From: Nocardia araoensis NBRC 100135
GTDB lineage: Bacteria; Actinomycetota; Actinomycetes; Mycobacteriales; Mycobacteriaceae
Assembly: GCF_000308435.1 (NCBI RefSeq)
Contig: NZ_BAFR01000351.1
Location: 1 to 64,000 of the forward strand
Length of the DNA stretch: 64,000 nucleotides
Direction: 5' to 3'
The notes under the pieces were generated by a model. It did no database searches. It had not been told where the DNA came from and was given only the letters and a program-made list of their open reading frames with translations. A program made the position numbers and the translations under genes. Shown here in pieces: positions 1 to 64,000 of this stretch. Each line of letters starts with the position of its first letter. The first letter of the stretch is position 1.

Positions 1-816
1 GCCACGGCGCGGGCGGTCCCCGATCGGGACGAGCCGATCCTGTCGGTGCGCGACGTCGGCGTCACCTATGGGGCGGTGCAGGCAGCCACCGCCGTCACCT
101 TCGACGTGCGGCCGGGCGAGATCGTCGGGCTCATCGGCCCCAACGGTGCGGGCAAGACGACGGTCATCGACGCGGTCACCGGTTTCGCCGCTGCGACCGG
201 GACGGTGTCCCTGGCGGGCACTCCGCTGGCCGGGCGCCCACCACACGCGCGCAGCCGGGCCGGACTTGGCCGCACTTTCCAGGACGTCGAGCTGTACGAC
301 GATCTGACGGTCGCCGAGAACGTTCGGGTAGGTGCGGCGCGCTCGCGATCCGAACAACCGGTCGAGCAGCGGGTCTCCCGCACGCTGGCCGTCTTCGGCA
401 TCGGCGAGCTCGCCGGACGGGAGGCCGGGCTGTTGTCACAGGGGCAGCGTCAGCTGGTGTCCATGGCGCGGGTCCTCGCCGCCGAACCCGCGGTCGCCCT
501 GCTGGACGAACCCGCGGCCGGCCTGGACAACGCCGAGAGCCGGTGGCTGGGCGAGAAATTGCGCGCCGTCGCCGCCGACGGCACCGGAATCCTGCTGGTC
601 GATCACGACATGGAGCTGGTGCTCACGGTGTGTGACCGAGTCATCGTGCTGGACCTGGGCGCCGTCATCGCCACCGGGACACCCGAGGAGATCCGCTCCC
701 ATCCCGAGGTGCTGCGGGCCTACCTCGGCGTGCCGGCCGACGCCGTCGACCTCGACCACGAAGCGGTCCCGGCGTTGCACGCCCGCCCGCTCACCACCCA
801 GGAGGCCCCGCTGTGA
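1..816 (+). CDS. Branched-chain-type ABC transporter ATP-binding protein (LivG-like), 5' partial
   Basis: Cytoplasmic ATPase of a branched-chain amino acid/amide-type importer. The reading frame is open from base 1, and the residues before the GTG at 46 (ILSVRDVGVTYG) are the normal beginning of an ABC domain, so the true start lies left of the window. The gene could even be fused to an upstream permease, as LivM-LivG fusions are known. Walker A GPNGAGKTT, the signature region LSQGQRQL, Walker B ALLDEP and the switch histidine in LVDHDMELV are all visible, as is the C-terminal LivG-type tail. It overlaps the next ATPase gene by four bases (GTGA), so the two are cotranscribed and translationally coupled. 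The substrate cannot be deduced from the ATPase alone. Confidence 0.9.
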   Translation, partial: ATARAVPDRDEPILSVRDVGVTYGAVQAATAVTFDVRPGEIVGLIGPNGAGKTTVIDAVTGFAAATGTVSLAGTPLAGRPPHARSRAGLGRTFQDVELYDDLTVAENVRVGAARSRSEQPVEQRVSRTLAVFGIGELAGREAGLLSQGQRQLVSMARVLAAEPAVALLDEPAAGLDNAESRWLGEKLRAVAADGTGILLVDHDMELVLTVCDRVIVLDLGAVIATGTPEEIRSHPEVLRAYLGVPADAVDLDHEAVPALHARPLTTQEAPL

Positions 817-1544
817 CCACGCTGGAATGCCGCGGTGTGACCGCAGGCTATCTGAAGGAACGCCCGTGCGTGCGCGAGGTCGACCTGACGCTCGAGCAGG
901 GCGAGATCACCTGCCTGCTCGGCCCGAACGGCGCCGGTAAGACAACTCTGCTGGAGACGCTGGCCGGGCTGCTCCCGCATACCGGCGGCGAGGTCAGGGT
1001 CAGCGGCCGGAACGTGCACAGCGGCCGCCCGCGCGACGCGGTACGGGCGGGAATGGTGCTGGTGCCCGACGATCGGGCCTTGTTCCGCCAGCTGAGCGCC
1101 CGGCAGAACCTTCTGCTGGCGATCACCGAGCGGTCGCGGCGACGCACCGGGCTGCGCCAAGTGCTGGAGTACTTCCCCGCGCTGGAGAAGCGGCTGCCGG
1201 TGGCCGCCGGGCGCCTCTCCGGCGGCGAGCAGCAGATGCTGGCCATCGCCCGGGCCATTCTGCAACGGCCCGCGGTGCTGCTCATCGATGAGCTGAGCAT
1301 GGGCTTGGCCCCGGTCATCGTCAGCGAAATCCTGGATGTGCTGAAGCAGCTCGCCGACACCGAGGGCACCAGCGTGCTGCTGGTGGAACAGCACGTGCAC
1401 TTGGCGCTCGGCGTCGCCGACAGGGCTGTCGTCCTGGTGCACGGACGGATTGCCGACCAGGGCAGCGCGGCGGAGCTACGCGACGACCCCGGCCGGGTCG
1501 AACGCGCTTACCTCGGCGCCGACGCGGCGGTGAGCGCGCACTGA
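813..1544 (+). CDS. Branched-chain-type ABC transporter ATP-binding protein (LivF-like)
   Basis: Second ATPase of the same importer, 243 residues, the usual LivF length. Walker A GPNGAGKTT, signature LSGGEQQM, Walker B VLLIDE and the LivF hallmark ELSMGLAP are present, followed by the H-loop LLVEQHVH. The GTG start at 813 overlaps the stop of the preceding ATPase gene (GTGA). It is the last gene of the operon: a strong hairpin follows at once and the next gene is convergent. The steroid-type genes to the right might suggest uptake of a degradation substrate, but that rests on adjacency only. Confidence 0.92.
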   Translation: MTTLECRGVTAGYLKERPCVREVDLTLEQGEITCLLGPNGAGKTTLLETLAGLLPHTGGEVRVSGRNVHSGRPRDAVRAGMVLVPDDRALFRQLSARQNLLLAITERSRRRTGLRQVLEYFPALEKRLPVAAGRLSGGEQQMLAIARAILQRPAVLLIDELSMGLAPVIVSEILDVLKQLADTEGTSVLLVEQHVHLALGVADRAVVLVHGRIADQGSAAELRDDPGRVERAYLGADAAVSAH

Positions 1545-1552
1545 CGCCGGAA

Positions 1553-1592
1553 CGACAGGCGAGCCACCGCGTAATGCGGTGGCTCGCTGTCG
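1553..1592. terminator. Strong bidirectional hairpin terminator
   Basis: GCGAGCCACCGC (1559-1570) and GCGGTGGCTCGC (1576-1587) pair perfectly over 12 bp around a 5-base loop. The stem continues for 5 bp past a single bulged G. It sits between the convergent LivF-like and NTF2-like genes and probably serves both. Confidence 0.85.
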
Positions 1593-1608
1593 TTGTGGCA
1601 GGAACAGG

Positions 1609-2124
1609 TCAGGAGGCGGCAGCCGCAGCGGCCTGCGGCTTACACCACTCGAGTTCGCCCTCGCTCAAGGTGCCCAGTTCCATGGCGCGCTGGATCCACT
1701 TCGGGACCAGTTCGACGAACTCGGCCGGGTTGTAGATGTCCTCCTCTTTGGAGAACTTCCCGTCACCGGCGTAGGTGAGGATGCTGATGTTGTCCGCGCC
1801 CATCCGCGAGCCGTCGCCCGGATCACGCATCAGGTTGTTCAGCTTCACCACGATCACACCGTTGACCTCATCGATCAGGTGCCAGTAGTCCGGGAACGAT
1901 GTCATCGCCGCGCCGGGGAACGTCGCCAGCGTCGGCTCGACCCACGCCCAGATGGCATCGCGGCCCTTCAGCACGCCGACCATTTGCTCGTGGTACTCGG
2001 CGTCGGCGGTGAACAGCTCGACGAATTCACGCCAGCTGCCTTCGCCCGCGGCGGCGCGGGCAACGGTCGAATGCCACGTGCGGTAAGCCTTTTCCAGTTC
2101 TTCTCTGCTCCAGGTGTTGCTCAT
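1609..2124 (-). CDS. NTF2-like (SnoaL/ketosteroid isomerase fold) protein
   Basis: A 171-residue protein of the NTF2-like alpha+beta-barrel superfamily. It has an N-terminal helix with a typical FTADAEYHEQMVGVLKGRDA segment (about residues 38-57), then the DIYNPAEFVE strand and a helical C-terminus ending in an Ala-rich tail. The family includes ketosteroid isomerases and polyketide cyclases but also many non-enzymatic members. I could not identify the isomerase Tyr/Asp/Asp triad with certainty, so the activity is unknown. It is divergently transcribed from a KstD-like flavoprotein across a 150-bp region holding a 34-bp inverted repeat, so co-regulation with steroid-type catabolism is likely. 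Confidence 0.8.
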   Translation of the reverse strand: MSNTWSREELEKAYRTWHSTVARAAAGEGSWREFVELFTADAEYHEQMVGVLKGRDAIWAWVEPTLATFPGAAMTSFPDYWHLIDEVNGVIVVKLNNLMRDPGDGSRMGADNISILTYAGDGKFSKEEDIYNPAEFVELVPKWIQRAMELGTLSEGELEWCKPQAAAAAAS

Positions 2125-2166
2125 GCCCGGACGCTAGACAACTGCTTATCCGCACGGCGGCGGCGG

Positions 2167-2200
2167 TTTCCAGTGAGCGGGATCTCCCGCTGAATGGAAA
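2167..2200. promoter_or_regulatory. Long inverted repeat, candidate operator for the steroid-type cluster
   Basis: The left arm TTTCCAGTGAGCGGGA (2167-2182) and right arm TCCCGCTGAATGGAAA (2185-2200) are reverse complements at 14 of 16 positions and are separated by TC. It lies in the divergent promoter between the NTF2-like gene and the KstD-like gene, where one bound dimer could control both. A copy of the right half recurs at 5204-5219. It does not match the KstR or KstR2 consensus as I remember them. Confidence 0.65.
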
Positions 2201-2275
2201 GTCGAGCGGGTCCCTGCGGGCATCGAACTTACCGTGAGGCGTTCCAGCCGATCTCTGAGAGTGGAGTTCTCGATC

Positions 2276-3973
2276 ATGGCGAAGAAGCCGATGCCCCCGC
2301 TCACCATCGCCAGCGATACGACTGTCGATCTTCTCGTCGTGGGGTCTGGTACCGGCATGGCCGCCGCGCTCACCGCGCACGAATCCGGACTGTCCGCTCT
2401 CATCGTGGAGAAGACCGCCTACGTCGGTGGCTCCACCGCACGCTCCGGCGGTGCCTTCTGGATCCCCGGAAGCTCGATCCTGCCCGACAACGGGCCTGCC
2501 GCGCTGGCCGAGGCGCGGACGTACATCGAAGCGGTAGTGGGGGATTCCGCCCCTGCTGAGCGCGGCGAGGCGTTCCTCGAGTCCGGACCGTCGACGGTCG
2601 CGATGCTGGAGCGCACGACACCGATGCGTTTCTTCTGGGCGCGGGGCTACTCCGATTACCACCCGGAGGAGCCCGGCGGCCGGGCTGAGGGCCGCACCTG
2701 CGAGTGCCGCCCGTTCGACGCCTCGGTGCTGGGCGCGGAGCGGCCGCGGCTGCGGGCGGGCGTGATGAAGGCATCGTTCCCGATGCCGGTGACCGGCATC
2801 GACTACAAATGGATGAACCTGGTCGCGCGCAAACCGCTCAAGGCGTTTTCCCGCATCCTGCGCCGGGCGTCGTTGGGTATCGGCGGCATGCTGATCGGTC
2901 GTGAGTACGTGGCAGGAGGGCAGGCGCTCGCGGCGGGCCTTTTCGCGGGCGTGCTGCGGGCGGGTATTCCGGTGTGGACCGAGACGAGCCTGGTACGCCT
3001 GATCCAGGACGGCGATCGAGTGACCGGTGCGGTGCTGAGTCAAGGCGGTAAGGAGATCACCGTGACCGCGCGGAGCGGCGTGGTTCTCGCCGCTGGCGGG
3101 TTCGACCATGACATGGTTGCCCGGCACAAGTTCCAGTCGCCCGAGCTCGAGGACGATGCCAGCCTCGGCTCCGAGGGCAACACCGGTGATGCCATCGTCG
3201 CCGCGCAGGAGCTCGGCGCTGCCATCGCGCTGATGGACCAGGCGTGGTGGTTCCCCGCCTTCGCGGCACTGCCAGGCGCCGCTCCGCAGGTCATGCTCGC
3301 CGAACGCTCCTTGCCGGGCTCGTTCGTCATCGATCAGACGGGCCGCCGTTTCATCAACGAGGCGACCGACTACATGTCCTTCGGTCAGGCGCTGCTGGAG
3401 CGGGAGCGGCGCGGCGACCCGGCCGAGCAGATGTGGCTGGTGTTCGACCAGCGGTACCGCAACAGCTACATCATGGCAGGCCGCGCATTCCCGAAGCAGC
3501 CGTTGCCGGAGTCCTGGTACGAGGCCGGAATCGCCTACCGGGCCGACGATCCCGCCGCACTGGCCCGAGCGATCGGTGTGCCCGAGGCGGCCCTCACCGA
3601 GACGTTCCGCGAGATCAACCGGTACGCCGAGAGCGGTACCGATCCGGATTTCGCGCGCGGTGAGAGCGCCTACGACCGCTACTACGGCGACCCGACGGTT
3701 TCCCCGAACCCGAATTTGGCGCCGCTGGACACCGCGCCGTTCTACGCGGTGAAGATGGTCCTCAGCGACCTCGGTACCTGCGGTGGCGTAGTGGCCGACC
3801 GGAATGCGCGGGTACTGCGCGAGGACGGCAGTGTCATCGAGGGCCTGTACGCCATCGGCAACACCGCCGCGAACGCTTTCGGCGCAACCTATCCCGGCGC
3901 AGGCGCCACCATCGGCCAAGGCCTCGTCTATGGCTATATCGCTGCGCGGCACGCGGCGGAACAGGTGCGTTGA
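2276..3973 (+). CDS. FAD-dependent dehydrogenase, 3-ketosteroid-delta1-dehydrogenase (KstD) family
   Basis: A cytoplasmic flavoprotein of the succinate dehydrogenase/KstD superfamily. The ATG at 2276 gives 565 residues, normal for KstD. An open frame runs further upstream to 2234, but the ATG starts just before the nucleotide-binding fold. The N-terminal dinucleotide motif GSGTGMAAALTAHESG, the GGSTARSGGAFW segment and the C-terminal FAD/substrate signature around YPGAGATIGQGLVYGYIAARHA are family hallmarks. Known members insert a delta-1 double bond into ring A of 3-ketosteroids. Here the substrate is inferred from the family and from the KshA homologue 2 kb away, so a related keto-substrate remains possible. 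Confidence 0.85.
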   Translation: MAKKPMPPLTIASDTTVDLLVVGSGTGMAAALTAHESGLSALIVEKTAYVGGSTARSGGAFWIPGSSILPDNGPAALAEARTYIEAVVGDSAPAERGEAFLESGPSTVAMLERTTPMRFFWARGYSDYHPEEPGGRAEGRTCECRPFDASVLGAERPRLRAGVMKASFPMPVTGIDYKWMNLVARKPLKAFSRILRRASLGIGGMLIGREYVAGGQALAAGLFAGVLRAGIPVWTETSLVRLIQDGDRVTGAVLSQGGKEITVTARSGVVLAAGGFDHDMVARHKFQSPELEDDASLGSEGNTGDAIVAAQELGAAIALMDQAWWFPAFAALPGAAPQVMLAERSLPGSFVIDQTGRRFINEATDYMSFGQALLERERRGDPAEQMWLVFDQRYRNSYIMAGRAFPKQPLPESWYEAGIAYRADDPAALARAIGVPEAALTETFREINRYAESGTDPDFARGESAYDRYYGDPTVSPNPNLAPLDTAPFYAVKMVLSDLGTCGGVVADRNARVLREDGSVIEGLYAIGNTAANAFGATYPGAGATIGQGLVYGYIAARHAAEQVR

Positions 3974-4298
3974 CGACCCGCGCCGTCGATCGGCCACTCC
4001 GAACGACGGCGCTCGGCCGGAGACTCGTTGCGGAGGCCGCCAGCCGACGGCCCCGATGGTCAATCGGTGTCACCGGTGATCACGCGCGCGGCGTCTGCCT
4101 CGGCTCCAGCAGGATTCGGCTGGGCGACGTGGAGCCCCATCGATACGTTGCTGGTCCCTGAGAGGTCGGACGTTTCTTGGTGGCGCAACCGCCGAATTCG
4201 AGTCCCATGCCGCAGTGCTGAGCCATCGTTCCGGCTGTCTTCGCAGCCTCGAGCAATGGCTCAGCCGCGCGGCCTCGACCGCCGGAGAGCTACCAGGG
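3974..4298. other. Intergenic stretch without a recognisable gene
   Basis: 325 bp between the convergent KstD-like gene and the frameshifted SDR. The short open frames on both strands have no family signature. I see no clear terminator hairpin. Confidence 0.5.
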
Positions 4299-5107
4299 TC
4301 ACACGTGCGTGCCGCCGTCGACGCGCACCTCCGTTCCGGTGATGAAGTAGGCATCGGGGGAGCCGAGCATCGCCACGACCGCGGCGACGGAGTCGGGTCC
4401 GGCGAAGACGGCACCGCCGGGAAGCGGCAGCGTCGGCGTGATCTTGGTGAACAGTTTGAAGTCGGCGTCGGCGGGCAGGCCGGGCCCGATGCTCTGTTTG
4501 GCCTCGCCGGTGCCGTCGGTCATTCCGGAGGAGATCGACCCCGGCTGCACGCTGTTGAACCGGATGCCCTCGGCACTGAACTCCAGCGCCAACGCGTGCG
4601 TCATCGCCTGGATACCGGCCTTCGACGCGGCGTACGCGGACACTGTAGGGATGCGCGAACACCGCCGACGGTGGAGCTGAAGTTGACCACCGCCGGGCCG
4701 GTGCCGGGTCGCAGCGCGGGGATCGACTCCCGGGTCACCAGGAAGGTGCCGACCAGGTTGATCCGCAATATTTGCTCGAACTCGGCCAGAGTGGTCTGCT
4801 CGAAGTGCGCGGAGCGCAATACCCCCGCCGCGTTGACCAGCGTGTCCAGTCCGCCGAGCCACCGGATCGCGTCGGTGACGCCTGCGCGCACGGACTCTTC
4901 CTCGCTGATGTCCACGACGACGGTGTGCAGGCGTTCGCCGGCGTCCCCGGCCTTGGCGACGGTGTCGCGCAGACCGGCCGCACTGATGTCCGCGGCCACC
5001 ACTCGACCTCCCTCGGCGAGAATGCGCAGCACACTGGCCTGGCCGATGCCGGAACCGCCGCCGGTGACGAGGACACGGCGGCCGGTGTAGCGCTGAAGCT
5101 GGGACAT
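4299..5107 (-). pseudogene. SDR-family oxidoreductase with a frameshift
   Basis: A classical short-chain dehydrogenase split over two frames. The first frame starts at 5107 and carries the cofactor motif TGGGSGIGQA, the NAAG motif (here LVNAAGVLRS) and the SS of the active-site strand (VVNFSSTVGGV). Homology then continues in another frame from about 4650 with SAYAASKAG (catalytic Tyr and Lys), NSVQPG and the C-terminal ITGTEVRVDGG. One missing base near 4645-4655 restores a single protein of about 270 residues, the usual SDR size. This is either a real pseudogene or a sequencing error. It is divergent from a KstD remnant across a region containing a copy of the cluster operator half-site. 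Confidence 0.85.
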
Positions 5108-5203
5108 GCGAGTTTCTCCTGTTTCGGTGAGCGGCGGTGCCGACCGGACCGGACGGCCCGACCGTTGAGAGTGGCGCGCCGCACGGGTCCATCGGCCGAC
5201 GCG

Positions 5204-5219
5204 TCCCGCTGAGTGGACA
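5204..5219. promoter_or_regulatory. Single half-site of the cluster operator
   Basis: TCCCGCTGAGTGGACA matches the right arm of the 2167-2200 repeat at 14 of 16 positions. It lies about 100 bp upstream of the SDR start (minus strand) and about 150 bp upstream of the KstD remnant (plus strand). No second arm is seen here. Confidence 0.45.
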
Positions 5220-5372
5220 GCGTCCGCGCAGTCGGCTACGCAGCAGCATTCTGCGGGCCCTCACCTGGTGTCTCGATGAGCGGAACGGGCCGGTCCGGGC
5301 AGTAGTGCGGCTGCCTAGCATCGGCGCACCCGGTGACGCCGCTGTCACTTGGGACGACGGGAGGCGTGACCG

Positions 5373-5493
5373 ATGAGCTGGGTCGATTCCGCGGTGCAGT
5401 GGGACGAACGATGCGACGTGCTGGTGATCGGCTCGGGCGGCGGCGCGCTGACCGGCGCCCGCGAAGGTCTGCGCGTCACGGTGATCGAAGCCA
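5373..5493 (+). pseudogene. N-terminal remnant of a KstD-family FAD dehydrogenase
   Basis: The first 40 codons read as the beginning of a second KstD-like flavoprotein: MSWVDSAVQWDERCDVLVIG, then SGGGALTGA and REGLRVTVIEA. The usual few residues between GALTGA and the REGL helix are missing, and after VIEA homology stops in a 15-bp hairpin. The frame then runs on without meaning to about 5666. About 500 residues of the protein are absent. The promoter-proximal region, including the operator half-site, survives. It is probably a deletion product. Confidence 0.75.
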
Positions 5494-5494
5494 A

Positions 5495-5527
5495 GAGCCG
5501 GAACCCGCGTCACGCGGGTTCCGGCTC
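5495..5527. terminator. Perfect 15-16 bp hairpin
   Basis: GAGCCGGAACCCGCGT (5495-5510) and ACGCGGGTTCCGGCTC (5512-5527) are exact reverse complements. It lies 38 bp downstream of the small Cys protein stop on the minus strand, so it most likely terminates the kshA transcript. It also marks the point where the KstD remnant loses homology. Confidence 0.7.
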
Positions 5528-5564
5528 CGGTGTGTGCAGTACAGGCGACCTGTCGGCTACCGGA

Positions 5565-5846
5565 TCAGCTAGGGGCGGTCCGTGCTTCCGGCTCCGCGGG
5601 AATCCGGAGTTCTCCGCAGGTCGCCGCCGCTGCGATGGCATCGCGCAGCCGGCCGCAGCCCGGTAGCGAGGGGCCATTGCCCACCGCGTCCCGGAGCTCG
5701 GGGCAGCGGGCGGCCGCGTCGGCGTTCCACTGCACGCTGGTCTGCTGCCAGCTGGCCTTGCGAACGAGCACGCCTGCGCCGCAGTGCTCGCACCGCACCG
5801 GCGCCATCGGCACCTCGTTCAGCCGTTCGTCGATGCGCGGCGGCAT
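5565..5846 (-). CDS. Small cysteine-containing protein translationally coupled to kshA
   Basis: A 93-residue protein whose ATG shares one base with the kshA stop codon (TGATG), a typical coupling arrangement. A CEHC pair (Cys19, Cys22) followed by Gly suggests a zinc-ribbon- or rubredoxin-like knuckle, and three further cysteines follow (48, 64, 77). The middle reads ASWQQTSVQW. I do not recognise the family. The operon position suggests an accessory role with the Rieske oxygenase (metal delivery, electron transfer or regulation), but there is no sequence proof. It is not the KshB reductase, which is much larger and has FAD and NAD domains. Confidence 0.7.
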   Translation of the reverse strand: MPPRIDERLNEVPMAPVRCEHCGAGVLVRKASWQQTSVQWNADAAARCPELRDAVGNGPSLPGCGRLRDAIAAAATCGELRIPAEPEARTAPS

Positions 5847-7015
5847 CAGGCCGAAGCCTCGGCGGAGCCGGTCGGGGCGGCCAGATCGGCGCGCGCGGCG
5901 AGATTGGCGCGGATCTCGGCCTGCCATGCCTCCACCGGCCGGGTGGTGTCCAGTTCGAACTCGAAGCGGTCCACCATTTCCGGGGTCACATCGGCGGCGT
6001 CGACGTAGAACTGCTCGTACCAGCGGCGCAACTGGTAGACCGGGCCGTCCTCCTCGCACAGCAGCGGATTGTCGATGCGGGCCTTGTTCTTCCAGATCAC
6101 CACGTCCTGCTCGAACCCGACCTTCACCCAGTCGCCCAGGGCGATCGCCGTCGCCATCGCGTGCTCCTCAGGCAGGTTCTGCGACTTCTTGACGATGATG
6201 CCGTACTGCAGCACGAACGAGTTGGCATCGATCGGGTAGTGGCAGTTGAGCAGGACCGTGTGATGATCGCCCTGCTCGTAGTGGTATGTCAGGTCGTCGA
6301 TCATGAAGGACGGCCCGTAGTACGACGCGACCGACGAAGTTCCCAGCAGCGTGGGAGCGCCTTCGGGGCCGGGCAAGTCCTCGCGCGCCCCGCTCTTGAA
6401 GTATTGCGTGGCGATGTGGCCCTCGAACACATTCTTGAAATAGGTCGGCAGCGAACCGTGGATGTAGAAGAAGTGCGCCATGTCCACGACGTTGTCGATG
6501 ATCTCCCGGCAGTTGGTGTTCACGACGGTGCGGTACCAGTGCCAGTCGGTCCACTCGTCGCTGGTCGCGCCGTCGATCCGGGGAATGGCGACATCCGGGG
6601 TGGGCTTCTTGCCCTCCGGGTCGTTCCACACGAACAGCATTCCGTCTTGCTCGAGCGCGTGCCAGGTCCGCGTCCGGGCCAGCGGCGGCACCCGGCGGCC
6701 GTAGGGGATCTCCTTGCAGCGGCCGTCACCGCCCCAGCGCCAGTCGTGGAAGGGGCAGGCGACGGCATCGCCCTTGACGGTGCCCTGACTGAGGTCGCCG
6801 CCCATGTGCCTGCAGTAGGCGTCGAGCACGTTGAGCGTGCCGTTCTCGCCGCGGAAAACCACGAGCTTGGTGCCGAAAGCCTCGATGGCGTGCGGTTTGC
6901 CGTCGGCGAAATCGCGGATCAGTCCGAGGCAGTGCCAGCCGCGCGCGAAACGCGACGGCGCCGCTGCTGCTTCGATACTGCGGACTTCCTGCGATTGCTG
7001 CTGAACCGGATTCAT
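5846..7015 (-). CDS. kshA: Rieske non-heme iron oxygenase, 3-ketosteroid 9-alpha-hydroxylase oxygenase component
   Basis: The terminal oxygenase that hydroxylates C9 of 3-ketosteroids, which together with KstD opens ring B. The ATG at 7015 follows AGGAGG at ideal spacing and gives 389 residues, the length of mycobacterial KshA. The Rieske ligands are Cys68-x-His70 (YCRHMGG) and Cys87/His90 (CPFHDW). Then come the mononuclear iron region NVVDMAHFFYIH and the KshA-like PTYFKNVFEGH and DNPLLCEEDGPVYQLRRWYE segments. The family match is very strong. No KshB-type reductase gene is in the window, so electrons must come from a partner encoded elsewhere. CGCAAGCG (7040-7047) and CGCTTGCG (7073-7080) form an inverted repeat just upstream. 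Confidence 0.92.
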   Translation of the reverse strand: MNPVQQQSQEVRSIEAAAAPSRFARGWHCLGLIRDFADGKPHAIEAFGTKLVVFRGENGTLNVLDAYCRHMGGDLSQGTVKGDAVACPFHDWRWGGDGRCKEIPYGRRVPPLARTRTWHALEQDGMLFVWNDPEGKKPTPDVAIPRIDGATSDEWTDWHWYRTVVNTNCREIIDNVVDMAHFFYIHGSLPTYFKNVFEGHIATQYFKSGAREDLPGPEGAPTLLGTSSVASYYGPSFMIDDLTYHYEQGDHHTVLLNCHYPIDANSFVLQYGIIVKKSQNLPEEHAMATAIALGDWVKVGFEQDVVIWKNKARIDNPLLCEEDGPVYQLRRWYEQFYVDAADVTPEMVDRFEFELDTTRPVEAWQAEIRANLAARADLAAPTGSAEASA

Positions 7016-7120
7016 GTCCACCCTCCTGGGATGAGAGAACGCAAGCGAGCTTGTTGGGCCGCGATGCACGGCCGCTTGCGCTGCGAACTCGTTCTAGCAG
7101 TCGGGGTGTGGCCGATCGGG

Positions 7121-7140
7121 GAGTGATTTCACTCACTGGG
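7121..7140. promoter_or_regulatory. Palindrome upstream of kshA, related to the cluster operator
   Basis: GAGTGA-TT-TCACTC (7121-7134) is a perfect palindrome. Read on the minus strand, 7131-7140 is CCCAGTGAGT, sharing CCAGTGAG with the left arm of the 2167-2200 repeat. It lies about 110 bp upstream of the kshA start. Confidence 0.4.
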
Positions 7141-7462
7141 ACGGTGGCGCCTCGGGCTGTTCACGGCCGAACACCACTTGGCCTACTACAGTGAACTGCG
7201 CGAGGGCGACTCCTTCTCGGTACACGCGCGGGTGCTGGATCGCAGCGACAAGGCCGTGCACATGATGACCTTCCTCCTCGACCGGGAGCGGGACAGATTG
7301 TCCAACACCCTGGAGATCCTGCTCGTCCATGTCGACCTCGAGCAGCGACGTGCGACGCCGTTGCCGCGCGACATCGCGACCGCCCTCGACGGTTTCCTCG
7401 CGATGTCGGCCGCACTCGGCTGGGATGCTCCGACCTGTGGGGCGATGCGCATCCGGCGGTGA
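7127..7462 (+). pseudogene. C-terminal remnant of a hot-dog thioesterase
   Basis: The open frame from an in-frame stop at 7124 reads LGLFTAEHHLAYYSELREGD, HARVLDRSDKAVH, NTLEILLVHVDLEQRRATP and ends CGAMRIRR. This is the second half of acyl-CoA thioesterases of the FadM/carnitine-associated group. The N-terminal half, with the first strand and catalytic region, is missing, and no good start with an RBS exists (only a TTG at 7178). Truncation appears to have occurred exactly in the kshA promoter region. It is probably non-functional. Confidence 0.65.
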
Positions 7463-7666
7463 CGGCGGACAGCCGGCCGAGAGGGCGGGTCAGAGGTCCG
7501 ACTTCGTTCGGGTGTCGTCATCGTCCTCGATTGGCGTGTCGGGACGCACCGCCACGTCATCCCGTTACGGTGCGGAGGTCGACCACAAAGGACTGCCTGG
7601 CGGCTGGCGGGTAGGAGTTCCCTGGCAGCCGGGCACTGGCGTAGCCCGATTGAGAGGATCTGAACC

Positions 7667-9190
7667 TTGAGCGATCTTTCTCGCCGTGACCTGCTCAGGA
7701 CGTCGGCGGCCGCCGGCGTCGGAGCAGTCGTTGTCTCGGGCCTCACGGCCGCAGACACGCCGGATATCGCGGACGCAAGCGCCGCGGGGAGCGTGGCCGC
7801 GGACCACCCGAGTGAAAGCCCTGGATGTCCGCCCGCGACCCTGACCGGCCACATCGTCCGCCCGGGTGACGCGTCGTACACGGATGCGCGACTCGGCTGG
7901 GATCAGCTCTTTTCTCACTATCCGCTGGTCATCGCCTTCGCGCAGGAAACCAAGGACGTGGTGAACGCGCTGACGTGGGCGCGGCAGCACAACATCGCGC
8001 TGCGGGTGCGCAGCGGCCGCCACGCCCTGGAAGGCTGGTCGAACGTCGACAACGGCATCGTCATCGACGTCAGCCGGCTGAAATCGGTCCAGATCGACCC
8101 CGGTGCTCGGATCGTGACGGTCGGCGCCGGGCTGAACCAGTTGGAAGCGGTGACCACGCTCGCGAAGCAGAACTTCGCGGTCACCACCGGAAGCGAGGGC
8201 AGCGTAAGCCTGTGCGGTGCGACGCTCGGCGGTGGCCTCGGACCCCTCAACCGCTGGCTCGGCATGGCTTGCGACAGTCTGGTGGCGGCCGAGGTCGTCG
8301 TCCCGTCGGGTGACGACTGCGCCAAGGTGATCAACGCGGATTCACAGCACCATTCGGACCTGCTCTGGGCGCTTCGCGGGGCGGGAAACGGCAACTTCGG
8401 GATCGTCACACAGCTCACCTACAAGGTGTATCCGCTAGAGCAACTCGCCTATGTGCAGGCGACATGGGATGGACTCGGGGACCTTTACGGGGTCTTCGAA
8501 GCATGGCAGCGTACGGTACCGTCCGCTGACAGCCGTCTGGGATCCGAGCTCGAGATCCACAAGTCCCAGATCCTGCTGTCCGCGTGGCTTGTGGAGGGGG
8601 CGGCGGCGCAGGCCGGAGAGATGCTGGCTCCGATCCTGTCGGTGGGCACGCCCGATGTCACCGTGCAGGTCGGTAACTGGGGCGACATCTTCGCCGGAGC
8701 CCAGGTCCCGCCGACGCAAGAGCCCGCGAACTGGAAGTTCTTCTCGCAGTTCGTCAAAGCGCCGTTCCCGAAGGAGGCCATCGACATCATCGGCGACTTC
8801 ATGCGAAACGCTCCCACGGAGGAGAGCAACTACTTCGTCGATGCCTTCGGCGGGGCGATCAAGAGCGAGCCCTCCGGCGGCACGGCGTTCGCGCATCGCG
8901 ACGCGCTCTTCTACGGCGAGATCGGCGCAGCCTGGGGGACTCGTTCACCACAACCAGGCGTCGGCGACCCGCTGACCTCGCAAGCCCAGGCCTGGACCGC
9001 TGAGTTCAGCCAGGCGCTGCGGCCCTACGTGGAAGGCGCCTACGTCAATGTGCCGAACGTCGGAATGCAAGAGTGGCAGACCGCCTACTGGGGGAGCCGG
9101 GGCTTCGAGCGGCTGCGCAGGATCAAGGCGGAGTACGACCCCCACAACGTCTTCCAATACGAACAGAGCATCCCGCCCGCGTCGCACTGA
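7667..9190 (+). CDS. Tat-exported FAD-linked oxidase (berberine-bridge-enzyme-like)
   Basis: A 507-residue oxidase of the FAD_binding_4/BBE family. The TTG start at 7667 follows GAGAGGA. A twin-arginine signal (SRRDLLRTSAAAGVGA) predicts folded export, giving a periplasmic or cell-surface enzyme. The histidine that links covalently to FAD is seen in VRSGRHALEGW. The second covalent residue of bicovalent members, a cysteine 11 residues before GGG, is absent: the segment reads GSEGSVSLCGATLGGGLG with Cys at a different position, so the flavin is probably attached through His only. The C-terminal BBE domain motif YDPHNVFQYEQSIPP is intact. Substrates of bacterial members are sugars, alcohols or secondary metabolites; none can be assigned. 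Confidence 0.88.
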   Translation: MSDLSRRDLLRTSAAAGVGAVVVSGLTAADTPDIADASAAGSVAADHPSESPGCPPATLTGHIVRPGDASYTDARLGWDQLFSHYPLVIAFAQETKDVVNALTWARQHNIALRVRSGRHALEGWSNVDNGIVIDVSRLKSVQIDPGARIVTVGAGLNQLEAVTTLAKQNFAVTTGSEGSVSLCGATLGGGLGPLNRWLGMACDSLVAAEVVVPSGDDCAKVINADSQHHSDLLWALRGAGNGNFGIVTQLTYKVYPLEQLAYVQATWDGLGDLYGVFEAWQRTVPSADSRLGSELEIHKSQILLSAWLVEGAAAQAGEMLAPILSVGTPDVTVQVGNWGDIFAGAQVPPTQEPANWKFFSQFVKAPFPKEAIDIIGDFMRNAPTEESNYFVDAFGGAIKSEPSGGTAFAHRDALFYGEIGAAWGTRSPQPGVGDPLTSQAQAWTAEFSQALRPYVEGAYVNVPNVGMQEWQTAYWGSRGFERLRRIKAEYDPHNVFQYEQSIPPASH

Positions 9191-9352
9191 TGGACAGGTC
9201 GCCGCTGCTCCCGAACCCCGGCCGGCCGTCGGCGGCCCGGAGGTCTCCGGCACGTCATCGCGAGCCTCCGGCTCCCTGCCGAACGTCGACAAGTCGCCGC
9301 GCGATCGAGTCGCCATGTTCCAGTTGCCGCGAAGGTGAGCAGTCGGAGAGTT

Positions 9353-9905
9353 TTACTGAGATCCGATTGTGACGGTGGCGCTCTTGGTACCTGGGGATTG
9401 CGACCACCAGTAGTAGTATGTATTACCGCTGGTGACATTGATCGTCCCGGAGCCGTAAGCATCGAACGTTCCAGAGGGCCGGGCAAGTAATCTGGCCCGA
9501 AACCTCGTACTTCTGTGAGCCTTCCGGCACCCCCTTCACGGAGACGGTGGACGCCGTATCCGGTATCGAGACGGTCTTTCCTGCGATCTTGGTCGTCAAC
9601 TGTGAGACGCACTGGTTCGAGTCGCCTCGGTACTGCAAATTGATCGTCGCCGGCTGATCGCCGTACCCGCCGTATGCGGTGGACGTCGGTGGGGCCGTCG
9701 TGGGCTGCTGGGGCGGCGGCGTGGACTTCGTACCGACATAGATGCCAATAATCGCCCCGACGGCGGTGATAACCGCCGCAATACCGGTGAGGATACCGGG
9801 GACTGACGTCCAAAAGCTTTGTTTCGGTTCCTTCGGCGCCGGAGTCATGTTTCCCATGTCGCCTCTTTCGGTGGAGACCACTGGTTGCTGTGCCATTGAT
9901 GACAT
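9353..9905 (-). pseudogene. Membrane-anchored secreted protein with a frameshift near its C-terminus
   Basis: The first frame starts near 9905 (ATG at 9905 or 9896). It gives a short cytoplasmic N-terminus, one membrane helix (TSVPGILTGIAAVITAVGAI), a Pro/Thr linker (TPPPQQPTTAPPTST) and a beta-rich extracellular domain through EVSGQITCP. That frame then ends in an unlikely basic tail. In the +1 frame from about 9478 the domain continues naturally as SGTFDAYGSGTINVTSGNTY and SPGTKSATVTIGSQ, ending with TAA at 9353-9355. One extra base at CCCGGCCC explains the break. Two Cys flank the domain and probably form a disulphide. Function unknown. Confidence 0.7.
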
Positions 9906-10359
9906 CTACCGGGGGAAGTCTGTCTCTTCCGCCTCGCTTCGGTACATCCCGATTTTCGGTGTCGTCGCTGTTCAAACAAACGATCAGGTGGTACTCGCTC
10001 ACGGTCACTGTTACCCCCGCAAATCGCGCATAAACCGTGGGGTTGTCAGCCCTCTGCCCGGTTACATCCATCACTCGAGGCGGACCGTGTCAGCGCGGCC
10101 TCGACGAGATCGCTCCCGTCCGCCGGGCTCCTCCCAGCCCGCTGCACCTGCAACCCGGGCTCCACTATGGGTGGTCGTATCGCCGGAACCGGCCCAGAAG
10201 CACTCGGCCCGACTACGTCGAGGCACGACCACGGCCGGGGGATCTCACCGCCGCCATGCTCTCTCGGCCGAACCGCGCCGCCGCCCTTTCTCACCTTGCC
10301 CTACCGCAACGGCGCGGTCGTGGGGGTGAACACCGAATCCATTGGGGCGCAGGTGATAG
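9906..10359. other. Intergenic stretch without a recognisable gene
   Basis: 454 bp between the frameshifted membrane protein and the response regulator. Open frames on both strands are Pro/Arg-rich shadows with no start signals or family motifs. The part next to 9905 is AT-richer and should contain that gene's promoter. Confidence 0.5.
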
Positions 10360-11022
10360 TCAGAAGTCCTGTGGTGCTATCAGGCCGGATTCGTATGCGA
10401 GGACGACGAGTTGGGCGCGGTCGCGGGCGTGGAGCTTGGTCATGGCTCGATTGATGTGGGTTTTGGCGGTCAGCGGGCTGATGACCATCCGGTCGGCGAT
10501 TTCGTCGTTGGACATGCCGTGCGCGACCAGGAGTACGGCCTCACGTTCACGGGTGGTCAGCTCCTTCAGCCCCGTGCGGGTGCCGGGGTTCGGTGGCTGG
10601 GAAACATAGCGGTTGATCAGGCGCCGCGTGATCGAGGGTGCGAGCAGCGCGTCACCGCGGGCGGCGACGCGCACCGAGTGCAGGAAGTCTTCCGGGCGGA
10701 TGTCTTTGACGAGGAATCCCGCCGCGCCGGCCCGTAGCGCGTCGAAGACGTATTCGTCCAAGCCGTAGTTGGTCAGGATGACTACGTGCACTCCGGCCAG
10801 AGTGGGGTCGGCGGCGATGCGCCGGGTTGCCTCGATGCCGTCGAGGACGGGCATCTGAACGTCGATGAGCGCCACATCGGGCAGGTGTTGTCCGGCCAGC
10901 GCCAGGGCCTCACTCCCGTCGGCGGCCTCGGCCACCACCTCGATATCGTTCTCGAGATCGAGCAGCGCACGGAACCCGCTGCGTATGAGCGGTTGATCGT
11001 CGGCCAGCAGGACACGAATCAT
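10360..11022 (-). CDS. NarL/FixJ-family response regulator
   Basis: A 220-residue two-component regulator. The receiver domain (about residues 1-120) has the acidic pair in VLLADDQ, the phospho-acceptor Asp in VALIDVQMPVLDG, the Thr/Ser switch in VVILTNYG and Lys in FLVKDIRPED. The C-terminal LuxR helix-turn-helix begins at LTTREREAVLLVAHGMSNDE. It overlaps the sensor kinase gene upstream by four bases (ATGA). Targets are unknown. The absence of a GAF-type kinase partner argues against it being DosR. Confidence 0.93.
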   Translation of the reverse strand: MIRVLLADDQPLIRSGFRALLDLENDIEVVAEAADGSEALALAGQHLPDVALIDVQMPVLDGIEATRRIAADPTLAGVHVVILTNYGLDEYVFDALRAGAAGFLVKDIRPEDFLHSVRVAARGDALLAPSITRRLINRYVSQPPNPGTRTGLKELTTREREAVLLVAHGMSNDEIADRMVISPLTAKTHINRAMTKLHARDRAQLVVLAYESGLIAPQDF

Positions 11023-12119
11023 GTCGGCTCCACAGGAAGTTCGGCCAGCACGGTGAAACCGCCCGCACTGCGCGGTGCCGCCCGCAGGCGACCGCCGAGG
11101 GCGGTGACGCGCTCGCGCATACCGAGCAGCCCGACCCCGTCCCCAGGCGCGGCGTGCGTCGTGGCCTTGCCGTCGTCATCGACTTCGATGATCAGGGCGT
11201 CGGGACGGTAGTCGATTCGGACCGATGCTGTCGCAGCGGAGGCGTGCCGGACGATGTTGGTCAGCGACTCCTGAACGATCCGGTAGACGGTTCGGTCCAC
11301 GGCCGCCGGCAAGTGTTGCCGCTGACCCTCGATCGTCAAGGTGGCGTCCACACCAGCTGTGCGGGCGCGGTCCACGAGTTCCTGGACGTGGTCTATTCCG
11401 TGTCTGGAGGCGGTGCCGTCCTCGCGCAGCGCCTCCAGGGTCGCTCGAAGTTCTCGGGCCGCTTCCCGTCCGGCGTCACGGATCGCCAGCAGCGCGTCCG
11501 GTACCTCTTCGCGTCGCTTGTGGGCCACGTGGACGGCGGCTTCGGACTGCACTTTGATGACCGAAATCTGGTGCGTGAGTGAGTCATGGAGTTCGCGTGC
11601 GATGTGCAGGCGCTCCTCGTCGGCGCGGAGGCGTGCGGTTTGCTCCCGGGTGCGTTCAGCCTCATCGGCTCGCCGCTCGGCTTGCCGCAGCGCTTCGCCT
11701 GCCGCGCCGGCGGCGATCAACCAGGCGATCTCGAGCGCGCCCCGGGCCCGCGCCAAGGCCGCGGCCGTATCGTGCAGGGAGGCCGATACCGCGAGCGGGA
11801 GGGCGGCGAGCATGGCCACCGACGCCACCACCGTAATCGTTCGATGCCCGGCCCGCACCGCGGCGTAGACCGCGAAGACGAACGCCACCGCGGGCACGTC
11901 GAATCCGATGGCTTGGTACCCCAGCGCGCACAGCCCGGTCACGAGCAGCACGGCGATCGGCATCCTCCGCCGCGCGGCCAAAGCCAAACCGCTACCTGTC
12001 GACAATGTGTAGGCCAGTGGAGTGAGATCGGTGGTGTGCTGTGCCGACAGGCCTGCGACGAGCACGACGGCCGCGACCCCGACGCTGATCGCCCAGTCTC
12101 CGATCCGCACGCTGCTCAT
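11019..12119 (-). CDS. Membrane sensor histidine kinase (HisKA_3 type)
   Basis: A 366-residue DesK/NarX-like kinase. Several membrane helices fill the first 140 residues. Then comes a coiled linker rich in EAERTREQTARLRADEERL, the phospho-acceptor His in HIARELHDSLTHQ, and an HATPase domain with N box QESLTNIVRHA and GVGLLGMRERV. There is no extracellular sensor domain, so the signal is probably a membrane or envelope property. It forms an operon with the response regulator gene downstream. Confidence 0.92.
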   Translation of the reverse strand: MSSVRIGDWAISVGVAAVVLVAGLSAQHTTDLTPLAYTLSTGSGLALAARRRMPIAVLLVTGLCALGYQAIGFDVPAVAFVFAVYAAVRAGHRTITVVASVAMLAALPLAVSASLHDTAAALARARGALEIAWLIAAGAAGEALRQAERRADEAERTREQTARLRADEERLHIARELHDSLTHQISVIKVQSEAAVHVAHKRREEVPDALLAIRDAGREAARELRATLEALREDGTASRHGIDHVQELVDRARTAGVDATLTIEGQRQHLPAAVDRTVYRIVQESLTNIVRHASAATASVRIDYRPDALIIEVDDDGKATTHAAPGDGVGLLGMRERVTALGGRLRAAPRSAGGFTVLAELPVEPT

Positions 12120-12335
12120 GCACGCAACCCTAGCCCGAGCTTCACACCGGCAACTCCTGCTCGCGGATGATCACCGAATACCGCGCCCGCGGTAGGTTCG
12201 CGGCCCGCTACGACATTCGCAGCAGTCGGCTACGGTCTCGGTGGCAGCACGAATTGTCCACGCCCGCAAGATGTTTTGCGCCGCGTGCGACAGAGATGAT
12301 GGAGCCGGTCCAGTCGGTTTGCGAAGGAGTACCCC

Positions 12336-12761
12336 ATGCCCATCCGTCATCTGCCTGCCGCGATAGCGGCCGCGCTGCTCGGAGGTCTCGCGATCGCCGC
12401 ACCGGCGGCCGCGACCGCATCGACCCAACCCCTCGCCGTCGCTACGGGTATGACTTCTGGGCGACTCGGGCCGACCCTGACCGCGTTGGTCGGACTGGCC
12501 GCCGTGGTGCTCGGCGGGCGCGCTCTGGCTCGTTCCGGTGAGCACCCCCGCGACGGCGGTCGGGGAGCCGTGGCGGCGCTGGTGTCGGGCCTGCTCAGCT
12601 CGGTCGTAGGTGGACTGTTCGCAGCCACCGCCGACGGCGGCCCCGGCACCGGTAACGGGATAGTCGGGTCCTGGGTGGCCATGGCGCTCGGGCTGGCCGC
12701 CATGGTCCTGGGCGGGCTCACCGTGGCCCGCTCCCGGCGGGAGCGGGCTGCTGGGCAGTAG
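12336..12761 (+). CDS. Small membrane protein, DUF6223-like
   Basis: 141 residues after a clear AAGGAG ribosome site. A cleavable-looking signal (IAAALLGGLAIAAPAAATAS) is followed by a hydrophobic hairpin that occurs twice: GPTLTALVGLAAVVLGGRALARS and VAMALGLAAMVLGGLTVARSRR share the LGG-ALARS ending. This resembles DUF6223 proteins of actinomycetes, recalled from memory. The role is unknown. It stands alone between the two-component system and an unrelated convergent gene. Confidence 0.75.
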   Translation: MPIRHLPAAIAAALLGGLAIAAPAAATASTQPLAVATGMTSGRLGPTLTALVGLAAVVLGGRALARSGEHPRDGGRGAVAALVSGLLSSVVGGLFAATADGGPGTGNGIVGSWVAMALGLAAMVLGGLTVARSRRERAAGQ

Positions 12762-12780
12762 GTCGCGTCTGCCCGATTGT

Positions 12781-13956
12781 TCACCCGATTCCGAATTCCG
12801 CTCTGAGCGCGGCGAACAGCGCGTCCACCTCGGGGCCGAAGACCAATCCGGTGGCGTACAGGGTCGTCATCGCGGCATCGAGAGCGTCGGGTTGGTTCGC
12901 GTCGATGATGGTGGGCAGCGCGAAGGACGGGCGGTGGATCGGGCCCAGATCGAAGGGGTTCGCCGCCGCACCGGTCGAGCCCAGGACCATCGTTGCTTCG
13001 ATGGTGCCGACGTGCTCGTCGTCCGGCGGGCCGAAATCCTCGTCGTGCAGCCGGTTCATGGCCCCTTCCGCGTCGTCGAACGGGGGCGGTAGCGGTCGGC
13101 CCTCCCGCAGCGCCGCCAAGGCGGGCCGCACCCACGGCCGGTCGGTGAGCCCGGCTTTCGTGCAGGCTTGGGCCGCCGACCAGCGGGCCAGTCGCCGCAA
13201 CTCGGGATCACCCATCGCGGCGACGGCCTCGGCGATCGCGCGGTCATGGCGTGCCAGCTCTTCCGCGCCCGGGCAATCTTCGAGCCGGGATATGGGGTCC
13301 CCACCCCAGCGCCGCCGCTGGAAAGCGGCCGCTTGCTCTTGCAGTTCGTCGATGTGCAGGCGATGAGAGCCTTTGTCGTCGACTACGACGACCCATTCCT
13401 CCGCGTCATCGACCGACGCGGTGACGTCGTGCAGCGGGACATTCTCGGGCACACCGTATCCGGGCATGTCCCACTGCACAGCTGGTAGCGGTTCACTGCC
13501 GTCGTCCGGCCAGAGCCGGATACGCCACACATCGCCGGGTTCGGTCGTCCCGGGCCAACCGTAGTCGACGAATCCGCGGCCGCTGATCTCGATCAGATAC
13601 TCGCCCTCGGGAACCGGGCAGTCGACCGCGCCGTCGGTCGGCGACGACAGGCACAGCGTGCCCTCCGGTCCGACTCGCAACCTCGTCTCACACACCTGCT
13701 GCCACTCGGCACGATCGCCGGGCGGCCGCTCATCCCACACCTGAATCGTCACCGGCATATGGAAGTTGTTCTGGTGCGGGCTCAACACCACCACCGCCAG
13801 CCCGTCGGAGGCGAACGGATGCGCCGCCAGCGCGCGGTCGAGGAGTTCGAGTTCCTCGACCGGACTGTCGACGCCGCCGTCGATGCGGAACTGCCCGTAG
13901 TCCATGAACAGATGCACCGTTTCCTCGCTGACCGGTTGCCGCGACCCACTGCTCAT
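12781..13956 (-). CDS. Hypothetical actinobacterial protein
   Basis: 391 residues with balanced composition and codon use typical of the neighbours, so it is probably real. The N-terminal half looks beta-rich (MDYGQFRIDGG, GEYLIEISGRGFVDYGWP, EPGDVWRIRLWPDD). The C-terminal half is helical with LARWSAAQACTKAGL and a final segment DALFAALRAEFGIG. There is no signal peptide or membrane segment. I do not recognise a characterised family. It reads away from the MarR/old yellow enzyme locus and ends 19 bp from the convergent DUF6223-like gene. Confidence 0.75.
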   Translation of the reverse strand: MSSGSRQPVSEETVHLFMDYGQFRIDGGVDSPVEELELLDRALAAHPFASDGLAVVVLSPHQNNFHMPVTIQVWDERPPGDRAEWQQVCETRLRVGPEGTLCLSSPTDGAVDCPVPEGEYLIEISGRGFVDYGWPGTTEPGDVWRIRLWPDDGSEPLPAVQWDMPGYGVPENVPLHDVTASVDDAEEWVVVVDDKGSHRLHIDELQEQAAAFQRRRWGGDPISRLEDCPGAEELARHDRAIAEAVAAMGDPELRRLARWSAAQACTKAGLTDRPWVRPALAALREGRPLPPPFDDAEGAMNRLHDEDFGPPDDEHVGTIEATMVLGSTGAAANPFDLGPIHRPSFALPTIIDANQPDALDAAMTTLYATGLVFGPEVDALFAALRAEFGIG

Positions 13957-14001
13957 CGCGTCATCCTGGCACGCGCGACCCGCCGCGGCCGAGGCGACGT
14001 C

Positions 14002-15129
14002 CTAACTCAGCGTCTTCAGTGCCGCCGCGTCGTACGGCTTCAGTTCATCGATCCGCCCCGCCAGGACCTTGGAGGCCCACTCCGGGTCCTGGAGCAGGGC
14101 GCGACCGACGGCGACCAGGTCGAACTCTTCGCGCTCCAGGCGATCGAGGAGGTTGTCGATGCTGCCGAGTTCGGCGCCCTGGCCCGTGAACGCACGGAGG
14201 AAGTCGCCGTCGAGGCCGACCGAGCCGACGGTGATGGTGGGCTTGCCGGTGAGCTTCTTGGTCCAGCCCGCCAGGTTCAGGTCCGAACCCTCGAACTCGG
14301 GTCGCCAGTAGCGCCGGGTGGAGGCGTGGAAGGCGTCTACGCCTGCCGCGGCGAGCGGAGCCAGGATCGCCTCGAGCTCCTGCGGGGTCTCGGCGAGCCG
14401 CGCGTCGTAGGCCTCCTGCTTCCACTGCGAGTAGCGGAAGATCACCGGGAAGTCGGGCGAGACGGCGGCACGAACCGCGGCCACGACCTCGGCGGCGAAC
14501 TTCGTACGGGCCACGGTGTCGCCGCCGTAGGCGTCGTTACGGCGGTTGGTCCGTTCCCACAGGAACTGGTCGAGGAGATAGCCGTGCGCGCCGTGCAGTT
14601 CGACACCATCGAAGCCGATGCGCTCGGCGTCCGCCGCGGCCTCGGCGAAGGCGCCGATGACGTCGTCGAGGTCACCCTGGGTCATCGCCTTACCGATGCC
14701 CTCGGTGCCGTCGACGCGAATACCGGAGGGGCCGACGGCGGGCGCGTCGGGGTAGGGCGCGTCGCCCTGGTTGCGGACCATGCCGATGTGCCACAGCTGC
14801 GGCATGATCGTGCCGCCTGCCGCGTGTACGTCCTCGGCGACCTTCGCCCACCCCGCCAACTGCTCTTCACCGTGGAACCGTGGCACACGATCACTCTGTC
14901 CGGCGGACTCGTGGCCGACGTAGGTGCCCTCGGTGATGATCAGGCCCACGCCGGCGGCGGCGCGGCGAGCGTAGTACGACCGCACATCGTCACCGGGAAC
15001 GCCGCCGGGGGAGAACATGCGCGTCATCGGCGCCATCACGATGCGGTTCGGGACGGCCAGGCCGTTCAGCGCGACGGGCCGGGACAGGATCTCGGCTGTG
15101 CGAGACGCGTCGGACGCGGTGACGATCAC
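14002..15129 (-). CDS. Old yellow enzyme family NADH:flavin oxidoreductase
   Basis: A 375-residue FMN-dependent ene-reductase (TIM barrel). Visible features are the N-terminal NRIVMAPMTRMFS, the substrate-binding HGAHGYLLDQFL (two histidines) and the FMN-phosphate segments around ITVGSVGL and VAVGRALLQDPEW. Such enzymes reduce activated C=C bonds or nitro groups using NAD(P)H. It is divergent from a MarR regulator across 108 bp with two copies of one palindrome, so MarR repression relieved by an electrophilic ligand is the likely control. Confidence 0.92.
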   Translation of the reverse strand: MIVTASDASRTAEILSRPVALNGLAVPNRIVMAPMTRMFSPGGVPGDDVRSYYARRAAAGVGLIITEGTYVGHESAGQSDRVPRFHGEEQLAGWAKVAEDVHAAGGTIMPQLWHIGMVRNQGDAPYPDAPAVGPSGIRVDGTEGIGKAMTQGDLDDVIGAFAEAAADAERIGFDGVELHGAHGYLLDQFLWERTNRRNDAYGGDTVARTKFAAEVVAAVRAAVSPDFPVIFRYSQWKQEAYDARLAETPQELEAILAPLAAAGVDAFHASTRRYWRPEFEGSDLNLAGWTKKLTGKPTITVGSVGLDGDFLRAFTGQGAELGSIDNLLDRLEREEFDLVAVGRALLQDPEWASKVLAGRIDELKPYDAAALKTLS

Positions 15130-15159
15130 TGGCTACTCCTCGTTGGTACTACTTCGATG

Positions 15160-15215
15160 CTTGAGAACTTCAAGCAATGACCCCACGCTAGGGGTAAATA
15201 TTTGAGATAGTCAAG
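15160..15215. promoter_or_regulatory. Twin MarR operators
   Basis: CTTGA-GAACT-TCAAG (15160-15174) and TTTGA-GATAG-TCAAG (15201-15215) share the pattern YTTGA-N5-TCAAG, with 41 bp between their left edges. The second overlaps a possible -35 TTGAGA (15202-15207) that pairs at 18 bp with TAGGCT (15226-15231). Start of transcription would then fall near 15238, the MarR ATG itself, suggesting a leaderless, autorepressed message. Confidence 0.75.
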
Positions 15216-15237
15216 TTTCTGCGGATAGGCTGGCTGC

Positions 15238-15672
15238 ATGGCAGAAGGTCCCCGCGTCGACACGGCCCAGCTGATGGAGCTGCTGTCGGTGTCGCTCGGC
15301 GTCTACTACGGCGACTTCACCGTCGCGGCGGCGAGTGAGAACCTGACAGCGAGCCAGGGCAAGGCGCTGACCGTGCTGCGCCGGGGGCCCGTCGCGATGC
15401 GCGCCCTGGCCGAGACCTTGGCCTGCGACGCCTCCAACGTGACCGGGATCATCAACCGGCTGGAGAAGCGTGGCCTGGTACGACGGGAGGCCAGCGAATC
15501 CGACCGGCGCGTCACCAATCTCGTCATCACGCCCGAGGGTGAACAGGTGACCGACACGATCCGGGCGAAGATGCGCGCCACCCAAGACGGCTTGAACAGG
15601 CTCGGTGACCAGGACCGAGACTGTCTGTACGCGCTGCTGGAACGAGTTTTCGTCGCCCCGCGAGTCAGCTGA
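15238..15672 (+). CDS. MarR-family transcriptional regulator
   Basis: 144 residues with a winged helix-turn-helix: MRALAETLACDASNVTGIIN (recognition helix) and RLEKRGLVRREASESDRRVTN (wing with the conserved D-R motif). It is divergent from the old yellow enzyme gene and probably represses it and itself through the two palindromes between them. The ligand is unknown. The short C-terminus after LLERVFVAPRVS is normal for the family. Confidence 0.92.
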   Translation: MAEGPRVDTAQLMELLSVSLGVYYGDFTVAAASENLTASQGKALTVLRRGPVAMRALAETLACDASNVTGIINRLEKRGLVRREASESDRRVTNLVITPEGEQVTDTIRAKMRATQDGLNRLGDQDRDCLYALLERVFVAPRVS

Positions 15673-15912
15673 GCGGACAAACCTACGTCGGTCGCAGGTC
15701 GATAGGCGTCCACGACTCCGGTCCCACCGCCCGCCCCGCCCAGCACACCACAGTGCGCGCCGACGAGCCACCGTGACGGGCGCAGCGGGTGGACACGATC
15801 TCGGCCGCACCGATGAATTCTGTGGGGACCCGCCGTCCATACCGCTGGAGACACCGACAGCGGTGGGCCTGAGCCGGGAGCGTCCCAGCGCGGGCAGAAA
15901 CACACGGAGGCA

Positions 15913-15990
15913 ATGATGAGCGTCGAGGACCTCACGCAACAGCAAACGACCCGGACAGTGATCCGGCCGGGTGAGCAGGGGGCGCAGTGA
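15913..15990 (+). CDS. 25-codon ORF coupled to a flavin monooxygenase
   Basis: A perfect GGAGG (15906-15910) precedes ATGATG. The frame (MMSVEDLTQQQTTRTVIRPG and five more residues) ends in TGA at 15988-15990, overlapping the GTG of the monooxygenase as GTGA. It is too short for a domain. It could be a leader peptide setting translation of the downstream gene, or the tail of a lost gene. The preceding 15673-15912 stretch holds no gene I can recognise. Confidence 0.4.
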   Translation: MMSVEDLTQQQTTRTVIRPGEQGAQ

Positions 15991-17183
15991 GCGGTATCAG
16001 GGTGTTGGTGGCGGGGGCGAGCATCGCGGGGCCCGCGTTGGCGCACTGGCTGCGCCGTCGGGGTGCCGAGGTGACCGTGGTGGAGCGCGCCCCCGAGCTG
16101 CGTCCGGGTGGGCAGGCGGTGGACGCGCGCGGGGTGGCCAAAGAGGTCATCCGGCGGATGGGGCTGGACGCGGCGGTGCGCGCGGCCTGCACCGAGACCG
16201 CGGGCGCGTACACCGTGGACGCGGACGGGAACGTGCTGGAGACCTACCGAGCGGACGACGACGGCGGCGACGGGTACATCGCGGAGATCGAGATCTTGCG
16301 CGGTGATTTGTCCCAGGTGCTCTACGACGACACCCGCGACGGTGTCGAGTACGTCTTCGGGGACCGGATCGCCGAACTGACCCAGGACGCGGACGGGGTC
16401 GACGTGGTTTTCGCGGGCGGCGACCGGCGGCGCTTCGATCTGGTGGTCGGGGCGGATGGGCTGCACTCGGCGCTGCGAGGGATGGTCTTCGGGCCGCACG
16501 AGCGGTTCGTTCGCCATCTCGGGCTCGTGCTGGCCTTCTACAGCGTGCCCAACGAGTTCGGGCTGGATCGCTGGCTGATCGATTACCAGGAGTCCGGGCG
16601 CTCCGCGGGCCTGCGGCCCATCCGGGATGCCGGCCGGGCGATGGCCATGTTCTCCTTCCCCGCGGGCGACCTCGAGGTGGACTACCGCGACGTCGCGGCC
16701 CAGAAGCGGCTGCTGCGTGAGCGGATGGCGGATTTGGGCTGGTTGACCCCGCGCATCCTCGCGCACTTGGACGACACCCCGGACTTCTATCTCGACCAGG
16801 TCGCCCAGGTGGTGATGGACCGCTGGTCGAGCGGGCGGGTGGGGCTGCTCGGGGACGCGGCGTTCAGCGCGTCGCCGATGTCGGGGGCGGGCACCGGGCT
16901 GGCCTTGGTGGGCGCCTACCTGCTGGCCGGTGAACTGGCCGCCGCCGACTGGGATCCGGAGGCCGGGTTCGCCGGTTACGAGCGGCGGATGCGCTCGTTC
17001 GTCGAGGCCAACCAGGAGATCGGCCGGTTGCACGTGCGCAGCCGCGAGGTCCCCGGGCCGGACGCCGAGCCGAGTATCGATTTCGCCGGCGAATGGTTCA
17101 CCGAGTTGGTCGAGCGTGCGATCAACGGCGTCGAACTGCCCGACTACGCGGAGGTGCCGGACTCCGGGGCCGCGATCGTGTAG
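15987..17183 (+). CDS. FAD-dependent monooxygenase (PHBH/TetX-like)
   Basis: A 398-residue class A flavoprotein hydroxylase. The first FAD motif is GASIAGPALAHWLRRRGAEV with the acidic end VVERAP. The DG motif reads DLVVGADGLHSALRG and the GD motif GLLGDAAFSASPMSGAGTGL. The family includes tetracycline- and rifamycin-modifying enzymes as well as aromatic hydroxylases; the substrate cannot be predicted. The GTG start at 15987 overlaps a short upstream ORF, which may control its translation. Confidence 0.88.
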   Translation: MSGIRVLVAGASIAGPALAHWLRRRGAEVTVVERAPELRPGGQAVDARGVAKEVIRRMGLDAAVRAACTETAGAYTVDADGNVLETYRADDDGGDGYIAEIEILRGDLSQVLYDDTRDGVEYVFGDRIAELTQDADGVDVVFAGGDRRRFDLVVGADGLHSALRGMVFGPHERFVRHLGLVLAFYSVPNEFGLDRWLIDYQESGRSAGLRPIRDAGRAMAMFSFPAGDLEVDYRDVAAQKRLLRERMADLGWLTPRILAHLDDTPDFYLDQVAQVVMDRWSSGRVGLLGDAAFSASPMSGAGTGLALVGAYLLAGELAAADWDPEAGFAGYERRMRSFVEANQEIGRLHVRSREVPGPDAEPSIDFAGEWFTELVERAINGVELPDYAEVPDSGAAIV

Positions 17184-17197
17184 CCCGGATTCGGTGT

Positions 17198-19003
17198 TCA
17201 GCCGGCCGGGAGTTTCACCACCGGATCAGGGCCCAGGTCGGTGATGTATACGGCGCCCGCCGAGTCGACCGCCACACCTTGCGGATTCTTCAGGCCGGTG
17301 AACGGCAGCGGGGTCGGTGTCGACGCGCCCGACGCCAACATCACCACCCATTTGTTACCCCAGTCGACGACGTACACGTCTCCCGCCGTGTCGACCGCCA
17401 AACCCTGGGGATCCTTGAGCCCGGTGAACGGCAACATGGTCGGTGCCGACGCGCCCGCCGCCAACATCCGCACCTGCTCGGTACCCAATTCGGTGACGTA
17501 GACGTTGCCCGCCGGGTCGACCGCCACACCATCGGGACCTTGCAGCCCCGTCAACGGCAGCGTCGTCGGCGTCGACGCGCCCGCCGCCAACTTCAGCACC
17601 CGATCGTTACCCCGGTCGGCGACGTACACGTCTCCCGCGCCGCCGACCGCCACACCATGGGGATCCTTCAGGCCGGTGAACGGCAGCGCGGTCGGCGTCG
17701 ACGCGCCCGCCGCCAGCTTCAGCACCCGATCGTTACTCGTGTCGCTGACGTAGACGTTGCCCGCCGGGTCGGCCGCCACATCCTGGGGATTCTTCAGACC
17801 GGTGAACGGCAGCGCGGTCGGCGTCGACGCGCCCGCCGCCAGTTTCAGCACCCGATCGCTACCCATGTCGGTGACGTAGACGTTGCCCGCCATGTCGACC
17901 GCCACACCGGTGGGCAGGCTGACGCCGGTGAACGGCAGCGAAGTCTGTGACGAGTAGCCCGAGGCGATGGGTGTGGGCGAGTTGCCACCGCCGCCTGGTT
18001 CCCGTTGGACGCCCAGGACGACGGCTACGACGGCCACCGCCGCCACCGCGACCGCGGCGGCGAGCAGCCCGGCGGTTCTGGGCGACAGTCTGATTCGCCG
18101 CCCATGGCGCCCAACTTTCACGGTGGCGCTGACCGGGGAATCGTCCACCGCGGCGCAGGCCGCAGCAGCCAGTTCGCGCACAGTCCGGTAGCGATCGCGG
18201 GGGTTTTTGGCCATTCCCTTGGCGATGACCGCGTCGAACGCAGCCGGTACGCCGGGTGTGGTGACGCTGGGACGCGGCGGCGGGGTGTGCAGATGATGGG
18301 CCATCACACCCTGCATCCCCAATTCGCTCGCGAACGGCGGCCGACCGGTCAGGCACTCGTACAGCACGCACGTCAGCGCGTAAACGTCCACTCGGGCATC
18401 GGCCTTGACTTCCGCTCCGATTTCCTCCGGCGCCATGTAGGCGGCGGTGCCGATGGTCTCGCCGGTCGCGGTCAGCGTACGGTCGTCGGCGGCGTGGGCG
18501 ATTCCGAAGTCGATCAGGGAGGCGAACTCATCGGCCCCCAGCAGGATATTGGTGGGTTTGACATCGCGGTGGACCAGACCAGCGTCGTGGGCCGCCTGCA
18601 GCGCGCCGGCCACCTGGGCGATGATCGCCACTGCCCGCCGCGGCGACAAGGCGCCTTCCCGCGCGATCAGCGTGCGCAGGTCGGTGCCCTCGATCAGGCG
18701 CATATTCAGATAGAGCCGACCGTCGATGTCGCCGAAGTCGTGGATGGGGATCACATGCGGTTCGGTCAATTGCGCCACCGCCCGGCACTCCCGGCGGAAC
18801 CGCTCGCGCAACTGCTCGTCATCGGCGAAGCGCTCGGGCAACACTTTCAGCGCCACCACCCGGTTGGTCAGCGAATCATGCGCCCGCCACACCTGGCCCA
18901 TGCCGCCCTGACCCAGCAACGACAACAGCCGATAGCGCCCGAACACCTCGGCCGGCCCCGGCCCCCGTGCGGTTTCCCCGCCATTCACTGATGAGTCATT
19001 CAT
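17198..19003 (-). CDS. Membrane Ser/Thr protein kinase with extracellular NHL propeller (PknD-like)
   Basis: A 601-residue eukaryotic-like kinase. Intracellular kinase domain (about residues 23-285): Gly loop LGQGGMGQV, Lys53 (VVALKVLPE), HRDVKPTN (145-152), DFG (165-167) and the activation loop GETIGTAAYMAPEE. One membrane helix follows (AGLLAAAVAVAAVAVVAVVL, about 305-330). Then come six 42-residue repeats of the type LPFTGLKNPQGVAVD, ending in KLAAGASTPT, predicting a six-bladed propeller outside the cell. The architecture matches mycobacterial PknD. The ligand is unknown. The gene is convergent with the monooxygenase. Confidence 0.93.
   Translation of the reverse strand: MNDSSVNGGETARGPGPAEVFGRYRLLSLLGQGGMGQVWRAHDSLTNRVVALKVLPERFADDEQLRERFRRECRAVAQLTEPHVIPIHDFGDIDGRLYLNMRLIEGTDLRTLIAREGALSPRRAVAIIAQVAGALQAAHDAGLVHRDVKPTNILLGADEFASLIDFGIAHAADDRTLTATGETIGTAAYMAPEEIGAEVKADARVDVYALTCVLYECLTGRPPFASELGMQGVMAHHLHTPPPRPSVTTPGVPAAFDAVIAKGMAKNPRDRYRTVRELAAAACAAVDDSPVSATVKVGRHGRRIRLSPRTAGLLAAAVAVAAVAVVAVVLGVQREPGGGGNSPTPIASGYSSQTSLPFTGVSLPTGVAVDMAGNVYVTDMGSDRVLKLAAGASTPTALPFTGLKNPQDVAADPAGNVYVSDTSNDRVLKLAAGASTPTALPFTGLKDPHGVAVGGAGDVYVADRGNDRVLKLAAGASTPTTLPLTGLQGPDGVAVDPAGNVYVTELGTEQVRMLAAGASAPTMLPFTGLKDPQGLAVDTAGDVYVVDWGNKWVVMLASGASTPTPLPFTGLKNPQGVAVDSAGAVYITDLGPDPVVKLPAG
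17207..17950. repeat. Six tandem 126-bp repeats inside the kinase propeller
   Basis: The plus-strand motif GGTGAACGGCAGC, or a one- to two-base variant, recurs every 126 bp (around 17297, 17423, 17549, 17675, 17801 and 17927). The repeat units are so alike at DNA level that recombination could add or remove blades. Confidence 0.85.
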
Positions 19004-19408
19004 TGTGCCGTCCCGTGACCACTTGTCTGGCTAACGGCGTACTCGCTTACATTCCAGCCCGCGCCTGCGAGCAGGTAGCTCCACACTAGCCGATCCGGCC
19101 AGACCGGATGCTCGATCGTCGGGCGCTGTCGTCGGTGTCATCGGAGGTCATGGCGCACCTGGTCACGGCGTATCCGCCGGTGGTCATGTCCATCCTGCTC
19201 ACCGGCGCCGCCCGCATCATCTGCTCCCTCTGATCCGCCCGGCGCCGCAGACTCGTCGACTGCGACGGTACGTCCGATCCGACGGTGGCAGGCGTCGGCC
19301 ACGCCGGACCGATGCGGCGCGGTTGCGTCCTCGGATGTCCAGCATCGCTCGCGCGCCCCGTACCCCATCGGGCGGGACGAGCGGATTGCGGATTTCTAGA
19401 GTTGTGGC
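19004..19408. other. Intergenic stretch, nothing certain
   Basis: 405 bp upstream of the kinase gene and the phosphotransferase. A short plus-strand frame from 19108 (ATG) ends at a TGA near 19231 and contains a hydrophobic run with an internal ATG after GGAGGTC, but it has no recognisable family. TAGAGT at 19397-19402 is a plausible -10 for a leaderless start at 19409. Confidence 0.4.
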
Positions 19409-20317
19409 ATGGAAATTCGGGATGACGATCGTGCCATGGGCGTCCGGGATGTTGTGGCCGCGCAATTGCCCGGCTATCGGATCGACTCGGTGGTGCTGTT
19501 GGGGGAGGGGGAGGACAACGTTGCCTATGAGGTCAACGGGGAATTGATCGTGCGCTTCAGTAAGGAACCCGATCCCGACAGCCGAGCCGCGCGGGTGATC
19601 GAGGAAGCCGGTTTGCTGGCTGCTGTCGCGGACATCTCTCCACTTCCGGTGCCCTAGCCGTGTTTCAGGGTTGTCGAGCGGGGCTGCTTGGCGTATTTCG
19701 AACTACCTGGCCGACCACTGATAGACCTGCCCGCGTCGTGGCGATCGGCCCATGCGCGGTCGATCGCCGCTGTGCTCGGTCGATTCCTTGCCGCTGTGCA
19801 TGCCGTTCCCCTCGAGCGGATGGCCGACTTGGTGGACACCGACGACCAGCCGAAAGCGCTGTGGCTCGACGAGGCCGCCAGGACCTACGACGCGATCGCG
19901 GATGTGGTGCCCCGGGCGCATCGGTCGGCTGTAGAGGTATTCCTCGGCTCGATGCCGATGACCGATCGCTACGGCCTGGTGTTCTCCCACAACGATCTGG
20001 GGATCGAACACGTTCTCGTGGACGATGTTTCGGGCACGGTTACCGGTGTCATCGATTGGAGTGACGCCGCGATCGTCGATCCGGCTCATGATTTCGGCCT
20101 TGTCTACCGCGACCTCGGCCCAGCCGCACTGGACACGGCGTTGGAAAATTATCGGACCAGTGCCGCCGACTCGCGGGCGATCCGGGAGCGTGCTGCTTTC
20201 TATGCCAGGTGCAGCGTGTTGGAGGATATGGCCTACGGGCACGAGAACGGGCTTCACCGGTATCTCGAGAAGAGCCTTGCGGCACTGACGTGGCTTTTTC
20301 CGGTTTCTGCCCACTGA
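19409..20317 (+). pseudogene. Aminoglycoside/homoserine-kinase-type phosphotransferase interrupted by an amber codon
   Basis: A single reading frame of 302 codons is broken only by TAG at 19655-19657. Before it: the ATP-binding N-lobe (LLGEGEDNVAYEVNGELIVRF). After it: ERGCLAYFELPGRPLIDLP, the catalytic loop FSHNDLGIEHVLVD (HND instead of the usual HGD) and the Mg-binding VIDWSDAAIVDPAHDFG. Both halves are full and in frame, so this is a point nonsense change where the family often has Glu (GAG to TAG). Restart at the TTG at 19688 would lose the ATP-binding lobe. It is either a pseudogene, suppressed, or a sequencing error. Homologues inactivate aminoglycosides or phosphorylate metabolites; which one is unknown. 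Confidence 0.8.
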
Positions 20318-20368
20318 CCTCGATCCTACGTCCGGTGGGCAACCGAGTGCGCCCGCGCTGAGCCGCCG

Positions 20369-21688
20369 TTACCGGATCCCAGGGGTCGCCGGGTGCGGGC
20401 CGACGCAGCCGAGGATGAAGCAGCCCGGTGGCCAATTCGCGAACGGCGCGGACATGGGCTTGCCCAGGCAGGACAGCGGGTTGCAGCCCGGGTAGGCCAT
20501 CGGGCCGATACCGAGCGCGGCGAGGGTCGCGTCCGGATTCGAGATCATCGGATCGGACAGTTGGACATCCGATTGTTGTTCGTAGGGTGCTGCGGCGGGT
20601 ATGCGGGGTTCTCGGAAGGCGGCGCCGACCGCACGTAGGACATCGTGCGGGAAGCTCACCGCGCTCCCGGGAACCGTGACGCCGGTCCAACTGACCATCA
20701 GTCCGAGGCTCGGCACGACGAAGTTGTCCTGCCGCATCATTCCCGACATCTGCAGGGCATCCGGCGGCAGACCGGGGAAGTAGTTGGCGCAGTCCGGCCC
20801 GTTCACGACGAACAGGAAGCCGTAGCACGGGTTCGTCGGGGCGGGCCGGCCGGCCTGTGCGAGATAGTCCTGCGAGATGATCTGATGACCGCCCCACTCG
20901 CCGCGATTGGTGAGCAGGAGGCCGAGCTTGGCGAAGTCGTCCGGTGGCAGCAGCAGATGCGCGTAGCCGTAGGTGTTTCCGCTGCGGTCACGCCCCCAGA
21001 AGTAGTCCGTCGGCGGAATGCCCAACGGATCGAACAGCTTTCGCTGCGCGTACGCTTGGAAGTCCTCCTCGACCGCACGCTGGATGACGTACACGAGCAG
21101 ATCGACCGCGCGCTGACTGTAGCGCCACTCGGTGCCCTGCTGCTGATCGATCGGCATCGCCAACGCCTGCGCGACCACATTCGGATCGATTTGGGCCAAC
21201 CCGGTGATGCCCTCGGAGGCCACCGCCACCCGCATGCCGCTGGATTCGATGAGCAGATTCCGCACTGTGATCGCGCGATGTCCGGGATCGCCGAGTTCGG
21301 ACGGCAGATACGCGCCGATCGGGTCATCGAGCCGCAGCCGCTGCTCGTCCACCGCGATCCCGGCCACCATCGAAACCACGCTCTTGGTGCTGCTCCACAG
21401 ATTCCACGGAACACCGGCGGCCCGCGGGTTGTTCGGGCCGGTCGCGATGAGGCAATTGTTCCGGAAGATCTGCAGCGTCGTGCGCGTCGAATCCGCCGCG
21501 AGCGCCACCGCCTGGCGCAGCGCCGCCGGATCGAGTCCGACCTCCTCCGGCGTCGCCGTTTCGGGCACCCGTCCACTGCTGACCGCGCACTGCCTGAGCC
21601 CGTCCGGCCCGGCCTGCGCGGCTACCGGTGCGCCAACCCCTAGCATCGACAGGGCCACCGTAATGACCACTACCGCAATGCTTCTCAT
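20369..21688 (-). CDS. Secreted serine hydrolase, beta-lactamase class C-like fold
   Basis: An exported protein with a signal peptide (IAVVVITVALSMLGVGAPVAAQA) and a penicillin-binding-protein/beta-lactamase transpeptidase-like domain. The nucleophile motif is SSTKSVVS (S-x-x-K), the second motif reads EWRYSQ where Y-x-N is usual, and FWGRDRSGNTYGY lies in the middle. The C-terminal 60 residues are Cys/Pro-rich (CNPLSCLGKP, CFILGCVGPHP) and probably disulphide-bonded. Family members are esterases, D-aminopeptidases or beta-lactamases. The YSQ variant makes true lactamase activity doubtful. The ATG at 21688 is preferred; an in-frame GTG lies at 21700. Confidence 0.85.
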   Translation of the reverse strand: MRSIAVVVITVALSMLGVGAPVAAQAGPDGLRQCAVSSGRVPETATPEEVGLDPAALRQAVALAADSTRTTLQIFRNNCLIATGPNNPRAAGVPWNLWSSTKSVVSMVAGIAVDEQRLRLDDPIGAYLPSELGDPGHRAITVRNLLIESSGMRVAVASEGITGLAQIDPNVVAQALAMPIDQQQGTEWRYSQRAVDLLVYVIQRAVEEDFQAYAQRKLFDPLGIPPTDYFWGRDRSGNTYGYAHLLLPPDDFAKLGLLLTNRGEWGGHQIISQDYLAQAGRPAPTNPCYGFLFVVNGPDCANYFPGLPPDALQMSGMMRQDNFVVPSLGLMVSWTGVTVPGSAVSFPHDVLRAVGAAFREPRIPAAAPYEQQSDVQLSDPMISNPDATLAALGIGPMAYPGCNPLSCLGKPMSAPFANWPPGCFILGCVGPHPATPGIR

Positions 21689-21775
21689 TTCTCGCCCCAC
21701 GCAGGCCTCCGCTCTCGACGAACTCCACCTGGCTCATCGCCCCCGCCGCACCCGCGGTTACCGCCTCGGCCGCCC

Positions 21776-21927
21776 CTACTTGTAGGGGCCGACCTGCACC
21801 TGATCGCCAGACGGCTTCGGGGCAGCCCGTCATCGGTCCCGACTACCTCGACGCCCACCTGCGCCGATGCCGTCCCCGGCGCCGACGAGACGAGCGCACC
21901 CGCAGCCAGGGCCGGCCCGGCCGTCAT
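21776..21927 (-). pseudogene. Possible small secreted protein, frameshifted
   Basis: From ATG 21927 one frame reads like a signal peptide, AGPALAAGALVSSAPGTASA, then QVGVEVVGTDDG. In a second frame the segment continues as PKPSGDQVQVGPYK and stops at 21776-21778. A one-base shift near 21835 would join them into about 50 residues. The end coincides with a perfect CCCCTAC-TT-GTAGGGG repeat (21773-21788). The remaining 21928-22191 shows nothing else. Evidence is suggestive only. Confidence 0.3.
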
Positions 21928-22191
21928 GCGCGCGCTCGCCCGCTCGCTGCCTGGACGCGATGGAGTCCCACGAAACGGCGGAGTCCGGGCGCCACGTGCC
22001 AGGTGATCCATGATCGTGGGGCTTTGCAGACCGCCGACGACCGTCTCGGGCGAACCGGAACCGATCGAGGAACGGTATCGGTTGTGCGGCGGATCGGTGG
22101 AGATGCCGGTCGTCGGTGCCACGGGCGGTGTGTGGCTGCCGCATGCTGACGGGCGGAGGTCGGCCCAGCATCCGGAGAAGGGAGATGGACG

Positions 22192-23388
22192 GTGGCATTG
22201 GGACGTCGTCAGCTGCTGATCGGCTTCGCCGGTGCGGGTGGCCTCGCCCTGGCCGGATGGGGGTTGACGCGAGAACTCGCGCAGCCACCGAAACCCGTCA
22301 CGCTCCGATTCGATCCTCCACCCGGCGCCCGCGATGTCGATGCGCGTACCCCCGGCACGATCACCGTCACCGACGGGACGCTGAGGTCGGTCGAATGGAT
22401 CGATGAAACGGGCAGATCGGTGCCGGGCACGTCGGCGCCCGATCAACGAACCTGGACCAGCGCCGAGCCACTCGGCTACGGACACACCTACACCGCGAAA
22501 GCCGTTGCCCACGGCGAAACCGGCGACGTCACCGCGACGGCGACCTGCACCACGGTGGCGCCGCAACGGCTCATCGATGTCTCGCTGCGCTCCGCCAATC
22601 TCGTCGAGCTGGCCGAAAACGACACCTACGGAGTAGGTTTCGTGCTCGTCGCCCATTTCGACGAGCCCGTGGATCGGGCAGCGGTCGAACGCCACCTGAA
22701 GGTCACCACCGAGCCTCCCGTCGATGGTGGCTGGTACTGGCTCGACGAGCAGAACGCGCACTGGCGGCCGGAGCACTATCACGCACCGGGAACCAGGATC
22801 ACGATCGAGGCGGAACTCTTCGGCCTCGCGCTCGGCGAGGGCCGTTACGGCTCACGGGATCAACGGGTTTCGGTGATCATCGGGCCCGCGCACGTCGCGG
22901 TCGCCGACGACGACACCAAACAGATCGAGGTCTTCGACAACGGAAACCTCGTGCGCACCATGCCCACATCGATGGGCATGGGCGGCACCGCGGTCGTCGG
23001 CGGCAGAGTCATGTCGTTCTGGACTCGGCCGGGCATCTACACCGTGCTGGACCGAAAGGATCCGGTGATCATGGACTCCGCCAGCTACGGCCTGCCCACC
23101 AACTCCGCGCTCGGCTACCGCACGAGCATCAACCATGCCGTCCGCATCAGCCACGACGGAATCTTCGTGCACGAACTGGCTGCGAGTATGTGGGCTCAAG
23201 GCAACACCAACGTCTCACACGGCTGCCTGAACCTCTCCCCGGCCGACGCCACATGGTTCTACGACTTCGTCATCCCCGGCGATGTGGTCGAAGTCCGCAA
23301 CACCGGCGGCGACCCCCTCGATATCTGGCAGAACGGCGATTGGAGCATTCCGTGGACCGACTGGCTCCGCGGTGGCGCCCACACCTGA
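22192..23388 (+). CDS. L,D-transpeptidase with N-terminal Ig-like domains
   Basis: A peptidoglycan cross-linking enzyme of the cell wall, 398 residues, like mycobacterial LdtMt2. An N-terminal signal with twin arginine (RRQLLIGFAGAGGLALAGW) is followed by two Ig-like domains (about residues 35-245) and a YkuD catalytic domain. The active-site motif NVSHGCLNLS carries the nucleophilic Cys, with the upstream His in HDGIFVHELAAS. A C-terminal subdomain (DPLDIWQNGDWSIPWTDWLR) is present. The GTG at 22192 follows AAGGGAG. Such enzymes make the 3-3 cross-links typical of mycolata and are inhibited by carbapenems. Confidence 0.92.
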   Translation: MALGRRQLLIGFAGAGGLALAGWGLTRELAQPPKPVTLRFDPPPGARDVDARTPGTITVTDGTLRSVEWIDETGRSVPGTSAPDQRTWTSAEPLGYGHTYTAKAVAHGETGDVTATATCTTVAPQRLIDVSLRSANLVELAENDTYGVGFVLVAHFDEPVDRAAVERHLKVTTEPPVDGGWYWLDEQNAHWRPEHYHAPGTRITIEAELFGLALGEGRYGSRDQRVSVIIGPAHVAVADDDTKQIEVFDNGNLVRTMPTSMGMGGTAVVGGRVMSFWTRPGIYTVLDRKDPVIMDSASYGLPTNSALGYRTSINHAVRISHDGIFVHELAASMWAQGNTNVSHGCLNLSPADATWFYDFVIPGDVVEVRNTGGDPLDIWQNGDWSIPWTDWLRGGAHT

Positions 23389-23530
23389 CACGAACGAGAA
23401 AGGGGCGCGGAACTCGCTCCCGGAAGCCGGGCCGAGCAGTTTCGGCAACGCCGCTTCGGGCACCACTCGTTCGACGGGGGCTCCGGCCCCGGGGTGAAGC
23501 GAGACGGACGTGTGTGAGCGAGGCGAGCCC

Positions 23531-24628
23531 ATGACGACAGAGCACAATGCGGCGAAACGGCACGAGGGCCAGCGAGCCGACCCGGCGGATACCCGAGATC
23601 ATCTCGGGTCGCCGGTCGATGCCACCGATGCCGAAGCCAGGCCGGATCTGGACCGCGACGAGCCCGACAGCCCCGCCGACCTGTCGAAACCCTCCCTGAT
23701 TGCGGTGGTCGAGCGTGCGGGCAAAGAGTTTCGGCGCGACAACCTCACCGATCTGGCCGCCGCCCTCACCTACTACGCGGTGTTGTCGATCGTGCCCGGC
23801 CTGATCGTCCTGGTTTCCCTACTGGGCCTGCTCGGCCCGAACGCCGCGGACGAACTCGTCGACCAGGTCCGGCAGATCGTGCCGGGTTCGAGCGCGGATT
23901 TCGTGCGCAGCCTCGTCGACCAAGCGCAGGCGAACAAACACGGCGCAGGCTGGGGCGCGATCCTCGGTCTCGCCGTCGCGCTCTGGTCCGCCTCAGGGTA
24001 TGTGGCGGCCTTCATGCGCGCCTCCAACGTCGTCTACGGCATCGGCGAGGGCAGGCCGATCTGGAAGACGACACCCATCCGGCTCGGCGTCACGATCGTC
24101 GCGATGATCCTGCTCGTCCTCAGCGCCGCCATCGTGGTGGCGAGCGGACCGGTCGCCCAGCAGATCGGCGACTTCCTCGGCCTCGGGGACACGACGGTGA
24201 CCATCTGGAACATCGCCAAATGGCCGGTGCTGTTCGTCTTGGTGTCGGCGCTGCTGGCCATCCTGTTCTGGGCCAGCCCGAACGCCCGCCAAGGCGGCAT
24301 CAAGTGGATCAGCCCGGGCGGGGTGATCGCCGTCCTCATCTGGCTGGTCATCTCGGCGCTGTTCTCCGTCTACATCGCCAACTTCTCCTCCTACGACAAG
24401 ACCTATGGCTCGCTCGCCGGGGTGGTGATCTTCCTGGTGTGGCTTTGGCTGACCAATATCGCGCTGCTGCTCGGAGCCGAGATCAACGCGGAACTCGACC
24501 ACGGCAAAGCCATCGCCCAGGGGCTTCCCGAAGAAGCGCAGCCCTTCGCCGTTCCGCGCGACACGCGCAAACTCGACGACGCGGAGAAGGAGGCGGTCCG
24601 AGCGGCGGAATCCGCGCGGCGGGAATGA
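23531..24628 (+). CDS. YihY/BrkB-family inner-membrane protein
   Basis: About 365 residues. An acidic hydrophilic N-terminus of 60 residues (EARPDLDRDEPDSPADLSKP) precedes six hydrophobic segments typical of YihY/BrkB proteins. The family motif LAAALTYYAVLSIVPGLIVL lies at the start of the membrane part, and FLVWLWLTNIALLLGAEINAEL at the end. A short cytoplasmic tail follows. The function is not established; it was once misassigned as RNase BN. The ATG at 23531 is chosen; an in-frame start at 23510 is also possible. Confidence 0.88.
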   Translation: MTTEHNAAKRHEGQRADPADTRDHLGSPVDATDAEARPDLDRDEPDSPADLSKPSLIAVVERAGKEFRRDNLTDLAAALTYYAVLSIVPGLIVLVSLLGLLGPNAADELVDQVRQIVPGSSADFVRSLVDQAQANKHGAGWGAILGLAVALWSASGYVAAFMRASNVVYGIGEGRPIWKTTPIRLGVTIVAMILLVLSAAIVVASGPVAQQIGDFLGLGDTTVTIWNIAKWPVLFVLVSALLAILFWASPNARQGGIKWISPGGVIAVLIWLVISALFSVYIANFSSYDKTYGSLAGVVIFLVWLWLTNIALLLGAEINAELDHGKAIAQGLPEEAQPFAVPRDTRKLDDAEKEAVRAAESARRE

Positions 24629-24638
24629 TCCGCGTCGA

Positions 24639-25064
24639 TCACCGCCGGTCACGCACCGGAGGAGTCCGCGGGGCGATGTGTTGGGCTCCGATAACGGAGA
24701 GAAGCTGTAGTTTCTCGTAGCTTTCGTTCCCGGGGGCGGCGGTGTAGACGAGCAGCAGGTGTGACTGTTCGGGATCGAGAAGTGTTTGGCAGGTCAGTTC
24801 CAAGGCGCCGACCTCGGGGTGTCTGTACCGTTTGACGCCGTTGTAGTGGATGCCGATTTCGTGTTCGTTCCAGACGGTGCGGAATTCTTCGCTGCGGTCG
24901 AGCAGCAGGTCCATGAGGTGCGCGGCCCGTGATCCTGGCCCGCGGAGTGTGACCATCTTGCGCAGTCCGGCGGCGAAGACGCGGGAGTGCAGACCGACGT
25001 CTTCGGGTTGAAGTGATTCTCGACGTCGGCGCAGGAACTCGGCGAGCCCCGCTCGATCGATCAC
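24639..25064 (-). pseudogene. XRE/MmyB-type regulator that has lost its HTH through an in-frame deletion
   Basis: Residues 1-25 (MIDRAGLAEFLRRRRESLQP then EDVGL) are the exact beginning of helix-turn-helix regulators with a MmyB-like ligand domain. Residue 26 onward (HSRVFAAGLRKMVTLRGPGS, then KRYRHPEVGALELTCQTLLD and LLLVYTAAPG) is the end of that ligand domain. The intervening roughly 150 residues, meaning the entire HTH and the first part of the MmyB domain, are absent with no frame change (junction near 24989). The 141-residue product could fold at best as a partial domain and should not bind DNA. It is divergent from the SDR gene it presumably once controlled. Confidence 0.75.
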
Positions 25065-25258
25065 GGCTACTTCCTCTCTTCGGTCCGGTGCTGTTCAGTC
25101 TGCCCGCGGTGCCGGACGGCTGCCTGGGATAGTCGATCCCCCCTTCGAATGACTGCCGGCGGGATCTCGCGTGCCTGGGATCGAGAGGCCGTGGATATCC
25201 CGGTGGATCGGGCGAAGCCTGGATCACGTCCACCAACCAGGAAAACAAGGAGCAGCAC

Positions 25259-26257
25259 ATGGCACGCACACGACCGGACGTCACCGTTCCCGACCTCTCC
25301 GGGAAGCTCGCCGTCGTCACCGGCGCCAGCGACGGGGTCGGGCTGGGCCTGGCGACCCGCTTCGCCGCCGCCGGCGCCGAGGTCGTCATGCCTGTCCGCA
25401 ACCCTCGCAAGGGCGAAGCGGCGGTCGAGAAGATCGAGCGGCGGCACCCGGAGGCGGTCCTGTCGCTGCGGGACCTCGACCTGTCGTCGTTGGACTCGGT
25501 CGCCGCGCTGGGGGCCACGCTGCGCGGCGAGAACCGTCCGATCCACATCCTCGTCAACAACGCCGGCGTGATGACTCCACCGGACCGGCAGACCACCACC
25601 GGCGGGTTCGAGTTGCAGTTCGGCAGCAACCACCTGGGGCACTTCGCTCTCGTCGCCCACCTGCTGCCCCTGCTGCGCGCCGGACGTGCGCGCGTGACCT
25701 CGCAGATCAGTGTCGCCGCGAACGAGAACGCCATCCATTGGGACGATCTGAACTGGGAACGGTCTTACCACGGCCGCCGCGCGTACAGCCAGTCCAAGAT
25801 CGCGCTCGGCTTGTTCGGGCTCGAGCTGGATCGGCGTAGCAAGGCAGCGGGATGGGGGATCACCAGCAACCTCGCTCATCCCGGCGTTGCCCCGACCAGC
25901 CTCTTGTCCGCGCGCCCGGAGGTCGGCCGGGCGCGAGACACCGCTGCCGTGCGTGCCATTCGTGCTCTCTCCCGCCGCGGGATCCTCTTCGGGACGGTCG
26001 AGACCGCACTGCTTCCGGCCCTGCTGGCCGCCACCTCACCGGACGCGCGCGGCGGCCGCCTGTATGGTCCCAGCGGTCTCGGGCACCTGTCCGGACCTCC
26101 CGCCGAACAGGCCGTCTACTCCCGGCTGCGCAGCGAGGACGATGCCGAACGCATCTGGCGGATCTCCGAGAAGCTCACCGGCATCTCCTTTCCGGTCGTC
26201 GAGTCCGCGCGGCCCGGCCGAGAATCGACAGCTGCCGACAGTCGTCGGGCGCAGTGA
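25259..26257 (+). CDS. SDR-family oxidoreductase (retinol-dehydrogenase/protochlorophyllide-reductase-like)
   Basis: A 332-residue extended SDR with a clear AAGGAG ribosome site. The NADP motif [21 protein letters not shown], the SxxK-type catalytic segment [10 protein letters not shown] and HPGVAPTS are visible. The longer C-terminus ([20 protein letters not shown]) is typical of this subgroup, often found beside MmyB-type regulators as here. The substrate is unknown. With the neighbouring repressor damaged, the gene may be constitutively expressed. Confidence 0.9.
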
Positions 26258-26290
26258 TCAGAGGAGTTCCGCAGATGTGGCGCTGGACGC

Positions 26291-26344
26291 GGTCAGCACG
26301 TCGTCGAGGTGGACGGTGGCTGGTCGTCGGTTCTGCCGGGATAG
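26291..26344 (+). pseudogene. C-terminal scrap of an SDR
   Basis: Seventeen codons ending at TAG 26342-26344 read QHVVEVDGGWSSVLPG, the typical C-terminal strand and tail of a classical SDR. No matching upstream part exists in frame. It abuts the aldehyde dehydrogenase stop from the opposite strand. Confidence 0.35.
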
Positions 26345-27778
26345 CTAGTCGATCTTGGCCATCACATGCTTGACCCGGGTGTAGTCCTCCAGCCCGTACA
26401 TCGACAGATCCTTACCGTGCCCGGAGGACTTGAACCCGCCGTGCGGCATCTCGGCGATCAGCGCGGTGTGGGTGTTGATCCACACGCAGCCGAAGTCGAG
26501 TGCGGCCGACACGCGAAGCGCCCGCGCCACATCCTTGGTCCACACCGAGGACGCCAGCCCGTACTCGACGCCGTTGGCCCACCGGATCGCCTCGTCCTCG
26601 TCGGTGAACGACTGCACGGTGATCACCGGGCCGAAGATCTCGTTCTGGCTCATCCGGTCATGCTGCCGCAGCCCTCCGATGACCGTTGGCTCGACGTAAT
26701 ACCCGTGGTCGCCCTGCCGGTGCCCACCGGCCACGACCGAAGCGTGATCGGGCACCTCGTCGAGGAAGCCGAGCACCCGCCGCAGTTGGCCGGCGTTGTT
26801 GACCGGGGGTACCCAGGCATCCTCGTCATCGGCGGCCTTGCCGAATGTCGTTGTCGCACTACAGGCCTGCTCGGCCAGCGCCGCGGTCAGATCATCGGTC
26901 ACGGACGCGTGACCGAGCACCCTGGTGGCCGCCGTGCAATCCTGCCCGGCGTTGAAATAGCCCGAGGCCGCGATACCACTGGCGGCCGCAGCGATATCGG
27001 CGTCGGGGAACACGATCACCGGTGCTTTGCCGCCCAACTCCAGATGCGTGCGTTTCAGTTGCCCTCCGGCCGCCTCCGCGACCGCACGACCCGCGGCCAC
27101 CGAACCGGTGATCGATACCATCTGCGGGGTCGGATGCGTGACCACCGCCGCACCGGTCACCCGGTCGCCGGTCACCACGTTGAGAACGCCCGGCGGCAGG
27201 TGCTCGGCGGCCGATTCGGCCAGCATCACCGTCGTCACCGGGGTGGTGTCGCTGGGCTTGATCACCACGGTGTTGCCTGCCGCGATCGCGGGAACGAACT
27301 TCCAGATCGCCATCATCATCGGGTAGTTCCACGGCGTCACCTGCCCGATGACGCCGATCGGTTCCCGGCGGATCCAGGATGTGTGGCCCGCCAGGTACTC
27401 ACAAGCCGACTTGCCCTCGAGTACCCGCGCCGCTCCCGCGAAGAACCGGATCTGATCCAGCATCTGGGGGATCTCCGCGGCCGAGGTGATGTGGTTCGGC
27501 TTGCCGGTGTTGCGACCTTCGGCCGCAACGAGCGCGTCGGCGACCTTCTCCACTTCGTCGGCGAAATCCAACAGCGCCTTCTGACGGTGCGACGGCGTCG
27601 TGCGCTTCCAGTCGCAGAACGCCTTCGCCGCCGCCGCGTACGCGTTGTCGATGTCCTGTTCGTTGGACACCGGCGCGGTGCCGTACCGATCGCCGGTGGC
27701 AGGGTCGACTAGCGCCATCGTCGCACCGCCGACCGAGTCGACGAGGTTGCCGTCGATGAAGTTCCGGACCACTGTCAT
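26345..27778 (-). CDS. Aldehyde dehydrogenase, gamma-aminobutyraldehyde dehydrogenase-like
   Basis: A 477-residue NAD(P)-dependent aldehyde dehydrogenase. The ATG at 27778 follows GAGGAGG at good spacing; the longer open frame upstream is not coding. The general base Glu lies in [12 protein letters not shown] and the catalytic Cys in [14 protein letters not shown]. The cofactor motif [10 protein letters not shown] and the C-terminal [20 protein letters not shown] are seen. The GQDC/TAAT context and the [11 protein letters not shown] ending resemble PatD/aminobutyraldehyde dehydrogenases of polyamine and GABA metabolism. The specificity is inferred. SDR fragments flank it on both sides, suggesting loss of former operon partners. 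Confidence 0.9.
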
Positions 27779-27864
27779 GATGCCTCCTCGGTTACTCTGT
27801 TCCGTCGACAATTCGCTGGTGGGGACCTGTCGGTCGACTCGGCAGTCCGTCGGCGCACCTGTTT

Positions 27865-28032
27865 CTAATTGTTCATGGCGTCGAGTCCGGCCTTGGCCGC
27901 GGCATACGGCACGATCGATGGCCGCGGCCGGATGGATCCGCAGGAGCTGACATTGATGATGGAGCCGCGTCCCGCGGCTACCATGCGTTCGCCCACCAGC
28001 ACCGAAAGCCGAAGTAGGCCTTCTGGATTCAT
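27865..28032 (-). pseudogene. Internal fragment of an SDR
   Basis: From 28032 the minus strand reads [20 protein letters not shown], then [20 protein letters not shown] and [13 protein letters not shown], stopping at 27865. This is the central part of a classical SDR, including the catalytic Ser region (NVSS) and Tyr-x-x-x-Lys (YAAAK). The cofactor-binding N-terminus and the C-terminal third are missing. It lies directly upstream of the aldehyde dehydrogenase on the same strand, so it may be the truncated first gene of that operon. Confidence 0.7.
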
Positions 28033-28126
28033 CTCGCGTCCCAGCCCACGGCTGCCGCCGGGGAGGGAGGCGCGCAGATGGCGACGGCCGGAGTATGAGC
28101 GGTGACCTCGTCGCGGAGGCCGGCAA

Positions 28127-28144
28127 TTTCACGGTATAGTGAAA
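28127..28144. promoter_or_regulatory. TetR operator box 1
   Basis: TTTCACGGTATAGTGAAA is an 18-bp palindrome, flanked by one more A/T pair. It contains the TATAGT -10 hexamer (28135-28140), so binding would block transcription of the TetR gene. It matches boxes 2 and 3 upstream of the CocE-type hydrolase. Confidence 0.75.
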
Positions 28145-28220
28145 TATGCTTCGGCAACTGCTGAAGCATGGGCAGGCGGTCATGCGCGCTCGCGCGGCGG
28201 GCGAAAGAGGGCAGTGGAAC

Positions 28221-28898
28221 ATGGCGGTGCGAGCGGGAAGGGGTCCGCGGGGGGAACGCGGCGCGCAAGCGGACCGCATCCTGGCGGTGGCCCGCAAGTC
28301 CTTCGCCGAGCGGGGTTACAACGGAACCTCATTGCGGTCGGTGGCTCGGGACGCTGATGTGGACCCCACCCTGGTGAACTACTACTTCTCCAACAAGGCC
28401 GGATTGCTGAAGGCGGCGCTGGAGCCGCCGGAGGCCTTCGGTGCGGGCATTGCGGAGGCCGCCCGTGTCCCGCTGGAGGAGCGTGGACGAGCCTTCGTGG
28501 AGGCGGCCCTGCGCATGTGGGACGACCCCGCCACCTCGGAGGTCCTGCGCTCGATCATCCTTGCGGCCAGTCACGAGCCCTTCGCCATGGAGCGCCTTCG
28601 TTCGGTCTTCTCCGCACTCGTCCTCCAAGTGGTGTCGGCGAGCCTTCCGCACGACGAGGCCGAGCTGCGCTCGGATCTGGTCGCCACGCAGATCGTGGGC
28701 TTGGCGATGACGCGCTATGTCTGGGCGATCGACCGCATCGCGGACATGTCCTCGGAGCAGGTCGTCCGCCTGGTCGCGCCGACCGTGCAGCACTATCTCA
28801 CGGGCGCCCTGGGCGAGGGCATCCCCGACCGCGAGCGACCGCTAGAGGTGGATGTCACCGCCGGTTCGACCGGGTCGGCGCAGACCGCCGGACGCTAG
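28221..28898 (+). CDS. TetR-family repressor, likely controlling the CocE-type hydrolase
   Basis: 225 residues from the ATG at 28221, preceded by AGAGGG at 9 bp. An in-frame ATG at 28146, right behind the -10, would give a 250-residue leaderless form. The HTH spans [20 protein letters not shown], then [20 protein letters not shown]. The C-terminal ligand domain resembles TetR_C-type actinobacterial regulators ([20 protein letters not shown]). Matching operator boxes lie in its own promoter and in front of the next gene, so it autoregulates and represses the hydrolase. The inducer is presumably an ester-type compound. Confidence 0.9.
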
Positions 28899-28941
28899 CA
28901 CTCCCAAAATCTTTCCTCCTTCCCCGCCGCACCCGACATAT

Positions 28942-28959
28942 TTTCACGGCATATGGAAA
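28942..28959. promoter_or_regulatory. TetR operator box 2
   Basis: TTTCACGGCATATGGAAA is an 18-mer with the TTTC...GAAA frame of box 1 and identical to it over the first eight bases. It lies 77 bp upstream of the hydrolase start. Confidence 0.65.
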
Positions 28960-29007
28960 TTACTCTTGCCTGCGGTGTGCCGACCCGCGTACGGTGAGGG
29001 CAGTTAA

Positions 29008-29025
29008 TTTCCGTACGTGTGGAAA
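29008..29025. promoter_or_regulatory. TetR operator box 3
   Basis: TTTCCGTACGTGTGGAAA is the third copy, with ATTTCC/GGAAAT arms. It ends 10 bp before the hydrolase ATG, where a bound repressor would block initiation. Confidence 0.65.
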
Positions 29026-29035
29026 TGAGAGTGCC

Positions 29036-30727
29036 ATGGCGCGATTCAAGGCCGCTGGAGTAGAGCCCGGTCAGCGTCGGATGAACGGACCGCAGACCAC
29101 CGGTCGTCGATACCGCAACCTGTCTGCGGTCCTTCATGAGATGACGCGCGAGGACAATGTGCCCGTCCCGGTCCGCGACGGCACCGAGCTACTGGCCGAC
29201 GTCCACCGGCCCGACGCGGAGGGCAGGTTCCCCGCCCTCATCGCGGCGGCACCCTACCCCCGCCAGTTGCAGGACCTCGGCGCCCCGGCGGCCTTCATCG
29301 AGGCGGGGGCCAGCGACTTCTGGGTGCCGCGCGGCTACGCCCACGTCATCGCCAACCTTCGCGGCACGGTCGGCTCCGGCGGCGCCTACACCTTCTTCGA
29401 CAGGCAAGAGCGCGAGGACCTGTTCGACCTGGTCGAGTGGGTCGCCGGGCAGCCCTGGTGCGACGGGAACGTGGGCATGATCGGCATCAGCTACTACGCC
29501 ATGAGCCAGTTGGAGGCGGCCACCCAGCGCCCGCCACATCTGAAGGCGCTGTTCCCCTTCAACGTCACCGTCGGGGTACGGGAAGCCGCCTACCACAACG
29601 GCCTGTTGAGCGAAGCCTTCATCATCCCCTGGTTCCATGCGTTGGGCGTCCTGTCCGCCCACGGGGACCGCCTCTATCGCAAGGGCCTGTCCCGTCTCCT
29701 GCGCCGGTTGCTCGCCGTCCCCGCCGTCCACCGGCGGTTCAGCCGGACCGACGGTGTCCAGGCAACCCGTGGCCTGCGGCTCGTCAGCCGTTTCCACCAC
29801 GACGCCCACCCATGGAACGACCTGCTCGAGGCAGTGATCTCCGATCACCCCACCCGGGACGCGTGGTGGGACGACCGTGACCTGACCGGACTGCTCGCCG
29901 ATGTCGACATCCCCGTCTACCTCGGCGGCGAGTGGTCCAACGTCCCCCTCCACCTGACGGGCCTGTTCCGAGCCCGGGACGCGCTCGCGCACAACCCGCA
30001 CGTGCGCATGGCCATGCTCGGGGACCACAGCCTGCCCTGGCCATGGGAGAGCATGCACATCGAGGCCCTCGCGTGGTTCGACCACTGGCTCAAGGACCGG
30101 GACACCGGCATCCTCGAAGGTCCTGCCATCCGCTACTGGCTACCCGGGGCGGAACAGTGGCGCACCGCCGACGCCTGGCCCCCGCCGGCCACCCACCTTG
30201 CTCTGGCCCTCAGCGCCGACGGCTCGCTGACGGCCGACGAGCGGCCGGGTGAACGCCGCTACGCCACCGACGGCGCGAACTCCATGCCGGCACAGCTCAA
30301 TTGGACCAGCGATCCCCTTCCCGACGACATCGACATGGTCGGCCACCCCGAACTACGGCTTACCGCCACCAGTAGCGCGACCGACACGGCATGGATCCTG
30401 CTCCTGCAAGACGTCGGCCCCGACGGCAAGGCCTCCGACATCACCCAGGGCTGGCTGCGCGCAGGCATGCGCCACGTCGACGAGGACGCGAGTGAGACGG
30501 GCCGTCCCGTCCCTCCGGGAGAGCCGGTCGCCTACCGCATCCCGCTGGTGGCCAATGCCCGCCGATTCCAACGCGGGCACCGCATCCGGCTGATCCTCAC
30601 CAGCGACGACAATCGCAAGGACTTCCAGCCCATGCTGCTGTTCAGTCATGCCCCCGTCGGGACGGCGGGCATCAACACGGTGCACTCCGGCTCACGTCTG
30701 CTCCTCCCGATCCTGGACGGCGAATGA
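29036..30727 (+). CDS. CocE/NonD-family hydrolase
   Basis: A 563-residue esterase/acylase of the X-Pro dipeptidyl-peptidase (S15) superfamily. The ATG at 29036 gives the family length; the open frame upstream is unrelated. The nucleophile lies in the elbow MIGISYYAMSQ (GxSYxx), and the conserved GTVGSGGAYTFF, DLVEWVAGQPWCDG and the histidine region LGDHSLPWPWESMH are visible. The C-terminal half is the jelly-roll domain (PDDIDMVGHPELRL through GHRIRLILTS). There is no signal peptide, so it is cytoplasmic. Relatives hydrolyse cocaine-like esters, alpha-amino esters or glutaryl amides; the substrate here is unknown. Controlled by the adjacent TetR. Confidence 0.9.
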   Translation: MARFKAAGVEPGQRRMNGPQTTGRRYRNLSAVLHEMTREDNVPVPVRDGTELLADVHRPDAEGRFPALIAAAPYPRQLQDLGAPAAFIEAGASDFWVPRGYAHVIANLRGTVGSGGAYTFFDRQEREDLFDLVEWVAGQPWCDGNVGMIGISYYAMSQLEAATQRPPHLKALFPFNVTVGVREAAYHNGLLSEAFIIPWFHALGVLSAHGDRLYRKGLSRLLRRLLAVPAVHRRFSRTDGVQATRGLRLVSRFHHDAHPWNDLLEAVISDHPTRDAWWDDRDLTGLLADVDIPVYLGGEWSNVPLHLTGLFRARDALAHNPHVRMAMLGDHSLPWPWESMHIEALAWFDHWLKDRDTGILEGPAIRYWLPGAEQWRTADAWPPPATHLALALSADGSLTADERPGERRYATDGANSMPAQLNWTSDPLPDDIDMVGHPELRLTATSSATDTAWILLLQDVGPDGKASDITQGWLRAGMRHVDEDASETGRPVPPGEPVAYRIPLVANARRFQRGHRIRLILTSDDNRKDFQPMLLFSHAPVGTAGINTVHSGSRLLLPILDGE

Positions 30728-30866
30728 ACGGAATGGTCTCACGCCGCGACGCCCGGGCGGTCCGCTCGTCTCGACCGCCCGCCCGCCGGAACCGGCGTGG
30801 CCCCAAGACTTCGCCGCGGCGCCCGAGCCCAGGCAAGACCGTCCCGACCTTCGATGGAGTGCCCTG

Positions 30867-31313
30867 ATGTCCACTACGTCCACCCGCCGGATCGACCCGA
30901 GCCTGCTCCGCCACGCATCCGCGGTCGGCGGCGCCGTCCTGGCCACAGCCCTGCTGTGGGCCGCAGCCCACAGCCTCGGCATCGAACTCCGCGTCGATGC
31001 CCGCGACGGACGGCCGGCTCAGGTGGTCGGCCTGCCTGTCGTCGCGGGCAGCACGCTCGTCGCCGCCCTGCTCGCCGCAGCGACGCGGAAGTGGTTGGAC
31101 CGCTGGGGCGACCGGGCCCCGAGGGCCTGGGCCCGACTGGCCGTCACCGTGTTGCTGGTGTCGCTTCTGCCCATGACGTACGTCCAGGCGTCCGGCGGCG
31201 CCAAAGCCACCCTCACCCTCATGCACCTGGCAGTCGCCGCCGTCCTCGTTCCGCTCCTGGCCCGCGGAAGCGGCGACCGCCCCGGAAGGCAGCACACCGT
31301 AGGGCCGAAGTAA
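30867..31313 (+). CDS. Four-helix membrane protein, DUF6069-like
   Basis: 148 residues from the ATG at 30867 with GGAG at 8-11 bp upstream. Four hydrophobic segments are seen: LRHASAVGGAVLATALLWAA, LPVVAGSTLVAALLAAATRK, ARLAVTVLLVSLLPMTYVQ and LMHLAVAAVLVPLLARG. Pattern and length resemble DUF6069 membrane proteins of actinomycetes. It sits 140 bp behind the hydrolase and may be in its transcript. The function is unknown. Confidence 0.75.
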   Translation: MSTTSTRRIDPSLLRHASAVGGAVLATALLWAAAHSLGIELRVDARDGRPAQVVGLPVVAGSTLVAALLAAATRKWLDRWGDRAPRAWARLAVTVLLVSLLPMTYVQASGGAKATLTLMHLAVAAVLVPLLARGSGDRPGRQHTVGPK

Positions 31314-31492
31314 TGCAATGCCATGTCACAGTGCGATTCCCGGGTTGGCCGCCGATCCACTACCGGGCCGATCCCGTCGCAGCGCACACTTTCGCGAAGG
31401 CAGTGTGTGAAATGGGAGTGGCAACCGTTCGAATCGATCAAGACATGCGCGAAGCATTGCGCCCCATGCCATATCAGCGCCTCTGGCGATGA
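31313..31492 (+). CDS. 59-residue hypothetical protein coupled to the membrane protein
   Basis: The ATG overlaps the preceding stop as TAATG. The product (MQCHVTVRFPGWPPIHYRAD, AKAVCEMGVATVRIDQDM, ending YQRLWR) has a balanced composition and a plausible beta-beta-alpha layout. Codon use is noticeably AT-richer than its neighbours (GCA, GTT, CGA, GAT, CAA), which hints at foreign origin. No family recognised. The overlap and composition make it more credible than an accidental frame. Confidence 0.5.
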   Translation: MQCHVTVRFPGWPPIHYRADPVAAHTFAKAVCEMGVATVRIDQDMREALRPMPYQRLWR

Positions 31493-31791
31493 ACGCCCAC
31501 CCCCCACACCGCGGGGGCGAGAGCGGGAAACTGCGACCGCCCGTTGGGGCGATCCGGGAGGCGCTCGTCCCAGGCCACGCTCGCCACCTGGCGCCGCCGA
31601 CGTAGCGGAGACGTCAAAATCCGGCGATACCAACATGTTCCGGTCGAAGTTGGTGTCCAATTCCACTGATCAATGGTGTTGCGGATGACTATCAATCGGC
31701 GACGAAAACCCGTGCTGAGAAAGCCGATTCGCGGCACGTGCGTCCGAATGACGCGATCGTCGATCGGGTCTGCGGCCCGCCACCCGTCGGT
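31493..31791. other. Intergenic stretch without a recognisable gene
   Basis: 299 bp between convergent units, moderately AT-rich from 31610 to 31730. No hairpin or frame with family resemblance was found. Confidence 0.5.
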
Positions 31792-32682
31792 TCAGCCGAC
31801 CGTCCAGGGTCGCAGTTTCTCGGGATTGCGGATCGCCCAGATCCGGGTGATCCGGCCGTCGGCGATGTCGAAGGCGTAGACCGACACGATGGTGTCGGCG
31901 AGCTGTGCCACCAGGCCGGGTTGGCCGTTCACCGTGCGTTCGAGCAGTGTCACCTCGGGACCTCGGGCGGCGATCTGGATCCAAGCGTGCGCGATCTGCT
32001 CACCGCCGATGATCGGGTGGCGGAAGGCCGGGGCCAGGCCGCCGCTGTCGGCGATCGCGGTCGCGGTCGGATCGAGCAGGCCGATCAGGGCATCGATATC
32101 GCTTGTCTCCCAAGCGCGTTTGAAGTCCCTGACCACCTCGGAGCGCTCGGTGCCCGAGGGGGCTCGCGAGGTGTCGATGCGGCGGCGGGCGGAAGAGGCG
32201 AGCTGGCGGCAGGCCCCGGGGGTGCGCCCGACGACGGCGGCGATCTCGGCGAAGGAGTAGCGGAAGACATCGTGCAGGACGAACGCCACCCGCTCGGCGG
32301 GCGTCATGGAATCGAGCACGACCAGGAAGGCCATACTGATCGATTCGTCGAGGGTGATCCGGTCGGCCGGGTCGGCGGGGGCGCGACCACCGAACCATTC
32401 GTCGTGGCCGGGAATCGGCTCCGGAATCCACTCGCCCACGTATTGCTCCCGCCTGGCTCGCGCGGAGCCGAGCAGGTCGAGGCAGATGCGGCCCGCGACC
32501 GTGGTCAACCACGCGCCGGGCGCCGCGACATCGTTGCGCTGCCGCTCGGACAACGCGTACCAGCGCGTGTAGGTCTCCTGCACCACGTCCTCGGCTTCGG
32601 CGAGCGAGCCGAGCAACCGGTAGGCGAGATTGATCAGTTGACGGCGTTCGTTGATCACCGAGCGCAGTTGCGGATCGCTCAT
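31792..32682 (-). CDS. sigJ: ECF sigma factor SigJ (ECF41-like, with C-terminal SnoaL domain)
   Basis: 296 residues. Region 2 (LINLAYRLLGSLAEAEDVVQ) and region 4 (YSFAEIAAVVGRTPGACRQL) make up the sigma part. The C-terminal NTF2/SnoaL extension (about residues 180-296) carries the DGRITRIWAIRNPEKL motif typical of ECF41 factors, which controls sigma activity in cis instead of an anti-sigma factor. It is divergent from a flavin-reductase/SnoaL pair. ECF41 genes usually sit beside oxidoreductases or carboxymuconolactone decarboxylases that they activate, so the neighbours are the likely targets. Confidence 0.93.
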   Translation of the reverse strand: MSDPQLRSVINERRQLINLAYRLLGSLAEAEDVVQETYTRWYALSERQRNDVAAPGAWLTTVAGRICLDLLGSARARREQYVGEWIPEPIPGHDEWFGGRAPADPADRITLDESISMAFLVVLDSMTPAERVAFVLHDVFRYSFAEIAAVVGRTPGACRQLASSARRRIDTSRAPSGTERSEVVRDFKRAWETSDIDALIGLLDPTATAIADSGGLAPAFRHPIIGGEQIAHAWIQIAARGPEVTLLERTVNGQPGLVAQLADTIVSVYAFDIADGRITRIWAIRNPEKLRPWTVG

Positions 32683-32820
32683 GGTGTTCGGCTCCTTCGG
32701 TCGATGCGTCCTTCACCGAATCCGACGAAGTAGCGACTCGAAATGTGAGACGGCCTGACATTCCGGCGGCCTGCGTCGTCGGGATGTCGTGACAGTTTCA
32801 GCAGAGCAGGAGTCGCGGAC

Positions 32821-33450
32821 ATGATCAGAATCGCCATCATTCTCGGTAGTACCCGGCCCAACCGTAACGGCCCGCAGGTGGCCCAGTGGGTCCTGGACTC
32901 GGCCACGCGCCGCGGCGACGCCGAGTTCGAACTGATCGACCTGCGCGATCACCCGCTACCGCATCTGGACGAGCCGGTGGCGCCGATGTTCGGTCCGTCG
33001 GTCCACGAACACACCCGCGCGTGGGCCGAGCGGATCGCGCCCTTCGACGGCTTCGTGATGGTGACTCCCGAGTACAATCACGGCGTCCCCGGCGTGCTGA
33101 AGGACGCCCTCGACCATCTGTTCGCGGAGTGGGCCGACAAGGCGGTCGGATTCGTCTCCTACGGCGCGAACGGCGGCGTGCGCGCGGTGGAACAGCTCCG
33201 GCTGGTCTGCGGCGCCCTGCGCATGGCCGACGTGAGCCACCAGGTGGCGATTTCGGTGCTCACCGATTTCGAGAACTACACCACTTTCACACCGCGCGAC
33301 CACCACACCGCGGCGCTGAACACCTTGCTGGACCAGCTCGTCGCATGGAGCAGCGCGCTCGCGCCGCTGCGGCACGACGGCGCCGACACCCCGCACATCG
33401 ATGAAGGAGCCGAACATGACGAATCCGAGCGATTCTCGGTCACTCGCTGA
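32821..33450 (+). CDS. NADPH-dependent FMN reductase-like protein
   Basis: A 209-residue flavodoxin-fold protein. The phosphate-binding start IILGSTRPNRNGPQVAQW and the flavin-ring segment TPEYNHGVPGVLKDALDHL are classic for the NADPH-dependent FMN/azo reductase family. A Gly-rich GFVSYGANGGVRAVEQL follows. The last 30 codons overlap the next gene by 35 bp in another frame, so the two are translationally linked. It is the probable regulatory target of divergent SigJ. Confidence 0.9.
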   Translation: MIRIAIILGSTRPNRNGPQVAQWVLDSATRRGDAEFELIDLRDHPLPHLDEPVAPMFGPSVHEHTRAWAERIAPFDGFVMVTPEYNHGVPGVLKDALDHLFAEWADKAVGFVSYGANGGVRAVEQLRLVCGALRMADVSHQVAISVLTDFENYTTFTPRDHHTAALNTLLDQLVAWSSALAPLRHDGADTPHIDEGAEHDESERFSVTR

Positions 33451-33907
33451 CCGCATCGAAACGCGACGCGAGGTGGAGGAAGCGAAGGTCCGCAGGCAGA
33501 TCGACAAGATCGTCGAAGGGCTGCGAGCCAAGGATCTCGAGGCTTTGAAGCAGGTCTACACAGCAGACGTCGTGTCCTTCGATGTCGAGCCGCCGCTGGA
33601 GCATGTCGGGATCGCGGCGAAACTCGAGAACTGGAAGAAGGTGTTCGAGTTCTTCGACAGCGTGAGCTACGAGGTCCGCGACCTGACCCTCACCATGGGT
33701 GATGAGGTGGCATTCGGGCACGCCTTCGGTCGTCTCGGCGGTACGTTGCGAAACGGGTCGGCGACGAGCGGTATGTGGGTCAGGGTCACGTACTGCCTCC
33801 GGAAAATCGACGACACGTGGTTGATCGCGCACGACCAGGTCTCGGTGCCGCTCGACATCGCGAGCGGGAAAGGAGTGGTCGACCTCGAGCCGGTGACGGC
33901 AATCTAG
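33416..33907 (+). CDS. SnoaL/NTF2-like protein (ketosteroid-isomerase-related)
   Basis: 163 residues from the ATG at 33416, chosen because AAGGAG lies 7 bp upstream inside the end of the flavin reductase gene. A helical N-terminus (RREVEEAKVRRQIDKIVEGL) precedes a typical NTF2 core: LKQVYTADVVSFDVEPPLEH, then VTYCLRKIDDTWLIAHDQVS. Members are often calcium/calmodulin-association-domain or polyketide-cyclase-like proteins with unknown substrates. A strong terminator follows at 33929. Confidence 0.85.
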   Translation: MTNPSDSRSLADRIETRREVEEAKVRRQIDKIVEGLRAKDLEALKQVYTADVVSFDVEPPLEHVGIAAKLENWKKVFEFFDSVSYEVRDLTLTMGDEVAFGHAFGRLGGTLRNGSATSGMWVRVTYCLRKIDDTWLIAHDQVSVPLDIASGKGVVDLEPVTAI

Positions 33908-33928
33908 GGCCGCCTCCAACGGTACGGA

Positions 33929-33957
33929 CGAAAGCCCCCGCTGCGCGGGGGCTTTCG
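33929..33957 (+). terminator. Rho-independent-type hairpin
   Basis: CGAAAGCCCCCGC (33929-33941) and GCGGGGGCTTTCG (33945-33957) pair perfectly over 13 bp with a TGC loop. It begins 21 bp after the SnoaL-like stop. Confidence 0.9.
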
Positions 33958-34100
33958 CGTGAGCAACGCGTAGACGCACGTGGCCGGGCCGGCTGTGAGC
34001 CGGTTCCCACTGCGCCGCTGGCGAGCTGAGCCCTCTCCCACAGGCGACGGGCGACCTCTCGGCGTCCTGCGCCTTCGCCGAGCGGCCGAGGAGATGGCCA

Positions 34101-34119
34101 CCGGAGCGGGAGGCTCCGG
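34101..34119 (-). terminator. Hairpin downstream of the VOC gene
   Basis: CCGGAGC (34101-34107) and GCTCCGG (34113-34119) pair around GGGAG, and GCCAC/GTGGC extends the stem beyond a bulge. It is placed 18 bp after the VOC stop on the minus strand. Confidence 0.5.
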
Positions 34120-34136
34120 CCCGGTGGCACGACGAG

Positions 34137-34559
34137 CTAGCCGTTGTATTCGCTGACGACGTCGACAACCCAGACGACGCCGAAACGGTCCCGCAGCATC
34201 CCGTAGGCGGGCGCCCAGTTCGCCGGGCCCATCGGAATCACCACGGTCGCACCCGCGGTGAGTTTTTCCCAGAAGCCCGAGACCTCTTCGACGGTCTCGC
34301 CGCGCACGGAGACGAAGAACCCGTTCACTCCCGGGTGGTAATCCATCGACGAGGGCACGTCGTAGGCCATGACGTGGAACCCGTTGTCCGCTTGCACCTG
34401 ACCCCACATGATCTGGTCGGCCTCGGACTCCTCCTGGAAATTCCCGGCGTCCTTGTAGGTGACGACGGCGAGCTGACCGCCGAAGACGGATCGGTAGAAC
34501 TCCAGCGCGTCGCGGGCGTCGCCGCGGAAGTTCAGATGGGTGGTGGTTGCGAGGGACAC
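34137..34559 (-). CDS. VOC-superfamily (PhnB/glyoxalase-like) protein
   Basis: 140 residues built of two beta-alpha-beta-beta-beta modules: HLNFRGDARDALEFYRSVFG at the start and a second half with GATVVIPMGPANWAPAYGML and DRFGVVWVVDVV. It matches PhnB/3-demethylubiquinone-methyltransferase-like members of the vicinal oxygen chelate fold. Many of these are accessory or of unknown function and lack a complete metal site. It is divergent from a WYL regulator, a pairing commonly seen for this family, so the regulator probably controls it. Confidence 0.87.
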   Translation of the reverse strand: MSLATTTHLNFRGDARDALEFYRSVFGGQLAVVTYKDAGNFQEESEADQIMWGQVQADNGFHVMAYDVPSSMDYHPGVNGFFVSVRGETVEEVSGFWEKLTAGATVVIPMGPANWAPAYGMLRDRFGVVWVVDVVSEYNG

Positions 34560-34652
34560 GATTGCTCCTGATTCGGCTCGATGGCTGACGTGAGCAACTC
34601 TCGCAAGGTCAGTGGCCAGGTTGTGTCCGCTACTTCGGGCAGGATGACAAAT

Positions 34653-35642
34653 ATGCCGAAAACCTCCGCGCGACTGCTGGCGCTGCTGTCCCTGCTTCAG
34701 GCGCGCCGGGACTGGCCGGGCGCGCTGTTGGCGGAACGGCTGGCGGTCAGCCCGCGTACTGTGCGCCGCGATGTCGACCGGCTGCGCGAACTCGGCTATC
34801 CCATCGTCGCCGCCAAGGGCCCGGACGGGGGATACCGGCTCGGCCCGGGTACGCGACTGCCGCCGCTGCTGTTCGACGACGAGCAGGCCGTCGCCCTGGC
34901 TGTCGCACTGCAGATCGCCACCACAGCGGGCGCCGGTATCGAAGAGGCCGCGGCGCGCGCGCTCAACACCGTCCGTCAGGTCATGCCCGCGCGGCTACAC
35001 CACCGCATCGACACCCTCCGGATCACCGCCGTCGCACCGCCCGCGGACGGGTCCTCCTCCGAGGCCGGGGCGCAAGTCCTCACGGCGATCGGCGCCGCCG
35101 TCGATGCCCGCGAAGTGCTGCGCTTCGACTACGCCGGCGCCTCCCTGCCGGATGCCGCGCACCCGCCGCGTCGAGTGCAGCCCCATCATCTCGTCACCTG
35201 GTCAGGACGCTGGTATCTCGTGGCCTGGGACCTCGACCGTGACGACTGGCGGACGTTCCGCGCCGACCGGATCACTCCGCGGACCCCCACCGGCCCCCGC
35301 TTCACTCCGCGCGAACTCCCGGCGGGAGATGTGGCCACCTTCGTGATCAGTAGGTTCCGCGGCTCGGACGGGACCGGCGGCTGGCCCTGCCGCGGGGCGG
35401 CGGTCCTGCACCGCCCCGCCACCGAGGTATCTCCGTTTCTCCACGACGGAGTGGTCGAGGCGATCGGTCCCGATCGCTGCCGGGTCGTGCTGGGCTCGTG
35501 GTCGTGGCCCGCGCTCGCCGCCAGTCTCGGCAGGTTCGACGCCGACATCGACGTCATCGGGCCGCCCGAACTCACCGCCGCTTTCGACCGCTTGGCCCGC
35601 CGGTACACCGACGCAGCCAACAGCGGAGCGGTCCGCGCGTGA
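34653..35642 (+). CDS. HTH/WYL-domain transcriptional regulator (YafY/DeoR-type)
   Basis: 329 residues from the ATG at 34653, with GGCAGGA just upstream; the longer frame from 34581 lacks a site. N-terminal winged HTH: LLALLSLLQARRDWPGALLA, then VSPRTVRRDVDRLRELGYPI. The WYL domain has VQPHHLVTWSGRWYLVAWDL followed by the arginine-containing DDWRTFRADRI, which in the family binds a small ligand or nucleic acid. A WCX-type C-terminal extension follows. It probably controls the divergent VOC gene. Confidence 0.9.
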   Translation: MPKTSARLLALLSLLQARRDWPGALLAERLAVSPRTVRRDVDRLRELGYPIVAAKGPDGGYRLGPGTRLPPLLFDDEQAVALAVALQIATTAGAGIEEAAARALNTVRQVMPARLHHRIDTLRITAVAPPADGSSSEAGAQVLTAIGAAVDAREVLRFDYAGASLPDAAHPPRRVQPHHLVTWSGRWYLVAWDLDRDDWRTFRADRITPRTPTGPRFTPRELPAGDVATFVISRFRGSDGTGGWPCRGAAVLHRPATEVSPFLHDGVVEAIGPDRCRVVLGSWSWPALAASLGRFDADIDVIGPPELTAAFDRLARRYTDAANSGAVRA

Positions 35643-35732
35643 GAATCGACGCCGTTGTCCGGTCGAGTTGTCGAATCAGGGGTGCGGGGGACTGCGGCCG
35701 GACCGCACGCGCTCGACCGGTGCGGGCGATTG

Positions 35733-36947
35733 TCAGAGATGGCGATGCGACGAGTAGTGGAATGCCAGAACCCCCACGAACGCGTGGATCTCCGCCAGTG
35801 TGTGCGCGGGCATCATGACGTCGCAGAACGGCAGGGCTGCCGCCATCGCGCCGGTGGTCGGCTGGAACCCGGCCTCGCCCGCACGGGGATTGAGCCAGAT
35901 GACGCGCCGAGCCCGGCGTCTGATCCGGGCCATCGCCCGGGCGAGCAGATCGGGGGTGTCGCTGTCCCAGCCGTCCGATGCGATGACGACGACGGCGCCG
36001 CGCATCGCGTTGCCGGATGGCGTCGCGAGCACCGCGCCGAGGCATCGGCCGATGTGCGTGCCGCCGTAGCGGTCGATCACCTTCTCGTTCGCGCGGGCCA
36101 CCGCGACCTCAGGGGAGCGGTGCGCGAGCACCGCGGTGAGCCTGGTCAGCGAGGTGGAGAAGGCGAACACCTCGGGCCGATCGGACGAACGACGTTGCAT
36201 GGCGGCCCGCATCAGATGCAGGTAGAGCGTCGAATACGGCTGCATGGAGCGGCTGACGTCGCAGACCATGACGATGCGGCGCGGGCGCCGCCGGGGACGA
36301 GTGCGGACCAGCACCGCCGACTCCCACCCGGTGCGGCGTGAGTCGTTCATCGTCGCCCGGAAGTCGATCCGCTTGCCGTGCGGATGACTTTCCCGGCGTG
36401 TGCTGCTGCGCTGCGGCCAGAGCGCCGCCGCCTGTTCCAGCCAGGCACCGATGGTCCGCAGATCGTCCGGATCGAAGCGGGCGAAGGGTTCTTGATCCCG
36501 GGCCGCGAACCGGCTCGGCAGCACGTCCGGAAGTGCCACACCCTGGTCGTCGGTGGACCGGTCGACACCGATTGCCGATCGTGGCGTGACCCAGGGGACG
36601 TCACCACCGTGCCGAGACGGCGCCCCGCCGCCTGCGCCCGGTGCCGAAGCGCGTTCGGCCGGCAGCCCATGCGTACGGCTCGCCGGGTCCACCCCCAGTA
36701 CCGCGTCGGCGAACACCGTCGCGAAGACCGCGTCGAAGGCCGCGAGATCTTGCATGCGATCGACGAGCGTGAGTCGCATCGCCCAGTAGAGTTCGGTGCG
36801 CGACCGCGGCGCCATGCGCCGCCAGGCTTGCACGAACAGTGCGGGACCACTCGGAGCCACCGCGACGCCACCGCGCCGCAGTCGCGCGACCACCGCGACG
36901 GCGAACGCGGCCAGATCCACGCCGCGCAGCAGTGCCGCCCGCGTCAT
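35733..36947 (-). CDS. coxE: CoxE-like VWA-domain protein, CO dehydrogenase maturation
   Basis: 404 residues with a C-terminal von Willebrand A domain. The MIDAS motif DVSRSM (D-x-S-x-S) is in MVCDVSRSMQPYSTLYLHLM, with further strands RGAVVVIASDGWDSD and CDVMMPAHTLAEIH. In Oligotropha CoxE works with the AAA+ protein CoxD to insert the Cu-S part of the CODH active site. It is the last gene of the minus-strand cox operon, and its ATG overlaps the coxG stop by four bases (ATGA). Confidence 0.88.
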   Translation of the reverse strand: MTRAALLRGVDLAAFAVAVVARLRRGGVAVAPSGPALFVQAWRRMAPRSRTELYWAMRLTLVDRMQDLAAFDAVFATVFADAVLGVDPASRTHGLPAERASAPGAGGGAPSRHGGDVPWVTPRSAIGVDRSTDDQGVALPDVLPSRFAARDQEPFARFDPDDLRTIGAWLEQAAALWPQRSSTRRESHPHGKRIDFRATMNDSRRTGWESAVLVRTRPRRRPRRIVMVCDVSRSMQPYSTLYLHLMRAAMQRRSSDRPEVFAFSTSLTRLTAVLAHRSPEVAVARANEKVIDRYGGTHIGRCLGAVLATPSGNAMRGAVVVIASDGWDSDTPDLLARAMARIRRRARRVIWLNPRAGEAGFQPTTGAMAAALPFCDVMMPAHTLAEIHAFVGVLAFHYSSHRHL

Positions 36948-37594
36948 CGCTTCGTGCGAGTCCGCCTGCGCACCAGGATGATTCCGAGCACTGCCGCGAG
37001 CACGAACGCGATCGCGGGCGCATACTTCTTGATCATCGCTGGGCCCATGAGTTCGACGAGGTCCAGCGGCGCGGGCTCGGACTGCGCGACCGGTTGCGGG
37101 TGCGCTGGTCGCCGCTCCTGTCCAGCCACCGGTGCCGCGACGGTCGCATCGCTCGCCGCGAGTTTGGTCTCCAAGGACGCGACGAATTGACCCATCATCT
37201 TCTCGGAAACCTGCTGCAACATTCCGCTGCCGAACTGGGCGAGTTTGCCGACGACCTTGAGGTCGGTGTCCACGGTGACACGGGTCCTGCCGTCCTCGGC
37301 GCACAGTCGTGTGGTGATGGTCGCGGCGGCGTTCCCGGATCCGTGTGAATCCCGTCCACGGCCGCTGATGACGGCGCGATGGTCGTGTTCGTCGCGCTCG
37401 ACGAATTGCGCTTTCCCGGTGAATTCGCTGGTCACCGGGCCGACTTTGATCTTCAATCTACCGAGGAAGTCGTCTCCCTGCCATCCGACCATCTGTGCGC
37501 CGGGTAGGAGCGGGACCACCTGTTCGAGGTCGGTCAGTACCTCCCATGCCTGCTCGACGGGTGCGTTGACGGTGAACTCGTTGGCGATCTTCAT
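36944..37594 (-). CDS. coxG: CoxG-like SRPBCC membrane-anchor protein
   Basis: 216 residues. An SRPBCC lipid-binding domain comes first (MKIANEFTVNAPVEQAWEVL, VPLLPGAQMVGWQGDDFLGR), then a proline-rich linker, then a C-terminal membrane helix (YAPAIAFVLAAVLGIILV) with a basic cytoplasmic end. CoxG recruits CO dehydrogenase to the membrane and, in recent mycobacterial work, carries quinone to it. The tail anchor here fits that role. It lies between coxD and coxE with minimal spacing. Confidence 0.9.
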   Translation of the reverse strand: MKIANEFTVNAPVEQAWEVLTDLEQVVPLLPGAQMVGWQGDDFLGRLKIKVGPVTSEFTGKAQFVERDEHDHRAVISGRGRDSHGSGNAAATITTRLCAEDGRTRVTVDTDLKVVGKLAQFGSGMLQQVSEKMMGQFVASLETKLAASDATVAAPVAGQERRPAHPQPVAQSEPAPLDLVELMGPAMIKKYAPAIAFVLAAVLGIILVRRRTRTKR

Positions 37595-37607
37595 TGCGCC
37601 ATCCCTC

Positions 37608-38495
37608 TCATCCGGTAGCCAGGTCTCGCGTGTATTCGGCGAATGCTTCCTGCACGGTGGCGCGGTCGTCGGGTGTCTTCGCCAGCGCGCTGAGCGCTGC
37701 GACCGCCTCCGGCGCGACCAGATCGGCGACATCGAGCGCGGCCAACGCGGCGATCCAGTCGATGGTCTCGGCGACACCGGGTGGTTTGTCGAGATCGAGA
37801 CCGCGGGCGTGAGCGACGAACAGGGTGGCATGCTCGATCAGCGCATCGGTTGCCCCGGGCACGGTGCGTCGCACGATCGCCACGGCGCGGGACTGCTCCG
37901 GGTAATCGATCCAGTGGTAGAGGCAGCGCCGCCGCAGCGCGTCGTGCAGGTCGCGGCTACGGTTCGAGGTCAGCACCGCCAGTGGCGGACGCGCGGCGGT
38001 GAAGGTTCCGAGTTCCGGGACGGTCACCGCGGCCTCACCCAGGAATTCCAGCAGCAACGCCTCGAATTCGTCGTCGGCACGGTCGATTTCGTCGACCAGC
38101 AGCACCGGGGGCGTCGGACCGCGATAGCGGACGCAGCGCAGGATCGGGCGGTCGACCAGGAACGCCTCGGTGAACAAGTCGGCCTCGGTGAGGTCGGCGC
38201 CACGCGCTTCGGCGAGCCGAATGCTGAGCAGCTGACGCTGGTAATTCCAGTCGTACAGCGCTTCGCTCACGGTGAGGCCCTCGTAGCACTGCAGGCGGAT
38301 CAGCGGAGCATCGAGCACGGTCGCCAGGGTCTTCGCCGCCGTCGTCTTGCCCACTCCCGGCTCGCCTTCCAGCAGGAGGGGCCGACCCAGCGTGGTGGCC
38401 AGGTAGAAGGCGGCGGCGGTCCCGGTATCGAGCAGGTAGTCGTCGGCGTCGAATCGCCGGACGACCTCCCCGATATCGTCGAACGGCGACATCAT
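37608..38495 (-). CDS. coxD: CoxD/MoxR-family AAA+ ATPase, CODH maturation
   Basis: 295 residues from the ATG at 38495 (a second ATG follows directly). Walker A GEPGVGKTT, Walker B VLLVDEIDRADDEFEALLLE, sensor-1 LTSNRSRDLHDALRRRC and a MoxR-type lid are visible. CoxD is the chaperone-like ATPase needed to build the Mo-S-Cu cluster of CoxL. It overlaps the MocA-like gene end and lies 13 bp before coxG. Confidence 0.9.
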   Translation of the reverse strand: MMSPFDDIGEVVRRFDADDYLLDTGTAAAFYLATTLGRPLLLEGEPGVGKTTAAKTLATVLDAPLIRLQCYEGLTVSEALYDWNYQRQLLSIRLAEARGADLTEADLFTEAFLVDRPILRCVRYRGPTPPVLLVDEIDRADDEFEALLLEFLGEAAVTVPELGTFTAARPPLAVLTSNRSRDLHDALRRRCLYHWIDYPEQSRAVAIVRRTVPGATDALIEHATLFVAHARGLDLDKPPGVAETIDWIAALAALDVADLVAPEAVAALSALAKTPDDRATVQEAFAEYTRDLATG

Positions 38496-39085
38496 GGCGA
38501 GGTCGAGGCCCGCAGGCGCTCGTAGTCGTCCCAGGTGTCCACGTCCAAGGGCACCGGTGCGTCGACGTCGAGTCGGGACACCGCGACGCGGCCCGACTCG
38601 ATGACCTTCCAAACGGCCTTGTCGCCGTGCAGGCGGGACAGTTCGCCGAAGCAGCCGCGGGGCAGCCAGAACGGATGCCCGACGCCGTCGCGGTAGCCGC
38701 AGACCGTGATCGCGGCGGGCGTTGCCTCCGCGATCAGTCGTTCGACGGTCGCCGCCGACAGGCCGGGTTGATCACCGAGCATCAGCACGATTCCGGCGGC
38801 TGCGGGATGCACCGCGCTCAGGGCCGAACGCAACGACGAGGAACAGCCCGAACCGAAGTCGTCGGCCACGACGACCTCCACCCCGGTGAGATCGACCTGC
38901 CGCCGAACCGCCGCGGCCGCCCCGCCGAGGGTGACGATGACCTGATCGAAACCGCAGGATCGCACGACCTCGACAGTGGCGCCGAGCAGCGTCGTCTCGC
39001 GGTAGGGCAGTAGTTGTTTCGCAGTGCCGAGACGCCGCGATGCTCCCGCCGCGAGTACCACCCCGGTGACGAATGCGGTTGTCAT
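38492..39085 (-). CDS. MocA-like molybdenum cofactor nucleotidyltransferase
   Basis: 197 residues. The nucleotide-binding motif VLAAGASRRLGTAKQLLPY and the metal motif LMLGDQPGLSAATVERL are those of the NTP_transf_3 family (MocA/MobA), and CGYRDGVGHPFWLPR is typical of MocA. It is predicted to make the cytosine dinucleotide form of molybdopterin (MCD) used by CODH. It overlaps its neighbours on both sides by four bases, inside the cox operon. Confidence 0.9.
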   Translation of the reverse strand: MTTAFVTGVVLAAGASRRLGTAKQLLPYRETTLLGATVEVVRSCGFDQVIVTLGGAAAAVRRQVDLTGVEVVVADDFGSGCSSSLRSALSAVHPAAAGIVLMLGDQPGLSAATVERLIAEATPAAITVCGYRDGVGHPFWLPRGCFGELSRLHGDKAVWKVIESGRVAVSRLDVDAPVPLDVDTWDDYERLRASTSP

Positions 39086-39987
39086 GAGCCCGTCTTCGCC
39101 GCGGCGAAGGAAGTGCGGCAGCCGGAGCCGCAGAACCAGTAGTCGACATCGTCGACAGTGAGATGTGGCGTGTCCGGCCCCACCGTGACGGTCATGCCGC
39201 ACACCGGATCGAGCGCTTCGAATGCGGCGCTCGACAGGCGAACCGGGACGGCCAAGCCGCCCTTACGGATCGCCTGGATCACTTCCGCGACAATCGAGAT
39301 GGCTATCTCCGCCGAGGTCTTGGCGCCGATCGGCAGACCCACCGGGGTGCGCACGCGCATGTGCTCGGCCTCGGTCAACCCGAGCTCGTCCAGAATCGAC
39401 GCTCCCCGGATCTTGCTGGCGACCAACCCGACATACCCCACGCCGGAGTCGAGCGCGGCGCGGATCATCTCGGCCTCCGGGCCGCCGTGGCTGGCGATCA
39501 CCACCGCCGTCGTGTCGGTCAGCGCATCCAGCGAGTCCGCTTCGCCGACATTGCGCTGCACGTCGAATCCGACGAGTGCGCACACTTCGGCCAGCGCGTC
39601 CGCGATGGGTGTCGCGCCGCAGATACGCACCAGCGGCGCCGGGATCTGCGGCTCGAGGAAGATCTCCAGCGCTCCGCCGGACAGGCAGGGATTCACCACC
39701 ACAGCCGCGCCGGGAGCTTCGGGGAATTGCAGGTCACCGTCGGGTAGCACACGCAGCAGCACGCTCTCGTTCGATTGCAGAGCGCCCAGCGCGGCCTTGC
39801 GGACCGAGTTCTGGGCGCACTGGCCGCCGACGAATCCTTCGATCGTCCCGTCCTGCAGGAGGATCGCCTCGTCCCCGGCATGCGCCGAGGTCGGCTGCTG
39901 CGCTCGGACGACAGTCGCGTGCACGAACGGAGTCCGGGTCCGAACCAGCTGCTGTGCACGCTCGGTCATCTTCATCGGTGATCCCAT
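39082..39987 (-). CDS. XdhC/CoxI-family protein fused to a C-terminal YHS domain
   Basis: About 301 residues; the start may be 39996, 39987 or 39975. The N-terminal XdhC_CoxI domain (FVHATVVRAQQPTSAHAGDE, IEGFVGGQCAQNSV) and Rossmann-like XdhC_C domain (VVIASHGGPEAEMIRAALDS, VGLVASKIRGA, RVRTPVGLPIGAKTSAEIAI) fit maturation factors that sulphurate the Mo cofactor. The last 45 residues form a YHS domain (DPVCGMTVTV and DYWFCGSGCRTSF) with three cysteines, a metal-binding module found in copper and heavy-metal proteins. The fusion would be sensible for a Cu-S-Mo enzyme. Follows coxL directly. Confidence 0.87.
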   Translation of the reverse strand: MGSPMKMTERAQQLVRTRTPFVHATVVRAQQPTSAHAGDEAILLQDGTIEGFVGGQCAQNSVRKAALGALQSNESVLLRVLPDGDLQFPEAPGAAVVVNPCLSGGALEIFLEPQIPAPLVRICGATPIADALAEVCALVGFDVQRNVGEADSLDALTDTTAVVIASHGGPEAEMIRAALDSGVGYVGLVASKIRGASILDELGLTEAEHMRVRTPVGLPIGAKTSAEIAISIVAEVIQAIRKGGLAVPVRLSSAAFEALDPVCGMTVTVGPDTPHLTVDDVDYWFCGSGCRTSFAAAKTGS

Positions 39988-40000
39988 TGCTCGCACCCAC

Positions 40001-42391
40001 TCAGACCGGCGGTGTGGCCCGGCCCTGCATCGCTTCCCAGACCCGGGACGGCGTCAGCGGCATGTCGGCGTGCCGTACGCCATAGGGCGCCAGCGCATCC
40101 ACCACCGCGTTGACCACCGCCGCCGGTGATCCGACGGTCGCCGATTCGCCGATGCCTTTCGCGCCGATCGGGTGGTGCGGCGACGGAGTGACCGTGTACC
40201 CGGTCTCGAAATGCGGAACCTCGAGCGCCGTCGGGATCAGGTAGTCCATCAGGGATCCGCCGAGGCAGTTGCCGTCCTCGTCGAAAGCGATGATCTCCAT
40301 CAGCGCCATGCCGATGCCGTCGGTGATGCCGCCGTGCACCTGGCCTTCGATGATCATCGGATTGATCCTGGTCCCGCAGTCGTCCACGGCGAGGAAGCGC
40401 CTGACCTTCACCACGGCCGTCCCCGGGTCGATATCGACGACGCAGAAGTACGCGCCATAGGGGTAGGTGAGATTCTCCGGGTTGTAACAGACCTGTGCGT
40501 CGAGTCCGCCCTCGATACCTTCGGGCAGATCGCCGGCGCCATGTGCCCGCATCGCGATCTGCTGGATCGTGACGGCCGCCGACGGGTCGCCTTTGACGTG
40601 GAACGAGCCCTTCTCCCACTCGAGGTCGGCAACGGAGACCTCGAGCATGCCGGACGCGATGATCCGCGCCTTGTCGCGCACCTTTCGCGCCACCAGCGCG
40701 GCAGCGGCGCCCGAGACCGGTGTCGAACGACTGCCGTAGGTGCCGAGGCCGAACGGGGTCTGGTCGGTGTCGCCGTGCACGACGTCGATGTCGTCCGGCG
40801 GTATCCCGAGTTCCTCGGCGACGATCTGCGCGAACGTCGTCTCGTGTCCCTGTCCCTGGGTTTGTACCGACAGCCGCACAACGGCTTTGCCGGTCGGGTG
40901 GACGCGCAACTCACACCCGTCGGCCATCCCGAGTCCGAGGATGTCCATGTCCTTGCGCGGACCCGCGCCCGCGGCTTCGGTGAAGAACGCCATCCCGACG
41001 CCCATCAACTCACCCCGGGCGCGCTTGCGCCGCTGTTCTTCGCGCAAGGCGTCGTATCCGATCATGTCCATCGCCAGGCGCATGGTCTTCGCGTAGTCGC
41101 CGGAGTCGTAGACCCAGCCGGTCTTGCTGGTGTACGGGAACTGTTCGGGGCGAAGCAGATTGCGCAGCCGCAGCTCCGCTGGATCCATCCGCAGTTCCTG
41201 AGCGAGGCAATCCACCAACCGCTCGACGAAGTAGACGGCCTCGGTGATCCGGAACGAGCACGCGTAGGCGACCCCGCCCGGGGCCTTGTTCGTGTAGACC
41301 GCGGTCATCTTGCAGTAGGCGGCCTCGATGTCATAGCTACCGGTGAAGACACCGAAGAAGCCGGCCGGATACTTCAACGGCGCGGCCGTGCCGTTGAAGG
41401 CGCCGTGATCGGCGAGGACGGTGGACCGGATGGCCAGGATCCTGCCGTCGGCGTCGGCGGCGATCTCGCCGACCATGATGTAGTCGCGGGCGAACCCGGT
41501 GCTGGTCAGATTCTCGCTGCGATCCTCCATCCATTTGACCGGTTTGCCCAGCAGCAGCGATCCGACGATGGCGCAGACGTAGCCCGGGTAGATGGGCACC
41601 TTGTTGCCGAACCCGCCGCCGATATCGGGTGCGATCACCCGGATCTTGTGCTCGGGTAGCCCGGCGACCATCGCGTAGATCGTGCGGTGGGCATGCGGTG
41701 CCTGGCTCGTCGACCACAATGTGAGCTTGCCGGTCACCGGATCGAGATCCGCGACGGCGCCGCAGGTTTCCATGGGGGCCGGATGCACTCGCGGATAGAC
41801 GATCTCCTGCCGAACGACGACGTCCGCGCGCGCGAACACCGCCTCGGTCGCGGCCGCGTCGCCGGTCTCCCAGTCGAAGCAGTGGTTGTCCCGCTTGCCC
41901 TCGAGATCGTCTCGGATCACCGGCATCTCGGGCGCGAGTGCGGTCCGCGCATCGATCACCGGGGGGAGCATCTCGTACTCGACGTCGATGAGTTCCAGCG
42001 CATCACGCGCGGAGTAGCGATCCTCGGCGACGACGAAGGCCACTTCCTGGCCCTGGAACCGGACCTTGTCGGTCGCCAGCACCGCCTGCACGTCGTTGGA
42101 AAGCGTCGGCATCCACGCCAGTCCCTTCGCGGCGAGATCCGCACCGGTGACGACCGCCTTGACCTTCGGGTGGGCCTGTGCCGCGGAGACGTCGACGCTC
42201 ACGATCCGCGCGTGCGCGAACGGGGAACGCAGGATCGCCATATGCAGCATGCCGGGCAGTTGAACGTCGTCGACGTAATTGCCGCGTCCGCGAATGAACC
42301 GGGGGTCCTCTTTGCGCAGCATCCTGCCGTGCCCGCACGGCTTGTGGTCGTTGTCGACGCGGTCTTCCGGCCGGGGTTCGACGGCGGTCAT
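40001..42391 (-). CDS. coxL: Aerobic carbon monoxide dehydrogenase, large (molybdenum) subunit, form I
   Basis: 796 residues. It oxidises CO to CO2 at a Mo-S-Cu centre and passes electrons through CoxS and CoxM to the respiratory chain. The decisive form I signature AYxCSFR is present as AYACSFR; the copper-binding Cys is residue 378 (codon 41258-41260), close to Cys388 of Oligotropha CoxL. Cofactor-binding segments IRVIAPDIGGGFGNK, QTQGQGHETTFAQI, GTYGSRSTPVSGAAA and the active-site Glu segment AKGIGESATVGSPA are intact. Form II enzymes have AYRGAGR instead. It overlaps coxS by four bases. Confidence 0.96.
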   Translation of the reverse strand: MTAVEPRPEDRVDNDHKPCGHGRMLRKEDPRFIRGRGNYVDDVQLPGMLHMAILRSPFAHARIVSVDVSAAQAHPKVKAVVTGADLAAKGLAWMPTLSNDVQAVLATDKVRFQGQEVAFVVAEDRYSARDALELIDVEYEMLPPVIDARTALAPEMPVIRDDLEGKRDNHCFDWETGDAAATEAVFARADVVVRQEIVYPRVHPAPMETCGAVADLDPVTGKLTLWSTSQAPHAHRTIYAMVAGLPEHKIRVIAPDIGGGFGNKVPIYPGYVCAIVGSLLLGKPVKWMEDRSENLTSTGFARDYIMVGEIAADADGRILAIRSTVLADHGAFNGTAAPLKYPAGFFGVFTGSYDIEAAYCKMTAVYTNKAPGGVAYACSFRITEAVYFVERLVDCLAQELRMDPAELRLRNLLRPEQFPYTSKTGWVYDSGDYAKTMRLAMDMIGYDALREEQRRKRARGELMGVGMAFFTEAAGAGPRKDMDILGLGMADGCELRVHPTGKAVVRLSVQTQGQGHETTFAQIVAEELGIPPDDIDVVHGDTDQTPFGLGTYGSRSTPVSGAAAALVARKVRDKARIIASGMLEVSVADLEWEKGSFHVKGDPSAAVTIQQIAMRAHGAGDLPEGIEGGLDAQVCYNPENLTYPYGAYFCVVDIDPGTAVVKVRRFLAVDDCGTRINPMIIEGQVHGGITDGIGMALMEIIAFDEDGNCLGGSLMDYLIPTALEVPHFETGYTVTPSPHHPIGAKGIGESATVGSPAAVVNAVVDALAPYGVRHADMPLTPSRVWEAMQGRATPPV

Positions 42392-42906
42392 GACGTGCTC
42401 CCGACCGGCGCTGCGGTGGACGCGGGTTCGGGCTCCACCGCTTCGCCCCGTTGCTTCGCCGCGGCCCACTGGATCGACCGCACGATGGTCGTGTATCCGG
42501 TGCAGCGGCAGATCTGACCGGAGATCGCCTCCCGAATGGTCTGCTCGTCGGGATCCGGGTTGCGGTCGAGCAGCGCGCGGGCCGTGATCATCATCCCGGG
42601 CGTGCAGAATCCGCACTGCAACCCGTGACACTGCATGAAGCCCTCCTGCACGGGATCGAGCCGCCCGTCCACCTCGAGTCCCTCGACGGTGCGCACCGAA
42701 CGGCCGCCGGCCATGACGGCCAGCATCGTGCACGACTTCACCGGTTCGCCGTCCACCTCCACCACACAGGTGCCGCAGTTGCTGGTGTCACATCCCCAGT
42801 GGGTTCCGGTGAGCCGCAACTGGTCTCGCAGGAAATGCACGAGCAGGGTGCGCGGCTCGACGTCGGCGGTCACCTGCTCGCCGTTGACGGTCATGGTTAC
42901 CTGCAT
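42388..42906 (-). CDS. coxS: Aerobic CO dehydrogenase, small iron-sulfur subunit
   Basis: 172 residues with two [2Fe-2S] domains. The plant-ferredoxin-type cluster is WGCDTSNCGTCVVEVDG with the fourth Cys in VKSCTML. The second cluster is CGFCTPGMMITARALL and GQICRCTGYTTIVRSI. A Pro/Ala-rich tail of about 20 residues is longer than usual. It transfers electrons between the Mo site and the FAD of CoxM. Overlaps coxM by 10 bp and coxL by 4 bp. Confidence 0.95.
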   Translation of the reverse strand: MQVTMTVNGEQVTADVEPRTLLVHFLRDQLRLTGTHWGCDTSNCGTCVVEVDGEPVKSCTMLAVMAGGRSVRTVEGLEVDGRLDPVQEGFMQCHGLQCGFCTPGMMITARALLDRNPDPDEQTIREAISGQICRCTGYTTIVRSIQWAAAKQRGEAVEPEPASTAAPVGSTS

Positions 42907-43799
42907 GGCTGATTCCCTCTCAGAGCAGGATCGTTCCGCACGCGCTCCACCGCGGTGCGCAGCGCGCGGATCGTCAGTTCGGACGCGAGGTGGCGCTTGT
43001 AGTCCGCGCTACCGCGCGGGTCGGAGGCGGGTGAGCACGCCGCGCTCGCCCGGCGGCCCACCTCCGCGAAGATCTCTTCGGTGGGCGGCTCACCGATGAG
43101 CGGGTCCGACGCGGTGGCCAGCGCCGCCGGATCGGGGTCGACCGCGGTCAGGCCGATCCGTGCGGCCGCTATCGCACCGTCGCGCAGTGTCACCGTGGCG
43201 CCGGCCGCCGCGATCGCCCAGTCGCCGACGCGGCGCTCCACTTTCCGGTAGGCACTGGAGGTTCGATGTCGCACGGGGATCCTGATCTCGATCAGCAGTT
43301 CGTTTCGCGTCATGGCGGTCTCGTACGGGCCGACCAGGAAGTCGTCCATCGCGATCTCCCGGTCGCCGGAGGGGCCGCGCACCAGGCAGGTGGCGCCGAG
43401 GACCGTGCAGACGGTGGTGAGATCTTCGGCGGGATCGGCTTGACACAGGGAGCCGCCGATCGTGCCGCGGTTGCGCACGACCGGGTCGGCGATCACGCGC
43501 TCGGCGTCCCGGAAGATCGGGCACACCGCGGCGAGGTCGTCGGATTCGAGCAGATGCCGGTGCCGCACCATCGCACCGATGCGCACCAGGGTCGGATCGG
43601 TGACGATATAGCCGAGCTCGGGAGCCAGGTCGTTGATGTCGATGAGATATTCCGGGTTGGCCAGGCGCAGTTTCATCATCGGCAACAGGCTGTGCCCGCC
43701 CGCGATGATGCGCGCCTCCTCTCCGAGTCGGTCCAGAAGTCCGATGGCGTGATCCACGCCCGTCGCGCGCTCGTATTCGAATGGCCCGGGAACTTGCAT
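42897..43799 (-). CDS. coxM: Aerobic CO dehydrogenase, medium FAD subunit
   Basis: 300 residues from the ATG at 43799, which follows GAGGTG; the upstream ORF extension is non-coding. FAD-binding motifs AGGHSLLPMMKLRLANPEYL and TIGGSLCQADPAED are those of CoxM/CutB, and a CO_deh_flav_C domain follows. It passes electrons to quinone. First structural gene of the order coxM-coxS-coxL. The XdhC/CoxF gene lies 79 bp upstream on the same strand. Confidence 0.95.
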   Translation of the reverse strand: MQVPGPFEYERATGVDHAIGLLDRLGEEARIIAGGHSLLPMMKLRLANPEYLIDINDLAPELGYIVTDPTLVRIGAMVRHRHLLESDDLAAVCPIFRDAERVIADPVVRNRGTIGGSLCQADPAEDLTTVCTVLGATCLVRGPSGDREIAMDDFLVGPYETAMTRNELLIEIRIPVRHRTSSAYRKVERRVGDWAIAAAGATVTLRDGAIAAARIGLTAVDPDPAALATASDPLIGEPPTEEIFAEVGRRASAACSPASDPRGSADYKRHLASELTIRALRTAVERVRNDPALRGNQPCR

Positions 43800-43865
43800 G
43801 TGATCCACCTCACACAGTGGGAAGAAGCTCAGCTTCTGCGCGCCTGACCTGGGCGTCAAGACCGA

Positions 43866-43883
43866 ATTAAGGGATTACTTAAT
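43866..43883. promoter_or_regulatory. AT-rich palindrome before coxM
   Basis: ATTAAG-GGATTA-CTTAAT is a perfect inverted repeat overlapping the coxF-like stop codon and lying 67 bp upstream of coxM. It is unusually AT-rich for the window. It could be an operator for an internal coxMSL promoter. Confidence 0.5.
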
Positions 43884-45012
43884 CCGCCGTCGGCGCTGTG
43901 TGGTGAATCCGTCCGCCGGTCCGGGTGAGTGAACCGCCGTGCCCGCCCCAGCGCCGCGCGATGATCTCGGCCGCGATGGACACCGCCGTCTCTTCCGGCG
44001 TCCGGCCGCCCAGATCCAGCCCGATCGGGCTGGCGAGCCTGCCGAGTTGCTCCTCGGTGAGACCGGCCTGCCGCAGGCGCGCCAGCCGCTGGTCGTGCGT
44101 GCGGCGCGACCCCATGGCGCCGACGTAGCCGATCTGTGGCGCCCGCAGCGCCACCTCGAGCAGCGGAACGTCGAACTTGGGATCGTGGGTCAGCACGCAG
44201 ACAACGGTCCGCCCATCGACCGCGCCTGCCTCGATCTGCGCGGCGAGGTAGCGGTGCGGCCAGTCGACGACGACCTCGTCGGCGGTCGGGAACCGGGCCG
44301 AGGTGGCGAAGATCGGTCGCGCGTCGCACACCGTCACCCGGTATCCGAGAAACGATCCCTGCTGCGCCACGGCGGCGGCGAAATCGATGGCCCCGAACAC
44401 GAGCATCCGCGGCTGCCGGGCATGACTGGCGACGAAGACCGCCATGCCCTCGCCGCGGCGTTGCCCGTCCGGGCCGTAGGACAGCACCTCGCTGCGACCT
44501 GCCGCGAGCAGTCCGGCCGCGTCATCGATCACCGCGTCGTCGGTGCGCGCCGACCCCAGGGTGCCCTGCGCATCGCTCGGCCGGATCAGCAGCCGTCGCC
44601 CGATCCGAGCGGAGTCCGGATGCTCGATGACGGTCGCGATCGCGACCGGCCGGTGGTCGGCGATGTCCGCGGCGACCTCGCCGAGTTCGGGAAACGTCTC
44701 CCGTGAGATCGCCTCGACGAAGACGTCGATGATGCCGCCGCAGGTGAGGCCGACGGCGAACGCGTCGTCATCGGAGAACCCGTACCGTTGCAGCACCGGA
44801 CGACCGGTCCGCACGACGTCGGTGGCGAGTTCGTAGACCGCGCCTTCGACGCAGCCGCCGGAGACCGAACCGCCGACCGTCCCGTCCGGCGCGACGACCA
44901 TCGCCGCGCCGGGCGGTCGCGGCGCCGAACGGAAGGTCCGCACGACCGTCGCGACCCCGGCTGTGCCCCCGGCGTTCCAGGTTGCCATCAGCTCCGTGAG
45001 CACGTCCTGCAT
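43879..45012 (-). CDS. XdhC/CoxF-family maturation protein
   Basis: 377 residues. The N-terminal XdhC_CoxI domain (VATVVRTFRSAPRPPGAAMV and GSVSGGCVEGAVYELATDVV) precedes a Rossmann XdhC_C domain (RMLVFGAIDFAAAVAQQGSF, CVLTHDPKFDVPLLEVALRA, YVGAMGSRRTHDQRLARL). It is probably needed to protect and sulphurate the Mo cofactor before insertion into CoxL, the role shown for XdhC in Rhodobacter. It is the first gene of the minus-strand run and is divergent from the LysR gene by only 64 bp. Confidence 0.92.
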   Translation of the reverse strand: MQDVLTELMATWNAGGTAGVATVVRTFRSAPRPPGAAMVVAPDGTVGGSVSGGCVEGAVYELATDVVRTGRPVLQRYGFSDDDAFAVGLTCGGIIDVFVEAISRETFPELGEVAADIADHRPVAIATVIEHPDSARIGRRLLIRPSDAQGTLGSARTDDAVIDDAAGLLAAGRSEVLSYGPDGQRRGEGMAVFVASHARQPRMLVFGAIDFAAAVAQQGSFLGYRVTVCDARPIFATSARFPTADEVVVDWPHRYLAAQIEAGAVDGRTVVCVLTHDPKFDVPLLEVALRAPQIGYVGAMGSRRTHDQRLARLRQAGLTEEQLGRLASPIGLDLGGRTPEETAVSIAAEIIARRWGGHGGSLTRTGGRIHHTAPTAD

Positions 45013-45028
45013 GATGCGTCCTCCGGGC

Positions 45029-45050
45029 GCGGTGCGGCGGTGGGCACCGC
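45029..45050. promoter_or_regulatory. Candidate LysR-type binding site
   Basis: GCGGTGC (45029-45035) and GCACCGC (45044-45050) are exact inverted arms separated by 8 bp, in the 64-bp divergent promoter between coxF-like and the LysR gene. It contains a T-N12-A core, as expected for LysR regulators. Confidence 0.6.
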
Positions 45051-45076
45051 GTCCACCTCCAAACTAGACTCGGACT

Positions 45077-46033
45077 GTGACGCCCGCCCAACTTCGGGCC
45101 TACTCGACCGTGGTGCGGCTCGGCTCCGTCCATGCGGCGGCCAGAGAGCTGAGGATGTCCGACGCCGGTGTCTCGCTGCACATCGCCCAGCTGCGCAAGG
45201 AACTCGACGACCCGCTGTTCACCCGCGATGCGGCGGGCCTGGCCTTCACTCCCGGCGGACTGCGCCTGGCCAGCCGGGCGATCGAGATCCTCGGACTGCA
45301 GCGGCAGACCGCTGTCGAGGTGAGCGAAGCCGCGCACGGCCGGCGGCTGCTGCGCATCGCGGCGTCGAGCGCGTTCGCCGAACATGCCGCGCCCGGCCTC
45401 ATCGACTTGTTCGCGGCGCGGGCGAAGGATCTGTCGGTCGAGCTGAGCGTGCACCCCACCAGCCAGTTCCGCGGCCTGATCGAAACCCGTGCGGTGGACA
45501 TCGCATTGGGGGCCGGGCCGGACGACATCGATACGGCCATCGCCGCCCGGCCGTTCCTGAAGTATCAGATCATCGCGGTCGCACGCCCGGACAGCCCCGT
45601 CGCGGGTGCGGCTCCGCCTCCGGCGCTGCTGCGGGAGCAACCGTGGATGCTGGGCCCGAGCGCGGGCAGCGTGGACGGGCACATCGCGACGATGCTGCGC
45701 GAGTTGGCCATACCCGAATCGCATCAGCGGATCTTCCAGAGCGATGCCGCAGCTCTGGAAGAGGTCCGCCGGGTCGGAGGCATCACCCTGACGATCGGCT
45801 TCGCCGTGGCCGCCGATCTCGCCGCCGGTCGGTTGAGCCACGTCAAGGGACCCGGGCTGCAGGTATCCGACGAGTGGTGCGCCACGACGTTGCCGCCTGA
45901 TTCCCGCCAACCGGCGGTGTCGGAACTGTTGCGGTTCATCACCACCCCGCGCTGCATCCAGGCGATGATCCGTGGGTCCGGCGTCGGCGTCACCCGGTTC
46001 CGGCCGAAAGTGCACGTGACCTTGTGGAGTTGA
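45077..46033 (+). CDS. LysR-family regulator of the CO dehydrogenase cluster (CutR-like)
   Basis: 318 residues. N-terminal winged HTH TPAQLRAYSTVVRLGSVHAA, then ARELRMSDAGVSLHIAQLRK. The substrate-binding domain runs from about residue 90 (LLRIAASSAFAEHAAPGLID) to the end, with a C-terminal GVGVTRFRPKVHVTLWS. LysR-type CutR is the known activator of CODH genes in Mycobacterium sp. JC1 and lies divergently there too. The same layout here supports control by CO or redox state, though the effector is unknown. Confidence 0.88.
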   Translation: MTPAQLRAYSTVVRLGSVHAAARELRMSDAGVSLHIAQLRKELDDPLFTRDAAGLAFTPGGLRLASRAIEILGLQRQTAVEVSEAAHGRRLLRIAASSAFAEHAAPGLIDLFAARAKDLSVELSVHPTSQFRGLIETRAVDIALGAGPDDIDTAIAARPFLKYQIIAVARPDSPVAGAAPPPALLREQPWMLGPSAGSVDGHIATMLRELAIPESHQRIFQSDAAALEEVRRVGGITLTIGFAVAADLAAGRLSHVKGPGLQVSDEWCATTLPPDSRQPAVSELLRFITTPRCIQAMIRGSGVGVTRFRPKVHVTLWS

Positions 46034-46060
46034 ACCTGCGCAGCGGGCCGCGACGTAGAG

Positions 46061-46267
46061 TTGGGGGCCACCCACGGGTACGGCGACATCACTCGGCTCC
46101 TGGCGGGCAGTCGCTACGCCGAGAGCTTTGCCGGAGGGACGTTCGTCCACTACAACTTGCCCGCCTGCGCCTACCACCGCTTCCATCTACCGGTCTCCGG
46201 GTTGATCGCGGAGTCCTACGTGATCGACGGCAAGGTCTTCCTGGAGGTCGAGATCGACGTCCGATAG
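46061..46267 (+). pseudogene. Fragment of a phosphatidylserine-decarboxylase-family protein
   Basis: The 68-codon frame reads ITRLLAGSRYAESFAGGTFV, then HYNLPACAYHRFHLPVSGLI and YVIDGKVFLEVEIDVR. This matches the middle of Psd-like proteins, where GGTFVHY and YHRFH-P are conserved. Neither the N-terminal half nor the C-terminal LGST-type processing site is present. It is a truncated remnant that meets a second remnant coming from the other strand. Confidence 0.65.
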
Positions 46268-46480
46268 GGGAGTGGCGCCATCGTCGAACGCGGCCGGACA
46301 CGGAATTCTCGCGTCGTCGTGTTCGGCGGGTCGTGTGAACCAGCCGGGCAAGGGTTCTCGCGTGGCAAGCCAGGTCTGTGGCACTCCGGCGAGCGGGCCG
46401 GTGCCGGTGTAGGCGGTGCCGATTCCGCCGACGATGGCGCTGGTGGTGTCGATATCTCCGTCCGATCCGTAGCAGCGACG
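46187..46480 (-). pseudogene. C-terminal fragment of an ADP-ribosylglycohydrolase
   Basis: On the minus strand from about 46470 the frame reads YGSDGDIDTTSAIVGGIGTA, YTGTGPLAGVPQTWLATREP and LPGW, then runs out of homology to a stop at 46187. DGDIDTTSAIVGGI is the C-terminal Mg-binding signature of ADP-ribosylglycohydrolases. The first ~250 residues are missing, cut at an AT-rich palindromic stretch. Its tail overlaps the Psd-like fragment on the opposite strand. Confidence 0.65.
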
Positions 46481-46483
46481 TCA

Positions 46484-46517
46484 GTAAATTTACATGTGCA
46501 TACTTGGATATGCGCAT
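46484..46517. promoter_or_regulatory. AT-rich palindromes upstream of a TetR gene
   Basis: GTAAATTTAC (46484-46493) is a perfect 10-bp palindrome. Next to it ATGTGCATA (46494-46502) and TATGCGCAT (46509-46517) form inverted arms with one mismatch around CTTGGA. The whole 46480-46545 stretch is strikingly AT-rich. It lies about 90 bp upstream of the TetR start, so it is the probable autoregulatory operator and promoter. Confidence 0.6.
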
Positions 46518-46605
46518 CTGAATATATATCTCGCAGTGGTTCCTCTGGGTCGCGATCGCGCCGGTAGAGCGGTTGACGGCGGTGGGGAGTTGTCCTAGCC
46601 TCCCA

Positions 46606-47286
46606 ATGGTGAACAATGATCACCGGGCGGGGAAGCGTGGCTTGACCCGGGATCGTCTGGCCGGCATCGCTCACGAGTACGTCTCCGAGAACGGCCTGGA
46701 CGCACTCACCATGCGGCGACTGGCGGCTGCGGCAGGGGTGACGCCCGGTGCGTTGTACAAGCATCTACGGGACCGGAAGGATCTCCAGCGTGCTATGGCC
46801 GACACCATCTTCCGGGCCGTCGACCTCTCGGACATCGACCTCGACAACGCCGATGTCGCTCAGACGCTGATCTGCTGCCAACGCATTCGCGCGGCGATAC
46901 TGCGTTTCCGCGAGGGAGGACGCGTTGTCGCGGGCTCGTACTCGCCTTCGCCGGAGACCCTCAGAGTTTCCAGGACGTTGACGACGCTCCTCGACAGCGT
47001 GGTTCTGCCGCAGTTCAGCGTCGGCGAGATCGTTCTGGTACTGCGTTCGTACATAACGGGTTTCGTCATCGAGGAACAGGCCTACCTCGAACTGCGGAAC
47101 GCGGGCGAGTGGGAGCCCCTGGTGGCGCGGATTTCGACCGATGATCAGGCCCGGCCGGAGGGCGCCGACGATATTCTCGCGATCATGACCGGTGACCGGG
47201 ATCTGAGATTCACGGCAGGATTGCGCGCCGTTCTCGACGGCAAGGTTCGCGGCTCGATGAATCTGGCTGCCGTGGTTCATAATTGA
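46606..47286 (+). CDS. TetR/AcrR-family transcriptional regulator
   Basis: 226 residues from the ATG at 46606. HTH: GLTRDRLAGIAHEYVSENGL, then MRRLAAAAGVTPGALYKHLR. The C-terminal helical ligand domain (ILRFREGGRVVAGSYSPSPE through LRAVLDGKVRG) resembles the TetR_C tetracycline-repressor-type domain. Neither neighbour is an obvious divergent target: upstream is only gene debris and downstream an ACC-like carboxylase 740 bp away. Its partner gene may have been lost. Confidence 0.9.
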   Translation: MVNNDHRAGKRGLTRDRLAGIAHEYVSENGLDALTMRRLAAAAGVTPGALYKHLRDRKDLQRAMADTIFRAVDLSDIDLDNADVAQTLICCQRIRAAILRFREGGRVVAGSYSPSPETLRVSRTLTTLLDSVVLPQFSVGEIVLVLRSYITGFVIEEQAYLELRNAGEWEPLVARISTDDQARPEGADDILAIMTGDRDLRFTAGLRAVLDGKVRGSMNLAAVVHN

Positions 47287-48028
47287 CGGCCGATATCGGC
47301 ATGCCACATGTGGTGATGCCTGCGTCACCGTCCTCGCGGCTCGCTGGGCGAGGTCTGTGGTCGACGTGCCTGGGCTTCCTGCGGGGGCACGGGCAGGGGT
47401 GCGATGCGGTGATGAAGCGCGGGGTCGACGGCGGCGCGGACGACGTCATGGGTTCTGAACACTTGGACAAGGATGTGGAACCCGGCGTGGCCCGACCGCG
47501 CGGTTCACCGTCGCAGGGGTCGGTCGAGGTGAAGAATACGGCGACAGCTCGCTCCGGCACCCGAGTGCAGCGGCGCTTCCGCAATCGGGCGAGGTGCAAC
47601 GGCGGTGGCATGGAGGTTCGCGACCGCCCGCAACGGACCGCTCGATAAAATATTCGAAACCGACCAGTAATTCGCGTTTCTGATTCCATATCGGAACACG
47701 ACGATGCGAGTGCATGCGAGGCGAAAAGATTGACGCGGCACCGGCCTGCCTCTAACGTTCGCGTGGTGAACGATGCTTACCATGCGGCGTCGGAGTGGCC
47801 GTCGCAGGTATCGCCGTCTCCGCGACCGACGGATGCCGGATCACCCCGCGCCTTCCGCACAGTCGCAGCTGGCAGCGAGCTACCCGGCGCTCCTGCCCCC
47901 GGTTCGCGCGACGATACGGCCGAGTAACCGCCGGACAGGTGTATTCGCACCGACCGGTTGTGCGAAAAAGGGTGTTCACCCTTTGCCCGTCGACCGGGCC
48001 AATACTTCGGAGAGGAAGGAACCGGCGA
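47287..48028. other. Long intergenic region before the carboxylase, with a candidate promoter
   Basis: 742 bp without a convincing gene. Frames at 47283-47648 (plus) and 47210-47689 (minus) are low-complexity shadows. A good sigma-70-type promoter is present at 47730-47758: TTGACG, 17 bp, TAACGT. Transcription would begin near 47764, exactly at GTGGTG, so a leaderless frame 47763-47927 (VNDAYHAASEWPSQ...) ending TAA is possible but unproven. The message would then carry a leader of about 265 bases before the carboxylase. Confidence 0.5.
47730..47758 (+). promoter_or_regulatory. Candidate promoter of the multidomain carboxylase
   Basis: -35 TTGACG (47730-47735) and -10 TAACGT (47753-47758) with 17-bp spacing, in a locally AT-rich part of the region. 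Confidence 0.5.
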
Positions 48029-53485
<5,457 letters not shown>

Positions 53486-53623
53486 CGGCGGGCTACGTCC
53501 TCGGCGGGCGGCGGCGGTACGGTCGGTTGTGCTCGATAGCGGCACGATCCGAGCGGCGGTCGCCGCCCGCTTTCATAGGCGGGCTCTACTCCGTCCGGTA
53601 AGGACCACGGTGGCGGTGGCCGC

Positions 53624-54514
53624 CTATCGTCGGTTACGGGGGTGCTGCGTAAGACTCGCCGGTCTGGTGATGATCACCGGCACCTGTGCCCCGTGCAGTA
53701 CGGCTCGACTGACCGAACCGAGCGGCATCGCGGAGAATTCGTCATGTCCGCGGCTGCCCACGACGATCGACCGCGCTTTCTCGCCCACCTCGAGCAGTCG
53801 CCTGGCGGGGTGATCCGCGACCACCACGCGCCGCACCGTCACCTCCGGATACGCCTCGCTGTACCCGGCCAGGCTCCGGTCGAGCAATCCCTCGCCGCCC
53901 TCCCGTGATCCCACGAGCGAGCCGTGCCCGCGCAAGCCCGACAACGCATGCACCGCGACGAGATCGGCGCCACGGAACGCCGCCTCGTCGAAAGCCAGTG
54001 CGACGGCTGCGGCGCTGCTCGTGGAGGCATCGACGCCGACGACGACAGGCCCGTCACCGTGCTCGACGCCATGGGGAACCACGGCGACGGGACATCCGGC
54101 CTGCCGAGCCAGCGCGGTGCTCAGCGAGCCCAGCATCGCGCGGCTGAACGCGCCGAGGTCGTGGGCGCCGACCGCGAGCAGCCGCGCGTTCTCGGATCGG
54201 CGGCGCAGCACCGGAACGGGGGCGGCATTCGTCAGCTCGGCGGTCACCTCGATCGGATTGATCGGGACGGATTCGGCGATGGCCGTGGCGTACGCGATTT
54301 CCAGCGCGTCCGGGCCGCCCCATCGATACCTGCTCGAGACGGGCGGCCGGAACTCGACGCAGGCGCCGCAGTCGCCGAGGCCGCCGGTCAGATAGACGAG
54401 ATGCAGCGGTACGCGGCGGTAGGCGGCATCGATGGCAGCCCAGCGCACCGCGGCGAGCGCCACCTCGGAACCGTCGACACCCACCAAGATCGGAGCGTCG
54501 GTCGAAGTGGACAT
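53624..54514 (-). CDS. Universal stress protein with two USP domains
   Basis: 296 residues from the ATG at 54514, preceded by GGAGGAG. Two tandem USP domains are seen. Domain 1 starts ILVGVDGSEVALAAVRWAAI and ends ARQAGCPVAVVPHG. Domain 2 starts VVVGVDASTSSAAAVALAFD and ends with the ATP-binding GSRGHDEFSAMPLGSVSRAV and VPVIITRP. Tandem-USP ATP-binding proteins are characteristic of the mycobacterial DosR dormancy regulon (Rv2623 type). It lies 69 bp downstream of the FadD gene on the same strand, probably cotranscribed from a DosR-like box. Confidence 0.92.
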   Translation of the reverse strand: MSTSTDAPILVGVDGSEVALAAVRWAAIDAAYRRVPLHLVYLTGGLGDCGACVEFRPPVSSRYRWGGPDALEIAYATAIAESVPINPIEVTAELTNAAPVPVLRRRSENARLLAVGAHDLGAFSRAMLGSLSTALARQAGCPVAVVPHGVEHGDGPVVVGVDASTSSAAAVALAFDEAAFRGADLVAVHALSGLRGHGSLVGSREGGEGLLDRSLAGYSEAYPEVTVRRVVVADHPARRLLEVGEKARSIVVGSRGHDEFSAMPLGSVSRAVLHGAQVPVIITRPASLTQHPRNRR

Positions 54515-54583
54515 GGGTGCTCCTCCGGTTCGCATGCGGTGGCCGTTGTCGGGCGGGGCCGAGAGCGCGGGGCGCCGGCCGCC

Positions 54584-56377
54584 TCACTCGCCGTATATCG
54601 CGGCGACTTCTGTGGCGAAGTCGCGGAGGACGATGTTTCGTTTGAGCTTCAACGACGGAGTGACATATCCATTGGCCTCGGTGAGCTGGGTGTCCAGCAG
54701 CCGGAATTTCCGGACGGCCTCCGCCCGTGACACGGCTCTGTTGCCGTCGTCGACGGCGGCCTGGATGGCGGCGAGCAGATCGGGGTCCGCGGCGAGGTCG
54801 GCGACGGAGGCGTCGGCGGGCTTGTCGTTGAGCTGTTTCCACAGGGGGAAGTGCTCCTCGTCGATGGTCACCAGGCAACCGACGAACGGCTTGCCGTCGC
54901 CGACGACGATCACCTCACCGACGATGGCGTGCGCACGGATGCGGTCCTCGATCACCGCGGGGGCGACGTTCTTGCCCGCGGCGGTGACGATGATCTCCTT
55001 CTTGCGCCCGATGATGGTGAGGTATCCCTCGTCATCGAGGGTGCCGAGGTCGCCCGTGGCGAACCAGCCGTCGCGGAACGCGTCCGCCGTCGCGCGCGGG
55101 TTGTTCCAGTATCCGGTGAACACGTTCGGTCCGCGCAGCAGGATTTCCCCGTCGTCGTCGATGCGGACCGAGGAGCCGGGAAGCGGCCTGCCGACCGTAC
55201 CGATCTTCGGCCGGTCATCTGGATTGAACGTGGCGGCCGCGCACGTCTCGGTGAGTCCGTAGCCCTCGAGCACGGTGAATCCGACGCCGCGATAGAAGTG
55301 ACCGAGCCGTTCGCCGAGCGGCGCGCCGCCGGATATGGCGTGTGTGGCGCGGCCGCCCAGCGCGGTACGCAGCCGTCGGTAGACCAAACGGTCGAACACC
55401 GCGTGCCGGATCCGGAGGGGCAGTGGTATCCGCCCTGCGTCGCGGGCGCGGCTGTAGGCGATGGCGGTCGTGGCCGCCAGATCGAAGACGCGCTCCCGGT
55501 GGGCCAGCTCCGCTCGGGCGCGGGCGGTGTTGTACACCTTCTCGAAGACGCGCGGCACGCCGAGAATCAGCGTCGGCCGGAACGCCCCGAGTTCGGCGGT
55601 GACATCCTTGACTTCGCTGACGTGAGCGATGTCCACCGGGACGTACGCCGCGGCGATCTCGGCGATCCGGCCGAGCACGTGGGCCAGCGGCAGGAACAAC
55701 AGCACCGAGGACTCTCCGGTACGGAACAGCGTCGGCATCCGGGCGGTGATGTTGCCCAATTCGGCCAGGAAGTTCCCGTGGGTCAGCTGGCATCCCTTCG
55801 GCCGGCCGGTGGTGCCGGAGGTGTACACGATCGTCGCCGGCACGTCGGCCGATACCGCGGCCCGGCGCTCGGCCACGGTGCCGTCGCTCATCCGGCTGCC
55901 CTCCGCCGCCAGGGTCGCTACGGCGTCGGCGTCGATCTGCCAGATGTGCATCAATTTCGGCAACTGGTCGTGCACGGCCGCGACCGCTGCGGTGTGGTGA
56001 TCGGTCTCCGTGATGATGGCGACCGCGCCGGAGTCGGAGACGATCCACTGGACCTGCTCGGCGGAGGAGGTCTCGTAGACCGGTACCGTGACCGCGCCCG
56101 CACACCAGATCGCGAAGTCGAGCAGCGTCCATTCGTAGCGGGTGCGAGACATGACGGCCACCCGGTCGCCGGCCTGGATGCCGTTGGCGACGAGTCCTTT
56201 CGCCGTCGCCCACACGTCGGCGCGGAACTGGGCGGCGGTCACATCGAGCCAACGGCCTCCCACCTTGCGGGAGATCACGGTCAGGTCCGGATACCGTTCG
56301 GCGTTGCGTTCGATCAGGTCTGTGAGGTTTGCGTCGGCAGGGACGTGGTACAGAGCCGGCGATCCGAATTCGTGCAT
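54584..56377 (-). CDS. Long-chain fatty acid-CoA ligase (FadD15-like)
   Basis: 597 residues from the ATG at 56377, preceded by AGGAGCT; the upstream extension in the same frame is non-coding. Adenylate-forming signatures: P-loop ATIVYTSGTTGRPKGCQLTH, the LEGYGLTETCAA motif, DGWFATGDLGTLDDEGYL and the catalytic-Lys region SLKLKRNIV. The start LYHVPADANLTDLIERNAER is like FadD15-type acyl-CoA synthetases. It activates fatty acids for beta-oxidation or lipid synthesis. A DosR-like box lies 120 bp upstream. Confidence 0.92.
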   Translation of the reverse strand: MHEFGSPALYHVPADANLTDLIERNAERYPDLTVISRKVGGRWLDVTAAQFRADVWATAKGLVANGIQAGDRVAVMSRTRYEWTLLDFAIWCAGAVTVPVYETSSAEQVQWIVSDSGAVAIITETDHHTAAVAAVHDQLPKLMHIWQIDADAVATLAAEGSRMSDGTVAERRAAVSADVPATIVYTSGTTGRPKGCQLTHGNFLAELGNITARMPTLFRTGESSVLLFLPLAHVLGRIAEIAAAYVPVDIAHVSEVKDVTAELGAFRPTLILGVPRVFEKVYNTARARAELAHRERVFDLAATTAIAYSRARDAGRIPLPLRIRHAVFDRLVYRRLRTALGGRATHAISGGAPLGERLGHFYRGVGFTVLEGYGLTETCAAATFNPDDRPKIGTVGRPLPGSSVRIDDDGEILLRGPNVFTGYWNNPRATADAFRDGWFATGDLGTLDDEGYLTIIGRKKEIIVTAAGKNVAPAVIEDRIRAHAIVGEVIVVGDGKPFVGCLVTIDEEHFPLWKQLNDKPADASVADLAADPDLLAAIQAAVDDGNRAVSRAEAVRKFRLLDTQLTEANGYVTPSLKLKRNIVLRDFATEVAAIYGE

Positions 56378-56835
56378 GACAGCTCCTCGTTCGGCGCCGC
56401 TGCTGGAAGGGCGCTCGGTGCGCTCCACCTCGGTGAGCTGCGCAAAGTCGAGTATGGCGCGGCCCGCACCCGCGTTGCGATGGATTTTGGCAGTCGTGCG
56501 TGAGGACCTAAGTCATCGAGTCGAAGAGACCGATGGACACAGCCGGATCCGGATCGTGGCCAGAGGACCCGGCATCCGGTGACCTTCGGCAGTCACGTCT
56601 GCCGTCGGTTCGCGCGATGCTGAATCACGGAGCAAGCGGGCACAGCTGGCCGAAAGATGTCGATCGTCGCCGACCCAGCCATCGGATCGCTCCGGCGAGC
56701 CGGAGGTCGCCACGATGGTGCGGTCCTGGTCACGGGGCGCCACCTACTCGACCGGCTCGAAGTTCGCGCCGGACGGTGACGCGACCGCCGGTCGGGTACT
56801 GGGCCTGACGGACGAATCCCGATGAGAGGCAAGCG
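56378..56835. other. Divergent promoter region of the dormancy-type island
   Basis: 458 bp between fadD-like (minus) and acg-like (plus), without a gene I can support. It contains the DosR-like box at 56500-56519. No second good box was found close to the acg-like start. Confidence 0.5.
56500..56519. promoter_or_regulatory. DosR/DevR-like box
   Basis: GTGAGGACCTAAGTCATCGA matches the mycobacterial consensus TTSGGGACTWWAGTCCCSAA at 14 of 20 positions, including the core GGAC..WWAGTC. The consensus is from memory. It is 123 bp upstream of the fadD-like start. Confidence 0.5.
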
Positions 56836-57825
56836 ATGCCGAGAACACACCCTGATCCCGAGGCGCTCCGATCCGCGTTGGCTTTGGCGTCCAGGGCGCC
56901 ATCGGTGCACAACACCCAGCCGTGGCTGTGGCGACTCGGGCGCGAGACCGTCCACTTGTTCACCGACGAGAGCCGACGGCTGCCGCACACCGACCCCGAC
57001 GGACGCGACCTGGTGTTGAGTTGCGGTGCGGCGTTGCACCATCTGCGCGTCGCCGCCCGCGCCGAGGGGTGGGAGACGGTGATCCATCGGCTCCCGAATC
57101 CGGCCGCGACCGAGCATCTCGCGTCGATCGAATTCCGTCGCAACCCATGTACGCCCGAGGACGTCGAGTTGGCGCGCGCGATCAGCAGGCGCAGCACAGA
57201 TCGCCGCCGCTACAGCTCGTGGGCGGTGCCCGCGGCGCATATCGAGGCCATCATCGCCGCGGGCGCCGCGACCGGAGTCCTCGTGCGCGATGTCGACGCC
57301 GAACCGGCGCGGACCCGGTTGCTGCGTGCGTTCGAACGGGCCGCGTGGCAACACGCCCGTGACCTCTCCTACGGCGCCGAACTCGCGCAGTGGAGTGGCA
57401 GGCATGCGGCGCCACAACGGGTTCCGGCGCGCAACGCGGTGTTGACCTACGACGATCCGACGGTGCGTCCGTTCTCGAATCCGGGATTGCCGCAAGCGGT
57501 GGTGCGCGATATCGACGCCGCCGACCGGATGATGCTGCTGTGCACCAGCAGTGACGACCGGCTGTCACAGTTGCGGGCCGGTGAGGCCGTGAGCGCGGTG
57601 CTGCTGACCGCCACGACACTCGGGCTGGCGACGTGTCCGCTGACCGAGCCGATGGAGTTGACCGAGACCAGGAGACAGATCCGCGCCGGCGTCTTGGACG
57701 ACACCGGATACCCCCAGATCATCGTCCGGGTCGGTTACGCGATCCCCAGCGCCGATCCGGTTCCGGCCACGCCACGCCGTCCGCTCGACGAGGTCGTGCG
57801 TCCGTTGGATCCATCCGGCTCGTGA
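56836..57825 (+). CDS. Acg-family FMN nitroreductase-like protein
   Basis: 329 residues, GAGAGG 6-11 bp upstream. It resembles Rv3131/Acg proteins: two fused nitroreductase-like halves, an N-terminal RSALALASRAPSVHNTQPWL, the lid segment RDLVLSCGAALHHLRVAARA, RRSTDRRRYSSWAVPAA, and a C-terminal SAVLLTATTLGLATCPLTEP and YPQIIVRVGY. In mycobacteria these are strongly induced by hypoxia and NO; Acg sequesters FMN but lacks ordinary nitroreductase activity. It is followed at 27 bp by the Rv1733c-like gene. Confidence 0.92.
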   Translation: MPRTHPDPEALRSALALASRAPSVHNTQPWLWRLGRETVHLFTDESRRLPHTDPDGRDLVLSCGAALHHLRVAARAEGWETVIHRLPNPAATEHLASIEFRRNPCTPEDVELARAISRRSTDRRRYSSWAVPAAHIEAIIAAGAATGVLVRDVDAEPARTRLLRAFERAAWQHARDLSYGAELAQWSGRHAAPQRVPARNAVLTYDDPTVRPFSNPGLPQAVVRDIDAADRMMLLCTSSDDRLSQLRAGEAVSAVLLTATTLGLATCPLTEPMELTETRRQIRAGVLDDTGYPQIIVRVGYAIPSADPVPATPRRPLDEVVRPLDPSGS

Positions 57826-57852
57826 TCGCCGTGTCCGGATGAGGTGATCCAG

Positions 57853-58455
57853 GTGTCGCGGTATCCATCGCCTGCGGTTCGCCTGTGGCGACGGCGGCCT
57901 TGGAACGGCAATCCATTGATGCGGGCCTCGGACCGATGGGAGGCGCTGCTCGGGCTGCTCGTCGGGATGGTGGTCGTGATCGCCATACCGGTGGCCGGTG
58001 CCGTGGGCACGGCAGGGTACACGGGTGCGGGGGAGCGGATTCGGGCGGAGAATTCCGCCAAGGTCGCCGTCACGGCGACGGTGGTGGGCGAACCGGCGCC
58101 GGTGGCGACGACAGCTCGCTACGACGGCGCCGAAGTGCGGTTGGAAGCACCGGTCCGCTGGAGCCACGATGGCCGCGAAGGCGCCGCGACGGTCGAGGTC
58201 CCCGGCGCGGTGGAGTCCGGTAGCCGGATCACGGTGTGGTTCGATCCGACCGGGAAACCGACCACACCACCGCGGCCGTCCTCGGACGCGGCTTGGGCCG
58301 GGATCGCGTTCGGCTCGGTCGCTCTGCTCGAGATGTGGTGTGGCGCGACGGCCGTGCTGCTCTCGACCGGCTGGCTGTTCGGCCGGCTCCGCTGCGCTCG
58401 CCTGGATGCCGAATGGCGCCGATTGAGCAGGCCGATCGGCACGGATAGGGAATGA
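57853..58455 (+). CDS. Rv1733c-family membrane protein
   Basis: About 200 residues. The GTG at 57853 has GAGGTG 7 bp upstream; an in-frame GTG at 57844 is an alternative. Two membrane helices, LLGLLVGMVVVIAIPVAGAV near the N-terminus and GIAFGSVALLEMWCGATAVL near the C-terminus, enclose a beta-rich extracytoplasmic domain (VTATVVGE, VRWSHDGREGAATVEVPG, GSRITVWFDPTGKPT). The WRRRPWNGNPLMRASDRWEA start is the family signature of Rv1733c, a DosR-regulated latency antigen of M. tuberculosis. It forms an operon with the acg-like gene. Confidence 0.9.
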   Translation: MSRYPSPAVRLWRRRPWNGNPLMRASDRWEALLGLLVGMVVVIAIPVAGAVGTAGYTGAGERIRAENSAKVAVTATVVGEPAPVATTARYDGAEVRLEAPVRWSHDGREGAATVEVPGAVESGSRITVWFDPTGKPTTPPRPSSDAAWAGIAFGSVALLEMWCGATAVLLSTGWLFGRLRCARLDAEWRRLSRPIGTDRE

Positions 58456-58480
58456 CCGACCCGGGACCCAGGAGACCGCG

Positions 58481-58654
58481 ATGACCGGGTATTCGACGGC
58501 GCGCACCGAACCGAACGAGTCGTGGGCCGTCGGCTATATCGAGACTGTCGCCGACGGCGTCAGGTTCGCGGTGTGGCGGGCCACGCCACGTCGTCGATCG
58601 CGAGCCAGGGCGCGGCGGCCACCGCGGTGGGCGTCTCTCCGGCGATGGCCTTGA
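58481..58654 (+). CDS. Short ORF after the Rv1733c-like gene
   Basis: 57 codons with a good AGGAGACCGCG-ATG start. The first 34 residues (MTGYSTARTEPNESWAVGYI, ETVADGVRFAVWRA) look protein-like. The rest, overlapping the 3' end of the convergent AraC gene, is an Arg-rich shadow. It may be a truncated gene of the same operon. No family recognised. Confidence 0.35.
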   Translation: MTGYSTARTEPNESWAVGYIETVADGVRFAVWRATPRRRSRARARRPPRWASLRRWP

Positions 58655-59402
58655 CCTCGCGGTGGAGGTGGGACTGGTCGACGTAGCCGCTGTGGACGGC
58701 AACGCTCGCGGCGGTGTGACCCGCCGCGAGAAGATGAGCGGCGTGGTCGAAACGCACCAGCTGTGCGGCGCGTTTGGGTGTGAGCCCGATCTGGGCTCGG
58801 AATCGGGACCACAGGCGTTGGCGGCTCCAGCCGACCTCGTCCGCCAGGCCGTCGACCCGTACCCGCCCTCGGCCGGCGACCGTTCGCCGCCAGACGTGGG
58901 CGACTTCCGGATCGACCGATGGGCGGGTGCGCAGCCGTCGGCCGAGCGCATCCGCCGCGATCGTGAACCGCTCGTCCCACGAGGTGGCGGCGCGCAGCCG
59001 GTCCTCGATCCGCCCGGCGTCGCGGCCCCAGACGTCCTCCAGGGATGCCACGGCCCCGGTGAGTTCGACCGCTCCGCCGAGCGTCGCGGCGGCGGCGATC
59101 GGGGACAACCGGATCTGGAGGCACTCGCCACTCCATCCGCCTGCCCGAAGCCGGCCGGGAAGCAGTCCGGCGGCGAAGCTGCCGCGCTGGTAGCGCCCGT
59201 GGGCGTCATAGACGATGCCTCCGGTCTCGCCCAGGTCGACGATCAGGGTGATGGATGGATGCGCGACCATGGCGATGTCCACCGGCGCGAAAACCCGTTG
59301 GCGGAACCCGGCCATGCTGATGCCCGGCAGTCGATGTGCGAGACGCGGTACGGCGACGTGCACGTCCGCCCAACTCCAGTCGGGTGTCTTCGTCGACAGC
59401 AC
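58560..59402 (-). CDS. AraC-family transcriptional regulator
   Basis: 280 residues from a GTG at 59402. The C-terminal double HTH is clear: RVRVDGLADEVGWSRQRLWS with RFRAQIGLTPKRAAQLVRFD, then TAASVAVHSGYVDQSHLHRE. The N-terminal domain (HPSITLIVDLGETGG, GLLPGRLRAGGWSGECLQIR) resembles the DUF6597/AraC_N-type sensor of actinobacterial regulators. It starts 9 bp after the stop of the alpha/beta hydrolase on the same strand, so the two form an operon with the hydrolase first. Confidence 0.9.
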   Translation of the reverse strand: MLSTKTPDWSWADVHVAVPRLAHRLPGISMAGFRQRVFAPVDIAMVAHPSITLIVDLGETGGIVYDAHGRYQRGSFAAGLLPGRLRAGGWSGECLQIRLSPIAAAATLGGAVELTGAVASLEDVWGRDAGRIEDRLRAATSWDERFTIAADALGRRLRTRPSVDPEVAHVWRRTVAGRGRVRVDGLADEVGWSRQRLWSRFRAQIGLTPKRAAQLVRFDHAAHLLAAGHTAASVAVHSGYVDQSHLHREVKAIAGETPTAVAAAPWLAIDDVAWPATPRT

Positions 59403-59411
59403 GTGCCCAGC

Positions 59412-60248
59412 CTATGCCGTGGGTGCCACCGACGGGCCGTCCGCGGTCGTCGCTGTGAAGCCGAGCAGGAGTTCGCTGGTCGTCTCCGGCGCTTCCAGCA
59501 TGGGTAGGTGACCGACGCCGGGCAGTATCTCGACCCGTGCGTTCGGTGCTGCCTCGTACCGATGCGCGGACGACGGCTCGTAGCGGGGGTCGGCGGCGCC
59601 GAAGAGCACCAGAACGGGGACATGGAGGTCGGCCAGACGTTCGGGCGCGTTCCGCTCGGCGACGTAGGCCGTGTAGTGCCGCAACACTTTTCGGAACACG
59701 TGGTAGTCGACGCGCTTCAAGTCGGCGACCATGTCGTCCGGGATGTCCACCGGGCGAGCGGTCGTCGCGCCGATGCCCTTGCGGATCACCGCGTCCGACC
59801 GTCTCGGCCACAGGAGCGGGCCGAGGGGCGGAGCCAGCAAGGCGCGGAGGATCAACGGCTGGGGCAGGAGCGCATCGAGACCGGGGGCGGTGCTGAGCAG
59901 CGCGAGCGACCCCACCAGGTCGGGGCGTTGTTCGGCGAGCGCGATGGCGACATAGCCGCCGCTGGAGTGTCCGGCCACGGGGACGTGCCGCAGCCCGAGG
60001 TCGTCGAGTAGCGCGACCACGCGGCCGGCCTGTTCGGACACGTCGTAGGACGGCGCGGGCGGGGACTGGCCACACCCAGGGAGGTCGATCCGGATGACGT
60101 GATGGTGCGTGGCGAGTGCGCCGATCATCGGGCCCCAAGAGGCGCCCGAGGCGCCGGACCCGTGAATGAGCAGCAGCGGCGGCGCTTGCCGCGTGCCATC
60201 GTGCACCACGCGCATTCCCTGCGATTGCTCGACGTCGTAATCACCCAT
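59412..60248 (-). CDS. Alpha/beta-fold hydrolase
   Basis: 278 residues from the ATG at 60248. Oxyanion region LLLIHGSGASGASWGPM, nucleophile elbow VAGHSSGGYVAIAL (Ser), acid in LVLFGAADPRYEPSSAH and His in LPGVGHLPMLEAPE give a full catalytic triad. A helical lid spans about residues 135-200. There is no signal peptide. The substrate is unknown; it resembles esterases and meta-cleavage-type hydrolases. Cotranscribed with the AraC regulator. Confidence 0.9.
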   Translation of the reverse strand: MGDYDVEQSQGMRVVHDGTRQAPPLLLIHGSGASGASWGPMIGALATHHHVIRIDLPGCGQSPPAPSYDVSEQAGRVVALLDDLGLRHVPVAGHSSGGYVAIALAEQRPDLVGSLALLSTAPGLDALLPQPLILRALLAPPLGPLLWPRRSDAVIRKGIGATTARPVDIPDDMVADLKRVDYHVFRKVLRHYTAYVAERNAPERLADLHVPVLVLFGAADPRYEPSSAHRYEAAPNARVEILPGVGHLPMLEAPETTSELLLGFTATTADGPSVAPTA

Positions 60249-60573
60249 GCGCGGGACGATACGGCGGCTACCGGCGCTCGTCTTGGACAAATGTCAGCCC
60301 CACTGCCGCTGCTCGGCGGGACCCCGAGCCGCAGCCCAGAGGCTGCAAGGCCGCACGGCCATCGCCCATCAGGAGATACCGCACGAGCCGCGGGCAGACC
60401 TCCTGACCTTTCGGCGCGTGTGGCGGGCCGCATGGCCGATCCTCTCGATGAGACAGGCGGACATCGGAATAGGCGCGGATACCCGTGCGGTCGCCGCCTA
60501 TGCCTGGTTGAGCCCTGCTCGCCCGGGTAACCGGCTCCGGAGACGACACCTCGAAGGCGGACAGGAGAACGAC
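60249..60573. other. Intergenic stretch without a recognisable gene
   Basis: 325 bp divergent region between the alpha/beta hydrolase and the pyruvate-oxidase-like gene. It should contain both promoters. I found no convincing DosR-like box or other palindrome in it. Confidence 0.45.
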
Positions 60574-62367
60574 ATGGCTGACCAGGTCGCCGACTATGTC
60601 TTGCGACGACTGCGTGACTGGGGCGTGCAGCAGGTGTTCGGCTATCCCGGCGACGGCATCAACGGCTTGATCGCCGCGTTCGGGCGGGCCGACAACGAAC
60701 CCGCGTTCATTCAAGCGCGCCACGAGGAGATGGCCGCTTTCCAGGCGGTGGGCTACGCGAAGTTCAGCGGTGAGGTCGGCGTCTGTACCGCCACGTCGGG
60801 TCCGGGAGCGATCCATCTACTCAACGGCCTCTACGACGCGAAACTCGATCACGTGCCGGTCGTGGCGATCGTCGGGCAGACCGCGCGCAGCGCGATGGGC
60901 GGCAGCTATCAGCAAGAAGTCGATCTGCAGAGCCTGTTCAAGGATGTCGCCTCGGACTATCTGGTCGAGGTCAACGTTCCCGATCAATTGCCCAACGCGC
61001 TCGATCGCGCGTTCCGTATCGCCACCACCCGCCGGGCCCCCACGGCGCTGATCATCCCCTCCGATCTGCAGGAGGAGCGCTATCAGCCGCCCGAGCACGC
61101 GTTCAAACAGATCCCCTCCAGCCCGCCCGCCGCACTGCACGCCACGGTCACCGCGGACCGCGCCGGCATCGAACGAGCCGCCGAGATCATCGACGCGGGA
61201 TCGCGTGTCGCGATCCTGATCGGGCAAGGTGCCCGCGCTGCCGCCGAGCAGGTGATGGAGCTGGCCGAGATCACCGGGGCCGGGGTGGCCAAGGCGCTGC
61301 TGGGCAAGGATGTGCTGTCGGACGACCTGCCGTACGTGACCGGATCGATCGGACTGCTGGGTACCCGGCCCAGCTACGAGATGATGCGTGACTGCGACAC
61401 TCTGATGATCGTCGGATCGAATTTCCCGTATTCGCAATTCCTTCCGGATTTCGGTCAGGCGCGTGCGGTGCAGATCGACATCGACGGGGCCATGATCGGC
61501 ATGCGATACCCCACCGAGGTCAACCTCGTCGGTGACGCGAAACGAACGCTCACCGAACTGCTTCCGCTGCTGAGCCGCAAGTCCGATCGCGGCTGGCGGG
61601 AGACGATCGAATCCAATGTGGCGCGCTGGTGGGACACGATCGAACGCCAGTCGCTGCTGGAGGCGAAGCCGGTGAATCCCATGCGGGTGGTGTGGGAGCT
61701 GTCGCGGTGCATTCCCGAGGACGCCATCGTGACCGCGGACTCGGGGTCCTCCACCAACTGGTACGCCCGCTGTCTGCGGTTCCGCGGGCGGATGCGGGGC
61801 TCGCTGTCGGGGACGCTGGCCACCATGGGGCCCGGTGTGCCGTACGCGATCGGCGCGAAGTTCGCCCACCCGGACCGGCCGGTGGTCGCTCTCGTCGGTG
61901 ACGGCGCGATGCAGATGAACGGTTTGGGCGAGTTGCTGACCATCCGCCGTTACCACGAGCAGTGGCGCGATCCCCGGCTTGTGGTGTGCGTCTTCCACAA
62001 CAACGACCTGAACCAGGTGACGTGGGAGCTGCGCTCGATGGGAGGTGCCCCGAAATTCGAGGAATCACAGTCTCTGCCGGATGTCTCCTATGCCGAACTC
62101 GCCCGCACGTACGGCTTGGGCGCCATCGCCGTCGACGATCCGAACGATCTCGCGCCCGCTTGGGAGGCGGCGCTGTCGGCCGAGCGGCCGACCGTGCTGG
62201 ATGTGCGCTGCGATCCGGAGGTGCCGCCGATTCCACCGCACGCCACGTGGGACCAGATGAAATCCACCGCGGAAGCAATTCTTCGTGGCGACCCGGACGC
62301 CTGGCATCTCGTGACACAGGGCGCGAAAGCCAAGGCTCAGGAATTCGTGCCCGGCCACCGCGGGTGA
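60574..62367 (+). CDS. ThDP-dependent pyruvate oxidase/pyruvate:quinone oxidoreductase-like enzyme
   Basis: 597 residues from the ATG at 60574 (AGGAGAACGAC upstream; the longer open frame before it is not coding). Three-domain ThDP enzyme. The catalytic Glu is in FIQARHEEMAAFQAVGYAKF. A middle FAD/nucleotide domain follows (ILIGQGARAAAEQVMELAEI). The C-terminal ThDP-binding motif is GDGAMQMNGLGELLTIRRYH to CVFHNNDLNQ. GYPGDGINGL at the start is common in POXB-like enzymes. It probably decarboxylates pyruvate to acetate and feeds electrons to quinone; acetolactate-synthase-like activity is less likely. The cytochrome oxidase gene follows at about 100 bp. Confidence 0.88.
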   Translation: MADQVADYVLRRLRDWGVQQVFGYPGDGINGLIAAFGRADNEPAFIQARHEEMAAFQAVGYAKFSGEVGVCTATSGPGAIHLLNGLYDAKLDHVPVVAIVGQTARSAMGGSYQQEVDLQSLFKDVASDYLVEVNVPDQLPNALDRAFRIATTRRAPTALIIPSDLQEERYQPPEHAFKQIPSSPPAALHATVTADRAGIERAAEIIDAGSRVAILIGQGARAAAEQVMELAEITGAGVAKALLGKDVLSDDLPYVTGSIGLLGTRPSYEMMRDCDTLMIVGSNFPYSQFLPDFGQARAVQIDIDGAMIGMRYPTEVNLVGDAKRTLTELLPLLSRKSDRGWRETIESNVARWWDTIERQSLLEAKPVNPMRVVWELSRCIPEDAIVTADSGSSTNWYARCLRFRGRMRGSLSGTLATMGPGVPYAIGAKFAHPDRPVVALVGDGAMQMNGLGELLTIRRYHEQWRDPRLVVCVFHNNDLNQVTWELRSMGGAPKFEESQSLPDVSYAELARTYGLGAIAVDDPNDLAPAWEAALSAERPTVLDVRCDPEVPPIPPHATWDQMKSTAEAILRGDPDAWHLVTQGAKAKAQEFVPGHRG

Positions 62368-62471
62368 GCTCTCGATCGCTTCGCCGCGGCGCGACCGGCG
62401 GGCGAGGTTTGCGTTCGTCATCGGAGGGTAGTTCCGGCCAGCCGAGCCCGGACCGCAGGTGAGGAGCATTG

Positions 62472-64000
62472 ATGACTCAGGTGTCGTACCCACTCGCACC
62501 GCAGCTCACGCCGACCAAGCCGTATCCGGCGCGAACCGCTCCGAAGGGGTCGGTGCTGTGGAAACTGGTCACCACGACGGATCCGAAGGTGCTCGGGATC
62601 ATGTATCTCGTCGCCGCCACCGCCTTCTTCCTGCTGGGCGGGCTGATGGCGCTGCTCATGCGCGCGGAACTGGCCCAGCCGGGCCTGCAGTTCCTCTCAC
62701 CCGAGCAATACAACCAGTTGTTCACCATCCACGGCACCGTCATGCTCCTGCTGTATGCGACTCCGACGGTTTTCGGATTCGCCAATGCGGTCCTCCCGCT
62801 GCAACTCGGCGCACCCGATGTGGCCTTTCCGCGCCTGAATGCGCTGAGTTTCTGGCTGTTCCTCTTCGGAGGAACGATGGTGGTCTCCGGATTCCTGACG
62901 CCGGGTGGAGCCGCTGATTTCGGATGGACCGCGTATACGCCGCTGAGCGATATCATCCATGCGCCCGGAGCAGGCGCCGATCTGTGGATCATGGGCTTGG
63001 CCGTATCCGGGTTGGGCACGATTCTCGGCGCGGTGAACATGATCACCACGATCGTCTGCCTGCGCGCGCCGGGGATGACGATGTTCCGCATGTCCATGTT
63101 CGGGTGGAACATCCTGGTGACGAGCGTGCTGGTGTTGCTCGCGTTCCCGGTACTCACCGCCGCCTTGATGGCGCTGGCCTACGATCGGCATCTCGGCGGG
63201 CACATCTACGACGCCGCCACCGGTGGCGTCCTGCTCTGGCAGCATCTGTTCTGGTTCTTCGGGCACCCCGAGGTCTACATCGTCGCGCTGCCGTTCTTCG
63301 GGATCATCAGCGAGATCCTTCCCGTGTTCAGCCGTAAACCCCTCTTCGGCTACGGACCTCTGGTCTACGCCACGATCTCGATCGGGGTGTTGTCGGCAGC
63401 GGTATGGGCGCATCACATGTTCGCCACCGGGGCGGTGCTGATGCCCTTCTTCTCGATGATGACCTTCCTGATCGCGGTGCCGACCGGGGTGAAATTCTTC
63501 AACTGGATCGCCACCATGTGGAAAGGGAACCTGACCTTCGAGACGCCGATGCTGTTCGCCGTCGGCTTCATCGTCACGTTCTTGTTCGGTGGACTGTCCG
63601 GTGTCATCCTCGCCAGCCCGCCGCTGGACTGGCAGATCCACGACACCTACTTCGTCGTAGCCCACTTCCATTACGTGCTGTTCGGCACGATCGTTTTCGC
63701 CACTTTCGGCGGGATCTACTTCTGGTTCCCCAAGATGACCGGGCGCTACATGGACGAACGTCTGGGCAGGCTGCATTTCTGGACGACATTCGTCGGCTTC
63801 CACACGACCTTCCTGGTCCAGCACTGGCTGGGCGCCGAAGGCATGCCGCGCCGGTACGCCGACTATCTACCGACCGACGGATTCACCGCGCTGAACGCGG
63901 TGTCGACCGTCGGATCGTTCATTCTGGGCGTCTCGATGATCACGTTCGTGTGGAATGCCTTCCGCAGCTACCGTTACGGCGAAGTGGTCACGGTGGACGA
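62472..64000 (+). CDS. ctaD: Cytochrome c oxidase subunit I (aa3-type), 3' partial
   Basis: The frame from the ATG at 62472 (GAGGAG 6-11 bp upstream) is open to the end of the window, 509 codons. Family features: heme ligand region [15 protein letters not shown], the CuB/Tyr loop [20 protein letters not shown], the two CuB histidines in [10 protein letters not shown], and the heme a/a3 ligands in [18 protein letters not shown]. About twelve membrane helices are present. It is the terminal oxidase of the respiratory chain; its subunit II and III genes are not in view. Located behind the PoxB-like gene, it may be an additional oxidase copy rather than the housekeeping one. Confidence 0.96.

Follow-up and report, generated by a model that had tools for sequence, protein, structure and literature searches.

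A cox operon of Nocardia araoensis raises the question of what a YHS/TRASH-type domain contributes to an accessory protein of form I CO dehydrogenase (CODH), the copper-containing form of the enzyme. The operon lies in the window, by which we mean the whole 64,000-nucleotide stretch of DNA analysed here, and its features are as follows.

39082..39987, minus strand: coxF, XdhC-family CODH maturation factor with a C-terminal YHS/TRASH-type domain (301 aa; ATG at 39987, stop 39082-39084)
39097..39228, minus strand: YHS/TRASH-type domain of the window CoxF, about residues 254-297 (profile matches, fold model)
39658..39690, minus strand: CoxF loop around the invariant C101 (P-CLSGGALEIF), in the position where a putative Cu motif has been published for CoxF of Oligotropha (available text of PMC4240915)
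40001..42391, minus strand: coxL, form I, with AYACSFR loop (domain and TIGR02416 match, loop from ORF)
42388..42906, minus strand: coxS, [2Fe-2S] subunit (domain match)
42897..43859, minus strand: coxM, FAD subunit, longest ORF (domain match)
43879..45012, minus strand: coxI-type XdhC gene without YHS (ORF and domain match)
38492..39085, minus strand: MobA/MocA-like NTP transferase, its start codon overlapping the coxF stop (ATGA)
37608..38516, minus strand: coxD, MoxR-type AAA+ ATPase (domain match)
36944..37600, minus strand: coxG (domain match)
35733..36947, minus strand: coxE, von Willebrand A protein (domain match)
45077-46033, divergent from the cox operon: LysR regulator

Read along the minus strand, the gene order is coxI-type XdhC, coxM, coxS, coxL, coxF, MobA/MocA-like, coxD, coxG and coxE, with coxF directly downstream of coxL and its ATG 13 bases from the coxL stop. 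The window CoxL scores 1451 bits against the CO-dehydrogenase equivalog TIGR02416 (cutoff 991), and the form I loop GVAYACSFR was read from its ORF in the alignment. In CoxF, Pfam XdhC_CoxI covers residues 15-79 (E 1e-14) and XdhC_C residues 122-236 (E 2e-21), and a model of the whole protein (pLDDT 92.7) has XdhC-family structures (2we8/2we7 and 3on5) as its best solved matches; because the Rossmann domain fills the list of structural matches, the lack of a YHS-type chain among those listed does not speak against one. The initial annotation had described an XdhC/CoxI protein fused to a YHS domain inside a cox operon. The fusion, its place beside a form I coxL and the XdhC family are all borne out, but the protein is the orthologue of CoxF rather than CoxI. 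The coxI-type gene of the operon is another one, upstream at 43879-45012, and in a rapidly built tree of 119 CoxF cores, with a pair of CoxI rows on long branches as outgroup, the CoxF rows separate from CoxI with a support of 99 and the window CoxF groups with that of Oligotropha, apart from CoxI. On these two grounds we rejected coxI as the identity of the gene and assign 39082-39987 to coxF. CoxF shares its two-domain XdhC fold (2we8, 3on5) with the XdhC/CoxI/PaoD molybdoenzyme chaperones but differs from them in a conserved loop, which is C-x-S-x-G in 144 of 149 CoxF proteins, whereas 30 of 52 CoxI-like ORFs have CGG at that position and 22 fit neither pattern; none of the 52 has C-x-S-x-G or the YHS domain. 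The client enzymes of these chaperones are not known to contain copper.

The C-terminal 45 or so residues had been called YHS-type from their DPVCGMTV and FCGSGC motifs, and this description holds, though the Pfam YHS model itself misses this copy. The C-terminus reads DPVCGMTV...YWFCGSGC, and its putative ligands, D260 (39208-39210), C263 (39199-39201), C286 (39130-39132) and C290 (39118-39120), are spaced D-x2-C...C-x3-C. Pfam YHS (PF04945) gives no match to the window CoxF at E≤0.1 and none anywhere in the N. araoensis genome at E≤1, and a TRASH model (E 0.06) is the sole YHS/TRASH-type Pfam match. A YHS profile made for the homology test out of 15 CoxF tails, none sharing more than 45% identity with the window copy, matches the window CoxF at E 7e-15, the next value among 1015 window ORFs being 0.77. 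Across 53 aligned CoxF proteins, PF04945 matches 42, a TRASH model 24 and zf-FCS 5. We rejected a chance match because of the E value of this independent profile together with the 42 CoxF proteins recognized by PF04945, and the XdhC-YHS fusion is confirmed. In the 7.7 Mb N. araoensis genome, coxF is the one place that the YHS profile matches at E≤0.001 (44 of 101 candidates scored). In a profile search of PDB sequences, the domain is closest to the phenol hydroxylase YHS (E 3e-6), followed by ribosomal L24e (E 0.015-0.7), and the weak matches include a MYM-type zinc finger. Modeled alone, the domain has a pLDDT of 91.9, and the 50 PDB chains listed as its structural matches are all ribosomal, several being L24e, with TM scores to the query of 0.54-0.64 and E values of 0.6-2.4, none below 0.5. 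The likeness to the phenol hydroxylase YHS and the L24e TRASH domain is one of sequence profile, any likeness in fold (to ribosomal chains) being weak. The phenol hydroxylase YHS, L24e and the MYM-type zinc finger are not known as copper carriers; L24e binds Cd in a crystal, according to the available text of PMC4626032.

The initial annotation had also proposed a survey of whether the fusion is limited to clusters with form I coxL, called here from 'CSF' in the aligned loop, and the results agree with that limit. Our first sample drew on 71 places matched by the window CoxF in 396 genomes of its phylum, with the best five candidates scored per genome; 60 were used, one is the window itself, and the 10 left out are for the most part partial or weak. 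Within these 60, YHS is intact in 56, a Cys-containing tail stands in 2, neither is found in 1, and 1 is cut by a contig edge. The nearest coxL is form I at 52 of the places, adjacent at 51 of them and at one lying on the opposite strand at a greater distance. Three places have a coxL fragment whose length does not allow typing, five show no coxL on the stretch, and no other form was seen. The second sample, the best 80 of at least 586 loci, was found with form I coxL alone and hence was unselected for YHS; it gave 63 loci with YHS, 2 with a degenerate copy, 3 with a Cys tail, 3 with neither, 4 at a contig edge and 5 with no CoxF seen. Two of these last five are on short contigs (L105, L134); the other three form I clusters (L143, L174, L176) have coxD and coxE but lack coxF in the roughly 9 kb that flank them on either side.

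When 150 complete CoxF proteins were classed, 122 had an intact YHS, retaining the x-P-x-C...C-x3-C spacing, 3 a degenerate one, 7 a Cys tail and 18 neither, with no tail Cys. This count includes two repeats (L159, identical to L039, and L266, from the genome of L149) and takes as intact the short-spaced L052, L171 and L178 and also L112, whose first ligand is Cys; it leaves out five contig-edge CoxF, five second XdhC genes, loci L277-L288 and four Pseudomonadota loci with unplaceable tails (L271, L272, L274, L275), of which L274 does carry YHS. CoxF with two tandem YHS domains occurs at L051, L117 and L120. Among 35,305 ORFs of 175 cox and XdhC loci, the YHS profile matches 125 proteins, every one scored as CoxF. 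The YHS pattern is found in 0 of 52 CoxI-like ORFs of cox loci, on none of five second, non-CoxF XdhC genes (L113, L136, L138, L144, L145) and on none of the non-CoxF XdhC tails listed for control loci; on this evidence we rejected XdhC-YHS as a general fusion. In a sample of 149 genomes, we looked at 51 YHS ORFs from 50 loci. XdhC proteins, scored as CoxF, account for 22 of them, and proteins of other kinds for 29; 21 of those 22 places belong to the first sample or are the window, and the last (G124) was seen in a short locus. In the loci sampled and typed, XdhC-YHS fusions are the coxF of form I clusters only. By their database entry labels, the hosts of YHS-bearing CoxF are Chloroflexota, Acidobacteriota, Gemmatimonadota, Armatimonadota, Bacteroidota, SAR324, Neomarinimicrobiota, Eremiobacterota, Thermaceae, Actinomycetota, some Pseudomonadota and two archaea, and a search for relatives in viral contigs found none.

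On the CoxI-rooted tree, YHS is spread over the whole tree, and a clade of 14 rows without it (support 97) holds Oligotropha and Acetobacteraceae. The domain therefore looks ancestral in CoxF and seems to have been lost in the alphaproteobacterial clade of Oligotropha; this reading of the sequences rests on the outgroup root, as a count of changes alone cannot tell gain from loss and many forks are open. Nonomuraea and Acrocarpospora (support 98) also lack YHS, as does L044, a row absent from the thinned tree. A Pseudomonadota sample gave matches in 27 of 398 genomes (31 places, 30 with loci); its query was a YHS-less CoxF, so that it leans to YHS-less relatives, and L274 still has YHS. At the YHS position, several lineages have short Cys/His-containing tails: GGGHCCG in Actinomadura, GGGCCGHGSG in G381, SSCCGG (twice) in a Burkholderiales MAG, HHCDAHGH in M. 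brisbanense and HCAAHGH in G325. Two members of the 14-row clade (L261, L263) have Cys only at the far end and were not counted as metal tails, though they are among the seven 'Cys tail' rows above. Such tails occur in 5 of 8 YHS-less CoxF outside the alphaproteobacterial clade, against any Cys after the match in 2 of 52 CoxI-like ORFs (Fisher p 2e-4, on rows that are not independent and with the five second XdhC genes left out); two of those five second genes (L136, L138) have a tail Cys. Degenerate YHS copies, in which the first Cys is lost and the Cys pair is shifted to C-x2-C, are found at L002, L137 and L140, from Deinococcus, Meiothermus and a contig that bears the name Bifidobacterium breve, while the close Thermaceae relative L139 keeps the intact form. 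The form I cox cluster of L140 (CAMDVX010000085.1) belongs to a MAG with that B. breve title, perhaps through a binning error. Elsewhere in two genomes with YHS-less CoxF, those of Acidisoma (L149) and M. brisbanense (L163), the YHS profile finds nothing at E≤0.001.

Experimental work on coxF was found for one organism only, Oligotropha (Afipia) carboxidovorans OM5. Its CoxF, encoded on pHCG3, has the orthologous XdhC core (33.5% identical to the window CoxF over residues 20-224), the C-x-S-x-G loop and a form I cox cluster, but in place of YHS it ends in a short tail, RRHGQRQS..., that holds the published phytase motif. An earlier paper, in its available text, gives CoxF and CoxI as uncharacterised at that time and CoxF as closer to the XdhC homologues of other CODH operons (PMC2997495). 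The available part of PMC4240915 reports that the CODH of Oligotropha coxE and coxF mutants is without copper, describes in vitro treatment with sulfide and Cu(I)-thiourea, and proposes CoxF as the copper supplier by way of an MCPSHGTM motif, a phytase motif and RGD. CoxF is already published as the copper supplier, in part through motifs that are not conserved: across 149 CoxF proteins, the phytase motif occurs once (Oligotropha itself) and RGD in 20, while the place of MCPSHGTM is kept as C-x-S-x-G in 144. In Oligotropha CoxF (L005 8944-9786), the phytase motif RHGQRQS falls within the short, variable tail, and relatives such as L154 and L259 have not retained it. According to the same text, CoxE and CoxF are mutually dependent and the coxF mutant also lacks CoxE (PMC4240915), so the copper defect is not attributable to CoxF alone. 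Since the Oligotropha protein functions without YHS, not all lineages can depend on the domain.

A second line of evidence comes from the adenylyl cyclase of Mycobacterium phlei, whose YHS has D178, C181, C204 and C208 as proposed ligands (D-x2-C, C-x3-C) and which, in the available text, is activated by Cu2+ and by none of Zn, Fe(II), Fe(III), Cr, Co and Ni (PMC4626032). This domain has the same ligand spacing as that of the window CoxF and is likewise C-terminal, fused to an unrelated catalytic domain; it differs in regulating a cyclase and has no tie to an XdhC protein or CODH. Taken together, the copper-free CODH of the coxF and coxE mutants (PMC4240915) and this copper-responsive YHS (PMC4626032), as far as the available text of each goes, favor a copper-holding role and make the link to copper stronger than the initial annotation could know; its reading of the domain as a copper chaperone is partly supported.

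Our preferred explanation is that CoxF, with CoxD and CoxE, would mature the Mo-S-Cu site of form I CODH. The XdhC core may dock on the apo-enzyme and its sulfurated molybdenum cofactor, while the YHS domain would bind Cu(I), in preference to zinc, through its D/Cys/Cys/Cys set and keep it close; the copper could then be handed to the Mo-SH site, perhaps via the conserved C101 loop. We give this reading as a whole, with docking and handover, a probability of about 0.55. Counted in its favor are the confinement of YHS to CoxF among the ORFs of the 175 loci, its wide occurrence, the single YHS place in the N. araoensis genome, the Cys/His tails and the conservation of C-x-S-x-G. Counted against it are the functional YHS-less CoxF, the 18 of 150 proteins with no tail Cys, the degenerate copies, the zinc-finger-like relatives (zf-FCS in 5 of 53), the entanglement of CoxE and CoxF in Oligotropha, the three form I clusters in which CoxF was not found and the tail Cys in two of five second XdhC genes.

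The main rival to Cu(I) is structural zinc: YHS would be a zinc knuckle that stabilizes CoxF or docks on CoxE, CoxD or apo-CODH, leaving copper to the C101 loop of the XdhC core alone. The resemblance to L24e/TRASH and zinc-finger-type domains speaks for it, as do an Oligotropha CoxF that works without YHS and a C-x-S-x-G loop better conserved than the domain. However, simple CCGH or HHC tails replace YHS in several lineages, which fits the holding of a metal better than docking, and the tie to form I CODH is without exception among typed loci; we consider the zinc knuckle rather unlikely, at something over one chance in four. A sensing role would use copper differently, with YHS gating CoxF so that insertion proceeds only when copper is present, in the manner of the M. 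phlei cyclase, where a C-terminal YHS of the same type responds to Cu2+ (available text of PMC4626032). Short Cys-containing tails would make improbable allosteric switches, and the CODH of the coxF mutant is itself without copper (available text of PMC4240915), such that a sensor in place of a donor seems improbable to us.

A role without any metal, in which the tail would take part in sulfur or redox chemistry, for instance by shielding the Mo-SH group, draws on the cysteine present in the tails and on the view, in the available part of PMC4240915, that XdhC proteins protect sulfurated Moco. The regular spacing kept in 122 of 150 CoxF and the lack of the domain on all 52 CoxI-like ORFs leave this the most doubtful of the explanations, and we give it very little weight.

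Beyond copper holding by YHS, we advance more tentatively, at slightly less than even odds, that the C-terminal metal module of CoxF is the dedicated copper donor of CODH, with YHS as its ancestral form, kept (judging by entry labels) in at least nine bacterial phyla and in archaea, exchanged for a Cys/His tail in some lineages and lost in the alphaproteobacteria. On that proposal, YHS would have gone unseen because the alphaproteobacteria, including the organism of the copper-insertion work, lost it. The published copper-insertion model rests on the Oligotropha CoxF and partly on unconserved motifs; a discrete, swappable metal module would suggest which residues to change and which lineages to set side by side, would account for its having been missed in the model organism, and offers a testable idea of how copper reaches CODH. 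We found no description of the fusion, of its tie to form I CODH, of its probable ancestral status or of the tail replacement, though the parts are already known. No paper joining YHS with XdhC was found in a search of openly available literature, and subscription papers may note the fusion; a selenoprotein review containing both YHS and CO dehydrogenase has the two terms, in its available text, in separate table rows (PMC9312934).

Elsewhere in the window, the plus-strand ORF at 47795-53485 (1896 aa by the longest start) unites biotin carboxylase, biotinyl, ACC_central and carboxyltransferase domains in a single polypeptide, an architecture that resembles that of the multidomain acetyl-CoA carboxylases of eukaryotes.
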